Program-made: the position numbers and the translations under genes
Part shown: positions 1 through 50,700 of the stretch, piece after piece
Position numbering within the stretch: the stretch's first letter is position 1
Layout: each line of letters begins with the position of its first letter
Assembly (NCBI GenBank): GCA_026707285.1
Contig: JAPOXD010000031.1
Coordinates: forward strand, 1 to 50,700
DNA: 50,700 nt
Direction: 5' to 3'
Source of the DNA: Chloroflexota bacterium
GTDB lineage: Bacteria; Chloroflexota; UBA11872
The notes under the pieces: generated by a model
Told to the model about the DNA's origin: nothing
The model's database searches: none
What the model saw: only the letters and a program-made list of their open reading frames with translations

Positions 1-245
1 TCGAGGTCCTTCGAGAGCCCCCGCGTTTGGGCAATCAGCGCCTCACGCTCGGAAGCATCGGACGCGGCGCCGATGGCTCGGGAGACCCGCTTGCGCTCGG
101 CTCGCCAACCTTCCACGTCAACCAGCAGCGCGCGCCGCTTCCGGTCGAGCTCCAGCAATTCGTCCAGCGGCGCGTCGTCGCCCCGGGCGCTCAGCCCGGC
201 GCGCACCAAGTCCGCGTTCTCACGAATGAATCGCAGGGGAAGCAT
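1..245 (-). CDS. serS: Seryl-tRNA synthetase, N-terminal part (cut by window edge)
   Basis: Only the first 81 codons are present; the rest lies beyond position 1. The translation opens MLPLRFIRENADLVRAGL, the usual start of bacterial SerRS, and continues as a charged helical stretch rich in Arg/Glu/Leu that matches the N-terminal antiparallel coiled-coil arm which grips the long variable arm of tRNA-Ser. The catalytic class II core is not visible. The enzyme charges tRNA-Ser with serine in the cytoplasm. It follows lysS on the same strand with a 65-base gap, so the two synthetase genes may be co-transcribed. The identification rests on this short N-terminal match. Confidence 0.85.
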   Translation of the reverse strand, partial: MLPLRFIRENADLVRAGLSARGDDAPLDELLELDRKRRALLVDVEGWRAERKRVSRAIGAASDASEREALIAQTRGLSKDL

Positions 246-310
246 GTGGGGGCAACGTATCGAGTCGCAACGGCCGACGCACCGCGGGCCGAGTTCTTCT
301 GTCCCCGATT

Positions 311-1714
311 CTACGCAGGCGTTCGCAGTTGGGGGAACAGGATGACGTCGCGGATGTTGGGCGCGTCCGTGAGCACCATCGTCAACCGGTCGATGCCGAG
401 CCCCAGGCCCCCCGCGGGCGGCATGCCGTGTTCCAGCGCGCGAATGAAATCCTCGTCAACCGGATGCGCTTCGGCATCGTCGTCCGCCTGTTCGCTCAGG
501 CGACGGCGCTGATCGATGGGATCGTTCAGCTCGGTATAGCCATTGCCCAGCTCCATGCCCAGCACGAACGGCTCGAATCGCTCGACATAACGCGGGTCGT
601 CTGGGGCGCGCTTGGCCAGCGGCGTGGTCTCGGCTGGGTAGCGGGTGAGAAAGGTCGGTTGCACGAACGCGGGCTCGACGCAGGTCTTGGTGATCTCGTC
701 GAGCATGCGGGCGCGCGCCGCGCCGGCCTCGAGCGCGACTCCGCGGCCGACCGCCGCCTCGCGGATTTGCTCATCGCTCAGCTGCTCGTCGTCGAGGTCG
801 ATGCCCACGGCCTCGAGCATCGCGTCGCGAAAGGTCACCTGTCGCCACGGCGGCGTGAAGTCGAGCGTCGTCTCGCCGTAGGCGACGCGAGTGTCCCCAG
901 CGACGGCCCTTGCGGCCTCCACCACCAGCGCCTCGGTGAGCCGGAGCATATCGCCAAGGTCGCCGAAGGCCTGATAGGCCTCGAGCATGGTGAACTCCGG
1001 GCAGTGGGTGCGGTCGATGCCCTCGTTGCGATAGTCCTTGCAAATTTCATACACCCGCTCGTAGCCGGCGACCAGCAAACGCTTGAGATACAGCTCGTCG
1101 GCTATGCGCAGATAGAAATCGCGTCCCAGGGCCTCGTAATGGGTGGTGAACGGAACGGCGCTGCCGCCGCCGTAGAGGGGCTGCAGCGAGGGGGTTTCCA
1201 CCTCCATGTACCCCTGCGCGTCGAGCACGCGCCGAATCGTGCTGACGATCCTCGTCCGCGCTTCGAAGCGCTCGCGCACGTCCTGGTTGGCGATGACGTC
1301 GAGATAGCGTTGCCGGTACCGCGCTTCCGGGTCCTGCAGGCCGCGCCACTTCTCGGGCAGCGGGCGCAGGGCCTTGACGGCGACTGTCAGCCGTTGCACG
1401 CGCACCGACGGCTCGCCCGCGCGCGTGCGAAACACCGGCCCGCCGGCCGACACGATGTCGCCCACGTCGAGCACGTCGAGGATGTGCCGATAGGCATCCG
1501 CGCCCAGCTCGCCGGCGTTCAGGAAGAGCTGGATCTCACCCGAGCCATCGCGCAACGCCGCGAAGCTCGTTTTGCCCATCCGCCGCAGCGACATCAGGCG
1601 CCCGGCGACGTCGACCTCGGGGCTGCTTGGATCGTCGACCAGCGAGCGCGCGTCGGCCGCCCGATGCGATCGGGGCACGCGGGAGGGAAACACCGCGTCG
1701 CCCGCCGCGGCCAT
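311..1714 (-). CDS. lysS: Lysyl-tRNA synthetase, class II
   Basis: Charges tRNA-Lys. Residues about 34–110 form the OB-fold anticodon-binding domain, with the typical MGKTSFAALRDGSGEIQLF segment. The class II core follows: motif 2 at about 222–243 (EICKDYRNEGIDRTHCPEFT) and motif 3 near the C-terminus (GLGLGIDRLTMVL, then NIRDVILFP). At 467 aa from the ATG at 1714 it is slightly short for LysRS, which usually has an extra N-terminal helix. The frame stays open upstream for 21 codons to a CTG at 1777 that overlaps the greA stop codon as CTGA, and those codons encode a plausible missing helix (RLYEARLAKLNRM). No ATG, GTG or TTG lies in that extension, so the ATG at 1714 is given here. Confidence 0.95.
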   Translation of the reverse strand: MAAAGDAVFPSRVPRSHRAADARSLVDDPSSPEVDVAGRLMSLRRMGKTSFAALRDGSGEIQLFLNAGELGADAYRHILDVLDVGDIVSAGGPVFRTRAGEPSVRVQRLTVAVKALRPLPEKWRGLQDPEARYRQRYLDVIANQDVRERFEARTRIVSTIRRVLDAQGYMEVETPSLQPLYGGGSAVPFTTHYEALGRDFYLRIADELYLKRLLVAGYERVYEICKDYRNEGIDRTHCPEFTMLEAYQAFGDLGDMLRLTEALVVEAARAVAGDTRVAYGETTLDFTPPWRQVTFRDAMLEAVGIDLDDEQLSDEQIREAAVGRGVALEAGAARARMLDEITKTCVEPAFVQPTFLTRYPAETTPLAKRAPDDPRYVERFEPFVLGMELGNGYTELNDPIDQRRRLSEQADDDAEAHPVDEDFIRALEHGMPPAGGLGLGIDRLTMVLTDAPNIRDVILFPQLRTPA

Positions 1715-1773
1715 GCGGTTCAGCTTGGCGAGCCGCGCCTCGTAGAGACGGTCGCCCGGCGCTGGCTCCGCGA

Positions 1774-2232
1774 TCAGGTGATTCCTGTGATCTCGTAGGC
1801 GCGCGTGCCGGCGGGCGTCTCCACGGTCACATGCTCGCCGACCTTGCGCCCGACCAGCGCCACGCCCAGCGGCGATTCGTTCGAAATCTTGCCGGTGGCG
1901 AGGTCGATTTCTTCGGTCCCGACGATGGTGAACTCGCGCTGGCTCTCGCCGTCGTCACGGACGCTGACGGTGGCCCCAATGCTGACGGTGTCGGACGAAT
2001 GCTCGCTGACGATGATGGCGTCGCGCAGCAGCCGCTCCAGCATCATGATGCGGCCCTCGGTGAATGCCTGGTCGTTCTTGACCTCGTCCGGCTCGTTGCC
2101 CTCGCTCAGCTCGCCGAATTCCTTGGCCTCGTGGATGCGTCGGATGATCTCCGGGCGTTTCACCGTCTTCAGCTCGTGAAGCTCGGCTTCGAGGCGCAGT
2201 CGCCCTTCCTCGGTCAAGAACTTGGTTGCCAT
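1774..2232 (-). CDS. greA: Transcription elongation factor GreA
   Basis: GreA inserts a coiled coil into the RNA polymerase secondary channel and stimulates cleavage of backtracked RNA. The 152-aa protein (MATKFLTEEGRLRLEAEL) has the family length: an N-terminal coiled coil to about residue 75 and a C-terminal FKBP-like domain ending in YEITGIT. The acidic tip reads GELSEGNEPDE; Glu41 and Glu44 sit where E. coli has Asp41 and Glu44, a conservative change at a metal-coordinating position. The start is the ATG at 2232, preceded by a GGGGGAGG ribosome site. A longer upstream frame exists but lacks homology. A consensus -10 box lies at 2300–2305, and lysS follows within a few bases. Confidence 0.95.
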   Translation of the reverse strand: MATKFLTEEGRLRLEAELHELKTVKRPEIIRRIHEAKEFGELSEGNEPDEVKNDQAFTEGRIMMLERLLRDAIIVSEHSSDTVSIGATVSVRDDGESQREFTIVGTEEIDLATGKISNESPLGVALVGRKVGEHVTVETPAGTRAYEITGIT

Positions 2233-2299
2233 AGGCCTGGTTCGCCTCCCCCAAAGCCGCAGCCGGGCTGGCATGGTGCGCTGCGCGGTGACAGCGTCA

Positions 2300-2305
2300 A
2301 TTATA
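2300..2305 (-). promoter_or_regulatory. Perfect TATAAT -10 box ahead of greA
   Basis: The minus strand reads TATAAT here, about 70 bases before the greA start and just beyond the end of the upstream hydantoinase-like gene. The -35 region at 17-base spacing (CAACCT) is weak, so the box is a candidate primary-sigma promoter giving greA–lysS its own transcript. Confidence 0.45.
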
Positions 2306-2329
2306 GGCGAGCGGACCGACTGAGGTTGG

Positions 2330-4330
2330 CTAAGTGTCGCCAGCCTCCGTGGCCGTAAACCGGAAGCGGGTTTCCATGAGCTGGGGCGGCGCTTCGGAGT
2401 CATCCTGGTCGAGGCTCCAGGTGTGCTCATCGACGTCGACGGTGGGGCAGGGCGCACCGGCTGCGATCGCGGCCTCGGCGGCGAGGCGGGGGCCGACGGC
2501 AAGCGCGTGCGCTCGGGCCTGGGACTCGGAGCCGAACATCGCGCGCCCCTCGGGGCTATGGACGGCGTAGTCGATGACTCCGCCGCGGCGCAGGTACTGC
2601 GGTCGCAGCAGCACCTCGATCTCCTGCACGATGCGGGTGGACGCGGCGCCAACCGCGCTCGCGACGGCCGCGTGGTCGGGAACGACGACCTCGGTGCGAA
2701 GACGGCCGGCCACCTGGGGCAGCCACGCGGCCCCCGCGGCGCCGAGCGCGATCAGCGGCAGCGTGAGGCCCATTCCAGCGTCCAGCGGCCCGACGCGGCT
2801 GGACGGCGACGCGCTTGCATCGAGCAAGTAGGCGCCGAGCTTCTCGTCCGATTCGGCAAGATCGGGCCGCCCGGCGCCGATGGCGCGGCGCAGGGTGGCC
2901 AGGCACAGCGCCCGAATCACGGCCTCGTGGGCGCGGGCCACAAACGCGTCGTGCTCGGTGCGGCTCTCGCGTGCGGCAATGCGGCTGGCAAGGGTCGCTG
3001 CGTCGACATCGAATTCGGTGTACTCGCCGCGCATGTGCAGCAGGTCGGTGGGTGTGAGCCCGATTCGTGTGACCAGCCGGCGCGCAACCAGGCCGTCGAC
3101 GGGGAGCAGTCGGGCGTCGGCGGCGCCGGCCTGCTTGGCAAGCGCGAGCACATCGAGTGGACCGTGCTCCAGCGCCTCCAGCACGCGCTGCTCGGCGGTC
3201 GACACCACGTCGTCGGTGCGGGGTCGGCCCAGGGCGAAGAACTCCCATACCGGGACCAGCCGATGCGATTGGCGTTGCGCGTCAAGCTCGGCCAGGCGGG
3301 CGCGGATGTCGGGCGACTCGCGGGCGGCGCGTGACAGCGGCACGACGCGCTCGGGTCCGATGACGAGGTCGAGAGGGTCCGCTCGTACGCGGCTGTCACC
3401 GCCGATCGCCGCCGAGCGCACGGCGGCCGCGCGCACCGCTGTGCGCCAGCCGGCGAGAGATGCTCCTCGCTTGCTCAGGGTCGGGCGGCCACCGTCGAGG
3501 ATTCCAACGTCGGTGGACGTGCCGCCCATGTCCACCACGACCGCCTGGTCGATGCCGGCCAGCCGGGCGCCGCCGACGGCGCTGGCCGCGGGCCCCGAGA
3601 ACAGGGTGTCGATGGGCCGTTCGCGGGCCAGGTCCAGCGCCATCAGCGTCGCGTCGCCGCGGACGACCATTGGCGCCGGGCTCACGCCGCGCTGCCGGAC
3701 TGTATGTTCCAGCGTGTCGAGCAGCTCACTGGTCACGGCCAGCAGCTTGGCATTGAGCGTGGCCGTCGTGCCGCGGCGAATGGAGTTGATCTGCGAACTC
3801 AGGGCGCCGCCGCCCACGACCGGCAGGCTGGTGAGCTCGCCGACCAAACGCACCGCGCGCTGCTCGTGATCGGGATTGCGTGGCGCGAGATAGCTCGAAA
3901 TGGCCAGCGCGTCGACCTCGGGCGCCAGGCGCTCCACCGCGTCGCGCAGCCCGTCCTCGTCGAGCGGCGTCACTTCCTCGCCGAAGATGTCGTGCCGTCC
4001 GCCCACGTGCGCAACCGCGGACGCGCGAATGTGGCGGTCCAGGCGGTAGTGCCGCATGACGCCGGGGTCGTAGCCGATGAGGATGCAGCCGACGCGGCTT
4101 CCGAGCCCCTCGAGCGCGGCATTGGTCGCCAGCGTGGTGGAAAGCGCCGCTCGATGCACGCGTGGCCAGCCGCCGGCTGGCAACCCATCCAGCGCGGCCT
4201 CGATCCCGACGGCGAGGTTGTCGTGGGTGGTGAGCGCCTTGTGCGCGGCCTTGACCGACCCGGACTTCGCGTCCAGCAGGACGGCATCGGTGCACGTGCC
4301 GCCCGTGTCGACTCCGAGGATCAGGCTCAT
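2330..4330 (-). CDS. Hydantoinase A / oxoprolinase family protein
   Basis: A 666-aa member of the ATP-dependent hydantoinase A/5-oxoprolinase family. It has two actin-like ATPase phosphate motifs: GVDTGGTCTDAVLLD at the N-terminus (Hydant_A_N) and VVDMGGTSTDVGILDGG near residue 265 (Hydantoinase_A). The ATG at 4330 puts the first motif within residues 6–20; an upstream ATG seven codons earlier is possible. Relatives work with a HyuB subunit in ring opening of hydantoins, oxoproline or N-methylhydantoin, or with HyuB-like acetone carboxylase partners. No hyuB gene is beside it, so the substrate is unknown. It lies between guaB and greA on the same strand. Confidence 0.85.
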   Translation of the reverse strand: MSLILGVDTGGTCTDAVLLDAKSGSVKAAHKALTTHDNLAVGIEAALDGLPAGGWPRVHRAALSTTLATNAALEGLGSRVGCILIGYDPGVMRHYRLDRHIRASAVAHVGGRHDIFGEEVTPLDEDGLRDAVERLAPEVDALAISSYLAPRNPDHEQRAVRLVGELTSLPVVGGGALSSQINSIRRGTTATLNAKLLAVTSELLDTLEHTVRQRGVSPAPMVVRGDATLMALDLARERPIDTLFSGPAASAVGGARLAGIDQAVVVDMGGTSTDVGILDGGRPTLSKRGASLAGWRTAVRAAAVRSAAIGGDSRVRADPLDLVIGPERVVPLSRAARESPDIRARLAELDAQRQSHRLVPVWEFFALGRPRTDDVVSTAEQRVLEALEHGPLDVLALAKQAGAADARLLPVDGLVARRLVTRIGLTPTDLLHMRGEYTEFDVDAATLASRIAARESRTEHDAFVARAHEAVIRALCLATLRRAIGAGRPDLAESDEKLGAYLLDASASPSSRVGPLDAGMGLTLPLIALGAAGAAWLPQVAGRLRTEVVVPDHAAVASAVGAASTRIVQEIEVLLRPQYLRRGGVIDYAVHSPEGRAMFGSESQARAHALAVGPRLAAEAAIAAGAPCPTVDVDEHTWSLDQDDSEAPPQLMETRFRFTATEAGDT

Positions 4331-4414
4331 CGACGCGTGCCGCAGCGGCACGTGCGGCGGCCTCGTGCCGGCGCGCCGTACTTCAGGTGTCGATCCCGTG
4401 CGCGAGCGTGCCGG

Positions 4415-5935
4415 CTAGCGCGGCGCGTGGTAGTTGGGCGCCTCTTTGATGAGCACGACATCGTGTGGGTGCCCCTCGTCGACGCTGGCACGGGAAGCAC
4501 GAACGAATCGGCCCTTCGTCTGTAGCTCGCGGATGTCGGCCGCGCCGACATATCCCATCGCCGACCGGAGGCCGCCGACGAGCTGGCTGATCATGTTCAC
4601 CGTGGGGCCGCGATAGGGCGTCTGGGCTTCCACACCCTCGGCCACCAGCTTGGCGGCATCCTGCACCTGGTGCTGACCGTAGCGGTCGCGTGAAGCGCCC
4701 GCGCGCTCCATCATGGCGCCAATCGAGCCCATGCCGCGGTATTCCTTGAATCGCTCGCCCTGGCGGTAAACGATCTCGCCCGGGCTGTCGTCCGTGCCGG
4801 CGAACATGTTGCCGATCATGACCGCGGCCGCGCCGGCGCCGATCGCCTTGGCGATGTCGCCCGAATAGCGTACGCCGCCGTCCGCGATGAGCGGCACGCC
4901 GTGCTCGCTGCAGGGCCCGAGGCAGTCGGAAATGGCCGTGAGTTGTGGCACGCCAACACCCGCCACGATGCGCGTGGTGCAGATGGCCGCGGGGCCGATG
5001 CCGACCTTGACGCAGTCGGCGCCCGCTTGGATCAGCGCGCTGGCGCCTGCCGCGGTTGCCACGTTGCCCGCGATCACGTCCACGTCCAGCGACTCCTTGA
5101 CGCGGCGTACCGTGTCGATGACCGCGCTGTGGTGCCCGTGCGCGGAGTCCACCACCACGGCGTCGGCCCCGGCCGCCACCAACTCGCGGGCGCGCGGCAA
5201 GCCTTCGTTGTGGGTGCCGATGGCGCCGGCCACAACCAATCGGCCGGACGCGTCATAGACCGCGCCGGGAAACTCCTCGCGCTTCGCGATGTCCTTGACC
5301 GTGATCAGACCTCGCAACTGGCCGCCCTCATCCACGACCGGGAGCTTCTCGATGCGGTGCAGATGCAGCAGCTCCTCGGCCTGCTCGAGCGTGGTGCCGA
5401 CCGGCGCTGTGACCAGGCGCTCGGTCGTCATCAAATCGGCGACCTGCATCGCGTCGTCGCGGCAAAAGCGCAGGTCGCGGTTGGTGAGAATGCCGACCAG
5501 CTGCCCGCGCGAGTCGGTGATCGGCACGCCCGAGATGCGGTACCGCGCCATGACCTCGTTGGCCTCGCCCACGGTGGCCGTCGGCGGCAGAGTGATGGGG
5601 TCGACGATCATCCCGGACTGTGAGCGCTTGACCTTGTCGACTTCGAGCGCCTGATCCTCGAGTCCCAGGTTGCGGTGAATCACGCCAATCCCGCCGGCCC
5701 GCGCCAGGGTGATGGCCATGCGAGCTTCGGTGACGGTGTCCATCGCCGCCGAAACCAATGGAACATTGAGCGTGATTCGCGGGGTGATGCGCGTGCGCGT
5801 TGACACATCGGTAGGCAGGACCTCGGATCGACCCGGGACCAGGAGAACGTCGTCAAAGGTCAAGCCTTCGACGATCGTCCGGTTGCCCACGGAGTGCAGC
5901 TCTTCGGTCCGCAGCGGATCTGACTCAACGCTCAC
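4415..5935 (-). CDS. guaB: Inosine-5'-monophosphate dehydrogenase
   Basis: Oxidises IMP to XMP with NAD, the committed step to GTP. The 506-aa protein has the expected TIM barrel ([25 protein letters not shown]), interrupted at about 110–220 by a pair of CBS domains (SGVPIT...[10 protein letters not shown] and [10 protein letters not shown]...LITVKDI). The catalytic loop [13 protein letters not shown] carries the nucleophile Cys319; the flap has [11 protein letters not shown]. The start is the GTG at 5935, eight bases after GGGAGG. The roughly 150-base leader contains two strong hairpins and a good promoter (separate entries), so expression may be attenuated. Confidence 0.97.
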
Positions 5936-5974
5936 GCCGTAACCTCCCTGTCCGGAGCCTCCCCGGAACGCAAA

Positions 5975-6003
5975 GCACCCCGATCAACGGTCGATCGGGG
6001 TGC
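5975..6003 (-). promoter_or_regulatory. Perfect 11-bp hairpin in the guaB leader
   Basis: Arms 5975–5985 and 5993–6003 are exactly complementary (GCACCCCGATC / GATCGGGGTGC) around a 7-base loop. In the guaB direction it is followed by TTTGCG rather than a full T-run and lies about 30 bases before the ribosome site, so it may be an attenuator or a translation-control stem rather than a simple terminator. TGGTACCGC sits immediately on its 5' side at 6010–6002. Confidence 0.6.
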
Positions 6004-6030
6004 GGTACCAGCGACGTTCAGCCGCGTCAG

Positions 6031-6050
6031 GCGCACGGGCAAACGTGCGC
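6031..6050 (-). promoter_or_regulatory. Second hairpin in the guaB leader
   Basis: Arms GCGCACG (6031–6037) and CGTGCGC (6044–6050) pair perfectly around a 6-base loop. It is upstream of the larger hairpin in the same leader transcript, consistent with a multi-stem regulatory leader. Confidence 0.4.
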
Positions 6051-6089
6051 TCGTTCCCAACGCGGCACAAGACCACTCAACATTGAGGC

Positions 6090-6118
6090 ATTGTACATCG
6101 CACCGATGCCGCGCCCAA
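6090..6118 (-). promoter_or_regulatory. guaB: Candidate guaB promoter
   Basis: On the minus strand TTGGGC (6118–6113) and TACAAT (6095–6090) are separated by exactly 17 bases, a good match to the housekeeping sigma consensus. Transcription from about 6083 would give a 5' leader of roughly 150 bases containing both hairpins. Confidence 0.5.
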
Positions 6119-6161
6119 CGGATTTGGGACCGGAAGGTCGTTATAGAATTCGGCATCGCAT

Positions 6162-6240
6162 GGTGGGCGTAGCTCAATTAGGTTAGAGCGTCTGGTTGTG
6201 GCCCAGAAGGCTGGGGGTTCAAGTCCCCTCGCTCACCCCA
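6162..6240 (+). tRNA. tRNA-His (anticodon GTG), CCA encoded
   Basis: The sequence folds into a full cloverleaf: acceptor stem GTGGGCG (6163–6169) with CGCTCAC (6230–6236, one G·U); D stem GCTC/GAGC; anticodon stem TCTGG/CCAGA around a loop with anticodon GTG at 6198–6200; and T arm with loop TTCAAGT at 6218–6224. The extra 5' G at 6162 opposite discriminator C at 6237 is the tRNA-His identity element. The 3' CCA (6238–6240) is encoded. A weak -10-like TAGAAT lies at 6144–6149. Confidence 0.95.
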
Positions 6241-6316
6241 GGCTGTCCGGCCGCCGCATTCGGCCGGGGACTCGTTTCGGCCCGCCGCCCGCCTCGCGCT
6301 GGTAGATTCCGCCGAG

Positions 6317-6829
6317 GTGTCTCAGTCCAACACGGATCGCGACGTAGGCGACGGCGGGCCGACGGGCGCGCCGTCGCCGGCAGACGTTCCCGAAGCTAGC
6401 GCGGCAAGCACGCTGGTCATTGTCGTCGCAGCGATCCTGGTGGTGGCCGCGGTGGTGTTCATCGTCCTGGCCGACAACGTGCTGCGCGCTCGCGGTGAGA
6501 TGCCGGACATCCTGCGGCCAACCGCTGCGGCGCCGGCGCGAACGCCGACCGTGTCGGGCCCCAGGCTCTCGGTGGTCACTCCGCCCGCCGCCAACATCAA
6601 TCTGCCGCTGCCCGAACTGAGGGTGACCAGGGTACCGACGCCCACCGTCGTCCCGGTGCGCACCGAGCGCCCGGCCCGTTATATCGGGTACATCGTCGAG
6701 CCGGGCGACACGCTGGCCGGTATCGCCAGTCGTTTCGGGTTTTCGTTTGAAGAGATCGCCGCGGTCAACGGGATCGACGAGCCGTGGACTATCCAGATTG
6801 GCGAGACGATTCTGATTCCGCGTCGCTGA
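6317..6829 (+). CDS. LysM-domain membrane protein
   Basis: A 170-aa protein starting at GTG 6317. A short polar N-terminus is followed by one transmembrane helix (about 30–56), a Pro/Thr-rich extracytoplasmic linker, and a C-terminal LysM module (about 123–170: YIVEPGDTLAGIASRFG ... IQIGETILIPRR). LysM modules bind N-acetylglucosamine polymers such as peptidoglycan, so the protein probably sits at the envelope with LysM facing outward. No catalytic domain is present. Its last 41 bases overlap the 3' end of the convergent cyclase-family gene. It is the first protein gene after tRNA-His. Confidence 0.85.
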   Translation: MSQSNTDRDVGDGGPTGAPSPADVPEASAASTLVIVVAAILVVAAVVFIVLADNVLRARGEMPDILRPTAAAPARTPTVSGPRLSVVTPPAANINLPLPELRVTRVPTPTVVPVRTERPARYIGYIVEPGDTLAGIASRFGFSFEEIAAVNGIDEPWTIQIGETILIPRR

Positions 6830-7847
6830 CGTCGTCGGCGGCCTTGGCGTCGGCCGCTTCGGGCGCCGATTCGTCGCTATCGTCGGTTCCGACGGTGTCG
6901 CCTTCGGATTCCGACGCCTCCGCCGACACGGGCTCGGCATCGGTCGCGTCGCCGGTTCGCTTCTCGGCAGTTGGCGAATCCTGCTCTTGCTCGGCGTCGC
7001 CCGTTGCCGTGGCCTCCGTGGCCGTCGTCTCCGCCGCGGCGGTTGGCGGCTCGACGCGCGGCTCGTCGCCTTCAGAGACTTCGGCGTCGGGTGCAGCTGC
7101 CGCCGCTCCGGACACATCCGGCGTGTCCGCTTCGGAAGCCTCGGCGTCGGGCGCGGTCGCTGGCTCTTCGTCAGCGGCGACTCGGGCAGGCGGTGGTTCC
7201 TCGCTCGGCGGCTCGCCCGGATCCAGGGCCACCACGCGAACCGGCCAGGCTTCGACACCTTCGATTCGCATGGGCAGCGCCATCACCGCGAAGCGTTCGT
7301 CGCTGAGCTGATCGGTGTTCGTGGCGCCGCGCACGACCGGAATCTCATTGGCGAACAACGACGTGAGCACCGTGCGCTCTTCGTTCCACGACGGAGAGGA
7401 GCCGATGGCGATGCGCTCATCGAGCACCAGCATTTTGACGCCCTTGTCCCAGAGCCACTGCGAGGCAAACACCGAGAGCCGGGCGCCGCCCGAGGCCTCA
7501 CGCGCCAGCGCCAGGACGGCAATGTCGTCGCGGCGCAGCCGATCCCCCGCCGCTTCGTCCAAGTCCATCTGGGTGATCTCGGTCGCGCCGTTCGACGCCG
7601 CCAGCCGAACCACCACGCCCTCGCCGAAGAAACGGTCAATCGGCGCTTCTGACAACGAATAGCCCGACGCCAGATAGCGCCGCGACGTGACCACGTGCGT
7701 GCCGACCGTGGTTTCCATGTCCACCCGATGGAAGACGCCGTGGCCGCTGCGCGGCCGCTCGTATTCGCGGACGCTGAATGACTCATCGGCTCCGTCGGGA
7801 GCCAGCGGCTGGGTGAGGTCGACGATCCTGCGAGCCATCGATGCCAA
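6789..7847 (-). CDS. Cyclase-family (kynurenine formamidase-like) protein with long acidic tail
   Basis: Residues 1 to about 208 resemble the Cyclase family (RIVDLTQPLAPDG start; METTVGTHVV near residue 50), whose members hydrolyse N-formylkynurenine or related amides with a divalent metal. The metal motif, normally HxGTHxD, reads TVGTHVV (47–53), so the first His and the Asp are missing and catalysis is doubtful. Residues 209–352 are a low-complexity Ala/Glu/Asp/Ser/Pro tail with no fold I recognise. The start is TTG at 7847 or, equally likely, ATG at 7838. The tail end overlaps the convergent LysM gene by 41 bases. Confidence 0.7.
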   Translation of the reverse strand: MASMARRIVDLTQPLAPDGADESFSVREYERPRSGHGVFHRVDMETTVGTHVVTSRRYLASGYSLSEAPIDRFFGEGVVVRLAASNGATEITQMDLDEAAGDRLRRDDIAVLALAREASGGARLSVFASQWLWDKGVKMLVLDERIAIGSSPSWNEERTVLTSLFANEIPVVRGATNTDQLSDERFAVMALPMRIEGVEAWPVRVVALDPGEPPSEEPPPARVAADEEPATAPDAEASEADTPDVSGAAAAAPDAEVSEGDEPRVEPPTAAAETTATEATATGDAEQEQDSPTAEKRTGDATDAEPVSAEASESEGDTVGTDDSDESAPEAADAKAADDVSDAESESSRQSG

Positions 7848-8057
7848 GCCTGAGAAGGGCGACTAGCGTGCTTGATGGTCGCCGGTGGTCTTGGCCGCGT
7901 CAACACGCTTTGCTGCGGCTCGGTGGGCGACCACCGCGCCAATTGGTCGCTCGTCTACAGGAGCGTCATGCGGTGTCATGGAGCCGAGCACTCAACCGGT
8001 CCGCCGCCCGTATCATGTTCAAGGTGCTGTGCTGGCATATGCCTGAGCGAGCCACAC

Positions 8058-8384
8058 ATGAACAATCAGGGGCTTGACCACGCCACCCTCGACGACATCG
8101 TGCGCCGTGTGGTCGAGGTTGCTCAGCCTGAGAGGGTCATTCTCTTTGGTTCGGCGGCCCGAGGTGAAATGGGGCGCAACAGCGATGTGGACTTGCTGGT
8201 GGTCAAGGATGCCGACAACGAGCGCGATCTCGCCGCGCGCATCTACCGAAACCTTCGGGGAGTTCGCGTTGCCGTTGATGCGACCGTCGTCGCGCCGGCG
8301 CATGTCGAGCGCTACAAGGACAGCCATTCGCTGGTAATCAAGCCTGCCCTTCGGGAGGGCACCGTGGTCTATGAAGCCGCATAG
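8058..8384 (+). CDS. MNT-type nucleotidyltransferase domain protein
   Basis: A 108-aa minimal nucleotidyltransferase. It has the signature FGSAARGEMGRNSDVDLLVV, with Gly31-Ser32 and the metal-binding Asp43 and Asp45, and a probable third Asp at 74 (VAVDATVV). Such MNT proteins usually act as antitoxins that AMPylate a HEPN-domain RNase encoded by an overlapping downstream gene. Here the downstream reading frame ends after 15 codons (separate entry), so the antitoxin appears to be an orphan. The ATG at 8058 was chosen because residues before it have no domain similarity. Confidence 0.8.
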   Translation: MNNQGLDHATLDDIVRRVVEVAQPERVILFGSAARGEMGRNSDVDLLVVKDADNERDLAARIYRNLRGVRVAVDATVVAPAHVERYKDSHSLVIKPALREGTVVYEAA

Positions 8385-8418
8385 GCGTTACTTGCCTGAC
8401 AGGTGCCCAAGCCGCTAA
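8371..8418 (+). pseudogene. Possible vestige of a HEPN partner gene
   Basis: A 15-codon frame (MKPHRRYLPDRCPSR) starts inside the last 14 bases of the MNT gene in the coupled arrangement typical of MNT–HEPN pairs. From memory, HEPN partners often begin with such a segment followed by an EWL–RA–NL helix, but here the frame stops at 8418 and the next gene lies immediately beyond on the other strand. The loss of the partner is an inference; a chance overlap is possible. Confidence 0.3.
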
Positions 8419-9998
8419 GGCAACACCTCAACCGCCCGCCCCCATGCCGGTTCGGCGAGCTCTATCCCCATGGCCGGAACGTGCTCCCGGTAGAACGTCA
8501 AGCCGCCCGATTCCAGGTGGATCGGCATCAGGCGGCGCGGCTGGGCGATTTCGATGAACTCGAGCAGGTCGGGTCCCGAGGCGTGCCCCGAGGCGTGAAA
8601 GCGCTCCTGGGTTGGATCGTCGCCGAGCCGGCCCAGCATCTCCATCTGCAACAGATCCACCCACTGCCGCAGCCGGTTGATGTCCAGGACCTGCTCCTCG
8701 TTGTAGGGCTCGCTGGTGGAGTAGATCCAGGTGCCGCCGCCGGCGTCGACGTCCAGCAGCCGCAGCACGTCGTAGAAGCTCAACGCCAGGACGAAGTCCC
8801 CGGGCGAGCGGGCGATTTCGTCCGGATCGACCATGGCGTTGCCGTAGGTCTCGGCCACGAGCTGGCCCCAGGCTCGGCGACTCTCGCGCCGCTCGCGATA
8901 GACCAGGGGGCCTTGCGCCGGATCCGGCAGCGGCGTCGTCGGGTCGGCCGTGGCGAGCGCGTGCAGCAGAAACGCGTCCTTCTCCAGCACCACGAGCTGC
9001 CGTCCGGCGTGTCGCGCCGCATCCAGAAAGGTGTCGAGCCGCTCGAAGTTGCGCGGGCTGAAGTCGCCCACCACCAGCCCATCGGCTTTGCCGACGGCCT
9101 CGTGCACGCTCTGTCGAACCTCCTCTTCGGTGGCCGCGGGGCCTTCGGATGAGGCTTGGGTTCCCTCACAGATCAGCAGCGCCAGGTCGAGGGCTTGCAG
9201 TTCGCGGGCGAACTGCCGGGTGAGATCGCCGCCATGGCCGTGCATGCGGATGTCGCCGGAATACGCAATCCAGCCGACTGATGTCTCAATGGCGAAGCCA
9301 TGCCCGCCGGGTATCGAATGGTCGACCGGAAAGGCGCGGACGCAACGACCGTCGATTGCCCCACTGAACGGCGCCGTGCCGCGTAGCGTCCAACCTGCCG
9401 TCTGCTTGTTGAAATGGGGCGTCTTCCAAAAGCGCTCGGCGGCTTCGGTCCAGTGGTTCCCATCGACGAGGCGCCAGGATCGCTGGTCGCCGGACGCCTG
9501 CTCGGTCTTGAGCACCGCGCCGTCGGGGACTCGGGGCCGGACGACCACGGTCTCGTTTTCAAGGCCGGGCTGGCCGCAGTCCTGCATCCCTTTGACGATC
9601 ACCGCGGTGACGGAGCTGCTGACGATCGGGATGCCGGTGTTCAGAAACGACAGGTGCCCGTGATGGTCCTGATGCGCGTGCGACAGCAGCACCGCGCGCG
9701 GTCGCACGTCGTTCCGGTAGCCGGACTGGTTCCTCGCGTGGGTCCAGAAGGCCCTGACCTCCGGCAGTGACTCGAGATCCGGCCGGTACAGGCCCTCCAG
9801 CGGCGGAAGCAACCCGGTTCGCAGGAAGTCGAACGCGCCGGCCGTGGTACGCGGAGTAAGGAATTCTTCGAAGTAGCGCGCGTGGGCGCCGAACGACTTG
9901 CCGAAGTCGAGCAGCACCTGCCAGTCGCCGTCTTCCAGCAACAGCTTGTTGCCGCCGATCTCGCCGATGCCGCCCCAGCCGGTGACCCGCACGGACAT
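8415..9998 (-). CDS. RNase J-like metallo-beta-lactamase / beta-CASP hydrolase
   Basis: A 527-aa protein with the zinc motif SHAHQDHHGH (H107-x-H109-x-D111-H112), later ligand motifs HSIPGGHGF and YSGDIRMHG, and a beta-CASP-like insert (VVGDFSPRNFERL; GTWIYSTSEPYNEEQ; FHASGHASGPDL). The HASGHA motif and overall order match ribonuclease J and related RNA-processing MBL enzymes, but the N-terminus and an insertion of roughly 60 residues after residue 40 differ from RNase J itself. It is therefore called RNase J-like. The start is ATG 9998, giving MSVRVTGWGGIGEIGGNK; an upstream in-frame ATG exists at 10034. Confidence 0.8.
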   Translation of the reverse strand: MSVRVTGWGGIGEIGGNKLLLEDGDWQVLLDFGKSFGAHARYFEEFLTPRTTAGAFDFLRTGLLPPLEGLYRPDLESLPEVRAFWTHARNQSGYRNDVRPRAVLLSHAHQDHHGHLSFLNTGIPIVSSSVTAVIVKGMQDCGQPGLENETVVVRPRVPDGAVLKTEQASGDQRSWRLVDGNHWTEAAERFWKTPHFNKQTAGWTLRGTAPFSGAIDGRCVRAFPVDHSIPGGHGFAIETSVGWIAYSGDIRMHGHGGDLTRQFARELQALDLALLICEGTQASSEGPAATEEEVRQSVHEAVGKADGLVVGDFSPRNFERLDTFLDAARHAGRQLVVLEKDAFLLHALATADPTTPLPDPAQGPLVYRERRESRRAWGQLVAETYGNAMVDPDEIARSPGDFVLALSFYDVLRLLDVDAGGGTWIYSTSEPYNEEQVLDINRLRQWVDLLQMEMLGRLGDDPTQERFHASGHASGPDLLEFIEIAQPRRLMPIHLESGGLTFYREHVPAMGIELAEPAWGRAVEVLP

Positions 9999-10045
9999 GG
10001 GGGCTATGCCATGCGCCCGACGCGCGCGCCACACATGGCGCGAAG

Positions 10046-11047
10046 CTAGCCGCCGCCTTCGCGAAGCACGGCCCGGTTCTGAACGGATCGAGGCGGATTG
10101 CCCCGCAGCACGTGGGCCACGTCCTTCATCGCTGCTTCTGGACCGAAGGCGTGCATCTCATCGGATTCGCCGGCGTGGTGCGGCGTGGTGACGACGTTGG
10201 GCATCGAGAGCAGCGGATTGTCGTGGGTCGCGGGCTCGACCTCGAACACGTCCAGCCCGGCGCCGGCAATTGTTCCCGCTCGGAGCGAGGCGACAAGCGC
10301 CGCCTCATCCACAATCGGACCCCGCGCGGTATTGATGAGAAACGCGCTCGACTTCATCTTCGACAGGGCGTCGGCGTCAATCAGGTGGTGAGTGCTCGGG
10401 TTGAGCGGCGCGTGGATGGAGAGGTAGTCGGAGCGGCGCAGCAGGTCCTCGAAGTCGACGGGCTCCACATCCATGTCGCGCATGACGCTGGGATCGATGT
10501 AGGGATCGCAGGCGACGACCGACATGCCCAGCACCTGACACCGCAGGGCCATGGCCTGCGCGATGTTGCCGAACGCGAGCAGGCCCAGCGTGAGCCCGCG
10601 CAGCCGGGGCCACGGGTCCGCGGCGTCGCAAATGTCGTAGCGGGAAAGCGGCAGGCGTTCGTGGATTTGCCGGTAGGCGAAACCGAGCCGCCGATAGCAG
10701 GCGAGCAGGAGCATGAGGGCGTGGTCGGCCACTTCGTCGATGCAGAGATCGGGAACGTTGCCAACCGGCACGCCGTGCCGCGTGGCTGCTTCCAGATCCA
10801 CCGTGTCCACGCCGTCCGACCAGCAGCACACGGCGTGCAAGCTCGCGCCGGCCGCGAAGTCCTCGTCAACCATTTCGTGTCCCTGCACCACGACCACGGT
10901 CGCCTCCGGCAGGGCGGCGCGGCGAACCGCGGCGTCGTGCAGGTTGGCGTGCCGGATGGTTCCACCTGCCTCCTCGACGACCTGGCGATGCTGCAAGAGC
11001 ATCTTGTGCTGTGGCTCGGGAAGTAGGACGACGCGCTCGGTGGTCAT
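10046..11047 (-). CDS. D-isomer-specific 2-hydroxyacid dehydrogenase
   Basis: A 333-aa NAD-dependent oxidoreductase of the phosphoglycerate dehydrogenase superfamily. The nucleotide-binding loop reads LGLLAFGNIAQAMA, with Ala in place of the last Gly of GxGxxG. The catalytic Arg and Glu lie in NTARGPIVDEAALVASL and GAGLDVFEVEP, and the catalytic His in TPHHAG. There is no C-terminal ACT domain, so it is not a typical SerA; substrate specificity cannot be read from sequence. The start is ATG 11047 (MTTERVVLLPEPQ). It is separated by about 47 bases from the flanking MBL gene and follows the DUF3048 gene on the same strand. Confidence 0.9.
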   Translation of the reverse strand: MTTERVVLLPEPQHKMLLQHRQVVEEAGGTIRHANLHDAAVRRAALPEATVVVVQGHEMVDEDFAAGASLHAVCCWSDGVDTVDLEAATRHGVPVGNVPDLCIDEVADHALMLLLACYRRLGFAYRQIHERLPLSRYDICDAADPWPRLRGLTLGLLAFGNIAQAMALRCQVLGMSVVACDPYIDPSVMRDMDVEPVDFEDLLRRSDYLSIHAPLNPSTHHLIDADALSKMKSSAFLINTARGPIVDEAALVASLRAGTIAGAGLDVFEVEPATHDNPLLSMPNVVTTPHHAGESDEMHAFGPEAAMKDVAHVLRGNPPRSVQNRAVLREGGG

Positions 11048-11113
11048 GACGGGCTCCGGCCTGCGATGGGCGCCGCTAGCGTACGCCACCGGCGAAGAAC
11101 GCCGCGGTTGAGA

Positions 11114-12601
11114 TCAGCCGCTGTCGACGGGCTGATCGACGTCGAGCAGGTGGACCCAGGTGTGGCCGGGCCGCAGCTCCAACGGGGTCCCGCGTGCCGT
11201 CTTGAAGCGCGTGACCGCCTTGGCATTGGGCCGCTCCCACGTGCCCTGGATGCGCAAGCCGTCGCGAAACACGGTCACCGGGCCCGACCCGGTGGTCGGG
11301 ATTGCCAGCGAGAGATTTCCGAGCGAATCCTCGATAAAGGCCGTGACCCGGATATCGACGTGCTGAATCACCACGTTGGCGACGGTGATGGGCTTGTCGT
11401 TCGCCGCGTCGATGTCCGGAGCGCCCGCCAGCGAGCGTCGCCACTGACCGATGGCCGGGTCATAGCTGTAGTGCACTTGAAAATAGGTTTGAGGGCCCGG
11501 TGGAACGGTGATCGACCGCACGGCGCCGAGACTCTGGGGAGCCTCCGTGAACTCCAGGCCTTCGATCCAGCGTCGGGTTGAATATCGGCGGGCGCCGAAG
11601 TCGCGCAGGCTGGCCAGGCTCGCATACACGTTGAACGGCGATGGGCGGCTCGCCAGGCGCGTGTAGGGGCGGTCCCCCAAGAAGAAGAACTGATCCATGT
11701 CGGCCGCGGCGGAAGCGCGCAGGTCTTGCATGACCGGCGGGCTGGCGCCGACGTGGGCAAACAGCGCGTCGAACTGCTGGACGAGGTCCCGATCCACGAA
11801 CCGCGAGCTGCGAATCGGACCGACGAGGTCCACCTCGCTGTCCAGGAAAAACGCCGTGTAGCGCGTCACCCTGCCTTCGGTTTCGTGCTCGTAGACGATG
11901 TCCGCCTGGCTCAGGCCGCTCTGCGGACGGGCGCCGGGGGCGTTGTCGATCTTGACCGCGACCACGCGACGGTCGAGCGCTTCCGCCGAGATCGGCAGGC
12001 CTGTAAGCGGCGAACGGTGCGGAGACGGGGTGGGAGTCGGCGCTGCGATTGGAGTTGGAGTAGAAACAGGCGTCGGGGTCGCGCGCGGCGTGGGGGTCGG
12101 GGCGGCGGTTGGCCGCGCGACGGCAACGGCCGTGGGACGCGGTGCTGCCGTGACCGGCGGCGGCGCCGCTGTGGTGGAAGGTGCAGTTGACGTTGGCGCC
12201 GGGGGCGCCGTCGGCGCAGCCGTCCGAATCGCCTCCGGCGCTGCCGTGACCGGCTGCGGGGCCGCGGGCGTCGCGGCCCCGACCGTCGGGCGCGCCGCGG
12301 TTGGCGCCGAGGCCGCCGCTGTCGAAGTCTCCGATGCGGATGGATCCGTGGTTCCCGGTGCGGCAGGGGTTGATACCGGGGTGGCGGGCGGCGCCGTCGG
12401 CTCCGCCGAGGCCGGGGCAATCGGCGTCGGCGTGGGCTGCGAGTCCGGAGCGATTTCGCCGCACGCCGCGGCAAGAGCCGCCGCCGCTACGCCAACCGAC
12501 GCGCGCAGGACGGCCCGTCGTGAGCTTTGCCGCGATGCACGCGCGGCTCGCAGACCCCTGGCGCCGCCCTGCCGCCGACTGTCGAGCGTGCTGCTACTCA
12601 C
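11114..12601 (-). CDS. DUF3048 (YerB-like) lipoprotein with Tat-type signal
   Basis: A 495-aa exported protein. The N-terminus has a twin-arginine stretch (SSRRAVLRASVGVAAAALA) running into a lipobox ending AAAC, so it is probably a Tat-exported lipoprotein. A long Ala/Thr/Pro linker with repeated TPTP (about 50–195) leads to the DUF3048 domain: LTGLPISAEALDRRVVAVKIDN, then SQADIVYEHETEGRVTRYTAFF and IRSSRFVDRDLVQQFDALFAHVG. The family includes YerB; its biochemical role is not known to me. The start is GTG 12601 with no obvious ribosome site. Confidence 0.85.
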   Translation of the reverse strand: MSSSTLDSRRQGGARGLRAARASRQSSRRAVLRASVGVAAAALAAACGEIAPDSQPTPTPIAPASAEPTAPPATPVSTPAAPGTTDPSASETSTAAASAPTAARPTVGAATPAAPQPVTAAPEAIRTAAPTAPPAPTSTAPSTTAAPPPVTAAPRPTAVAVARPTAAPTPTPRATPTPVSTPTPIAAPTPTPSPHRSPLTGLPISAEALDRRVVAVKIDNAPGARPQSGLSQADIVYEHETEGRVTRYTAFFLDSEVDLVGPIRSSRFVDRDLVQQFDALFAHVGASPPVMQDLRASAAADMDQFFFLGDRPYTRLASRPSPFNVYASLASLRDFGARRYSTRRWIEGLEFTEAPQSLGAVRSITVPPGPQTYFQVHYSYDPAIGQWRRSLAGAPDIDAANDKPITVANVVIQHVDIRVTAFIEDSLGNLSLAIPTTGSGPVTVFRDGLRIQGTWERPNAKAVTRFKTARGTPLELRPGHTWVHLLDVDQPVDSG

Positions 12602-12729
12602 GGTTGGAGGAAGCGTGCCATTGGACCGTTCCCGCTGGCTCGTGCGCCGAAATCAACGCGATTTGACCACCGGAAGTGACGGGGGGACTCCAATTGCAGG
12701 CCGTTCGCAAGGTCTCGCTCCGTGCCGTC

Positions 12730-14247
12730 CTATCGCGCCCGCCCCCGCGCGCCGCCAAGCGCCTCGCGCACGATGATGTCGTCGATCAGGCGTTCCACTG
12801 GCGCCCAGTCGTCGGTGTAGACCTCCGTGGACTCCGGTACGGGTCGCAGCCGCCACGGGCGCTGCGCGATCACTTCCATGACGGGATTCTCGGTCGCCAG
12901 CGCGGCGGCATGGAGCTCTTCGTCGGAAATCGGGCGCAAGGCGCCGTAGATCAGGCTGTTGTTGTAGCCCGTCGGAAGGTCGATCACGTAGATGTAGGGA
13001 AAGACGGCCCGCATCGTGGATGACAGGACTTCGACCAGGCGAAAGTCCTGGCCGGTGCGCCCGGCATTGAGCGCCAGTACGCCGTTTGGCCGCAGGCGGT
13101 CGCGGGCCTCCTGGAAGAATTCGCGGGTTACCAGGTGAAACGGGATGTAGGGCTGGCGGTAGGCATCCACGGCGATGACGTCATAGCGGTCGTCTGAGTG
13201 CTGCAGGTAGGTGCGGCCATCGGCAGCGATGGTGCGCAGGTTCGGTTCGTTCATGTCGAAGTAGCGCTGGCCGAGCTCGATGACCTTGGGATCGAGCTCG
13301 ACGCCGTCGATCCGCACGTCGTCGCCGTACACGGCGGTGTACTGCTTCGACACCGTGCCCGCGCCAAGGCCGACGACCAGGAGGGAGTCCACGTCGGCCA
13401 TAGTTTGCCCGCCGATGAGCGGCGCCAGCAGGAAGTAGTCCCACGGACCGCCGGTGAGCAGACGCTCGGGGTGGTAGATCGAGTGAGTCCCAATGCCCTC
13501 ATTGAGCACCAGGCGCAGCCCGCGCCCCGGATCGTCGATGACCTGGATGAACTGTATGGCGGAGTCGCCCTCCCACACCAAGCCGTCCACGGGTCGCACG
13601 GCGCCGGGCCTGATAACGAGCCAGAGGATGACGATGATGACGGCAAAGGCGGCATAAATGCCCCGGCGCACGTTGCTCCGCGCCCCGATCAGCGCCATGC
13701 CCAGCAGCACCCAGGCAAAGAGTAGGAAGGTCAGGCGTGTGCCAAATGTGGGCACGAGGGTGAGCACCGGCAGAAACGCCCCGACGATGCTGCCGATGGT
13801 GCTGAGCGCGTAAACCTGTCCGGCCCGGCGGCCCGCGTGTTGCACATCTCGGGTGACCAGGCGGATGGCAAATGGGGACACCATGCCCAGCATGGTCAGC
13901 GGTACCGAAAACAGGAGCAGCACGCCCAGCAGGGAGCCAAAGAACAGGCCCCCGCTCAAGCTCGCGATGGCCTCGGACGAGATTTCGAGCACCGGGCCGG
14001 CGACGAAAGGAATCAGCCCCACGCCAAACGCCGCGATGGCGATGATGTGGAACAGGGTCGATTCACGCGGCCGGCGATCCGCCACCATGCCGCCGATCCA
14101 ATAGCCGATGGAGAGATACAGCAGCGTCAGCCCGATGACGACGGCCCAAATGATGGTGCTGGTGCCGAAGAACGGCGCCAGCAGGCGAGAGGCCGTGATC
14201 TCGACGGCCAGGATCGACATGCCGGAAAAGAACGTGGTCACCAGCAC
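12730..14247 (-). CDS. Membrane-bound spermidine synthase-like protein
   Basis: A 505-aa fusion. Residues 1 to about 215 form a set of hydrophobic helices (AVEITASRLLAPFFGTSTIIWA in the first), and the remainder is a polyamine-synthase-type Rossmann domain (LLVVGLGAGTVSKQY; DGVELDPKVIELGQRYF; YDVIAVDAYRQPYIPFHL). The family is annotated as fused-MFS/spermidine synthase; whether these transfer aminopropyl groups is uncertain. Transmembrane helix 1 begins right at the GTG start, and the frame is open for another 48 or so codons upstream without ATG, GTG or TTG, so the start is less certain than the gene. Confidence 0.85.
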   Translation of the reverse strand: MLVTTFFSGMSILAVEITASRLLAPFFGTSTIIWAVVIGLTLLYLSIGYWIGGMVADRRPRESTLFHIIAIAAFGVGLIPFVAGPVLEISSEAIASLSGGLFFGSLLGVLLLFSVPLTMLGMVSPFAIRLVTRDVQHAGRRAGQVYALSTIGSIVGAFLPVLTLVPTFGTRLTFLLFAWVLLGMALIGARSNVRRGIYAAFAVIIVILWLVIRPGAVRPVDGLVWEGDSAIQFIQVIDDPGRGLRLVLNEGIGTHSIYHPERLLTGGPWDYFLLAPLIGGQTMADVDSLLVVGLGAGTVSKQYTAVYGDDVRIDGVELDPKVIELGQRYFDMNEPNLRTIAADGRTYLQHSDDRYDVIAVDAYRQPYIPFHLVTREFFQEARDRLRPNGVLALNAGRTGQDFRLVEVLSSTMRAVFPYIYVIDLPTGYNNSLIYGALRPISDEELHAAALATENPVMEVIAQRPWRLRPVPESTEVYTDDWAPVERLIDDIIVREALGGARGRAR

Positions 14248-14394
14248 CAGCGCAATGCGCGCCGGCGTGGTCGGCGAATCGCTTGGCGTGGGCGGCGCTC
14301 GTTCGTCTGCGGGCGTCGGGGCGTCGATCAGCGTTCTCCAGGGCGCCGCGGCAGATTGACCGATGGCGCGAACGTCAGCATATCGCCAGCCGGG

Positions 14395-16011
14395 TCAATA
14401 CCCTAGAACTTGTCCGTGCCATCGTGGGTCGGTTGCGCCAAACCGGGCGCCGCTCGCCGGATCCAGCATGATGCCCTGGCTGCGGGCTCGCGGGGTGAAC
14501 GCGGGCGCCGAGGCGACCCCATGACCGCGCCGCTCCAGTGCGCTGGCGACGTCCAACTCGAACCGAGACTCCAGCGTCAATGTGTCCGTGTCGGCGTCGT
14601 GATACCAGCGTGGGGCGTCCATCGCGGCCTGCCAGTGCATCCCGTGGTCGATGACGTTGGTCAAGACTTGGAAGTTCGCCTGGGTCTGGAAGTGGCCGCC
14701 CGGCGACCCGCCCAGCATCATCAGCGCCCCTTCACGCTGGACCATGTAGGTGTTGAGCGTATGGATGGGCCGTTTGCCGCCGGCGAGGCAGTTGGGACTC
14801 TCGGGGTCGAGGGAAAACCCATTCATTCGATTGTTGAGCAGCACGCCGGTCCCCGGAACGATGAAGGCCGAGCCGAATTGCTGAAAGACGCTCTGAATCA
14901 GCGTGATGGCGTTGCCGTCTTCGTCGACGACGGACACCGCCGTGGTGTCCTGTCCCGCACCGCTCGGGTCCGTCGACGCCGGGCTTAGTGACGCCCGCGC
15001 CGGGTTCAGCATCATCCGTCGCCGGGCCGCGAATTCCTTGGACACGAGCAAGTCCACGGGGACATCGACGTGCGCGGGGTCGCCGAGGTGCGCCAGGCGG
15101 TCGGCGAAGGCCAGCTTGTGCGCCTCGACCATGATGTGCAGGCTGTTCGCCGTGCCGAATCGCAGCGCCGCCACATCAAACCCCTCGGCGATGTTGAGAT
15201 CCGCGAGCACGAGATAGCCCTGCGACGGCAGCGGCTGCTCCAGCACCTCGTATCCGCGATAGACCGTGCGCAGCGGCGGGAGGACTTCAGCCGGCATGGC
15301 GGTCAGGTCTTCGACGGACCAGTCTCCTCCGGCCGCTTCGGATGCTTGCAGCAGGCGCTCGGCGAACAGTCCCTGGTAGAACCCGGCCGCTCCATTGGCC
15401 GCGATCTCGCGGAGGGTCCGCGCCAGGTCCGGCTGCACCAGCGATTCGCCGGGTCGCGGTGCGCGACCGCCGGGACAAAGCACCGCCGCCGTGGTGGGGA
15501 TTTGCTTGAGCGTTTCGAGCGACTGGCTGATCGCGCCGGCCAGCGCCATGTCGACGGGAAACCCGCCGCTGGCATACACGATGGCGGGCGCCAGCAGGCG
15601 CTCCAGCGGCACCTGCCCATACCGCCGGTTGATCAAATCCCATGCGGCGACGGCGCCCGGCAGCGTGGCGGACCGCAGCCCGTGGGTGGGAATGCCGTCG
15701 TCGTAGCCCGCTGGATCAGCGGCCGCCGGCGCCGGCCCGCTGGCGTTGACGGCTTCGACGATGCCCGTGGCCGCTGGTCGGCAGAGCGCGAACACGTCGC
15801 CGCCCAGTTGGTTGGAGCTTGGCTCGACCACCGCGATCACGGCGGCGGCCCCGATCGCGGCATCGAATGCGTTGCCGCCCTCCAGGAGCACGCGGATTCC
15901 CGTGGCCGTCGCCAGTGGATGGCCGGTCGACACCATCGTGTGCGCCGTAACCACCGGTCCTCGGCCGGTGCTCACGAATGCCCGGCTGCTCACACCGGCG
16001 GCAGCGGTCAC
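14395..16011 (-). CDS. Gamma-glutamyltransferase family protein
   Basis: A 538-aa Ntn-hydrolase precursor. The large-subunit part opens VSTGHPLATATGIRVLLEGGNAFDAAIGA and the autocleavage site reads GQDTTAVSVVDEDGNAIT, where the second Thr would become the nucleophile of the small subunit (canonical TTH/TT). SNQLGGDVF and the GGSPGG oxyanion/Gly-rich motif are also present. No signal peptide is visible, so it may act in the cytoplasm, unlike periplasmic GGT. Substrate could be glutathione or another gamma-glutamyl or cephalosporin-like amide. It follows dnaN on the same strand with a gap of about 35 bases. Confidence 0.9.
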   Translation of the reverse strand: MTAAAGVSSRAFVSTGRGPVVTAHTMVSTGHPLATATGIRVLLEGGNAFDAAIGAAAVIAVVEPSSNQLGGDVFALCRPAATGIVEAVNASGPAPAAADPAGYDDGIPTHGLRSATLPGAVAAWDLINRRYGQVPLERLLAPAIVYASGGFPVDMALAGAISQSLETLKQIPTTAAVLCPGGRAPRPGESLVQPDLARTLREIAANGAAGFYQGLFAERLLQASEAAGGDWSVEDLTAMPAEVLPPLRTVYRGYEVLEQPLPSQGYLVLADLNIAEGFDVAALRFGTANSLHIMVEAHKLAFADRLAHLGDPAHVDVPVDLLVSKEFAARRRMMLNPARASLSPASTDPSGAGQDTTAVSVVDEDGNAITLIQSVFQQFGSAFIVPGTGVLLNNRMNGFSLDPESPNCLAGGKRPIHTLNTYMVQREGALMMLGGSPGGHFQTQANFQVLTNVIDHGMHWQAAMDAPRWYHDADTDTLTLESRFELDVASALERRGHGVASAPAFTPRARSQGIMLDPASGARFGATDPRWHGQVLGY

Positions 16012-16045
16012 GCCGCGACCTGACGGCGACGGTCGCCCGCGATGC

Positions 16046-17191
16046 CTAGCTCACCGTGTGCATGGGCATGATCACGTGGCTGTGGGTCTCAACCTCCTCG
16101 TCGCCGTCCACCGGACGAAATCGTCCCGGGCTGGTGGCGCCGGAGGTGCCTACCGAGATGCGTTCGGTGGCGATCGTACCCAGGCATTCGGACAAGAAGC
16201 GGGGATTGAAGGCAATGAGGCCGCCGTCGCCGCTGACTTCGGCGTCGAGTTCGCCGGAGTTTTCGCCCAGCTCGGCCGAATTCGACGTCAGCACCATGCG
16301 GCCGGATTCGCCTTCCGCGCCCGGCTGCACGTGCAGCTTGATGACGTTTGCCCCGGAGCTGGCGAAGAGGGAGGCGATGCGGGTGGCCTGCGCGAAGGCT
16401 TGCGTGTCGACCACGACCCGCGTGTCGACCTCGCCCGGGATCAGCTGCGGGTAGTTCGGAAACTGCCCGTCGATGAGCGTGGCGATGAAGGTGACCGTGC
16501 TCGTGCGGAACAGGACTTGCGACTGCGTTTCGCTGAGCCCGATGGTCACGGTGCCCGGATCGTCGGCGAGCATTCGCTGCAGCTCGACCATGGCGGGGCG
16601 AGGCACGACGATTTGCACCGGCTCGGCCAGGCCCGTTTCCACGTCCTCGCGGCGCACGGCCAGCCGATAGCCGTCGGCGGCCGCCAGCTCGATGTGATCC
16701 GGGCCGATGGTGATCGACACGCCGGCCAGCACCGGTCGGCTGTCGTCGGTCGCGGCCGCGGTCACCACCTGCCCGATCACGTCGGCCAGCAGATCGGTGG
16801 CCAGGTCGACCTCGCGCTCGTCGCCCGTCGTCGGGATGGGCGGAAAGTCTTCGGCGCTCAGCCCCTTGATCTTGGCCTGGTAGCGCCCGGACGCGACGCT
16901 GAGGCTGTCGGTTTCATCGTCGGTGGCCACGGTCACCGGCCCCTCGGGGAGCTGGGCGACGAAATCGCTCAACAGCCGGGCGGGCACGGTGATGGCGCCC
17001 TCGTCTTCGACGCTCGCGCCCAGCCACACCGACATTGCCAGCTGCTGGTTCATGCCCGAAAGCCGCAGTCCACCGTCTTCGGACTGCAACAACACGTTGC
17101 TCAGCACGGGCAGCGTGCTCCGGGTGGCGACGGCGCGGCTCACCAGCGCCAGGCCGCGGCTCAGGTTCTCTTGCAGGCAGGTCACACGCAT
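16046..17191 (-). CDS. dnaN: DNA polymerase III beta subunit (sliding clamp)
   Basis: The ring-shaped processivity clamp for the replicative polymerase. The 381-aa length is that expected for three clamp domains, and the sequence matches throughout (MRVTCLQENLSRGLALVSRAV; LPVLSNVLLQ; VNPRFLSECL-like FNPRFLSECL; IMPMHTV at the C-terminus). The ATG at 17191 is eight bases after GGGAGG (17205–17200); another ATG two codons earlier is only two bases from that site and is unlikely. dnaA, recF and gyrB are not adjacent, so this copy is not in a classical oriC cluster. It is divergent from the ANTAR regulator. Confidence 0.97.
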   Translation of the reverse strand: MRVTCLQENLSRGLALVSRAVATRSTLPVLSNVLLQSEDGGLRLSGMNQQLAMSVWLGASVEDEGAITVPARLLSDFVAQLPEGPVTVATDDETDSLSVASGRYQAKIKGLSAEDFPPIPTTGDEREVDLATDLLADVIGQVVTAAATDDSRPVLAGVSITIGPDHIELAAADGYRLAVRREDVETGLAEPVQIVVPRPAMVELQRMLADDPGTVTIGLSETQSQVLFRTSTVTFIATLIDGQFPNYPQLIPGEVDTRVVVDTQAFAQATRIASLFASSGANVIKLHVQPGAEGESGRMVLTSNSAELGENSGELDAEVSGDGGLIAFNPRFLSECLGTIATERISVGTSGATSPGRFRPVDGDEEVETHSHVIMPMHTVS

Positions 17192-17199
17192 CCGCATGT

Positions 17200-17205
17200 C
17201 CTCCC
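17200..17205 (-). promoter_or_regulatory. dnaN ribosome binding site that decides the start
   Basis: GGGAGG on the minus strand lies 8 bases before the ATG at 17191 and only 2 bases before the in-frame ATG at 17197, favouring the former. Confidence 0.7.
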
Positions 17206-17227
17206 AATCATTTGCGGAATTCGGTGA

Positions 17228-17257
17228 CCGTGCACGCAATCCATAGGGTGTGCACGG
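17228..17257 (-). repeat. Inverted repeat in the dnaN 5' region
   Basis: CCGTGCAC (17228–17235) and GTGCACGG (17250–17257) are perfect inverted 8-mers separated by 14 bases, located just after the predicted dnaN transcription start. It could be an operator or the first stem of the transcript. Confidence 0.45.
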
Positions 17258-17264
17258 CCAGCGG

Positions 17265-17294
17265 ATACTAGGGGTTGTGGGGCGGGGGCGTCAA
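17265..17294 (-). promoter_or_regulatory. dnaN: Candidate dnaN promoter
   Basis: On the minus strand TTGACG (17294–17289) and TAGTAT (17270–17265) are 18 bases apart, a good housekeeping promoter match in the divergent gap before dnaN. Confidence 0.5.
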
Positions 17295-17369
17295 CGCAAT
17301 TCCGGATGCTGCTAGGCTGACTCTGCGCCGGGCGATCCACCCGGTCTCCGCGCTGAAGGTGATAGTGGC

Positions 17370-17942
<573 letters not shown>

Positions 17943-17962
17943 CAAGCAGCGGCGCGCGCACG

Positions 17963-20887
17963 GTGACGACGATTGACGCGCGGCCGCGTGGATCGCGCCT
18001 CGGCGTCATCGCGGCCGTGGGGCTGGTGGCGGCCGGCCTGCTCACCATCTACAGCCGGCTGATCTTCGAGGGCCTGGTGCTCTCGGGCTACGACGTGCAG
18101 ACCTATTTCTACCCCTACTGGGCCTACGCCGCGGCGTCGCTCGGCGACGGACGCCTTCCGCTTTGGAATCCGCACGTGTTCATGGGCGTGCCGTTCCTGG
18201 CGAACACGCAGTCGGCAGTACTCTATCCGCCCAACTGGCCCCTGTATCTGCTGGATCCCGCGCGCGCGCTTTCAACGGCGTTGATGCTGCACGTGGCGCT
18301 GGGAGCCGTCGGGATGTTGACCCTCATTCGCGTGGGACTCCGCCTCGGGTGGCCGGCCGCTGCGACCGGAGCCGCGGCCTTCGCGTTCAGCGGGTTTTTC
18401 GCCGGGCAGATGGAGCACATCAACCAGGTCAGCGTGGCCGCATGGATTCCATTGCTGATTCTGGCCATCGACCTGGGCGTGGCGGGGGCCAAGCGCTGGT
18501 GGGCGGTGACGCCGCTGATTGTGGCGTTGATGATGCTGGCCGGTCACCCACAGACGGCCTATATGGGCTTGATGCTGGGTCTGGCCTGGGCGCTCGTGGC
18601 CGGGTTTCGGCGAGCGGGGAATACGTCCTCGCGGCAGCGAGCGCATGGGGCGCTCACCGGGCTGTCAATGTGGCTCATCGGCGTCGTCGGCGGCGCCGGG
18701 CTTGCCGCGGCCCAGATCGTGCCGGCCCTCGATCTTTCGCGTGAGGGCATCCGTTCCGGCGGGCTGATGTTTCACGAGGCGGTCTCCTTTTCGCTGCCGA
18801 CCGGTGAGGCGCTGCCCGGCCTGCTCCCAACGTTTCTGCATCTGCCGTCGAGCACGGAGTTCGTGGCCTACGTCGGCGTCGTGGGCGTCGTGCTGGCGGC
18901 GCTTGGCGCGGTGCATCGCTGGCGCGAGCCGCGCGTTATCTTCTTGATCCTCGCGGCGTTGGTGGCGATCCTGCTGGCCTTGGGCCCGGCCACGCCGTTG
19001 TTCGGGTTGGCGCATCGGGTTGTGCCCGGCGTCGCGCTCTTCCGCGTGCCGGCGCGCTGGCTCCTCGTCGCCGTGTTCGCGCTGGCGTTGCTGGCGGCAT
19101 ACGGGACCGAGGCGCTGATGGCTGCATCGGACAGACCGCGGCGCGAACGCCTCCAGCGGCTCGGTGCCTGGCTCGCAGTGCTCGCGGGATTGGGCGGGTT
19201 GTCGCTCGGCGTTGCGATCGCGGAGCCGCCCCTGCGCGACGGACTCGCCTGGACGTGGGGGCTCGTCGCCGCAGTCGGGGTCGTCTTCGTGACGCTGGCC
19301 ATTCTCGCGCCACGTCCCGCATACGCCTGGCTGGCGCCGCTCATCGTCGTCGCGGAGCTTGCCGCGGCGGCCGGTCCCGCGGCCATCAGGGAAGCCATCC
19401 CCATCGACGCCTACGAAGCGAAGGGTCAGGCGCTGCCGCGCCTGAACGAGATTGCGGGCGCGGGAAGGGTCCTCTCAATGGCCGATCCCTCGTACGAGAT
19501 CAACGATCCCGACCGTGCGGCGCTGGCCAGCGCTTGGATCGATCAACTTGGCGAAGTGCCGTGGCGAGAATTCAAGGTGGCCTGGAAAAACCGGGACATC
19601 TTGAATCCGAATCTCACCATGGCCTACGGGCTGGACACGCCCGACGGCTACGACGGCGGTCTCCTGCCGCTGTCAACCCACGTGGCGCTGCGCGAGACGG
19701 TGATTCCCGGCTCCGCGGCGCATCCAGACGCGCTGTTGCTAAATCAGCTCAAGACCGTGCCGTCGAATCACGCCTTGGACACGCTGAGTGTCGACGTGGT
19801 GATCGACGATCGCTTCGACGCCTTCGAGACCGATGTCGCCGCATTCGATCTGCGACTGGTCGCGAGACTCAGAGAGCCGCTCCACATTGATGCCCTCGAT
19901 GTTGCCGGCGTCGCGGGCGTCGCCATCCTCGCGTCTGGGGCTCCTGGCGACTCCGGCCCCGAGGCCGGCCGCATCGTGCTGACCGGCTCGGAAGGCGGTG
20001 AGGTCGAGTGGCCGCTGCAGCGCGACGCCGGCGACCCGACGTTTGTGGGGCTGGCGAATGCGGCGCCCGCGCCCCAGCGGGACGGCTTGCCCCCGCACAC
20101 GGTGCTGTCGAGTGCGCGATTGGAAAACCCCATGCACGTCACGGCCATCACCGTCGAGCCGCTTGGCGGGGTGCTCGACGTCCGCGGGCTTTCCCTGCTG
20201 CTGGACGACGGTTCGTCGGTGGGCGTGCTCCTGCGCCCCGGACGCGGAATGCTCGTGGAGCTGGCCGGAGACGTGACCATCACGCGGCGCGCGCGGGAGG
20301 CGCAGCGCATTTGGATGCCGGTGCGCGTGGGACTGGCGGGAACCGTTGCCAGCGCCAGCCGGGCGCTGTCGTACCCAGGGTTCACACCCACCGAGGAAGC
20401 ATGGTTGCTCACGTCGACACGTGACCCGGAGCTGTCCAACCCGATTCGCCGCGCCCTGGAGGACATGGGAATCGTGCAACGCCGGGAGCCGGTGGGTCTC
20501 GTCCTTCCCGATGACGTGGCGCGCCTCAGGCGGGAGTATGGAACGCGCGACGCCTGGATTAGGTTCGACGCCCCGGCGACGGCCGTGATGACCGAGGACC
20601 TCCCGGAGCGCGTCACCATCGAGGTCGTCTCCGAGGGCCCTCGCATGCTGGTACTCAACGACACGTTGTACCCGGGGTGGGAGGCATACATCGACGGCGG
20701 CCGCACCACGATCTGGCAGGCGAACCTGGCGCAGCGGGCCGTGCTGATTCCCGCCGCCGGGCGGCATACGGTCACGTTTGAGTTCTCATCGCACCCGCTG
20801 CGCGTCGGCGCCATCGTCAGCGGTGTCGCCGCCGCTCTTTGGGTGCTGGGGGTGCTGGCGCTGCTGGCCTGGCGACGCGCGGCCTAG
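17963..20887 (+). CDS. YfhO-like large integral membrane protein
   Basis: A 974-aa protein. The first about 500 residues consist of a dozen or so hydrophobic helices separated by short loops, and the rest is largely extracytoplasmic beta-rich sequence, ending in another hydrophobic helix and RRAA. The opening (VLSGYDVQTYFYPYW; GRLPLWNPHVFMGVPFLANTQ; YPPNWPLYLL) is the signature of the YfhO/GT-C glycosyltransferase-like family, with acidic residues in the first outer loop as in lipid-sugar-dependent transferases. The C-terminal part contains LVLNDTLYPGWEAYIDG, also typical. It probably transfers or modifies envelope glycans. The adjacent glycosyltransferase starts two bases after its stop. Confidence 0.85.
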   Translation: MTTIDARPRGSRLGVIAAVGLVAAGLLTIYSRLIFEGLVLSGYDVQTYFYPYWAYAAASLGDGRLPLWNPHVFMGVPFLANTQSAVLYPPNWPLYLLDPARALSTALMLHVALGAVGMLTLIRVGLRLGWPAAATGAAAFAFSGFFAGQMEHINQVSVAAWIPLLILAIDLGVAGAKRWWAVTPLIVALMMLAGHPQTAYMGLMLGLAWALVAGFRRAGNTSSRQRAHGALTGLSMWLIGVVGGAGLAAAQIVPALDLSREGIRSGGLMFHEAVSFSLPTGEALPGLLPTFLHLPSSTEFVAYVGVVGVVLAALGAVHRWREPRVIFLILAALVAILLALGPATPLFGLAHRVVPGVALFRVPARWLLVAVFALALLAAYGTEALMAASDRPRRERLQRLGAWLAVLAGLGGLSLGVAIAEPPLRDGLAWTWGLVAAVGVVFVTLAILAPRPAYAWLAPLIVVAELAAAAGPAAIREAIPIDAYEAKGQALPRLNEIAGAGRVLSMADPSYEINDPDRAALASAWIDQLGEVPWREFKVAWKNRDILNPNLTMAYGLDTPDGYDGGLLPLSTHVALRETVIPGSAAHPDALLLNQLKTVPSNHALDTLSVDVVIDDRFDAFETDVAAFDLRLVARLREPLHIDALDVAGVAGVAILASGAPGDSGPEAGRIVLTGSEGGEVEWPLQRDAGDPTFVGLANAAPAPQRDGLPPHTVLSSARLENPMHVTAITVEPLGGVLDVRGLSLLLDDGSSVGVLLRPGRGMLVELAGDVTITRRAREAQRIWMPVRVGLAGTVASASRALSYPGFTPTEEAWLLTSTRDPELSNPIRRALEDMGIVQRREPVGLVLPDDVARLRREYGTRDAWIRFDAPATAVMTEDLPERVTIEVVSEGPRMLVLNDTLYPGWEAYIDGGRTTIWQANLAQRAVLIPAAGRHTVTFEFSSHPLRVGAIVSGVAAALWVLGVLALLAWRRAA

Positions 20888-20888
20888 C

Positions 20889-22085
20889 GTGAACCTGGTC
20901 TACGTCGCGCCCTTTGGGTTCGCGCCGAAGAACACGACCGCGCGCCGCGTGATGCCCATGGCGCGCGCCATGGCTGCGCGCGGGCACCAGGTGCAGGTGG
21001 TGGTCCCCCCGTACGATGACCCGGCCAGCTACGGGCGGCGCTGGAGCGACGCCGGCGTCGAGGTCCACGTGCTCCCCCGACCGCGAGGCGCGGCCATGCC
21101 GCTGGTCGGGGCTCCCTTGACCCAGGTGGCGCTAGCCAGAAGCGTCATGCGTTGCCTGGAACAGTGGCGACCGGACATCGTCCACGTATTCAAGCCCAAG
21201 GCGGTGTCGGGGCTGGTGCAAGCCTTGCTCTGGCGCAAGGGCAACCGGCCGGGGCTGGTGCTGGACTGCGACGATTGGGAAGGCAAGGCCGGGTGGAGCG
21301 CCAACGAGCCCTACTCCTGGTGGCAGCGCGAGCTATTCGAGCGGCAGGAATCCTGGGGTCTCGGGGCCTGCGACGCGCGCACCGCCGCAAGTGCGGAACT
21401 GGCGCGGCGGCGCGGCGCTGAACCCGTCGAGCGCATCGTCAACGGCTTTGAGGCCGCCACTTATCAGGCCTGGCGCGAAGCCCCGCCGCCGTCGTCGACC
21501 CCGCCGCGCCCGCACGCGGTGATCTATACGCGCTTTTACGACGCGCCGCCCGAGGATTGGGTGCGGCTTGTGATAGGCACGTTGACACGCCTGCCCGATC
21601 TCACGCTGTCCATCGTGGGCGCCGGGCCACATTCGCCCATGCCCCACCTGCTGCCGGCCCTCGACGCGCAGGGCCTGTCCGACCGCGTCCGAATAGCCGG
21701 GTGGATGGACTTCGCGCAGCTTGGAGCGTTCTTCGCGGGCTGTGATGTCGCGCTCATGCCCATGGCGGACACCGTGGCCAACCGCTCCAAGTGCTCCGTG
21801 CGGTACATGGATCTGATGATCGCGGGGGTGCCGATCGTGGCTTCCCCAGTTGGCGAGGCGACCACCTTCATCCGTGACGGTGAAACCGGCTACCTGGCGC
21901 GCGATGCCTCGATGGAATCGCTCACGGCTGCGGTCGCGGGCGCGTTGCAGGATTCCAAGCGGGGCCAGATGGCCGAGCAAGCGCGCACCTTTGCGATGAG
22001 CGACCTTGCGTGGGAGCGGCTGATCTCCCCCCTCGACGGCTTGTACGAAGGCGTGCTGGCGGACCCGGCGAGGGCTCGCGGCTAG
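20889..22085 (+). CDS. Glycosyltransferase, GT4-like (GT-B fold)
   Basis: A 398-aa cytoplasmic glycosyltransferase starting at GTG 20889. The N-terminal half has the donor-side Rossmann pattern (LVYVAPFGFAPKNTTARRVMPMARAMAARG; PDIVHVFKPK). The C-terminal half has LSIVGAGPHSPMP, RIAGWMDFAQLGAFFAGCDVALMPM and DLMIAGVPIVASPVGEA, the GT4 nucleotide-sugar site. The usual Glu of the EX7E motif is not evident in the SKCSVRYMDLMIAG segment. Sugar and acceptor are unknown. It is coupled to the YfhO-like gene, so both probably build one surface glycan. Its TAG stop abuts the stop of the convergent cdaR gene, forming CTAGCTAG. Confidence 0.88.
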   Translation: MNLVYVAPFGFAPKNTTARRVMPMARAMAARGHQVQVVVPPYDDPASYGRRWSDAGVEVHVLPRPRGAAMPLVGAPLTQVALARSVMRCLEQWRPDIVHVFKPKAVSGLVQALLWRKGNRPGLVLDCDDWEGKAGWSANEPYSWWQRELFERQESWGLGACDARTAASAELARRRGAEPVERIVNGFEAATYQAWREAPPPSSTPPRPHAVIYTRFYDAPPEDWVRLVIGTLTRLPDLTLSIVGAGPHSPMPHLLPALDAQGLSDRVRIAGWMDFAQLGAFFAGCDVALMPMADTVANRSKCSVRYMDLMIAGVPIVASPVGEATTFIRDGETGYLARDASMESLTAAVAGALQDSKRGQMAEQARTFAMSDLAWERLISPLDGLYEGVLADPARARG

Positions 22086-23438
22086 CTAGCCGGCCGATCC
22101 GGTCGGGGTTGGCGTGGCCGCCGGCACGGCGCCGCCCGGTCCTGGGATGGCGGTCGTTGCCGGTGCGGCGCTCGGGGCATCGAGCGGTGAGATTCGCACG
22201 TCCACGACCGCTGGCGTGTGCCGCACCATGCGCAGGGTATCCGGCGCGGGATTGGTGATCACCGGTCGGATCTGGTGGAGGCCCGGCGCGCGATTGCTCA
22301 AATCGACCTCTGCCAGGATGTCGCCGCCGCGCAACCCTTGCAGCACCTCGGCGGGACCGGTCATCACGATCTGCAGGAACGGCTGATCGGCGATCGACTG
22401 GAGGCCGCTGCCGAGATTCGTCAGGACAACCGCTACCTGGATCGTGGTGGTTTCGTCGAGCGGTTCGACGACCACCGCAACTTGCGCGAATGGCTGATCG
22501 CTGCGGATCGTGACGCCCTCCGGCGCCTCGAACCCGACGTCGCGTTCGATGTCACCCCGAGCATCCGCGATGTCGATGGGCAGAGTTTCCACGGCGTCCA
22601 CGCGTTCGAGCGCCCCAGGCTCGCCTTCGATCTCGACACTGGTCGGGACGACGCCAATTCGCGCAATGAAGAACGACGGCGCCACCGTGCCTTCGATCCT
22701 CGGCACCACCGGCACGCGCTTGCGGCTCGTAATCCGGTTGACGGGCACGTTGACCAGCACGGTCGGTGGATCGACGCGCACGTCCTCCACCTCGATTCCC
22801 TGTCGATCCACGGGGATCAAGATGCCCTCGACCCGGACATCGCGCGTGGCGTCTTCCAGGCTGAGCGCGGCTTGAACGCGGGCGACTTGGTCAACGACTG
22901 ACGAGGCGCCGCTGACGGTGGCGTCGGCGGGTTCGGCGGTGATTCCAGACAGATCCGCCCGATATCCCGTGGCAACGTCGCTCTCGATTCGGGCATTGAC
23001 TCGCAGGTTGCGCTCGACGACGGGATCGAGCTCAACCGCAATATTTGCCGGCGTGATGAGCACGATTTCAACCTGCGAATCCGACACCACCACGTCCACG
23101 TCGACCTGATGCCGTCCGGCGCCAAGCCCGCCGAGATCGACTCTGGCCACGAAGTGATCGGCGGTGAGGCTGGCGAGATTGACCTTTGGTCCCTTTACGC
23201 TCACGCGCACCGGCGCGATTTCCTCCACGAGGACAAGGCTGCGCGTATCGAGGCCGACCGGCTCCACAATCAGGCGGCCGGGGAACGGCTCGGTCGCCTC
23301 GGGGTTTTCCTCGATGGTGAGTCCGACCCACACCAGCGCCGACAGCGCGAGCGCCACGAGAAACCGAACCCCGAGGCTGTGGCGCGCGAATCGCAGGGCG
23401 CGGGCCGTCCAAAGCGCTTGAGGACTAAGGCGTCGCAC
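22086..23438 (-). CDS. cdaR: CdaR (YbbR-domain) c-di-AMP cyclase regulator
   Basis: A 450-aa membrane-anchored protein. A short cytoplasmic N-terminus and one transmembrane helix (VRFLVALALSALVWVGLTI, about residues 24–42) are followed by four extracytoplasmic YbbR repeats. The repeats show the recurring pattern of a short beta strand, VxPxx or IxPxxVxVxG (for example ITPRNI-like LITPANIAVEL; VDPPTVLVNVPV; GVVPTSVEIEGEP), then a Pro/Ala/Thr tail. In Firmicutes CdaR binds and modulates the diadenylate cyclase CdaA. Here it begins with GTG immediately after the cdaA stop (TAGGTG), indicating translational coupling. No glmM follows. Confidence 0.88.
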   Translation of the reverse strand: MRRLSPQALWTARALRFARHSLGVRFLVALALSALVWVGLTIEENPEATEPFPGRLIVEPVGLDTRSLVLVEEIAPVRVSVKGPKVNLASLTADHFVARVDLGGLGAGRHQVDVDVVVSDSQVEIVLITPANIAVELDPVVERNLRVNARIESDVATGYRADLSGITAEPADATVSGASSVVDQVARVQAALSLEDATRDVRVEGILIPVDRQGIEVEDVRVDPPTVLVNVPVNRITSRKRVPVVPRIEGTVAPSFFIARIGVVPTSVEIEGEPGALERVDAVETLPIDIADARGDIERDVGFEAPEGVTIRSDQPFAQVAVVVEPLDETTTIQVAVVLTNLGSGLQSIADQPFLQIVMTGPAEVLQGLRGGDILAEVDLSNRAPGLHQIRPVITNPAPDTLRMVRHTPAVVDVRISPLDAPSAAPATTAIPGPGGAVPAATPTPTGSAG

Positions 23439-24269
23439 CTAGCGGCGTGAAATCCAGGCCGGCAGGTTTTGCAGCGCCGCCCCGCGGGTCTGCACGCGGA
23501 AGGCCGTCTCCAGGCGGCGTCGCAGCTGGTCCGGCGTCAGGTGCCGCTCGAGCCGGCCATCCGAGGCAAACGAGATGCCGCCGCTTTCTTCCGAGGTCAT
23601 GACGGCAATCGCGTCCGACACTTCGGTGATGCCCAATCCCGCGCGATGGCGTGTTCCCACGTGGTCTTGCGGGCCCAGGGCATCGCTCAGCGGCAGCATC
23701 ACGTGCGCCGCCGTCACCATGCGTCCGCGAACGAGCAGCGCGCCGTCGTGCAGCTCCGAGCCGGGGTGAAACGCCGTCAGCAACAGATCCTGCGAAAGCT
23801 GAGCTTCGAGGCGCGTGCCGGTGTCGGCGTACTCGTCAAGCCCTCCGGTTCGCTGGATCACGATGATCGATCCCCACACGCGCCCCGAGAGCGCCGTGAC
23901 CGCCGTGACGACCTCCCCGATCATCACCTCGGTATCTTCGGGCGACGTGGTGCCGAACGGTCGCGCCACCAACGTGCCGGTGCGTCCCACGCGCTCGAGC
24001 AGCCGGCGGATCTCCGGCTGAAACACCACCACCATCGCGAGACCCAGCAAAATCAAGCCGTTTTCCACAATCCAGATAATCAGCGGCAGCTGCAGCACAC
24101 GCCCGATGACCAGAATCGCGACAAGTACCACCACGGCGCCGCGGACAACGATGTCCGCCTGGGTACCGCGAATCAGTGTCAAGACTCCGTGAAAAAGGAG
24201 CGCGACGAGAATGATCTGCGCGGCGGCGCCCAAGTTGAACTGAGAGACGAGGTATTCGAGCTGTTCCAT
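23439..24269 (-). CDS. cdaA: Diadenylate cyclase CdaA
   Basis: Makes cyclic di-AMP from two ATP at the membrane. The 276-aa protein has hydrophobic helices at about 16–33, 39–56 and 61–84, then the DAC domain. Both catalytic motifs are intact: DGA at 175–177 (ELHDGALLVRG) and RHR at 207–209 (GTRHRAGLGITEVSDA). Length and topology match the CdaA/DacA class rather than DisA or CdaS. The start is ATG 24269 (MEQLEYLVSQFNLG); the frame extends upstream without homology. It is directly coupled to cdaR. Confidence 0.95.
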   Translation of the reverse strand: MEQLEYLVSQFNLGAAAQIILVALLFHGVLTLIRGTQADIVVRGAVVVLVAILVIGRVLQLPLIIWIVENGLILLGLAMVVVFQPEIRRLLERVGRTGTLVARPFGTTSPEDTEVMIGEVVTAVTALSGRVWGSIIVIQRTGGLDEYADTGTRLEAQLSQDLLLTAFHPGSELHDGALLVRGRMVTAAHVMLPLSDALGPQDHVGTRHRAGLGITEVSDAIAVMTSEESGGISFASDGRLERHLTPDQLRRRLETAFRVQTRGAALQNLPAWISRR

Positions 24270-24324
24270 TGCTCGCTTTGCCACCGTGGCGCTTGGGCCA
24301 AGTGTAGCGCGGATACAGGCCCGG

Positions 24325-25314
24325 CTATTGCGGCAAGGCTTCCAGGGCGGCCTCGCCGCCAATGAGCAGCACGAGCAATGCCTTCTGCGCGTGCAGTCGA
24401 TTCTCGGCCTGATCGAAGACGACGGACTGGGGACCATCCATCACGTCGTCGGTGACTTCCTCCCCGCGATGGGCGGGCAGGCAGTGCATGAACACGGCGT
24501 GCGACCGCGCGGCGGCCATCAGGTCGGCATTCACTTGAAACGGTCCGAACGCCGCGAGGCGCTCGGCGCGTTCGTCTTCCAGGCCCATGCTGACCCACGA
24601 GTCGGTATAGACCGCGTCGGCGTCCCGCACCGCCGCCTCGGCGCTCGAGACGAGCTCGATGCTGGCGCCCGAGGCACGAGCCAGCCCGCGCGCCTGCTCG
24701 ACGATGGCCGGGTCGGGCTCGTAGCCGCGGGGCGTCCCCACGCGCACGTGCAGCCCGGTCAGGGAGCCGCCCAGCAGCAGCGAGTGACACATGTTGAAGC
24801 CATCGCCCACATACGCCAGCGTGCGTCCGGAAAGCGAGCCCACGTGTTCGCGGAGCGTCAGCAAATCGGCCAGCACCTGACATGGATGAAAGCGGTCGCT
24901 GAGACCATTGATCACGGGCACGCGCGCATGTTCGGCCAGCTCTTCGAGCACGCGCTGGTCGTAGACCCGCGCCATGACGCCGTCAACCCAGCGCTCCAGG
25001 TTTCGCGCGATGTCGGGCACGGACTCCCTCACGCCCATCTGCGTGTGCTCGGCCATCAGGTCAACGGCCTGTCCCCCGAGATGAACCATGCCCACGACGA
25101 AGGTCGTGCGCGTGCGCAAGGAGGCCTTCTCGAAGAGCATCCCAAGGGTTCGTCCGGGGAGAAGCGCGTGGGGCACGCCGTCGGCCTGGGCGAGCTTCAA
25201 CCGCGCGGCCGCATCCAGAATGGTCGCGACATCGCCGCTGTCGAGGTCCGCCAGGGAAAGCAGGTCGCGTCCCTGGAGCCCGCGAGCGGTGCGCCCGGCG
25301 CTAGTAGATGGCAC
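24325..25314 (-). CDS. argF: Ornithine carbamoyltransferase
   Basis: Makes citrulline from ornithine and carbamoyl phosphate. The carbamoyl-phosphate loop reads KASLRTRTTF (usual STRTR), HPCQVLADLLT matches the HPxQ motif, and the ornithine-side HCLPAHRGEEV is intact, distinguishing it from aspartate transcarbamoylase. The GTG at 25314 gives 329 aa, the normal length, and overlaps the stop of the upstream SpoIID-like gene by 14 bases; residues upstream of this have no homology. argG lies 17 kb away on the other strand, so arginine genes are scattered here. Confidence 0.93.
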   Translation of the reverse strand: MPSTSAGRTARGLQGRDLLSLADLDSGDVATILDAAARLKLAQADGVPHALLPGRTLGMLFEKASLRTRTTFVVGMVHLGGQAVDLMAEHTQMGVRESVPDIARNLERWVDGVMARVYDQRVLEELAEHARVPVINGLSDRFHPCQVLADLLTLREHVGSLSGRTLAYVGDGFNMCHSLLLGGSLTGLHVRVGTPRGYEPDPAIVEQARGLARASGASIELVSSAEAAVRDADAVYTDSWVSMGLEDERAERLAAFGPFQVNADLMAAARSHAVFMHCLPAHRGEEVTDDVMDGPQSVVFDQAENRLHAQKALLVLLIGGEAALEALPQ

Positions 25315-27139
25315 CGAAGTCCACGTCGGTGTAGTAGCTGGCCAGGATCTGCTCGCCATTGGCGCCAGTCTCGGCCATGGCGTTCGCGCTGCGCAACGGC
25401 AGGCCGATTCCGTGTCCCAAGAGCGTCTGCCCGACGCTGTAGGGATCGGGCACGCCGACGGCCCAAGGCTTGAAGGCGCCACCCCACGTCTCGTGCCAAC
25501 TCCGGGTATGCCCGTCCGCGCGTGAGAAGTAGACAGCCATGATCGTGTGGCTGTCGTAGGTCATCACCTGCCCGCGAGTATCGGCTACCGCTTGGCGCAG
25601 GCGAGTTCCCGAAAACTCGCGCGCCATGCCGTGATAGACCTGATGCCGCGTGTACATCGTCGGCGTGTGATGCGTGGAGCCGGCCGCATCGAACGCCAGG
25701 TTGCTGGCCCGGCGTTCGGATCGAGTCGCCATGGCGTAGCTGCGAAAGGCGATGGCGGAAGCCCGCAGGGCCTCCCAGGGAATGTGATCGCCTTGCTCCG
25801 CAATGCCCGACAGGTAGTCCTCGAGCGGCAGAATGTTAACCAGCCAGGCGGACGAATAGCGCGGCAGCCAGATGAACTCGAACGACCCTCGGTAGGTCGT
25901 CCACGGGGCTGCCTCCATCAGGCGCAGCATCGAACCTTCGAGCGGGAAGACCTTGACACGGCCGACGGTGCTTTCCCGCTCATTGTCCGGGAGCTGCAGC
26001 ACGTGCTGCTCGCCGGGAATGTCGCGGTGAATGACCACAGACTCGCCGCCCGTGAGTTCCGCCATCTCATTGCCACCCTCGTCGACGATGCGCAGTCCAT
26101 TGGTGGACGTGATGGTGGCGGTGGTGACTCCGGGGTTGTCATCGCTGATATCGAGCAGGCCGATACGCATTTCCGGCTCCGCCAGTCGCGCGGGCGTGTC
26201 CACCGTGGGCGTTGCCACACCCTTGGCCGAAAACCACTCGCCGTTCTGCTGCAGGTCGGGCTGGACGCGGTATTGCCCGGGAGCGGTTGGCAGAGAAATC
26301 AGCGTATTCACCTCGACCTGCTCGCCGCCGGCGACGTCGCTTGGCAACGAAATCGAAGCGGGGGACTCGCGGTCGCGTGGCGGATGACGATCGGCCCACC
26401 GAAACCCAACCGTCACCGCCGCGTCGCCGCTGGCCGCCCATGTGTCCGTCCCGGAATTGGTGATGACCAGGCGTAGCGGCGTCGATCCGCCCGGCACCGT
26501 TGCGGGCGGTGCGTTCACTTCGTAGGTGGCGGCTAGATCGTCTTGCGCCTGGCTCAGCCACGTGCGGCCCAGATCGGCGATCTGGATTTCGGGCGTGCGG
26601 TCGGCGGCGTACGTGAGTTTGCCGCGTTGAAACCACTGCGCCGTGATTCCGTCGTCAACCACCTCCTCGGAAACCGGATAGCCAAACAGATCGACGCCTC
26701 CCCTGTCGCGCCAAAAGCTGAGAAAGCCCAGCCGGAGGGACTGGCGCGTCTCCGGCACGTAGATTATCTGGCTGCTGTCACGGAGCGGTTGCGCCTGCCC
26801 GAAGTAGCGGTTTCCCGAAACCTTCACTCCGAGCAATCCCGGCTGCACGTCGTAGTCGGTGCCGCTGTGCTCAGGCCAATGTTCGAGCAGAAAGTTCTCG
26901 AAGAGTTGCACCTGACGGCCATCCAGCTCGTAGCGCCCGGTGAGGGGCTCGCCAAAGACCTCGGCGCCGCCCATGCGTTCATAGAACCCCAGGAAAAGCG
27001 GATCGACGGCGATTGCCGCTTGCTGGGCGAACAGCGTCGCGCTCCGCGGCGCAACGCCCGCCGCCGCGGCCGTTACTGCCGTATACAGCACGGCCCGACG
27101 AGAGACGCGTATTCGAGAGATAGATCGAGTGCCGCTCAT
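25301..27139 (-). CDS. Exported SpoIID/LytB-domain protein
   Basis: A 612-aa protein with a twin-arginine type signal (RVSRRAVLYTAVTAAAAG). The N-terminal 200 residues contain repeats around aromatic/Gly cores (FLGFYERMGGAEVFGEPLTG; FWRDRGGVDLFGYPVSEEV), as in Chloroflexota exported proteins. A beta domain (about 200–330) follows, then the SpoIID domain from about 390: VNILPLEDYLSGIAEQ with the catalytic-type Glu, WEALRASAIAFRSYA, and GHGIGLPLRSANAMA. SpoIID is a peptidoglycan lytic transglycosylase in endospore formers, but such domains also occur in non-sporulating bacteria. No other sporulation genes are here. It is translationally coupled to argF. The start is ATG 27139, without a clear ribosome site. 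Confidence 0.85.
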   Translation of the reverse strand: MSGTRSISRIRVSRRAVLYTAVTAAAAGVAPRSATLFAQQAAIAVDPLFLGFYERMGGAEVFGEPLTGRYELDGRQVQLFENFLLEHWPEHSGTDYDVQPGLLGVKVSGNRYFGQAQPLRDSSQIIYVPETRQSLRLGFLSFWRDRGGVDLFGYPVSEEVVDDGITAQWFQRGKLTYAADRTPEIQIADLGRTWLSQAQDDLAATYEVNAPPATVPGGSTPLRLVITNSGTDTWAASGDAAVTVGFRWADRHPPRDRESPASISLPSDVAGGEQVEVNTLISLPTAPGQYRVQPDLQQNGEWFSAKGVATPTVDTPARLAEPEMRIGLLDISDDNPGVTTATITSTNGLRIVDEGGNEMAELTGGESVVIHRDIPGEQHVLQLPDNERESTVGRVKVFPLEGSMLRLMEAAPWTTYRGSFEFIWLPRYSSAWLVNILPLEDYLSGIAEQGDHIPWEALRASAIAFRSYAMATRSERRASNLAFDAAGSTHHTPTMYTRHQVYHGMAREFSGTRLRQAVADTRGQVMTYDSHTIMAVYFSRADGHTRSWHETWGGAFKPWAVGVPDPYSVGQTLLGHGIGLPLRSANAMAETGANGEQILASYYTDVDFGAIY

Positions 27140-27349
27140 AGAAGGGGGCGCACATCACGTGGCCGCGCGTGCAGCGCTGGCGTGCGAATAGTGAAGCGTG
27201 ATGGACAATAGGAAGGTATCACAGCAGGGCTCGGCAGGGCCGGTGCTCGTGGGGAACGTTTCGTCGCGACCAACCGTTGCGCGGCGTCGATGTGCCGAAA
27301 GCCACGACCGATTGACGCGTCCAGCACTGCGGCGGACCTATCCTGAGGC

Positions 27350-28537
27350 GTGATGACCACACCCACGCGCGATCGCATTTACCTGGACCACGCGGCCACC
27401 ACGCCGCTCGATACGGATGTCCGCCGGGCCATGGTCGAGGTATTGGACGGACCCTTTGGCAACCCGTCGAGCGTGCACGCGTCGGGCCGCCTCGCCCGCG
27501 CTGAGCTTGACCGCGCGCGGCGACAAGTGGCGGACGCCCTCGGTGCGCAGCCGCACGAGATCGTCCTCACCTCCGGCGGCACCGAGGCCAACAACCTGGC
27601 CATTGCGGGCTTGGCTCGCCGGAGGGGTCGCGACCACATCGCGGTGAGCGCCATCGAGCATCACGCCGTGCTGCGTGCGGCGTGGGCGCTGCGCGACCGC
27701 GGCGTGCCGATTACCGAGGTTCCGGTCGATGCCCACGGCCGGGTGACGCCGGACACGCTGGCGGCTCTCCTGCGCTCAGACATCGCGCTCGTCAGCATCG
27801 CCCTGGCCAATAACGAGATCGGCACGGTGCAGGACATCCCGGCGCTCGCCGAGACGGCGCGCGAGGCCGGTGCGCTGTTTCATACCGACGCCGTTCAGGC
27901 GGTGGGGCAACTCGACATAAATGTTGATCGACTGGGTGTCGATCTGCTATCACTGTCTGGCCACAAGATTTACGGGCCTAAGGGCATCGGCGCGCTCTAC
28001 GTGCGAGACGGCGTGGAGTTGGAGCCGCTGGCTTGGGGTGGTGCGCAGGAGATGGGTCGTCGGGCGGGTACCGAAAACATTCCGGCAGCCGTGGGCTTCG
28101 CGCGTGCGGTCACCGCGGCCTGTGCGTCGCGGCGCACCACTAGCGCACGTCTGGCCGAGCTGTCGGGAGAATTGATCGACGCCGTTCTGGCAAAGGTGCC
28201 GCACGCACGCCTGACCGGGCACCCAACGGCGCGGTTGCCCTCCATTTCCAGCTTCGCGTTTGCCGACGTGGACGCCGAGCCCCTGTTGATCAATCTGGAT
28301 CTGGACGGTATCGACGCCTCGTCGGGGGCCGCGTGCGAGGCGGGCTCGCTGGAACCGTCCCACGTCATCGAGGCCCTCGGGCTGCCGCCCGCCTACCGCC
28401 CGGGACCGCTTCGGCTAAGCCTTGGCCGGGATACGACCCGGGCGCACGTGCTGCGGGCCGCGGACGTGATTGCCCGGCACGCGAATCGTCTGCACGCCGC
28501 ACCTCAGCCGGCCGCGGCACGCCTGGGAGCTCGCTAG
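27350..28537 (+). CDS. Cysteine desulfurase (NifS/IscS-like)
   Basis: A PLP enzyme that removes sulfur from cysteine for Fe–S clusters or tRNA thiolation. The 395-aa protein has YLDHAATTPLD at the N-terminus, PLP-phosphate residues in TSGGTEANNLA, the Schiff-base Lys206 in LSLSGHKIYGPKG and the active-site Cys329 in ASSGAACEAGS, the short-loop arrangement of class I enzymes. The start is GTG 27350, with an ATG immediately after it. iscU, mnmA and other partners are absent, so the sulfur acceptor is not deducible. A small membrane protein gene follows after one base. Confidence 0.93.
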   Translation: MMTTPTRDRIYLDHAATTPLDTDVRRAMVEVLDGPFGNPSSVHASGRLARAELDRARRQVADALGAQPHEIVLTSGGTEANNLAIAGLARRRGRDHIAVSAIEHHAVLRAAWALRDRGVPITEVPVDAHGRVTPDTLAALLRSDIALVSIALANNEIGTVQDIPALAETAREAGALFHTDAVQAVGQLDINVDRLGVDLLSLSGHKIYGPKGIGALYVRDGVELEPLAWGGAQEMGRRAGTENIPAAVGFARAVTAACASRRTTSARLAELSGELIDAVLAKVPHARLTGHPTARLPSISSFAFADVDAEPLLINLDLDGIDASSGAACEAGSLEPSHVIEALGLPPAYRPGPLRLSLGRDTTRAHVLRAADVIARHANRLHAAPQPAAARLGAR

Positions 28538-28538
28538 C

Positions 28539-28805
28539 GTGGAAGTCTTTCTGCTCGTTCCGCCGCACGTCTACCTGGGTCTCGTGCTGGCCACGATCGT
28601 GGCGTTCCTCTTCCACGCCTTTGTTGGCCGCCGGCAGCGGTCGGGAATCTTCTACTGGCCGTTTGGGGTCGGCGGATTCGCCGCCGGCGCGCTCATGGCG
28701 GCGCCGCTGGGGGCGAGCTATCTCATGATCGGCGGACTGCCGGTGCTTGCGGCGCTGCTCGGATGCATTCTCGGCGTCGCCATTGCCCACGTGCTGTTGT
28801 CGTAG
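28539..28805 (+). CDS. Small membrane protein, unknown function
   Basis: An 88-aa protein starting at GTG 28539, one base after the desulfurase stop, so likely in the same transcript. It has a hydrophobic helix at about 12–30 (LGLVLATIVAFLFHAFVG), a short basic loop (RRQRSG), and a Gly/Ala-rich hydrophobic stretch at about 45–86 (GGFAAGALMAAPLG ... VLAALLGCILGVAIAHVLL). I do not recognise a family. The spacing and good frame suggest a real gene. Confidence 0.6.
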   Translation: MEVFLLVPPHVYLGLVLATIVAFLFHAFVGRRQRSGIFYWPFGVGGFAAGALMAAPLGASYLMIGGLPVLAALLGCILGVAIAHVLLS

Positions 28806-28831
28806 CCCGTTGGAGTCGTTGACCTAACATA

Positions 28832-28873
28832 ATGGTCATGGTAGGTTCCGGCGAGGAGGTTTCCACGGGCTGA
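28832..28873 (+). CDS. Possible 13-codon leader peptide
   Basis: The frame MVMVGSGEEVSTG ends in TGATG, where its stop overlaps the start of the next small gene by one base. The GAGGAGG ribosome-site sequence for the next gene lies inside it. Coupled translation is plausible, but so short a frame could be accidental. Confidence 0.25.
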   Translation: MVMVGSGEEVSTG

Positions 28874-28977
28874 TGCTTGGACGCCTCGTCAAGTTTGCCT
28901 TTGGCTTGGCGGTTGGAATCTTCCTCGGACTGGCGCTGCGCTCGACTCGATCGTCGGGCGCGGCGGAGGATGCTTGA
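28873..28977 (+). CDS. 34-aa small membrane protein
   Basis: MLGRLVKFAFGLAVGIFLGL, followed by a basic and then an acidic tail, forms a single hydrophobic helix with Gly-rich face (GLAVGIFLGLAL). It is preceded by GAGGAGG at 28853–28859, 13 bases upstream. It lies between the 88-aa membrane protein and the alaS leader. The family is unknown to me. It resembles the single-pass small proteins often annotated as YtxH-like, but is too short to assign. Confidence 0.4.
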   Translation: MLGRLVKFAFGLAVGIFLGLALRSTRSSGAAEDA

Positions 28978-29015
28978 CCGTCCGCAGGGAGTGACGAGCA
29001 CCACACGAGGCCGAA

Positions 29016-29031
29016 CCGGCTAGAGAGCCGG
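29016..29031 (+). promoter_or_regulatory. Hairpin with AGAGAG loop region upstream of alaS
   Basis: CCGGCT (29016–29021) and AGCCGG (29026–29031) form a 6-bp stem with a 4-base loop. The local AGAGAGCCGG resembles the stem I AG-rich motif of T-box leaders, and GACGAGCACC lies a short way upstream. A complete T-box is not evident. Confidence 0.3.
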
Positions 29032-29050
29032 ATCTGACGCGAACTTAAGG

Positions 29051-29083
29051 GACTGCTGGGGAGGCAATCTCCGGCGGTCTTTT
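29051..29083 (+). terminator. Intrinsic terminator or attenuator ahead of alaS
   Basis: Arms 29051–29062 and 29068–29079 pair over 12 base pairs (three G·U) around the loop GGCAA, followed directly by TTTT (29080–29083). It lies 35 bases before alaS and could end the upstream small-protein transcript or attenuate alaS. Confidence 0.6.
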
Positions 29084-29117
29084 GCTATGTCCCATGGGTG
29101 AGGAGACTGCCTGAGTC

Positions 29118-31733
29118 ATGCAGACCGACAAGATTCGCGAGATGTTTCTCGCGTTCTTCGCGGACCGCGGGCACGTGGTGCTTCCAGGCTCGTCCCTGAT
29201 TCCCACGGGCGATCCGAGCGTCCTGCTCACGACCGCGGGTATGCAGCAATTCAAGGCCTATTTCAGCGGCGAACGCCCCGCGCCCTATCCGCGGGTGGCG
29301 ACGGTGCAGAAGTCTTTCCGCACCACCGACTTCGACGAGGTTGGCGACCTGAGCCACCTGACCTTCTTCGAAATGCTGGGCAATTTCAGCTTCAACGATT
29401 ACTTCAAAGAGGAAGCGATCGCGTACGCCCGCGAATTGGTGCTGGAAGTCGCCGGCATCGATCCGGCCCATCTCTGGGTGACGGTCTTCGAGGGCCGCGA
29501 GGGCGTGCCCCGCGACGACGAATCGGCGGAAATCTGGACGGATGCCGGTCATCCGCGCGAGCGCATCGCCTTCTTGGGCGATGACAACTTTTGGGACCCG
29601 ACCGGCGATAGCGGGCCCTGCGGTCCCTGCACCGAAATCTTCGTCAACCTTCAACCCGACGAGCCCGACGTAGGCCCGGCGGTGGCGCCGGACCGCTACC
29701 TCGAAATCTGGAACCTGGTGTTCAACCAGTATCTCCAGGACACGGAAGGTGCGCTCAGCCCATCGAATCCCGGCGTTGATACGGGCGCGGGGCTCGAACG
29801 TTGGGCCTGGGTGCTCCAGGGCGTGCCGTCGACCTATGACACCGACGTGTGGAAACCGATGCTCAGCCTTGTGAGCGGGCGCGCCGGCCGGCCCTACAGG
29901 CCTGATGACTCAGCCGGACGCTCGATGCGCATCGTGGCGCAGCATTCGCGCGCGGCGGCGTTTCTCATTGCCGACGGAGTGATGCCCGGCAATGAGGGCC
30001 GGGGCTATGTGTTGCGGCGCAGCCTGCGCCATGCCGTGCGCCACGCCGACCTGCTGCGAATGGGTGATGACGCGCTCTCGCCCCTTGCCGACCTGACCGT
30101 CGAGATTTTCGGTGAGGCGTATCCGGAGCTGGAGCGACGGTACACGTTCATTTGCGACGCCATCCGCGATGAGGAAGCCCGCTTCCGCCGAACGCTGGTG
30201 ACGGGGATGGCCCTGCTCGACGAGATGCTGACCGATATTCCCCGCGGCGGCACCCTGCCGGGCGCCCGTGCGTTTCTTCTCTACGACACCTACGGATTCC
30301 CGCGCGACGTCACCCAGGAGGTGGCGGAAGCGCGCGGCGTTGCCCTGGACGATGACGGTTTCCAGGCGGCGCTGGCCGAGCAGCGTGAACGCAGCCGTGC
30401 GGCGCAGCGTGGCGATCGGACGGCGCGCCTTCCCGCTGGATTCGGCGAAACGGTCTTCCTCGGGTACGGCGGGCAAACTGCGGGCGAGGGCACCGTCGTC
30501 GGCGTCGACGTGGACGGCACCCTGCAAGATTCCGTGAGCGCGCCGGGTCGGGCCATGGTCATGCTCGACCAAACGCCCTTCTACGCCGAGGCCGGTGGCC
30601 AGGTCGGCGACACCGGCGCACTCCGAGGCGACGGACTCGTGGCGCGGGTCCGAGATACGCAGAGTGCGCCCGAGGGAACCCACATCCATCTGGTTGACAT
30701 CACGGAGGGCGTTCTGCGGGTCGGCGACATCGTGCGGGCGGAGGTCAACGGCTCGCGTCGGCACGACATCATGCGCAATCACTCGGCGACCCACCTCTTG
30801 CACGCGGCGCTCCACCGCACGCTGGGCGAGCACGTGCAGCAGGCGGGGTCGCTTGTAGCTCCCGATCGGCTTCGCTTTGACTTCACGCACCCCAACCCGG
30901 TGGATCGGGCGCAGCTGCGCGCCATCCAACAGTGGGTCAATGGCCGCGTGCTCGAAGACTTGCCGGTCGCGACTGAAACGGCGGAGGTGCGGGAGGCGGT
31001 CGAGCGCGGCGCCATGGCGCTCTTCGGCGAAAAGTATGGCGAGGTCGTGCGGGTGGTTGCCATGGGCGACCAATCGCTGGAGCTCTGTGGGGGCACGCAC
31101 TGCACCGCGACGAGCCAGATCGGCATGTTCGCCATCGCCAGCGAAGGCGGCATCGCCGCCGGCGTGCGCCGCATCGAGGCGCTGACCGGCCACGGGGCCG
31201 CCGAATTCGTCGAACGTCAGCAGGACATTCTCAACGAGGTGGCCGAGGAAGCCGGCGTATCGCCGGGCGAGTCGGCGGAACGCATCCGTCGACTCAAGAC
31301 CGAACTCGCCCAGGCCCGCCGCCAGGTCGCCGCGGCCGAACGCGCGGAGGCGCGGCGCTCCGCGTCGGCGCTGCTGGCGGACCGCGAGCAGGTGGACGGC
31401 CTCACGCTGGTCGCCGGGCAGGTGAACGTGGCCAACCGTGACGCGTTGCGGCAAGTCACCGAGTCGTTGCGCGACCAGCTCGAGGAACCGTGGGTCATAC
31501 TCCTGGCCACAAGCGTTGCGGCGAAGCCCGCCTTCGTGGCGGCCGCTTCGGCTCAGGCCGTGGATGCCGGCGTGCATGCCGGCGACCTGGCTCGAACGGT
31601 CGCCAAGCTCACGGGCGGCGGCGGCGGCGGGCGGCCGGAACTCGCGATGTCGGGTGGCACGGACGCCGCGAAGATCGACGAGGCACTGGACGCCGGACGC
31701 AGCTATGTGGCCGCCATTCGGGGGCCGTCATGA
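29118..31733 (+). CDS. alaS: Alanyl-tRNA synthetase
   Basis: Charges tRNA-Ala and hydrolyses misacylated Ser/Gly-tRNA. The 871-aa protein has the class II core (LTTAGMQQFKAYFSG; VQKSFRTTDFDEVG; LTFFEMLGNFSFNDYFKEEAI). The editing domain follows, with NHSATHLLHAAL (HxxxH, about residues 554–562) and CGGTHC (about 657–662) as zinc ligands, and the C-Ala dimerisation domain ends with KLTGGGGGGRPELAMSGG. The start is ATG 29118 with GAGGAG upstream. A terminator-bearing leader precedes it. Its stop overlaps the next gene's start as ATGA, heading a coupled operon. Confidence 0.97.
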   Translation: MQTDKIREMFLAFFADRGHVVLPGSSLIPTGDPSVLLTTAGMQQFKAYFSGERPAPYPRVATVQKSFRTTDFDEVGDLSHLTFFEMLGNFSFNDYFKEEAIAYARELVLEVAGIDPAHLWVTVFEGREGVPRDDESAEIWTDAGHPRERIAFLGDDNFWDPTGDSGPCGPCTEIFVNLQPDEPDVGPAVAPDRYLEIWNLVFNQYLQDTEGALSPSNPGVDTGAGLERWAWVLQGVPSTYDTDVWKPMLSLVSGRAGRPYRPDDSAGRSMRIVAQHSRAAAFLIADGVMPGNEGRGYVLRRSLRHAVRHADLLRMGDDALSPLADLTVEIFGEAYPELERRYTFICDAIRDEEARFRRTLVTGMALLDEMLTDIPRGGTLPGARAFLLYDTYGFPRDVTQEVAEARGVALDDDGFQAALAEQRERSRAAQRGDRTARLPAGFGETVFLGYGGQTAGEGTVVGVDVDGTLQDSVSAPGRAMVMLDQTPFYAEAGGQVGDTGALRGDGLVARVRDTQSAPEGTHIHLVDITEGVLRVGDIVRAEVNGSRRHDIMRNHSATHLLHAALHRTLGEHVQQAGSLVAPDRLRFDFTHPNPVDRAQLRAIQQWVNGRVLEDLPVATETAEVREAVERGAMALFGEKYGEVVRVVAMGDQSLELCGGTHCTATSQIGMFAIASEGGIAAGVRRIEALTGHGAAEFVERQQDILNEVAEEAGVSPGESAERIRRLKTELAQARRQVAAAERAEARRSASALLADREQVDGLTLVAGQVNVANRDALRQVTESLRDQLEEPWVILLATSVAAKPAFVAAASAQAVDAGVHAGDLARTVAKLTGGGGGGRPELAMSGGTDAAKIDEALDAGRSYVAAIRGPS

Positions 31734-33070
31734 GTATTCGCCAGGGCCCCACGCTCGAGCGGCTCCCGCCACGCTCACGACGCCGCCCGCGGCGCCAGGC
31801 GCATTCGCGCCGCCGTGCGCCGACGATGCGCGAACCCGTGTTCGAGCGCCTCGACGAGCTCGACGGCTCGCGACCGGTGCGCACCTATCGCCACTGGGAG
31901 CGAAACGACCATCCCCTGCGTCTGCTGGCGCCCGCGGCCGCGGCGGTGGTTGGCGTCGCTGCGGTTTGGATCGTCATGGCCTTTTGGATCTGGCCCTCGT
32001 CGACCGTTGTGGTGTCTCCGCTGGCGACGCACGTGCCGATCACCGTTGACGTACGCATCGATCCCGAGCTGTCGGAGGTTGACGTCGAGGCGCGCGCCAT
32101 TCCCGGCACGATCGTGTCCGCCGTCAGCGACGGCTCCATGTCCATGCCCACCACCGGCAGGCGCCGGGAGCCCGTGGAGTTCGCTCGGGGGCGCATCACC
32201 TTGAGAAATCGCACCCGCGAAGCCGTTGTCGCCCCTCGCAATACTCGAGTGCGAACCCAGCAGGGCACGAGCTTTCTCACGGACGCCGAAGTGCTCGTGC
32301 CGCCGACGGTGGAAATCGTCGGGCAGACGGTGCCTGGTGAGGCGACCGTGAGCGTGACGGCTGAGAACCCCGGCACGACGGGCAACGTGCGCGCGCTGGC
32401 GATTGTGGCCGTCGATGGATTGGAGTCGGAGACGCTCGACGTCTTCAATTCGCAGCCGATCACGGGGGCGGCGGAGCGGGAGATCGCGCTGGTTTCCCAG
32501 CGCGACATTGACGAGCTCGACCGCGTCTTGGTGGAGCGGCTGCAAAGTGCGGCGGTGGAGGAGCTTCGACGCGACCGCCCCGAGCAGCACACGCTCGTTG
32601 TATGGTCGCCGGAGGCCGGCAATCCCGAGGTGGTGCGGAAGGACTTCAGCGCCGATGTGGACCAGCTTGCGGCGGTGCTGCAGTTGGACCTGGAAGTGCG
32701 CGCGAGCGGGACTCTTTTTGCCAACGATGACTTGGAGCGAATTATTGTCAACGGCCTCGCGAGCGGTGGCGCGGATGTCGAATTCGACGAGATCCATGTC
32801 CTGCGAACCGAGATCCTCGACGAGTCGGTTGGCCGGCTGCACATGCGCATCGAGGCGGTTGGCGAGTCGGTGGCGAAACTCGATACCAACGCCATTCGCG
32901 GCACGTTGGCCGGCGCGAGCCTCGACGACGGGGCGGTGGCCCTGAATCGGCAGTCGCAGATTGCCGCCTGGCGGATGTCGCATGATCCACCTGACACCGA
33001 AAACTTCCCACGCTGGGGCTGGCGCATCGATGTCCAGGTCACGGAGCCGACGGCCATCCCGGCGGGTTGA
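31730..33070 (+). CDS. Membrane-anchored baseplate J-like protein
   Basis: A 446-aa protein whose ATG overlaps the alaS stop. The basic N-terminus (residues 1–60) is followed by one transmembrane helix (about 64–88) and an extracytoplasmic region. The central segment (RGRITLRNRTREAVVAPRNTRVRT; GQTVPGEATVSVTAENPGTTGNVRA) resembles the Baseplate_J/gp47 fold used in contractile phage tails. No other tail or phage genes are nearby, so it is probably a cellular envelope protein, not a prophage remnant. The role is unknown. The last 41 bases overlap ruvX. Confidence 0.65.
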   Translation: MSIRQGPTLERLPPRSRRRPRRQAHSRRRAPTMREPVFERLDELDGSRPVRTYRHWERNDHPLRLLAPAAAAVVGVAAVWIVMAFWIWPSSTVVVSPLATHVPITVDVRIDPELSEVDVEARAIPGTIVSAVSDGSMSMPTTGRRREPVEFARGRITLRNRTREAVVAPRNTRVRTQQGTSFLTDAEVLVPPTVEIVGQTVPGEATVSVTAENPGTTGNVRALAIVAVDGLESETLDVFNSQPITGAAEREIALVSQRDIDELDRVLVERLQSAAVEELRRDRPEQHTLVVWSPEAGNPEVVRKDFSADVDQLAAVLQLDLEVRASGTLFANDDLERIIVNGLASGGADVEFDEIHVLRTEILDESVGRLHMRIEAVGESVAKLDTNAIRGTLAGASLDDGAVALNRQSQIAAWRMSHDPPDTENFPRWGWRIDVQVTEPTAIPAG

Positions 33071-33488
33071 GCCCGCCGAGCCGCCGCCACCGCGCAACCG
33101 GCGCATCATTGGCCTCGACCTGGGGTCGCGCCGCATAGGCGTGGCGATTTCCGACGCGGCGGGTGGATTCGTGGCCCATCGGCGCGTCATCGAGCGGCGG
33201 GATCTGGCGCGCGATCGAGCGGCCGTGGCGGCGATCACGGCCGACTATCCCAGCGCTACGATTCTGGTCGGTCTGCCGTTATCGTTGGATGGAAGCGATG
33301 GGCCCCAGGCGGCGCGAACGCGCCAGTGGGCCCGCCAACTGCTTGCGGATCAGTGGGACTCGGTCGTGCTGCGCGACGAGCGGCTCACGACGGCCGCCGC
33401 GCGCGAGCGGTCGGGCGAGCGTCCCATCGATGCCGTGGCCGCCGAGGTGCTGGTGCAGGACTTTCTCAATGATCGGGGAGCCTGGTGA
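33030..33488 (+). CDS. ruvX: RuvX/YqgF Holliday junction resolvase-like protein
   Basis: A 152-aa RNase H-fold protein. After a basic 18-residue leader comes RIIGLDLGSRRIGVAISDA, with the catalytic Asp of GLDLG, then ILVGLPLSLDGSDGPQA and the second acidic region DERLTTAAA, and a C-terminal DAVAAEVLVQDFL. Family members (YqgF) are implicated in 16S rRNA 5' processing or Holliday-junction resolution. The ATG at 33030 is the first in-frame start before homology and overlaps the baseplate-J-like gene. The stop overlaps the mltG start as GTGA. Confidence 0.92.
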   Translation: MSRSRSRRPSRRVEPAEPPPPRNRRIIGLDLGSRRIGVAISDAAGGFVAHRRVIERRDLARDRAAVAAITADYPSATILVGLPLSLDGSDGPQAARTRQWARQLLADQWDSVVLRDERLTTAAARERSGERPIDAVAAEVLVQDFLNDRGAW

Positions 33489-34540
33489 GGGCCATTGGGC
33501 TTCTCATCCAGGCGTTTGTCGTCGTGCTGCTGTCGATCGGCGCGGTGGCCTTCCTGGGCTTCAACGTCGTGAGCCGGTTCGCCGAATCGCCGGCGCCGGT
33601 GGCGGCGCAAACGGTGCAGTTCACCATTCCGCCGGGGGCCACGACCAGCGACATCGGCCGCGCGCTGCAGCGCGACGGCCTGATCCGCAGCGATCTGCTG
33701 TTTCGCCTCCTGGTCGATCGGCGCGGCCTTGACGGGCGCTTGCGGCAGGGTGTGTATCTCCTGCGGCAGGACATGTCGTTGGACGAGATTCTGACCCTGC
33801 TCGAGGCCGGGCAGCCCGCGGAGCAGACGGTCACGTTTCCGGAAGGCTTCCGCATCGAGGAAATGGCGGATCGGCTCGACGAACAGACCCACATTGCCGG
33901 GCAAGATTTCCTGGGAATCGCGCGCAACCAGGTTGCCGAGCTCGCGAACGAGTTTCCCTTCCTGCGCGGCATCCCGCCCGGAGTGTCGCTCGAGGGCTAT
34001 CTGTTTCCCGATACCTACCAGATCAACTCCGGGACCACCGCGGGCGATTTGGTCCGCACCATGCTGCGGCGCTTCGATGACATCGTGACCGTCGACATGC
34101 GATCGTCGGCGGCGGCCCGCGGCTGGGATTTGCACGCCCTCATCACCGTCGCGTCGGTCGTGGAGCGCGAGGCGCGAATCGATGAGGAGTACGCACTGGT
34201 CGCCGGCGTCTTCGCCAATCGCCTGGCGACGGGCATCCCGCTCCAGGCGGACCCCACGGTGCAATACGCCCTGGGACGCACCGAGGGTGGTCGCGGGTGG
34301 TGGAAACCCGACCTCACCACCGCCGACTTCCGCGTGGACTCCCTGTACAACACCTACCTCCACTCCGGGCTGATGCCGGGGCCGATTGCCAATCCCGGAC
34401 TCAAGTCGATTGCCGCTGCCGCCAACCCGGCCGAAACTCCCTTTATCTTCTTTGTCGCCAAAGGCGACGGATCGCATGCGTTTTCCGTGACGCTCGAGGA
34501 ACACGAGCGCAACATCGCCCAATATCGAGCTTTGCCGTGA
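33485..34540 (+). CDS. mltG: Endolytic peptidoglycan transglycosylase MltG
   Basis: A 351-aa bitopic membrane protein that cleaves nascent peptidoglycan to end glycan chains. An N-terminal transmembrane helix (about 4–25) leads to a LysM-like region and the YceG domain. That domain has EGYLFPDTYQI, the catalytic-type Glu in TVASVVEREA (about residue 226), and FANRLATGIPLQADPTVQYALG. The start is the GTG at 33485, overlapping the ruvX stop. The ruvX–mltG order is common in bacteria. Its TGA overlaps the next gene's GTG. Confidence 0.94.
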   Translation: MRAIGLLIQAFVVVLLSIGAVAFLGFNVVSRFAESPAPVAAQTVQFTIPPGATTSDIGRALQRDGLIRSDLLFRLLVDRRGLDGRLRQGVYLLRQDMSLDEILTLLEAGQPAEQTVTFPEGFRIEEMADRLDEQTHIAGQDFLGIARNQVAELANEFPFLRGIPPGVSLEGYLFPDTYQINSGTTAGDLVRTMLRRFDDIVTVDMRSSAAARGWDLHALITVASVVEREARIDEEYALVAGVFANRLATGIPLQADPTVQYALGRTEGGRGWWKPDLTTADFRVDSLYNTYLHSGLMPGPIANPGLKSIAAAANPAETPFIFFVAKGDGSHAFSVTLEEHERNIAQYRALP

Positions 34541-35619
34541 GCGGACGTGAACCGGTGGATGGAGACCGAGCGGCGAGGGTGCAGTCGCGACTCGCCGGCT
34601 TGGACGTGGACGTGCTGCTCGTTCACGGCGCGGCGAATCGCCGCTATCTCAGCGGATTCACCGGCAGCGCCGGCGTATTGCTGATCGGCGCGGAACATCG
34701 TGTGCTGGTGACGGACTTTCGCTACACCGTGCAGGCGCGTGACCAAGCCCCGGCGTTCAGCGTGGTGGAAGCAGCCGAGCCCCTCGAGGGCCTGGCGGAC
34801 GCCGTGGCGGCCTCCGGCGCGACGCGCGTCGGCTTCGAGCCCGAGCACGTCACCTATGCCGGGTTTCAGAAGCTGGAGGCGCGACTCGCCGAGCTGACGC
34901 CTCCGGCGCGCCTTGTGCCCGTTGAGGCTGTCGCGGAGCAGCTGCGCGTGATCAAGGATGCGGGTGAGCTCGACGTGATTCGCGAAGCCGTGCGCATCGC
35001 CGACGAGGTGATGGCGCGGGCCGCGGCGTGGATCGAGCCGGGCGTGACCGAACGCGCGCTGGCGAATCGACTCGAGGCTGCCATGCGCGACCTCGGCGCC
35101 CAGGGGCCGGCCTTCGACACAATCGTTGCCGCCGGACCGAATGCGGCCATGGCCCACCACCAGCCGGGAGACCACCCGATCGCCGAAGGTGAGCCCGTGA
35201 TTGTCGACCTGGGAGCGCGACTTCGGGGCTACTGCTCCGACATCACGCGAACGTTCATCGCCGGCCCGGCGGACGAGACGTTTCGGCGAATCTACGATCT
35301 GGTGCTGGATGCGCAGCTGGCCGCGGAAGCCGGAATCCGTGCCGGCATGTCGGGACGGGACGCCGACGCGTTGGCCCGGGACCCGATCGCGGCGGCGGGC
35401 CACGGCGGTGACTTCGGCCACGGCACAGGGCACGGCGTGGGCCTGGAGATTCACGAGTCTCCGCGACTCTCGACGCGATCGGACGATACCCTGGCGACCG
35501 GCATGGTCACGTCGGTGGAACCGGGTATCTATCTGCCGGAGTGGGGTGGCGTGAGGATTGAGGATCTCGTGCTCGTGCAAGACGACGGTGTCGAAGTGCT
35601 GACGCAGACGGCAAAATGA
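34537..35619 (+). CDS. Xaa-Pro aminopeptidase (M24 family)
   Basis: A 360-aa metallopeptidase starting at GTG 34537, coupled to mltG (GTGA). The creatinase-like N-terminal domain (VDVLLVHGAANRRYLSGFTGSAG) is followed by the pita-bread catalytic domain. All M24 ligands are visible: Asp in VIVDLGARL, Asp in GYCSDITRTF, His in GHGTGHGVGLEIHE, Glu in VTSVEPGIYLP and Glu in GVRIEDLVLV. It removes N-terminal residues before proline and commonly lies just upstream of efp, as here (gap of about 30 bases). Confidence 0.93.
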   Translation: MSGREPVDGDRAARVQSRLAGLDVDVLLVHGAANRRYLSGFTGSAGVLLIGAEHRVLVTDFRYTVQARDQAPAFSVVEAAEPLEGLADAVAASGATRVGFEPEHVTYAGFQKLEARLAELTPPARLVPVEAVAEQLRVIKDAGELDVIREAVRIADEVMARAAAWIEPGVTERALANRLEAAMRDLGAQGPAFDTIVAAGPNAAMAHHQPGDHPIAEGEPVIVDLGARLRGYCSDITRTFIAGPADETFRRIYDLVLDAQLAAEAGIRAGMSGRDADALARDPIAAAGHGGDFGHGTGHGVGLEIHESPRLSTRSDDTLATGMVTSVEPGIYLPEWGGVRIEDLVLVQDDGVEVLTQTAK

Positions 35620-35649
35620 CCACCGCTGCGAGAGTCGTGGAGCCGTCCG

Positions 35650-36216
35650 ATGGTTGACCCTGGCGAGCTGCGTCGCGGGAATGTCGTGCGGATCGACGGG
35701 AAGCTCTTGGAGGTCGTCGAGCACCAGCATCAAAAGATCGGCCGCGGCAGCGCACAGACCAAGCTCAGGCTGCGCGACATCGTCAACCAGACGACCTCCG
35801 ATCGAGTGTTTCAAGCGAGTCAACGCTTCGAGCGCGTGCGGCTGGATGTTGATCCGGCACAATTCCTGTACCGGAGCTCCGACGCCTTTCACTTCATGAA
35901 CATGGAGACGTACGAGGAGGTCGCGCTCAGCGCCGCCGAGGTCGGATCCGCCGCGGACTATCTGGTCGACGGATTGGAGCTGGAACTGACGACGTTCGAA
36001 GGCCGCACCATCGGACTCGAGCTGCCGGTGGCCGTTGATATGGCGGTTGCGCACACGGAGCCTGGAGTTCGCGGGGACACCGCGACGGCGGCGTCGAAGC
36101 CGGCGACCATGAGCACCGGCCTGCAAATCGATGTGCCGCTCTTCATCAACACCGGCGACGTCATTCGGGTGGACACCCGCACCGGCGAATACAGCACGCG
36201 CGTCGGGCAGGCGTGA
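35650..36216 (+). CDS. efp: Elongation factor P with Arg at the tip position
   Basis: EF-P rescues ribosomes stalled on polyproline. The 188-aa protein has the three expected domains and ends STGLQIDVPLFINTGDVIRV...TGEYSTRVGQA. The loop that reaches the peptidyl-tRNA reads EHQHQKIGRGSAQTKL. Aligning with the usual QHVKPGKGAAF loop places Arg32 at the normally modified Lys position, and Ile30 replaces the usual Pro. Arg at this site occurs in the EarP-rhamnosylated class, but the flanking glycine is Lys-class-like and no earP or epmA/epmB lies in the window. The start is ATG 35650. Confidence 0.95.
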   Translation: MVDPGELRRGNVVRIDGKLLEVVEHQHQKIGRGSAQTKLRLRDIVNQTTSDRVFQASQRFERVRLDVDPAQFLYRSSDAFHFMNMETYEEVALSAAEVGSAADYLVDGLELELTTFEGRTIGLELPVAVDMAVAHTEPGVRGDTATAASKPATMSTGLQIDVPLFINTGDVIRVDTRTGEYSTRVGQA

Positions 36217-36226
36217 CCAGGACTGA

Positions 36227-36664
36227 GTGAGGATTGCCTTGACTGACGAGTGGGATCGCGCTCTCTCCGAGGTGCTCCCCGATCTTGTGGAAACCGCTCG
36301 CAATGAGCGGCTCGAGGAGATCGAAGTTGCCGACGAGCACCGCACAATTCGCCTGCGGCTCGCGGAGCCAGCCGCTGATGTCTCAGCCGTCGTCGAGTCC
36401 ACGGATGTCGAGACTGCCGAGCCGCCGGTTGCCCGAGCTGCGCACGTCGGAATCTTCCATCGGCGGACCGAAGACGGCGCCGATCCGATCGCCGAGCCGG
36501 GCGACGCGCTGGAAGAAGGAGCCCCGCTTGGCTTCGTGGACGTGCTCGGCGTGTCCCACGAGGTGCCGGCGCCGTTCGACGGAACGATCGAGGCATTTCT
36601 GGTCCCCGACGGACAGCCGGTCGAATACGGCCAGCCCATCGCCCGATTGACGTCAGCCGAGTAG
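36227..36664 (+). CDS. AccB-like biotinyl-domain protein lacking the acceptor lysine
   Basis: A 145-aa protein in the standard efp–accB position. The C-terminal domain (about 73–142) matches the biotin carboxyl carrier fold of acetyl-CoA carboxylase: VGIFHRR, PGDALEEGAPLGFVDV, GTIEAFLVPDGQPVEYGQPIARL. The biotinylation motif (E)AMKM is replaced by DVLGVSH, with Gly108 where the biotinylated Lys should be. A helical N-terminal half carries an acidic Val/Glu linker (50–68), as in AccB. It cannot be a normal biotin carrier; it may be a structural or decoy subunit. The start is GTG 36227, but a TTG at 36239 with GAGG five bases upstream is a reasonable alternative. Confidence 0.75.
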   Translation: MRIALTDEWDRALSEVLPDLVETARNERLEEIEVADEHRTIRLRLAEPAADVSAVVESTDVETAEPPVARAAHVGIFHRRTEDGADPIAEPGDALEEGAPLGFVDVLGVSHEVPAPFDGTIEAFLVPDGQPVEYGQPIARLTSAE

Positions 36665-36977
36665 CGCTCCGACCTCGGAAATCTGATCGAGGGCTGCTTC
36701 CACGCCGGGGCGACCTCCGCGCGGCCCTCCGTTCCCTGGCTGGCGGCGAGTCGCCCGTACTGTGCGCCCCGTGCCGGGAAGGTGTCAGCGAGGCCCATCG
36801 TCTAGATTCGGAGGCGAATTGGCGCGTCCATGAGATTCGCATCGTCAAGATTCTCTGAGTGGTAAAGTCAAACTCGGGACGGACTCGTGAATTCGGCTTC
36901 AGAATTCGGGTGCGCGCCGGCAGTTGCCGGGTGTGCCGGGTCCGGGTGCGACTCTAGTCGCGGGAGGGGAGGAACCC
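36665..36977. other. Intergenic region before the ABC binding protein
   Basis: About 310 bases without a confident gene. One plus-strand frame stays open to a stop at 36856–36858, with a CAPC segment, but has no usable start. Other visible features are two EcoRI-type GAATTC words in tandem (near 36890 and 36901), CCGGG repeats, and a short stem (GCGACT/AGTCGC at 36948–36953 and 36956–36961) just before the purine-rich ribosome site of the next gene. No clear promoter is seen. Confidence 0.5.
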
Positions 36978-38855
36978 ATGGCGAAGTCTTTAAGCAGGCG
37001 TGACGTGATGCGCCTCGGAGCGCTTGGTCTCGCAGGCGGTGTTGGCGCCGCAGCGCTGGCCGCGTGCGGCGAGGGCGAGGTTGAGGTCCGCACCGTCGAG
37101 GTCGAGAAGATCGTCACTGTCACCGAGATCAAAGAAGTCGAAGTCGAGAAGGTGGTGGAGAAAGAGGTCGTTAGGGAGGTTCCGGTCGAACGGGTTGTGA
37201 CCCAACAGGTTGAGAAGATCGTCGAGAAGGTCGTGGAGGTGCCGCAGGAGACGCAGGTCGCCGGCGTCTTCGAGATCGGCCCCGTCAAGGCGGTGCGCTT
37301 CGGCAACTACCGCGACCTCACCCCCTACAACCCGCAATACGGCGGCAAGATCACGCACGCGGCGCCGGGCGCGATCAACAACCTCGACCCGCTGCACTTT
37401 CCGGACGCGTGGTCGCTCATGGGCGGCGGTCAGCCGCTTTTCGACGCGCTGATCGCCCATGGTCCTGGTGGAGAACTGGCGCCGTGGCTGGCGACGGACT
37501 GGTCGGTCTCGGATGACTTGCTGACCTACACGTTCCAGCTTCGCAACGACGTGCAGTTCCACGACGGCACGCCATTCAACGCCGAGGCCGCCAAATTCAA
37601 CTTCGAGCTGTGGATGGACCCGGACATGAACCCCGGCTGGAACGCCAACATCGGCAATCAGCTGGCCAGCGTCTCGGCGCCGGGCGACTTCACCCTGGAG
37701 ATGACGCTCAACGAGGTCAACGTCTTTTTCCTCGACCTTCTTGCCGGCGGCTCCGCCGTCTTCGCATCGCCGAAGGCCGTGGCGGAATACGGTGAAGACC
37801 TCACCCGAAACCCGGTGAGCACCGGACCGTACAAGTTCAAGGAGTGGAAAGAGAACATCTCCCTGACGATGGTCCGGAACGACGACTACAACTGGGGTCC
37901 GCCGTGGGCGCTCAACCAGGGTCCGGCCTTTGCCGATGAGTGGACCTCGTTCGAGTTGACCGACGTGTCGGCCAAGGTGGCGGCCTACGAGGCCGAAGAG
38001 CTGAGCTGGATGCACCACTACAGCCTCACCGAGCTGCAGCCCTTCTTCGGGAGTCCGGCGCACCAGGTCTTCATCGGGCTTGGTCCGGGACAGCCGTGGT
38101 ACTTGCAGACCAACACCATCAACTTCCCCACGGACGATCTGGCGGTTCGCAAGGCTCTGATCCACGCCACCGATCGTGGCACGGTCACCCGCAGCGTCAC
38201 GCTGGGCTTTGGCGCCCTGGCGGGCAGCCTGCTCACGCCCGGAACCGTCGGCTACAACCCGGACCTGGATGGCTACTACGAGTTCAACATCGAGAAGGCC
38301 AACCAGATCCTGGACGAGGCCGGCTACGCGCGCGGGGATGGCGGCTTCAGATACGACTCCAGTGGTCAACTCCTAGAAGTCTCATTCCCCGACACGCCGA
38401 ATCCGTTCTCGCAGCCGTACAAGCTCAACATCGAGAACGCGATCGGCATCTCGGTGGCTACGCCCAACATGGAGTGGGGCACTGCCGTCGAGCAATACCT
38501 GCAGAAGATGCACACCCACAAGTGGCAGGGCGGCGTGGGGCTTGAGGGCGGACTGGTGCTCGACACGGTCTATCACTCGCGCAACTTCGGTGTGCCGGGC
38601 AACCGGGCCTACACCTGGCTCGTCGACGAGGAAATCGACAGCCTGCTCGACGCCGTGCGCACCGAGCCCGACCAGGCCAAGCGCGCACAGATGACGAATC
38701 GTGTGCACACGATCCTCATGGAGCAGGCCGTGGGTATTCCGCTGGTCGAGTGGGGTTCGCTATTCCCGGCCAACACGGCCAAGGTCGGCGGGCGCGTATT
38801 CCACACGATCCTGACCTCGCCGTATCCCTTCGACCTCTACTCGACAGAGGGCTAG
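36978..38855 (+). CDS. ABC transporter peptide/nickel-type substrate-binding lipoprotein
   Basis: A 625-aa SBP_bac_5 family protein. The N-terminus has twin arginines (SLSRRDVMRLG) and a lipobox ending LAAC with Cys30. Residues 35–92 are an unusual Val/Glu/Lys stalk (VEVEKVVEKEVVREVPVERV). The binding domain begins near 105 (KITHAAPGAINNLDPLHF), with TYTFQLRNDVQFHDGTPFNAEAAKF and RKALIHATDRG typical of the family. Ligand unknown, possibly oligopeptide. The start is ATG 36978 after GGGAGGGGAGGAA. Two permeases follow at 51- and 105-base gaps. Its stalk repeat recurs in the VWA protein at 47837. Confidence 0.93.
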   Translation: MAKSLSRRDVMRLGALGLAGGVGAAALAACGEGEVEVRTVEVEKIVTVTEIKEVEVEKVVEKEVVREVPVERVVTQQVEKIVEKVVEVPQETQVAGVFEIGPVKAVRFGNYRDLTPYNPQYGGKITHAAPGAINNLDPLHFPDAWSLMGGGQPLFDALIAHGPGGELAPWLATDWSVSDDLLTYTFQLRNDVQFHDGTPFNAEAAKFNFELWMDPDMNPGWNANIGNQLASVSAPGDFTLEMTLNEVNVFFLDLLAGGSAVFASPKAVAEYGEDLTRNPVSTGPYKFKEWKENISLTMVRNDDYNWGPPWALNQGPAFADEWTSFELTDVSAKVAAYEAEELSWMHHYSLTELQPFFGSPAHQVFIGLGPGQPWYLQTNTINFPTDDLAVRKALIHATDRGTVTRSVTLGFGALAGSLLTPGTVGYNPDLDGYYEFNIEKANQILDEAGYARGDGGFRYDSSGQLLEVSFPDTPNPFSQPYKLNIENAIGISVATPNMEWGTAVEQYLQKMHTHKWQGGVGLEGGLVLDTVYHSRNFGVPGNRAYTWLVDEEIDSLLDAVRTEPDQAKRAQMTNRVHTILMEQAVGIPLVEWGSLFPANTAKVGGRVFHTILTSPYPFDLYSTEG

Positions 38856-38906
38856 GAGCGAGGCCATAAGGAGGGCGTGATCGCCGGACGCTGATCTGGC
38901 GCAGGA

Positions 38907-39857
38907 ATGGGCAAATACATCGCAATCCGGGTGCTGGCCGCAGTGCCGGTGCTCATCGGGGTCTTGCTGATCGTCTTTGTCCTCCTGCGCCTGATCCCCG
39001 GCGATCCGGTTTCCCTCCTCCTCGAGTCGCGCGGCGAGTCGTCCATCTTCACCAGCCGCATACCGCTCGAAGCGGTTGAGCAGCTCCGCGATTCCTATCA
39101 CCTCAACGATCCCATTCCGGTGCAGTTCGCGCTGTACGCCCGGGATGTGGTGGTCGGTGATTTCGGCCGGTCGTTCCAGACGAACCAGCAGGTCGGCGAT
39201 CTCATCAAGGAGCTCTTCCCGGAGACGTTGAAGCTCACGATGGCCGGGATGGGCGTCGCCCTGCTGGTGGGGCTGGTCTCGGGCATCGTGTCGGCGATCC
39301 GACACCACACCTGGGTCGACTATTCGGGACAGGTCGTGGCCGTGTTCGGCGTCTCGGTGCCGGATTTCTTCTTTGGTCTCGTCCTGATTTACATCTTCGC
39401 CGTCAATCTTCGATGGCTGCCGGCCTTGGGGCAGGATAGGCCCGAGGGAATGATCATGCCGGCGATTACGCTTGGCGTGAGCGCGGCCGCGATCATCGCC
39501 CGGATGACCCGCTCGTCCATGCTCGACGTCATGAGCCGCGACTTCGTGCGGACGGCCCGCGCCAAGGGCCTGCGTGAATCGGCGGTGGTGATACGCCATG
39601 CGCTCAAGAACAGCCTAATTCCGGTCATCACCATCGTTGGCTTGCAGTTCGGCAGCCTGCTGACTGGCGCCATCGTTGTTGAAGTCGTGTTCACGCGGCA
39701 GGGCCTCGGATTCGAGTTGGTGGAGGCTGTGCAGCGCCGGAACTATCCGGTGGTGCAGGCTCTGGTCATGCTGGCGTCGCTGGTCTATGTCGCCGTCAAC
39801 ATCATCGTCGATGTGCTCTATACGTACATCGACCCCCGCGTACGGCTTCAGACGTAG
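38907..39857 (+). CDS. ABC transporter permease, DppB type
   Basis: A 316-aa inner-membrane subunit with six predicted helices. The N-terminal LIPGDPVSLLL and the EAA-loop region (FVRTARAKGLRESAVVIRHALKNSLIPVITI) match peptide/nickel permeases of the DppB/OppB class, which contact the ATPase through that loop. The gene order binding protein, DppB-like, DppC-like is standard. Confidence 0.93.
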   Translation: MGKYIAIRVLAAVPVLIGVLLIVFVLLRLIPGDPVSLLLESRGESSIFTSRIPLEAVEQLRDSYHLNDPIPVQFALYARDVVVGDFGRSFQTNQQVGDLIKELFPETLKLTMAGMGVALLVGLVSGIVSAIRHHTWVDYSGQVVAVFGVSVPDFFFGLVLIYIFAVNLRWLPALGQDRPEGMIMPAITLGVSAAAIIARMTRSSMLDVMSRDFVRTARAKGLRESAVVIRHALKNSLIPVITIVGLQFGSLLTGAIVVEVVFTRQGLGFELVEAVQRRNYPVVQALVMLASLVYVAVNIIVDVLYTYIDPRVRLQT

Positions 39858-39962
39858 CGTGACGCTGGCAGGCAGCGCCAGTCGGCGCCGAGGAACGAGA
39901 CGCGCGAACGAACCGTCGCAAGCCTGCAGTGCGGTTTCTGCACATACTCGGTCCAGCCGCTA

Positions 39963-40877
39963 ATGGCGACGACTGACGACGTTACCGTCCAGCAGGCGCT
40001 CGAAGGCGGGGACGCGGCGCCCGCGCGCAGCGAATGGGGCCTCGCTTGGCGGCGTTTCATTCGCAACAAGGCGGCCATCGCCGGCGGCGTGGTGCTCATC
40101 GCCATTGCCATCGTCGCGATCCTTGCCGATGTCATCGCGCCCCATTCGCTGAACTACTACAACCCCGAGCTGTTCAACTCCCCGCCGGGCGAGGGCGGGC
40201 ACCTCCTGGGCACCGACCGAGTGGGGCGCGACGTGTTCACGCGCGTGGTTCACGCGCCGCGCATCTCGCTGCGCATTGGATTCTTGGCGGTGGCCATAGC
40301 CGCCACCGGCGGCACGCTGGTTGGTCTGGTCGCCGGATTCGTGGGCGGCAAGGTCGACTGGGCGATCAGCCGCGTGCTGGACGTGATGCTGGCGTTTCCC
40401 GGCATCCTGCTGGCCATCGTCATCGTGTCCACGCTGGGGCCCGGCCTCAACAACGCGCTGATCGCGTTGGGAATCGCGGCCATTCCCTACTACGCGCGGG
40501 TCGTGCGCGGCGCCACGCTTTCGGCGCGCGAGCTTGTCTACGTGCGGGCGGCGCGCGCCGTGGGCATGCGAGAAGCCCGCATCATGCTGCGCCACGTACT
40601 CCCCAACGTCGTGAGCCCCATCATCATCATGGCCACGCTTGGCCTGGCGTCGGCGATTATTGCCGCCGCCGGGCTGAGCTTCCTTGGCCTGGGCGCCGAG
40701 CCGCCGACGCCCGAATGGGGGCTGGAGCTCGCCGAGGGCCGCCGCTACCTCCGCACCGCGCCGTGGGTGCCGATGCCCCACGGCATTGCGATATTCATCA
40801 CCGTCATGTCGCTGAATCTGCTGGGCGACGGACTCCGAGAGGCCCTCGACCCACAGGCCAGCGCCTGGACGAATTAG
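39963..40877 (+). CDS. ABC transporter permease, DppC type
   Basis: A 304-aa permease of the DppC/OppC class. It has HLLGTDRVGRDVFTRVVHAPRISLRIG early, and the ATPase-contact loop YVRAARAVGMREARIMLRHVLPNVVSPIIIM with the EAA-like pattern. C-terminal EPPTPEWGLELAEGRRYL and NLLGDGLREALDP are usual. An ATG at 39963 follows an intergenic stretch of about 105 bases. Neither DppD- nor DppF-like ATPase genes follow; the next gene is DegV on the other strand, so the transporter must borrow ATPases from elsewhere or be incomplete. Confidence 0.93.
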   Translation: MATTDDVTVQQALEGGDAAPARSEWGLAWRRFIRNKAAIAGGVVLIAIAIVAILADVIAPHSLNYYNPELFNSPPGEGGHLLGTDRVGRDVFTRVVHAPRISLRIGFLAVAIAATGGTLVGLVAGFVGGKVDWAISRVLDVMLAFPGILLAIVIVSTLGPGLNNALIALGIAAIPYYARVVRGATLSARELVYVRAARAVGMREARIMLRHVLPNVVSPIIIMATLGLASAIIAAAGLSFLGLGAEPPTPEWGLELAEGRRYLRTAPWVPMPHGIAIFITVMSLNLLGDGLREALDPQASAWTN

Positions 40878-40892
40878 ACGACCGGCGCCCGC

Positions 40893-41741
40893 CTACGGGT
40901 TGGCGATGAACGCGACGCCGAATGCGCCGCGGCCCGTGTGCGTCGCGATCACCGGTCCCATCTCGATTCCCGGCAGCAGTGCCGCCGACACATCGAACTC
41001 GCGTTGGATGTCGGCTTCCAGCGCGGCGTACATGTCGTCAGCCCCCACATGCATCACCGAGACGGACTGCAGGCCGTTCGGCGCACGCTCGCGCACGTAG
41101 TCCACCAGCGCGCGTCGAGCCTTGGTGAAGGACCGCACTCGGATGACGGGTTGCACCTCTCCATCCTGCACGTGCAGCACCGGCTTGAAGCTCAGGATGG
41201 AACCCACAAAGGCCTGAGCTCCGCCAATGCGGCCGCCCCGGCGCAAGTACTCCAACGTGGGGACCACGAACGCCACATGCGTGCGCGCGCCCAGTTCGTT
41301 CACAAGCTTCACCACCGCCTCGGCGCTGGCTCCGCTGTTGGCGGCCTGGGCCGCCTCCACCGCCAGCAAGCCCACGCCAATCGGCGGCAGATCGTTGCGG
41401 ACCAGATGCACGTCCACGTCGGGCAGTTGGTCCGAGGCCAGACGCGCCGATTCGAGCGTGCCGCTCAGCTTGGCCGATAGATGGATGGACACGATGGGGC
41501 TTCCGTCAGACCCACAGCGCTCATAGATCTCCATGACCGCGGCGGGTGCTGGCTGCGAGGTGGTCGGATGCTCGGGCCGGTTCTCCAGCATGGTGAAGAA
41601 CTCGGTCGGCGTGATGTCGACGCCGTCGGTGTAGTCGTCGGTGCCGAAGTGCACGTGCAGCGGCACGATCTCGATCCCGTGCTCGTCGAGAAGACTCCGC
41701 GGCAAGTACGCCGTGCTGTCGGTCACGATCTTGACTGCCAT
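40893..41741 (-). CDS. DegV family fatty-acid-binding protein
   Basis: A 282-aa DegV protein. The start MAVKIVTDSTAYLPRSLLDEHGIEIVPLHVHFG and the ligand-binding Ser-Thr in TSQPAPAAV and SIHLSAKLSGTLESA match the family, whose members (FakB) hold a fatty acid for the kinase FakA. No FakA-like kinase is in the window. ATG 41741 is chosen because the upstream in-frame extension lacks homology. It is convergent with the DppC-type gene, 15 bases apart. Confidence 0.92.
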   Translation of the reverse strand: MAVKIVTDSTAYLPRSLLDEHGIEIVPLHVHFGTDDYTDGVDITPTEFFTMLENRPEHPTTSQPAPAAVMEIYERCGSDGSPIVSIHLSAKLSGTLESARLASDQLPDVDVHLVRNDLPPIGVGLLAVEAAQAANSGASAEAVVKLVNELGARTHVAFVVPTLEYLRRGGRIGGAQAFVGSILSFKPVLHVQDGEVQPVIRVRSFTKARRALVDYVRERAPNGLQSVSVMHVGADDMYAALEADIQREFDVSAALLPGIEMGPVIATHTGRGAFGVAFIANP

Positions 41742-41903
41742 GCGAATACTCCAGTCCAACCTCAGCGCTTGGCTTGGGTTCCGCCGAGGGGGCCTTGTTG
41801 CCACCGGGCCAAGCGCCATTCGGCCACCGGGGAAATAGTACTCCGTCCGAACAAGATTCTCGTCGAGGCAGGGACCCGTGGGGGCGGACTTGGGCCGTTC
41901 GAG

Positions 41904-42260
41904 CTAGTCGCCTTTTGGGATATATCGATTGGCCAACTCGACATAATCTTCACGCGGTGGGCTGAAGATGTCGAGGACCAGTGCGGGACCCTTCACCGTC
42001 CGCGCCCGGTGCAGCACGCCGCCAGGGATGATGAACATGTCCCCAGGTTGGCAGAGCCGGGTCTCGTCGCCGATGGTCAGCTCCAGCTCGCCTTGGAGCA
42101 GCATGCCGGCCTGTTCGTGTGGATGCTGATGCAGCGGCACCACGCTGCCTTCGTCCAGTTCCAGGCGCGACAGCATCACCCGCTCGCCATACGGCGTGCG
42201 CGCCCGTGCGCCCGGGGCAAGCTCGATTTCGGGATGATCGGCGGGGTCAACGAATGGCAT
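41904..42260 (-). CDS. Small cupin-domain protein
   Basis: A 118-aa single-domain cupin. It has cupin motif 1 as [22 protein letters not shown], with the metal-binding His pair and Glu, and motif 2 as [20 protein letters not shown] with the fourth ligand His. These are compatible with a metal-binding sugar-isomerase, dioxygenase or sensor-type role. No assigned partner. It is divergent from argG over about 115 bases. Confidence 0.85.
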
Positions 42261-42317
42261 GGGTGGACTCCGGGGCGAAAGACCGCCGGAACTGCACGCC
42301 GCGACGGCGCCGGCGGT

Positions 42318-42333
42318 CGCACGCTGGCGTGCG
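42318..42333 (+). promoter_or_regulatory. Hairpin between cupin and argG
   Basis: CGCACG (42318–42323) and CGTGCG (42328–42333) pair around the loop CTGG. The 14-base word CGCTGGCGTGCGAA at 42322–42335 also occurs upstream of the spoIID-like–argF genes (27175–27188). A control function is speculative. Confidence 0.3.
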
Positions 42334-42377
42334 AACGGTACTCTACAAGCGCCTGGTCCGTCTGAGCGGGGTGAGCG

Positions 42378-43616
42378 GTGGTGGTCGGAGATCTCATTGG
42401 CAAGCGCATGGCGCTGGCCGCGTCAGGCGGTCTGGATAGCTGCACCATCACGCGCTGGCTGGTCGAAGAGGGAGTCGGGGTCGTCGCCCTCACGGCCGAT
42501 TTGGGCCAGCCGGATGAAGCGAACATCGACGACATCCCCGAGCGCATGCGAGCCGCGGGCGCCGAGGACGCGGTTCTGGTCGACGCCCGCGACGCGCTGG
42601 CCCGCGCCGGCCTGGAGATCATTCAGACGCAGGCCAAGTACGAAGGCGGCTATTGGAACACGACCGGCATCGCGCGGCACGTCACGGTGCAGGCGCTGCT
42701 TCCGGAAGTCCAGCGACGAGGCATCACGGTGTTTGGCCACGGCGCCACGGGTCGCGGTAACGACCAGGTGCGGTTTCAGCTGGTCACCAACATGCTCGCG
42801 CCCGGGATTCAGGTCTATGCCCCGTGGCGCGACACGGAGTTTCTGGAGCAGTTTCCCGGTCGGCGGGAGATGATCGTCTACTGCGAGCGGGAGGAAATCC
42901 CAATCCGTGCGACGCTCGACAAGCCCTACTCAACCGACGCGAATCTCCTTGGCCTGACTCACGAGGCCGGCCAGCTCGAGGAGTTGGAAACCCCAGCCCA
43001 ATTCGTGCGACCGGAGATGGGCGTCTATCCCCACGAAGCGCCGGAGGACGGTGAGCGAGTCGCGATTCGCTTCGAGCAGGGCGTTCCCACTGCCATCGAC
43101 GGTCGGCCCGTGTCGCCGCGGGAAGCCATCGAGCAGGCCAATGCCATTGGCGGCCGGCATGGCGTGGGCATCGGTCTGCACGTGGTGGAGAACCGCTTCG
43201 TCGGCATCAAGTCACGCGGGGTCTATGAGGCGCCGGGGATGGAGCTGCTCGGCACCTGCTATGCCTATCTCCAGCAGCTCATCCTGGATCGGCGCGCGCG
43301 GTCCGTCTTTGACCAGGCGTCGGCGCAGCTCGCGCGGCAGGTCTACGAGGGCTATTGGTTTGACCTCGCCAGCAGCGCCATGCGTCGATCCGTGGAGACG
43401 TTCACGAGGCTCACGACGGGAACGATCGTCGTCGACGTCTATCGGGGCCACGTCGCCTATGCCAGCGCGCACGATGTCCCGCACTCGCTCTACAGCGACG
43501 CCTCGAGCATGGAGGGCGTGGGTGACTTCGATCACCGCGACTCGGAAGGATTCCTCGGCGTGCTGGGCGTGAGCGCTCGTGCGCTGAGCACCCAGGGCCA
43601 CATCGACTCGGACTAA
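42378..43616 (+). CDS. argG: Argininosuccinate synthase (long, E. coli-like subfamily)
   Basis: Joins citrulline and aspartate using ATP. The P-loop [34 protein letters not shown], the citrulline/aspartate region [27 protein letters not shown] and [17 protein letters not shown] all match. The insertions ([24 protein letters not shown]) match the E. coli-type branch rather than the short B. subtilis-like form. The 412-aa length is a little short for that branch. The start is GTG 42378 ([20 protein letters not shown]); an in-frame ATG lies ten codons later. Confidence 0.93.
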
Positions 43617-43667
43617 GGAGGCCCACGGGACGCCAGTGAGCAACGTCTGCCCGTCTTTGAGGAACCC

Positions 43668-45566
43668 GTGGCCGTAGCGCGCGCCGCAACGGCGTCGGAC
43701 CCGGCGCGTCGCGCGGCGTCCGGAGAGTTGCTGGCCATCGCTTGCGCCCTGCTGCTCGGCCTCCAGGCCATCCGCGTATTCACCACCCACACGGTCTGGC
43801 TCATCGGCGAAACCTCCAGCCGCGAAGTGCTTGGGCTCGTGGTCCTCGGCGGGTTCGCGGCCGCCATCCTGGCCTGGCCGCTCGTCCGCGTTGTCGGCGT
43901 GCAAGCGGCTACGCGTTGGTCGCTGCTTCTGCTGGCGGCCGGTGCAGCGGTGGGACAGATCTCCGCCGTTCCCGGAGTCGACTTCGCGGCGGGCCTCGCC
44001 GGCACGATTGCGCTGGGCTGGTTCCTGGCGATGCTGCCCGCGTTGGGATCGGCGGCGCCCATGGCCCTTGCCCTGGCACTGGCGCTCGATCTGACGGTTC
44101 GCATCGGCTTCATCACCGTGGACGCGCCGTTTGCGCACCACCCGGCGGCGTCGGCGGTTGTCGCCGTCGCCGTCGCCATCGTCGCGCTTGGCGCCCCGGC
44201 GGTTGCTCGTCAAGCAACGCGACTGCCGGCGTGGCGCGATGCCTGGCCGCTCATCGGGCTGGGTCCCGGGCTGGTGGTCTTCCTGATCTTCAGCGGAAAC
44301 CTGGGCCAGGTCATCGTGGGTGCGGATCTTGATTTCCGCGCCACGGGTCTAGCGCTGGCTGCCGGCGCCGCCGTGGGCATCGTCTGGACCTCGGCGCTGA
44401 TTCGAGCCCCGCCGGCTCGCGCACGAATTCTGCTCGGGGTGGCTGCTTTGGTATTCGTCGCGGGGTTCGTGCTGTTCGATGCCCGCGTGGCGGCAGCCGG
44501 CGTCGGCGCCGCCGCCGTTGCCGCTGCGCTGCCGGTGATGTTGGTTCCCCTGGTCCCACGGACGGACGGCTCCGACCGCGTGGCGCCCAGCGTGGTGTCG
44601 ATGACCATCGGTCTTCTCTTGCTGGTGGTGCTCTTGTTCGTGTTCTATTCCTTTTACGGACCTGGGTGGGTGATGTGGGCCGCGGTCATTGCCACCGCCG
44701 TTGTGGGAGTTGGCGGCGCTCTGAAGCGGTCGCCGCAGGTGGAAGACGCGAGGCGCGCGCGCCGCCGGCGCTGGCCGGCCCCGATCGTCGCCGCCGGGTT
44801 GGTTCTGCTGCCGGCAGCGGCGGTCGCCGGCACGGCAGCACCGCCGGACACCGGATACTCCGATTCCGACGGTTTTCGCGTGGTCGCCTACAACATCCGC
44901 CAGGGATTCGGCGTGGAAGGCCGCTTCGATCTCGAGGCCGTGGCGCAGACGCTCGAAGACAATCCGGCCGACGTGATCGCGCTGCAGGAGGTGGGCCGGG
45001 GCTGGGTGATCTCAGGATCCGCGGACACGCTCACCTGGCTATCGCAGCGGCTCGACATGCCCTACGTGTATGGAGCGGGCGCGGGCGATCTGTGGGGCAA
45101 CGCCACCCTCAGCCGGCTGCCCATGCGCAGCACCGTCCATCACTTCGACAATCCGGGACGGATTCCACGCGGCGCCGTGGAATCTGAAATCGACGCCCCC
45201 GGCCAGACCTACACCGTCATCAACTCCCACCTGGATCACGAGGATGACGGCGGCCCGACGCGCGAGGCGCAGGCTCGGACGCTGCTCGACATCTGGGGCG
45301 GCCGGACGCATACGGTGCTGGCGGGGGATATGAACGCGGAGGCGGACGAACCGTCCATGCAGCAGCTATGGCAGGTTGGATTCCAGGACCCGGACGCCGG
45401 CGGACCGCCAACGTTTCCCGCGGACGGCGAGCGCATCGACTACGTGCTGCACACGCCGGATCTGGCGGCAGTCGAGGTCCGCCGGCCGATCACCGCCGCC
45501 TCCGACCACGAGCCGGTGTGGGTGAAGCTGACGTCGCACACGCTGGCCCAGGTCGCTTCTCGTTAG
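43668..45566 (+). CDS. Multi-spanning membrane protein with C-terminal EEP (endonuclease/exonuclease/phosphatase) domain
   Basis: A 632-aa protein. About residues 20–400 are a series of hydrophobic helices, and the C-terminal 230 residues form an EEP-fold domain. Its hydrolase residues are YNIRQGFG (Asn), ALQEVGRGW (Glu), NSHLDHEDD (His/Asp), LAGDMNAEADEP (Asp, Asn) and SDHEPVWV (final Asp-His). The complete set suggests an active phosphodiesterase or nuclease at the membrane, presumably on the outer face after an even number of helices, but topology and substrate are not established. The start is GTG 43668; no signal of fusion error. Confidence 0.85.
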   Translation: MAVARAATASDPARRAASGELLAIACALLLGLQAIRVFTTHTVWLIGETSSREVLGLVVLGGFAAAILAWPLVRVVGVQAATRWSLLLLAAGAAVGQISAVPGVDFAAGLAGTIALGWFLAMLPALGSAAPMALALALALDLTVRIGFITVDAPFAHHPAASAVVAVAVAIVALGAPAVARQATRLPAWRDAWPLIGLGPGLVVFLIFSGNLGQVIVGADLDFRATGLALAAGAAVGIVWTSALIRAPPARARILLGVAALVFVAGFVLFDARVAAAGVGAAAVAAALPVMLVPLVPRTDGSDRVAPSVVSMTIGLLLLVVLLFVFYSFYGPGWVMWAAVIATAVVGVGGALKRSPQVEDARRARRRRWPAPIVAAGLVLLPAAAVAGTAAPPDTGYSDSDGFRVVAYNIRQGFGVEGRFDLEAVAQTLEDNPADVIALQEVGRGWVISGSADTLTWLSQRLDMPYVYGAGAGDLWGNATLSRLPMRSTVHHFDNPGRIPRGAVESEIDAPGQTYTVINSHLDHEDDGGPTREAQARTLLDIWGGRTHTVLAGDMNAEADEPSMQQLWQVGFQDPDAGGPPTFPADGERIDYVLHTPDLAAVEVRRPITAASDHEPVWVKLTSHTLAQVASR

Positions 45567-45597
45567 GGAAAGCCCCTTCACGCAGCGCGGTTATTCC

Positions 45598-46347
45598 ATG
45601 CGCTTCGGAGATCACACCTACGAAGAAATCCGGGAGCTGGCGCGCGGCGGCTGCCTGGCGATTCTTCCGACCGGTTGCACCGAGCAGCAGGGGCCGCATC
45701 TCCCCGTGGACTTCGATTCCTGGTTTGCGCTGCAGCTCTGCGAGGCGGCGTCCGAACGAGCCTCGCGCCGCTTTCGCGTCAATTCGCTTGTGCTGCCGGC
45801 CATTCCCTTTGGGCCGACGCCGGAGCATCGAAACTACGGAGCGGGCTATATCGATATTCCGCGCAAGCTGCATGGCGACATCGTTCGTGCCGCACTGGAA
45901 TCGCTCGCCGAGCAGGGGTTTGGGCGGATCGTCGTTTGGCGCGGGTGCGGCGGCCACGAACTGGGCCACACCGTCCGGGAGTTCAACCGGACGCACCGGA
46001 GCGAATCGGCGGCCTTCTTGCCCCGTCATCCGTTCAATGACATTTGGCGCCGCATTGGCGATCCAACGGTGTCCGGTGGTCACGCCGACAGCTTCTCGAC
46101 CTCGATTGCGCTCCATCTGCGCCCGGCAGCCGTCCGCCGGGAAAAAATTGTCGATCCCGCTCATGGGCCGGTTGACTGGCAGGATCCGGACTTAGACTTC
46201 GCGCGCTATTCGTGCACGGGGGTGATCGGCGACCCAACCCATGCCAGCGCCGAGCTGGGCTCCCGGCTATGGGAGGCCGCCGTCGATAGCGTTGCCGACA
46301 CCCTGCGGAACATCGCGTCTTCTCGTCCGGCGGCCAGCGGCGCCTAA
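45598..46347 (+). CDS. Creatininase-family amidohydrolase with altered metal site
   Basis: A 249-aa member of the creatininase/MftE-type family. The first ligand cluster is intact: PTGCTEQQGPHLPVDFD, with Glu29, His34 and Asp40. The second motif, normally NGHGGN, reads RGCGGH (residues 114–119), putting Cys116 at the usual His, and HADSFSTS (161–168) has Ser166 where family members have the Glu of the HAG-E-TS motif. Substrate is unknown; loss of ligands makes ordinary creatininase activity doubtful. It follows the membrane EEP gene by about 30 bases. Confidence 0.8.
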   Translation: MRFGDHTYEEIRELARGGCLAILPTGCTEQQGPHLPVDFDSWFALQLCEAASERASRRFRVNSLVLPAIPFGPTPEHRNYGAGYIDIPRKLHGDIVRAALESLAEQGFGRIVVWRGCGGHELGHTVREFNRTHRSESAAFLPRHPFNDIWRRIGDPTVSGGHADSFSTSIALHLRPAAVRREKIVDPAHGPVDWQDPDLDFARYSCTGVIGDPTHASAELGSRLWEAAVDSVADTLRNIASSRPAASGA

Positions 46348-46427
46348 GTATTCACGCGCGTCCGATAGGTGGGAATCCGGTGCTCGTCGCGACCGGAATG
46401 CTTGTGGGGCTGCAAGAGCGCTTCGGC

Positions 46428-46799
46428 CTAATCCGGTCGGTACTTCGAGAGACCCAAGTCGACTGCCACTTTCATGAGTCGCTGGTCGATCGTCCATAAG
46501 TGAGCTGATGCCGCGATCGCCGTAGCCGCGAGCAAGTGGGCGTCGATGTAGCCAATTCCGCAGCCCATGAGTCGATGGTGCTCGATGAACGCAAGCACTT
46601 CCTGATCGTCTGCCACCGGTGCTGGGGGCAACTCTCCCAGCAGTCTGAGCACCTCGGCCCGATTGCGCAGGTGTCCGCAGGCAAGCTCACCGACAACCAT
46701 GGGATGCACGAGCACCTGGTTGTCATGCAGAAGTGGAGAAAGGCGCGTCTCGGCGCCGCGAAGATGGTCAATCCAGACCGCCGTATCGACGACGATCAT
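46428..46799 (-). CDS. vapC: VapC-type PIN-domain toxin
   Basis: A 123-aa PIN RNase. The conserved acids are in place: Asp5 (VVDTAVWIDHL), Glu38 (VVGELACG), Asp86 (YIDAHLLAA) and Asp105 (WTIDQRLMKVA). The fold binds Mg and cleaves specific RNAs such as tRNA or rRNA; the target is unknown. Its ATG overlaps the vapB stop as ATGA, the usual coupled antitoxin–toxin order. It is convergent with the creatininase gene. Confidence 0.92.
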   Translation of the reverse strand: MIVVDTAVWIDHLRGAETRLSPLLHDNQVLVHPMVVGELACGHLRNRAEVLRLLGELPPAPVADDQEVLAFIEHHRLMGCGIGYIDAHLLAATAIAASAHLWTIDQRLMKVAVDLGLSKYRPD

Positions 46800-46993
46800 T
46801 CAGCCGCGGATCGTCGGCGTGGGACGGGAATCAACTGTGGCTCGCTTCCGCCCAGCCGCGCCAGGCGCCGGGCGCTTTCTCGCTCGATGAGGGCACGCAG
46901 CCCCTCGCGGACCAGCGCCGTTTTTCCGTCGATCCCGGTGAGACGCTGGGCTCTGTTCAACAACCGTTCATCGAGATTCAGGGTGGTTCGCAC
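46796..46993 (-). CDS. vapB: VapB-type ribbon-helix-helix antitoxin
   Basis: A 65-aa protein from GTG 46993. MRTTLNLDERLLNRAQRLTG is a ribbon-helix-helix DNA-binding domain of the type II antitoxin class; the basic C-terminus (LARLGGSEPQLIPVPRRR) probably wraps the toxin. It is translationally coupled to vapC. A palindrome overlaps the predicted promoter, as expected for autorepression by the complex. Confidence 0.88.
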   Translation of the reverse strand: MRTTLNLDERLLNRAQRLTGIDGKTALVREGLRALIERESARRLARLGGSEPQLIPVPRRRSAAE

Positions 46994-47025
46994 GTCGTTC
47001 CCTTCACCAAGAGCCGCTTGTCTTC

Positions 47026-47060
47026 ATATTATGCATCAAATGATGTCTGAGACGATGCAT
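47026..47060 (-). promoter_or_regulatory. vapBC promoter with palindromic operator
   Basis: On the minus strand TAATAT (47031–47026) is a good -10 box. Immediately upstream is the palindrome CATCA-AA-TGATG (47034–47045), and the 7-mers ATGCATC (47031–47037) and GATGCAT (47054–47060) form a larger inverted repeat covering the -35 region. This fits autoregulation by VapB/VapC. The rest of the gap up to the sigma gene shows no ORF. Confidence 0.5.
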
Positions 47061-47218
47061 TCTCATTCAGGTCGTGCCTTCGGCCCACGCGAGGCGGAAG
47101 CTCGGTACTTTGGTACCTAATCGAACGGACTCCTATCCAACGGGAATCGGAGCGACTGCGTGGGGATGCGCGTCGCGGTGCTTCAAGGCGTGCGACCAAG
47201 AAAATCGTTGGCAGGCAT

Positions 47219-47246
47219 GGAACGATTCGGCCCGAACGCGCGTAGT
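47219..47246 (+). promoter_or_regulatory. ECF-type promoter ahead of the sigma factor
   Basis: GGAAC (47219–47223) and CGTAGT (47241–47246) are separated by 17 bases and lie 44 bases before the sigma start. GGAAC with a CGT-type -10 is the consensus for many ECF sigma factors, suggesting self-activation. Confidence 0.4.
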
Positions 47247-47289
47247 GTCTAGTGGAATACCACCGGAGCGCGGGCCATGAGGGCGGCAC

Positions 47290-47847
47290 ATGACCGATGA
47301 GCAAGCGGTCCTGCGTTGCCAGGACGGCGAGCGGGAAGCCTTCCGCCATCTGGTCGAGCGGTATCAGGATGTTCTCTACGGCACGGCGGTCCTGATGACC
47401 GGGGACCGGGCGCAGGCCGAAGAGCACGTGCAGGAGGCCTTTCTCGCCGCCTGGCGAGGCATGCCGGGCTTTCACAGCGAACGCCCGGTGAAGCCCTGGC
47501 TCATGCGAATCCTCGTGAACACCGTCATGTCCCAGCGCAGACGGCGTGTGGTTTCCACGGTTTCCCTCGAATATGAGAGTGAGGCCGAAGACGCCGCGCG
47601 ACCGGCCGAGGAGATCGAGGCGCAGCACGATCGCTTGGTGATTCGACAAGCGCTGGAAGGTCTGAATCCGGAACACCGGCAAGTCGTCGTGCTGCGCTTT
47701 TTCGCCGGTCTCACGGTTCCCCAGCTCGCCGAAGCCATCGGCGTGCGCGAGGGCACCGTCAAATCAAGGCTGCATCGCGCACTCGGACAGCTCCGAGAGC
47801 AACTGACGACGGACGATGCCAGAGAGGCGTACGGCGATGGCCAGTAA
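47290..47847 (+). CDS. ECF-family RNA polymerase sigma factor
   Basis: A 185-aa sigma-70 family protein of the extracytoplasmic function type. Region 2 (about 10–75) contains DGEREAFRHLVERYQDVLYGTA and EHVQEAFLAAWRGM (-10 recognition). Region 4 (about 128–175) contains LNPEHRQVVVLRFFAGLTVPQLAEAIGVREGTVKSRLHRAL, the helix-turn-helix for the -35. Region 3 is absent. The last 11 bases overlap the next gene, so both are co-translated; that product has the layout of a regulator and could control this sigma factor. Confidence 0.95.
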   Translation: MTDEQAVLRCQDGEREAFRHLVERYQDVLYGTAVLMTGDRAQAEEHVQEAFLAAWRGMPGFHSERPVKPWLMRILVNTVMSQRRRRVVSTVSLEYESEAEDAARPAEEIEAQHDRLVIRQALEGLNPEHRQVVVLRFFAGLTVPQLAEAIGVREGTVKSRLHRALGQLREQLTTDDAREAYGDGQ

Positions 47848-49936
47848 CCACCCCTCGAATCAAGACGTGGAAGGCACGCTGCGCCGGCACTTCGCGGCGG
47901 AGGCCGACGACCTGCGCGCGCCGACGAACCTGTGGGAGTCGCTGGAAGACCGTCTCGAACCGCACCCGGCGCCAAATCCCGTCACGCGCATTCGACGCAA
48001 GATCCTGGCGGCCGCCAAGCAGAACTGGCTGCCGGTCATGGTCACCGGCGGTGCCGTAGCGGTCGCTGCCTCGGCGGTGCTGGTGGCCGGCAATGTCGGG
48101 CAGGGGATGCAGGAAACGGAGGTCGTGGAAAAGACTGTCGTCGTTACCGAATTCAGGGAGGTGATCAAGGAGGTCCCGGTCGAGACGGTTGTGACCAAGG
48201 AAGTCATCAAGGAGGTGCCGGTCGAGACCGTCGTGACGCGAGAGGTAATCAAGGAAGTCCCGGTCGAGACCATTAGGGAAGTCGCGGTCGAGAAAGTCGT
48301 GACGCAGGAGGTGATCAAAGAAGTCGAGGTCATCAAGGAGGTCGCGGTCGAGAAGGTCGTCGAAAAGGAAGTTGTGGTTGAGAAAGTCGTCTCCCAGCCA
48401 AGGGCGGAAGCGATGATGCCGGCCCCGACTCCCGCTGCCACGGCTGCGCCGCCTGCGGCGTCTCAAGCGGCGCCCGCGCCCACCGCCCGGCCGCCTGACA
48501 CCACCTTCCAGGACTACGGGCGCCAGCCGTTCGTCGCCACCGTCGACGACGCAGTGTCGACCTTCAGCCTGGATACCGACCGCACCTCGTACCACTTGGC
48601 GCTCACTTGGGCGCAACAGGGCTACGACATCGAGCCGGACTCGGTGCGGGCCGAGGAATGGATCAACGCCTTCAACTACCAATACGCCCCGCCGCCGGAC
48701 GACTGGGGCTTTGCGATCACCAGCGACCTGGTGGCGCACCCGCTGGACGAGCGCCGGCACCTGGTCCGGATTGGATTCCAGGCGGCGGAAGTCGCCGACG
48801 ACCGCCCGCTCAACGTGACCCTGGTGCTCGACGCGTCGGGCTCGATGGGCGACGGCAACCGGGTGGACATCGCGCGCGCGGCGGCAGAGACCATTCGTCA
48901 AAGCTTGCGCCCGCAGGACCGAGTGGCGGTGGTGCACTTCACTACGGATGTGATTCATCACCTCACCGTGGAGCACTCGGCGCCGGACGCCTATTCGGTG
49001 GAGTCCTCGATTGCGCAGTTGGCGCCGCACGGCAGTACCAACGTCCAGGCGGGACTCAACCTGGGCGTGCAACTGGCGCACCAGGCACGCCTCGAACGAC
49101 CCGAAGCCAACAACTACGTGATCCTGATGTCGGACGGCGTGGCCAACGTGGACGCCACCAACCCGTTCGCGATCCTGGAGTCGGCCTACGACCGGGACGC
49201 CGGCAACCCGCTGCGGCTCATCACCGTGGGCGTGGGCATCAACAACTACAACGATGTGTTGCTGGAGCAACTGGCGCAGCACGGCAACGGCTGGTACCGC
49301 TATCTCAACGATCCGAACCAGGCGCGGGCCACCTTCAGCCGGGCGAACTGGCTGGCGCTGTCCACGCCCTTTGCGGATCAGACCCGGGCCCAGGTCACCT
49401 GGGATCCCGACGTGGTGAAGACCTGGCGGATCATCGGGTACGAGAACCGGGTGACGTCGGACGCCAGCTTCGCGGAGGACCGCAAGGAGTTCGCGGAGCT
49501 GCCGTCGGGCTCGGCCACCACGGTGTTCTACGAGATTGAGCTACACGACCGCGTGCGCGATGGCGACGACGTGACGCTGGGCCGGGTGGAGCTGCGCTGG
49601 GTGGTGCCGGAGACGGGCCAATCGCGCAGCCAGCAGGTCGAGGTGACGGGGCGGAGCAACCTGGGCTTCGGCAGCCCTGAGGCCGACCCGCTGTTGCGGT
49701 TGGGCGGCATTGTGGCGCTGGCGGCGGACCGCTACAGCAGCCTGCCGCGGGGCGCCGGCGACGACGCGGCGGGCGTGTCCACCGACCTGGCCATCCTGCA
49801 AGAGAAGCTGCGGGCGCTGGCCGGCCCCCTGGGCGGCTTGGACGCCTACCGCGACTTCAGCTTCCTCCTGGAACGCATGGCGGAGCGGGCCTACTCGCAG
49901 GCCCAGTCCGAATCCCCCTCCGGCTACAGCCGCTAG
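47837..49936 (+). CDS. Membrane-anchored von Willebrand factor A (YfbK-like) protein, candidate anti-sigma partner
   Basis: A 699-aa protein coupled to the ECF sigma gene. It has a short cytoplasmic N-terminal segment (1–60), one helix at about 64–85, then an outer Val/Glu/Lys repeat stalk (95–188) containing 14-residue EVIKEVPVETVVTK units, a Pro/Ala linker and a large domain. The latter begins YfbK-like (STFSLDTDRTSYHLAL; RAEEWINAFNYQY) and holds a vWFA fold: MIDAS DASGSMG at 332–338, GSTNVQAG and LMSDGVANVD. Its C-terminus matches the YfbK C-terminal region. The cytoplasmic segment has the position of an anti-sigma domain, but no zinc-binding HxxxCxxC is present, so that role is inference. 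The start is ATG 47837. Confidence 0.85.
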   Translation: MASNHPSNQDVEGTLRRHFAAEADDLRAPTNLWESLEDRLEPHPAPNPVTRIRRKILAAAKQNWLPVMVTGGAVAVAASAVLVAGNVGQGMQETEVVEKTVVVTEFREVIKEVPVETVVTKEVIKEVPVETVVTREVIKEVPVETIREVAVEKVVTQEVIKEVEVIKEVAVEKVVEKEVVVEKVVSQPRAEAMMPAPTPAATAAPPAASQAAPAPTARPPDTTFQDYGRQPFVATVDDAVSTFSLDTDRTSYHLALTWAQQGYDIEPDSVRAEEWINAFNYQYAPPPDDWGFAITSDLVAHPLDERRHLVRIGFQAAEVADDRPLNVTLVLDASGSMGDGNRVDIARAAAETIRQSLRPQDRVAVVHFTTDVIHHLTVEHSAPDAYSVESSIAQLAPHGSTNVQAGLNLGVQLAHQARLERPEANNYVILMSDGVANVDATNPFAILESAYDRDAGNPLRLITVGVGINNYNDVLLEQLAQHGNGWYRYLNDPNQARATFSRANWLALSTPFADQTRAQVTWDPDVVKTWRIIGYENRVTSDASFAEDRKEFAELPSGSATTVFYEIELHDRVRDGDDVTLGRVELRWVVPETGQSRSQQVEVTGRSNLGFGSPEADPLLRLGGIVALAADRYSSLPRGAGDDAAGVSTDLAILQEKLRALAGPLGGLDAYRDFSFLLERMAERAYSQAQSESPSGYSR
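48158..48274 (+). repeat. 42-bp tandem repeats inside the VWA gene
   Basis: Two complete in-frame units (48158–48199 and 48200–48241) and a partial third (48242–48274) each encode EVIKEVPVETVVT(K/R). DNA identity is high with mostly third-position changes. The peptide unit is nearly identical to EVVREVPVERVVTQ in the ABC binding protein (bases 37164–37205). Confidence 0.85.
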
Positions 49937-49943
49937 TCCTAAT

Positions 49944-49978
49944 CGGCGCCTGCCGGTCACCCCGACCGGCAGGCGCCG
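49944..49978 (+). terminator. Strong stem-loop after the VWA gene
   Basis: A perfect 15-bp inverted repeat (49944–49958 with 49964–49978; arms CGGCGCCTGCCGGTC / GACCGGCAGGCGCCG) and 5-base loop follow the VWA stop by seven bases. There is no T-run, so it may be a stem-only terminator or an mRNA-stabilising element. Confidence 0.5.
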
Positions 49979-50050
49979 GGGCCGGCGGATGACTCGGCGC
50001 TGGCGCTCCGTCGACCGGTTATCCCCTATCAGAAACGCTTGAGAAACGAG

Positions 50051-50078
50051 GTACGGGCGACGCATGCGCCGCCCCTAC
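50051..50078. repeat. Imperfect palindromic intergenic repeat (GC-rich)
   Basis: GTACGGGCGACGCATGCGCC followed by GCCCCTAC is close to its own reverse complement around central GCATGC. Such GTASGGGCG-type elements are typical of scattered intergenic repeats in bacterial genomes; only one copy is visible here. Confidence 0.5.
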
Positions 50079-50100
50079 GCATGGGTCAACCGCTACAGCG

Positions 50101-50134
50101 GACGCGAGACTCCCGCCGCCGCGGGAGTGACGGA
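50101..50134. repeat. ACTCCCGC…GCGGGAGT intergenic repeat
   Basis: Arms ACTCCCGC (50109–50116) and GCGGGAGT (50121–50128) pair perfectly around CGCC and are followed by GACGGA. The minus strand reads SLPRRRESR in translation, the well-known artefact of a widely dispersed bacterial intergenic repeat family. Confidence 0.6.
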
Positions 50135-50432
50135 GGCGTTACCGAAAGGTCCACTATGAGCGATCCGGATGGACGGTGTGCGGGCGGCGGGCGCCCGCGC
50201 GAGAAGTTAGCCACGGTGATCGCGCACACGTGGAAAGAGACGATTTGGGAGTTCGTCCGCCTGCGCCTGTGCAACACGCCAGCGCCGTGCGCCCGGTCGG
50301 ACTTGCGACGGTGCCTAGATACGTGACAATGCGCGTCGGACGGCAAGAGTTTCTCGACACGGCCATCCCGCGGGCAACCGTCGCTCTACCGACCGAGCCT
50401 GAGTTTGGATGGTTCCGCACCGCGAGGCACCG

Positions 50433-50700
50433 ATGGCTGAGGCACAGCCCAACGAAAACATCCGCTACGAGCCGGACGAACGCCCCCCATGGTTGCTAGC
50501 CGGCGGGGCCGGCTTTCAGGCCGCCATGATCATGCTGGCGCCGGTCATTCTGACCGTCGTCATTGTGGTCCAGATCGCCGGCCAGTCCGCCGGCTACCTG
50601 TCGTGGGCGGTCTTCGCGGCGCTCCTGATTAGCGGCTTCACCACCATTCTCCAGGCTGTCCGCGTCGGGCGAATCGGGGCGGGACACGTGCTGTTCATGG
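50433..50700 (+). CDS. Uracil/xanthine permease (NCS2 family), 5' part
   Basis: Only the first 89 codons are inside the window. After a polar start (MAEAQPNENIRYEPDERPPW) come LLAGGAGFQAAMIMLAPVIL and a long hydrophobic run, then QAVRVGRIGAGHVLFM, matching the first helices of NCS2 nucleobase symporters. Substrate (uracil, xanthine or other) cannot be told from this part. The ATG at 50433 fits the family's short N-terminus. Confidence 0.85.
   Translation, partial: MAEAQPNENIRYEPDERPPWLLAGGAGFQAAMIMLAPVILTVVIVVQIAGQSAGYLSWAVFAALLISGFTTILQAVRVGRIGAGHVLFM

Follow-up and report, generated by a model that had tools for sequence, protein, structure and literature searches.

Class I anti-sigma domains bind their sigma factors through helix 1 and helix 4 (PMC7406223). 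Proteins in which a sigma factor and its anti-sigma part are fused are already known, namely IutY and the ECF48, ECF52 and ECF53 groups (PMC8999054). YfbK has been noted as ArnB-like (PMC12852372). No paper joining a VWA/YfbK module to ECF control was found in the searchable literature, which held few subscription journals and did not include the main ECF reclassification paper.

The window studied here, the whole 50,700-nt stretch of Chloroflexota DNA that was analysed, carries an ECF sigma gene followed by the gene of a transmembrane VWA protein. We interpret the two genes as a self-regulated signalling unit of the sigma/anti-sigma type, and put the probability of this full reading at roughly 0.76. 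That the pair forms one signalling unit is very likely. The initial annotation had proposed that the ECF sigma factor is partnered by an anti-sigma-like membrane-spanning regulator whose sensor is a VWA domain. Linkage, co-divergence, natural fusions and the promoter evidence support this idea well, and the comparative case for the VWA protein as the regulator is strong. The pairing, topology, co-divergence, fusions, promoter and target set were all read from sequence. The features are as follows.

47219–47223, + strand: predicted −35 element GGAAC (exact motif; kept in 31/31 sigma genes)
47241–47246, + strand: predicted −10 element CGTAGT (exact motif; conserved by paralog type)
47290–47847, + strand: ECF sigma factor, 185 aa, regions 2 and 4 (Pfam, NCBIfam)
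47837–47847, + strand: 11-nt overlap of sigma stop and VWA start, predicted translational coupling (ORF ends; kept in relatives)
47837–49936, + strand: transmembrane VWA protein, 699 aa, ATG at 47837, proposed anti-sigma-type regulator (Pfam; linkage, co-divergence)
47837–48028, + strand: cytoplasmic head, approximately residues 1–64 (alignment, no Pfam match, model helices)
48029–48085, + strand: single transmembrane helix, approximately residues 65–83 (hydropathy scan)
48086–48499, + strand: extended stalk of KEVPVE-type repeats, period 42 nt, with an Ala/Pro-rich end (sequence)
48500–48769, + strand: vWF_A (PF12450), residues 222–311, N-terminal part of the YfbK-like module (E 1.2e-18)
48812–49318, + strand: VWA (PF00092), residues 326–494 (E 1.5e-15; fold matches to many VWA domains)
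48830–48850, + strand: MIDAS motif DASGSMG (D332, S334, S336, plus T401 and D433)
49370–49552, + strand: YfbK_C (PF12034), residues 512–572, partial (E 5e-12, profile 6–66 of 184)

The sigma ORF matched Sigma70_r2 (E 2.8e-14) and Sigma70_r4 (E 9.8e-15) in Pfam, and its TIGR02937 score in NCBIfam was 117 bits against a cut-off of 42.9. Region 3 was not found by Pfam. Regions 2 and 4 without region 3, in a protein of about 20 kDa, are the marks of an ECF sigma factor. The 11-base overlap with the VWA gene, described in the initial annotation, agreed with the ORF coordinates, both genes being intact and on the + strand. The same 11-nt overlap was common to nearly all relatives in the family and to a paralog in the same genome, and is therefore not due to chance. 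A VapBC-like toxin–antitoxin pair (46428–46993, − strand) lies directly upstream of the sigma gene, in divergent orientation.

The layout first proposed for the VWA protein, a cytoplasmic head of about 60 residues, one transmembrane helix, a repeat stalk and an extracytoplasmic VWA domain, matched the sequence, the Pfam domains and the hydropathy scan. A cytoplasmic domain, one transmembrane helix and an extracytoplasmic domain, as predicted here from sequence and hydropathy, make up the layout of a transmembrane anti-sigma factor. The order PF12450, PF00092 and PF12034, of which YfbK_C was matched in part, defines the YfbK-like VWA family. Most YfbK-like relatives have a lipoprotein N-terminus, which the window protein lacks; the head and the transmembrane helix stand in its place. 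The MIDAS, taken as intact at the outset, proved to be so: D332, S334, S336, T401 and D433 did not vary among 37 relatives.

The head has the aligned pattern LR..FAAEA..LRAP.NLW..LE.RL, followed by a basic helix. When the heads of 16 members were compared with Pfam, no match to any anti-sigma family was obtained at E 1. The head alignment contained no Cys/His pattern, and the Hx3Cx2C-type zinc motif was absent. The claimed lack of the zinc-binding anti-sigma motif therefore held, and Pfam recognised no other domain in this segment. Neither a Pfam anti-sigma match nor Hx3Cx2C, either of which would mark a class I anti-sigma domain, was thus present. A head profile against PDB chains gave nothing credible and no similarity to a known anti-sigma domain, and a profile of the VWA core gave only general VWA matches.

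The sigma factor, head and core were under purifying selection (dN/dS 0.07–0.30). The stalk sequence varied freely between relatives, from KEVPVE repeats to collagen-like and Ala-rich stretches. Part of the stalk of one relative (L082, 2302–4326, − strand) is collagen-like, GPPGPRGPAGPQ, which suggested that the stalk can be replaced by another extended repeat. The KEVPVE repeat (window 48138–48400) is found again in some 20 further open frames on other contigs of the genome, among them those of DUF4349 lipoproteins of the predicted regulon. A 14-nt inverted repeat lies 3' of the VWA stop (49944–49978), without a T run after it, and is also present after the paralog in L006.

For the analysis of linkage, YfbK-like loci were fetched from the phylum, the family and named genomes of many phyla, which gave 128 VWA loci, and only loci with enough upstream DNA were counted. 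Of the VWA genes with a long cytoplasmic N-terminus, 34/42 directly followed a sigma gene. Of the lipobox type, 69/70 had no adjacent sigma gene, and the one locus called sigma-adjacent (L177) is probably a regex error. The association between N-terminus type and sigma adjacency gave a Fisher p of 7e-15, which is indicative only, since the rows are related. None of the eight long-N-terminus loci without an upstream sigma gene had the Chloroflexota head, and one of them (L093) has a sigma gene directly downstream. The initial annotation would have counted mostly unlinked relatives of the pair as a refutation; head-bearing relatives were sigma-linked in every assessable case.

Pairs with the same head occurred in relatives named Tepidiformaceae and SAR202 and in other Chloroflexota. 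In Planctomycetota, the YfbK-type proteins encoded after sigma genes had heads of other kinds. On a contig from Desulfobulbaceae, what appears to be the end of a sigma gene precedes a head-bearing VWA gene. Two genomes carry a second VWA copy behind the pair, in which the recognisable head is lost (degenerate), a lipobox is gained and no sigma gene of its own is present. Tandem second VWA genes behind the pair were seen at L085 (5649–7535) and L114 (2931–4865), each with its own GGAACG promoter. YfbK relatives without the head are common, which means that the VWA module as such is not tied to sigma control.

The genome has a second, paralogous pair on contig 12, where the genes again overlap by 11 nt and stand behind the same promoter. 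All six genomes of the genus carry both pairs, designated A (the window) and B. Between A and B the sigma factor and the head were about 53–61% identical, and within each type about 90%. The VWA cores of A and B in one genome, on the other hand, were 88–98% identical. The distance correlation between sigma and head was 0.966 in the genus and 0.876 overall, against 0.25 in the genus between sigma and VWA core. As a gene that adjoins a sigma gene and co-diverges with it, the VWA gene behaves as expected of a transmembrane anti-sigma gene.

The trees agreed with these distances. Types A and B fell into separate clades when the tree was built from the sigma factor or the head, whereas the core tree placed the two copies of G048 together, and likewise those of G098. 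The nucleotide identity between A and B rose sharply between stalk and core and dropped after the stop; in G048 it was about 100% over some 500 nt. The core was homogenised between the paralogs L006 and the window (L007 2465–3934), with sharp edges at the stalk and the stop. Gene conversion of the sensor part, with each sigma factor keeping its own head, would be the simplest reading of these sequences.

In a sister genus (G057, G074 and G090), sigma factor, head, transmembrane helix, stalk and another VWA domain form one chain. The VWA part is gone from several relatives at the fusion locus, and these look decayed. The intact fused genes also have a GGAACG-type promoter. At L281 (2208–4517, − strand) and L282 (1481–3880, + strand), an ECF-type sigma domain is fused to a long ankyrin-like repeat region; these are open frames of 770–800 aa in two genomes of the sister genus.

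A natural sigma–head fusion was modelled with AF2 as a single chain of 269 residues, using 45 sequences. The pTM was 0.71 and the head helices were confident. The modelled head has two helices and, ahead of the transmembrane segment, a third that is basic. The class I arrangement has four helices, of which helix 4 lies on sigma region 2. The sigma domains of the model matched SigW of SigW/RsiW with Z 17.7 (156 residues, 2.8 Å) and CnrH of CnrH/CnrY with Z 16.2. Superposition on SigW, CnrH and RpoE of RpoE/NepR gave 2.8–3.5 Å, and whole holoenzyme-bound sigma factors were fitted only at about 27 Å. In the model, the sigma factor takes the compact form known from anti-sigma complexes, which may be what AF2 yields for an ECF sigma factor alone. 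This fused-chain model addresses the predicted sigma–head interaction, whose absence the initial annotation had named as counting against the idea. That the head is the sigma-contacting part is very likely.

The model of the window VWA protein had head helices at residues 8–26, 32–40 and 48–62 and an ArnB/Sec23-like VWA core, and its stalk was modelled without confidence. The top Foldseek matches of the core were 8s05, 4fx5, 6fpy and 5a8j. As in ArnB/Sec23-like proteins, the modelled VWA domain is inserted in a split beta-sandwich with a helical end. VIA gave Z of about 20 over 340–355 residues at an rmsd of 7–8 Å, which indicated that the domain placement is loose.

An exact match to GGAAC-N17-CGTAGT occurs once in the window, at 47219–47246, and sites with two mismatches are no more frequent there than expected by chance. 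The window alone is therefore no proof of a promoter, which comes from conservation in relatives. All 31 sigma genes examined had a GGAACG-N15-GCRTA-type promoter (GGAAC-N17-C[G/A]TA), upstream of the gene start, in most at about −71, and the ECF-type GGAAC/CGTAGT promoter that had been claimed before the pair was borne out in this form. The −10 element was CGTAGT in 6/6 A genes and CGTACT in 6/6 B genes, and so follows the sigma paralog. Across the six genomes of the genus, GGAACG-N15-GCGTAST gave 37 sites and the reversed motif none. The sigma gene would thus stand behind an ECF-type promoter of its own specificity (31/31; reversed control 0).

Thirty of the sites were read without choice. 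Ten preceded sigma genes, among them the sites L216 and L224, which stand before the type B sigma genes of G048 and G098. The other 20 all preceded a gene with an N-terminal hydrophobic segment, against a window background of 13/36. Hand-picked sites had given 41/42 exported products, and the unpicked set is the more trustworthy. The genome-wide motif search that had been suggested at the outset gave eight own-genome sites, all before either one of the pairs or a gene for an exported protein. The predicted targets include SIMPL, DUF4349, LRR, PD40, RCC1-repeat and alpha-2-macroglobulin proteins. An alpha-2-macroglobulin-type gene stands behind a GGAACG promoter in both genera (L241, 24–4556, − strand; L266, 742–5118, + strand), its identity confirmed by Pfam in L241 only.

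Three genomes without the pair (G202, G021 and G400) had 6 sites versus 7 for the reversed motif. Their use as a pair-less control was set aside, because G202 has a decayed fused sigma gene and two plausible target sites. That G202 keeps two plausible target promoters with only a decayed fused sigma gene counts against our reading.

The following mechanism would account for these findings. The sigma factor would direct RNA polymerase to GGAACG-N15-GCGTA promoters, its own included, and thereby drive a limited set of genes whose products are exported surface proteins (DUF4349, SIMPL, LRR, RCC1-repeat and alpha-2-macroglobulin). Translational coupling would provide the VWA protein at levels matching the sigma factor, and its cytoplasmic head would hold the sigma factor at the membrane. 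Outside, the VWA module on its stalk would sense the state of the envelope or surface, be it a ligand, a divalent metal or tension, and the sensed state would free the sigma factor, possibly by proteolysis. Binding, inhibition, the signal and the release step we infer. Sensing of a metal or ligand by the VWA domain is a reasonable idea, and sensing of force is another.

Inhibition is the most likely sense in which the sigma factor would be controlled. The head might instead be a positive regulator or chaperone with a FecR-like pro-sigma activity, the sigma factor being active only after the VWA protein was signalled or cut, with release of head and sigma together. The one-chain sigma–head fusions are compatible with such a membrane-tethered pro-sigma that needs processing, and pairing and co-divergence do not tell activation from inhibition. 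However, single-transmembrane proteins cotranscribed with ECF sigma factors are usually inhibitory (PMC7406223), and the decayed fusions without the VWA part, kept in several genomes, agree about equally well with an inhibitor that has lost its sensor. We regard an activating head as quite improbable. It is far less probable still that the VWA protein is a mere structural surface protein, a target and not a regulator of the sigma factor, with the overlap reflecting compact gene packing. Such a role would suit the exported nature of all the other promoter targets and the headless second VWA copies with their own promoter in two genomes. It would leave unexplained the cytoplasmic head, restricted to sigma-adjacent genes, as well as the sigma–head co-divergence that the VWA core does not follow, and the one-chain fusions; and the second copies, which have no sigma gene of their own, have a degenerate head and a lipobox.

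An alternative that shares the core of the sigma/anti-sigma reading differs from it only in the sensing step. The VWA domain would be an anchor or adhesion module, and the signal would be read by a site-1 protease, the stalk or another protein. The free variation of the stalk between relatives fits this, as does the fact that no ligand is known for YfbK-like modules. The invariant MIDAS residues and the purifying selection on the VWA core speak against it, and we consider it unlikely.

A wider reading joins several of these observations. The head would be an undescribed class of anti-sigma domain, and the YfbK-type VWA module a general outside sensor that several lineages (Chloroflexota, Planctomycetota and perhaps Desulfobacterota) have combined with sigma-binding heads of different kinds. 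Gene conversion would keep the sensor the same in the two pairs of the genus, so that one signal would drive two sigma factors that differ slightly in the −10 element they prefer. We put this forward tentatively, with somewhat less than even odds.

To our knowledge, YfbK-type VWA proteins are widespread and have no known function. Here the module would form the outer part of a proposed sigma regulator whose output can be read at the GGAACG promoters, and a reporter could therefore test its response to ligand, metal or force. This would add a sensor type to ECF signalling. The head domain is missed by current family libraries, and such pairs are therefore probably annotated as two unrelated genes.

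We class the pair with the transmembrane anti-sigma/ECF type, with a proposed VWA sensor that is undescribed for ECF sigma factors in the searchable literature. It resembles RseA, RsiW and RskA, which have a class I anti-sigma domain, in that the gene directly follows and overlaps the sigma gene and encodes a short cytoplasmic N-terminus, one transmembrane helix and an extracytoplasmic sensor; the sigma factor likewise appears autoregulated from a GGAAC promoter. Unlike these, the window head has no class I Pfam match or zinc motif, and the part proposed as sensor is a stalk-borne VWA module of the YfbK type. The short head with few helices recalls the class II proteins CnrY and NepR, and the sigma conformation in the fusion model resembles CnrH/CnrY and RpoE/NepR, whereas the head had no profile similarity to any PDB chain. 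Escherichia coli YfbK and its lipoprotein relatives share the order of vWF_A, VWA and YfbK_C, the MIDAS and the ArnB/Sec23-like core (PMC12852372), but most of them start with a lipoprotein signal and adjoin no sigma gene.

IutY (ECF243) and the ECF48, ECF52 and ECF53 proteins have sigma factor, anti-sigma part and transmembrane helix in one chain (PMC8999054), as do the fused L262, L275 and L088. The latter differ in carrying an outside VWA domain and in being paralogs of a two-gene unit, and the window itself has two separate genes. Parallels in arrangement are seen in Planctomycetota. Their CAYLLGE head (L176, L192, L193 and L199) is of another kind, weakly zf-HC2-like in L199 (E 0.003, below cut-off). 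In these loci, and also in L170, the sigma gene is directly followed, as in the window, by a YfbK-type VWA gene with a long cytoplasmic N-terminus.
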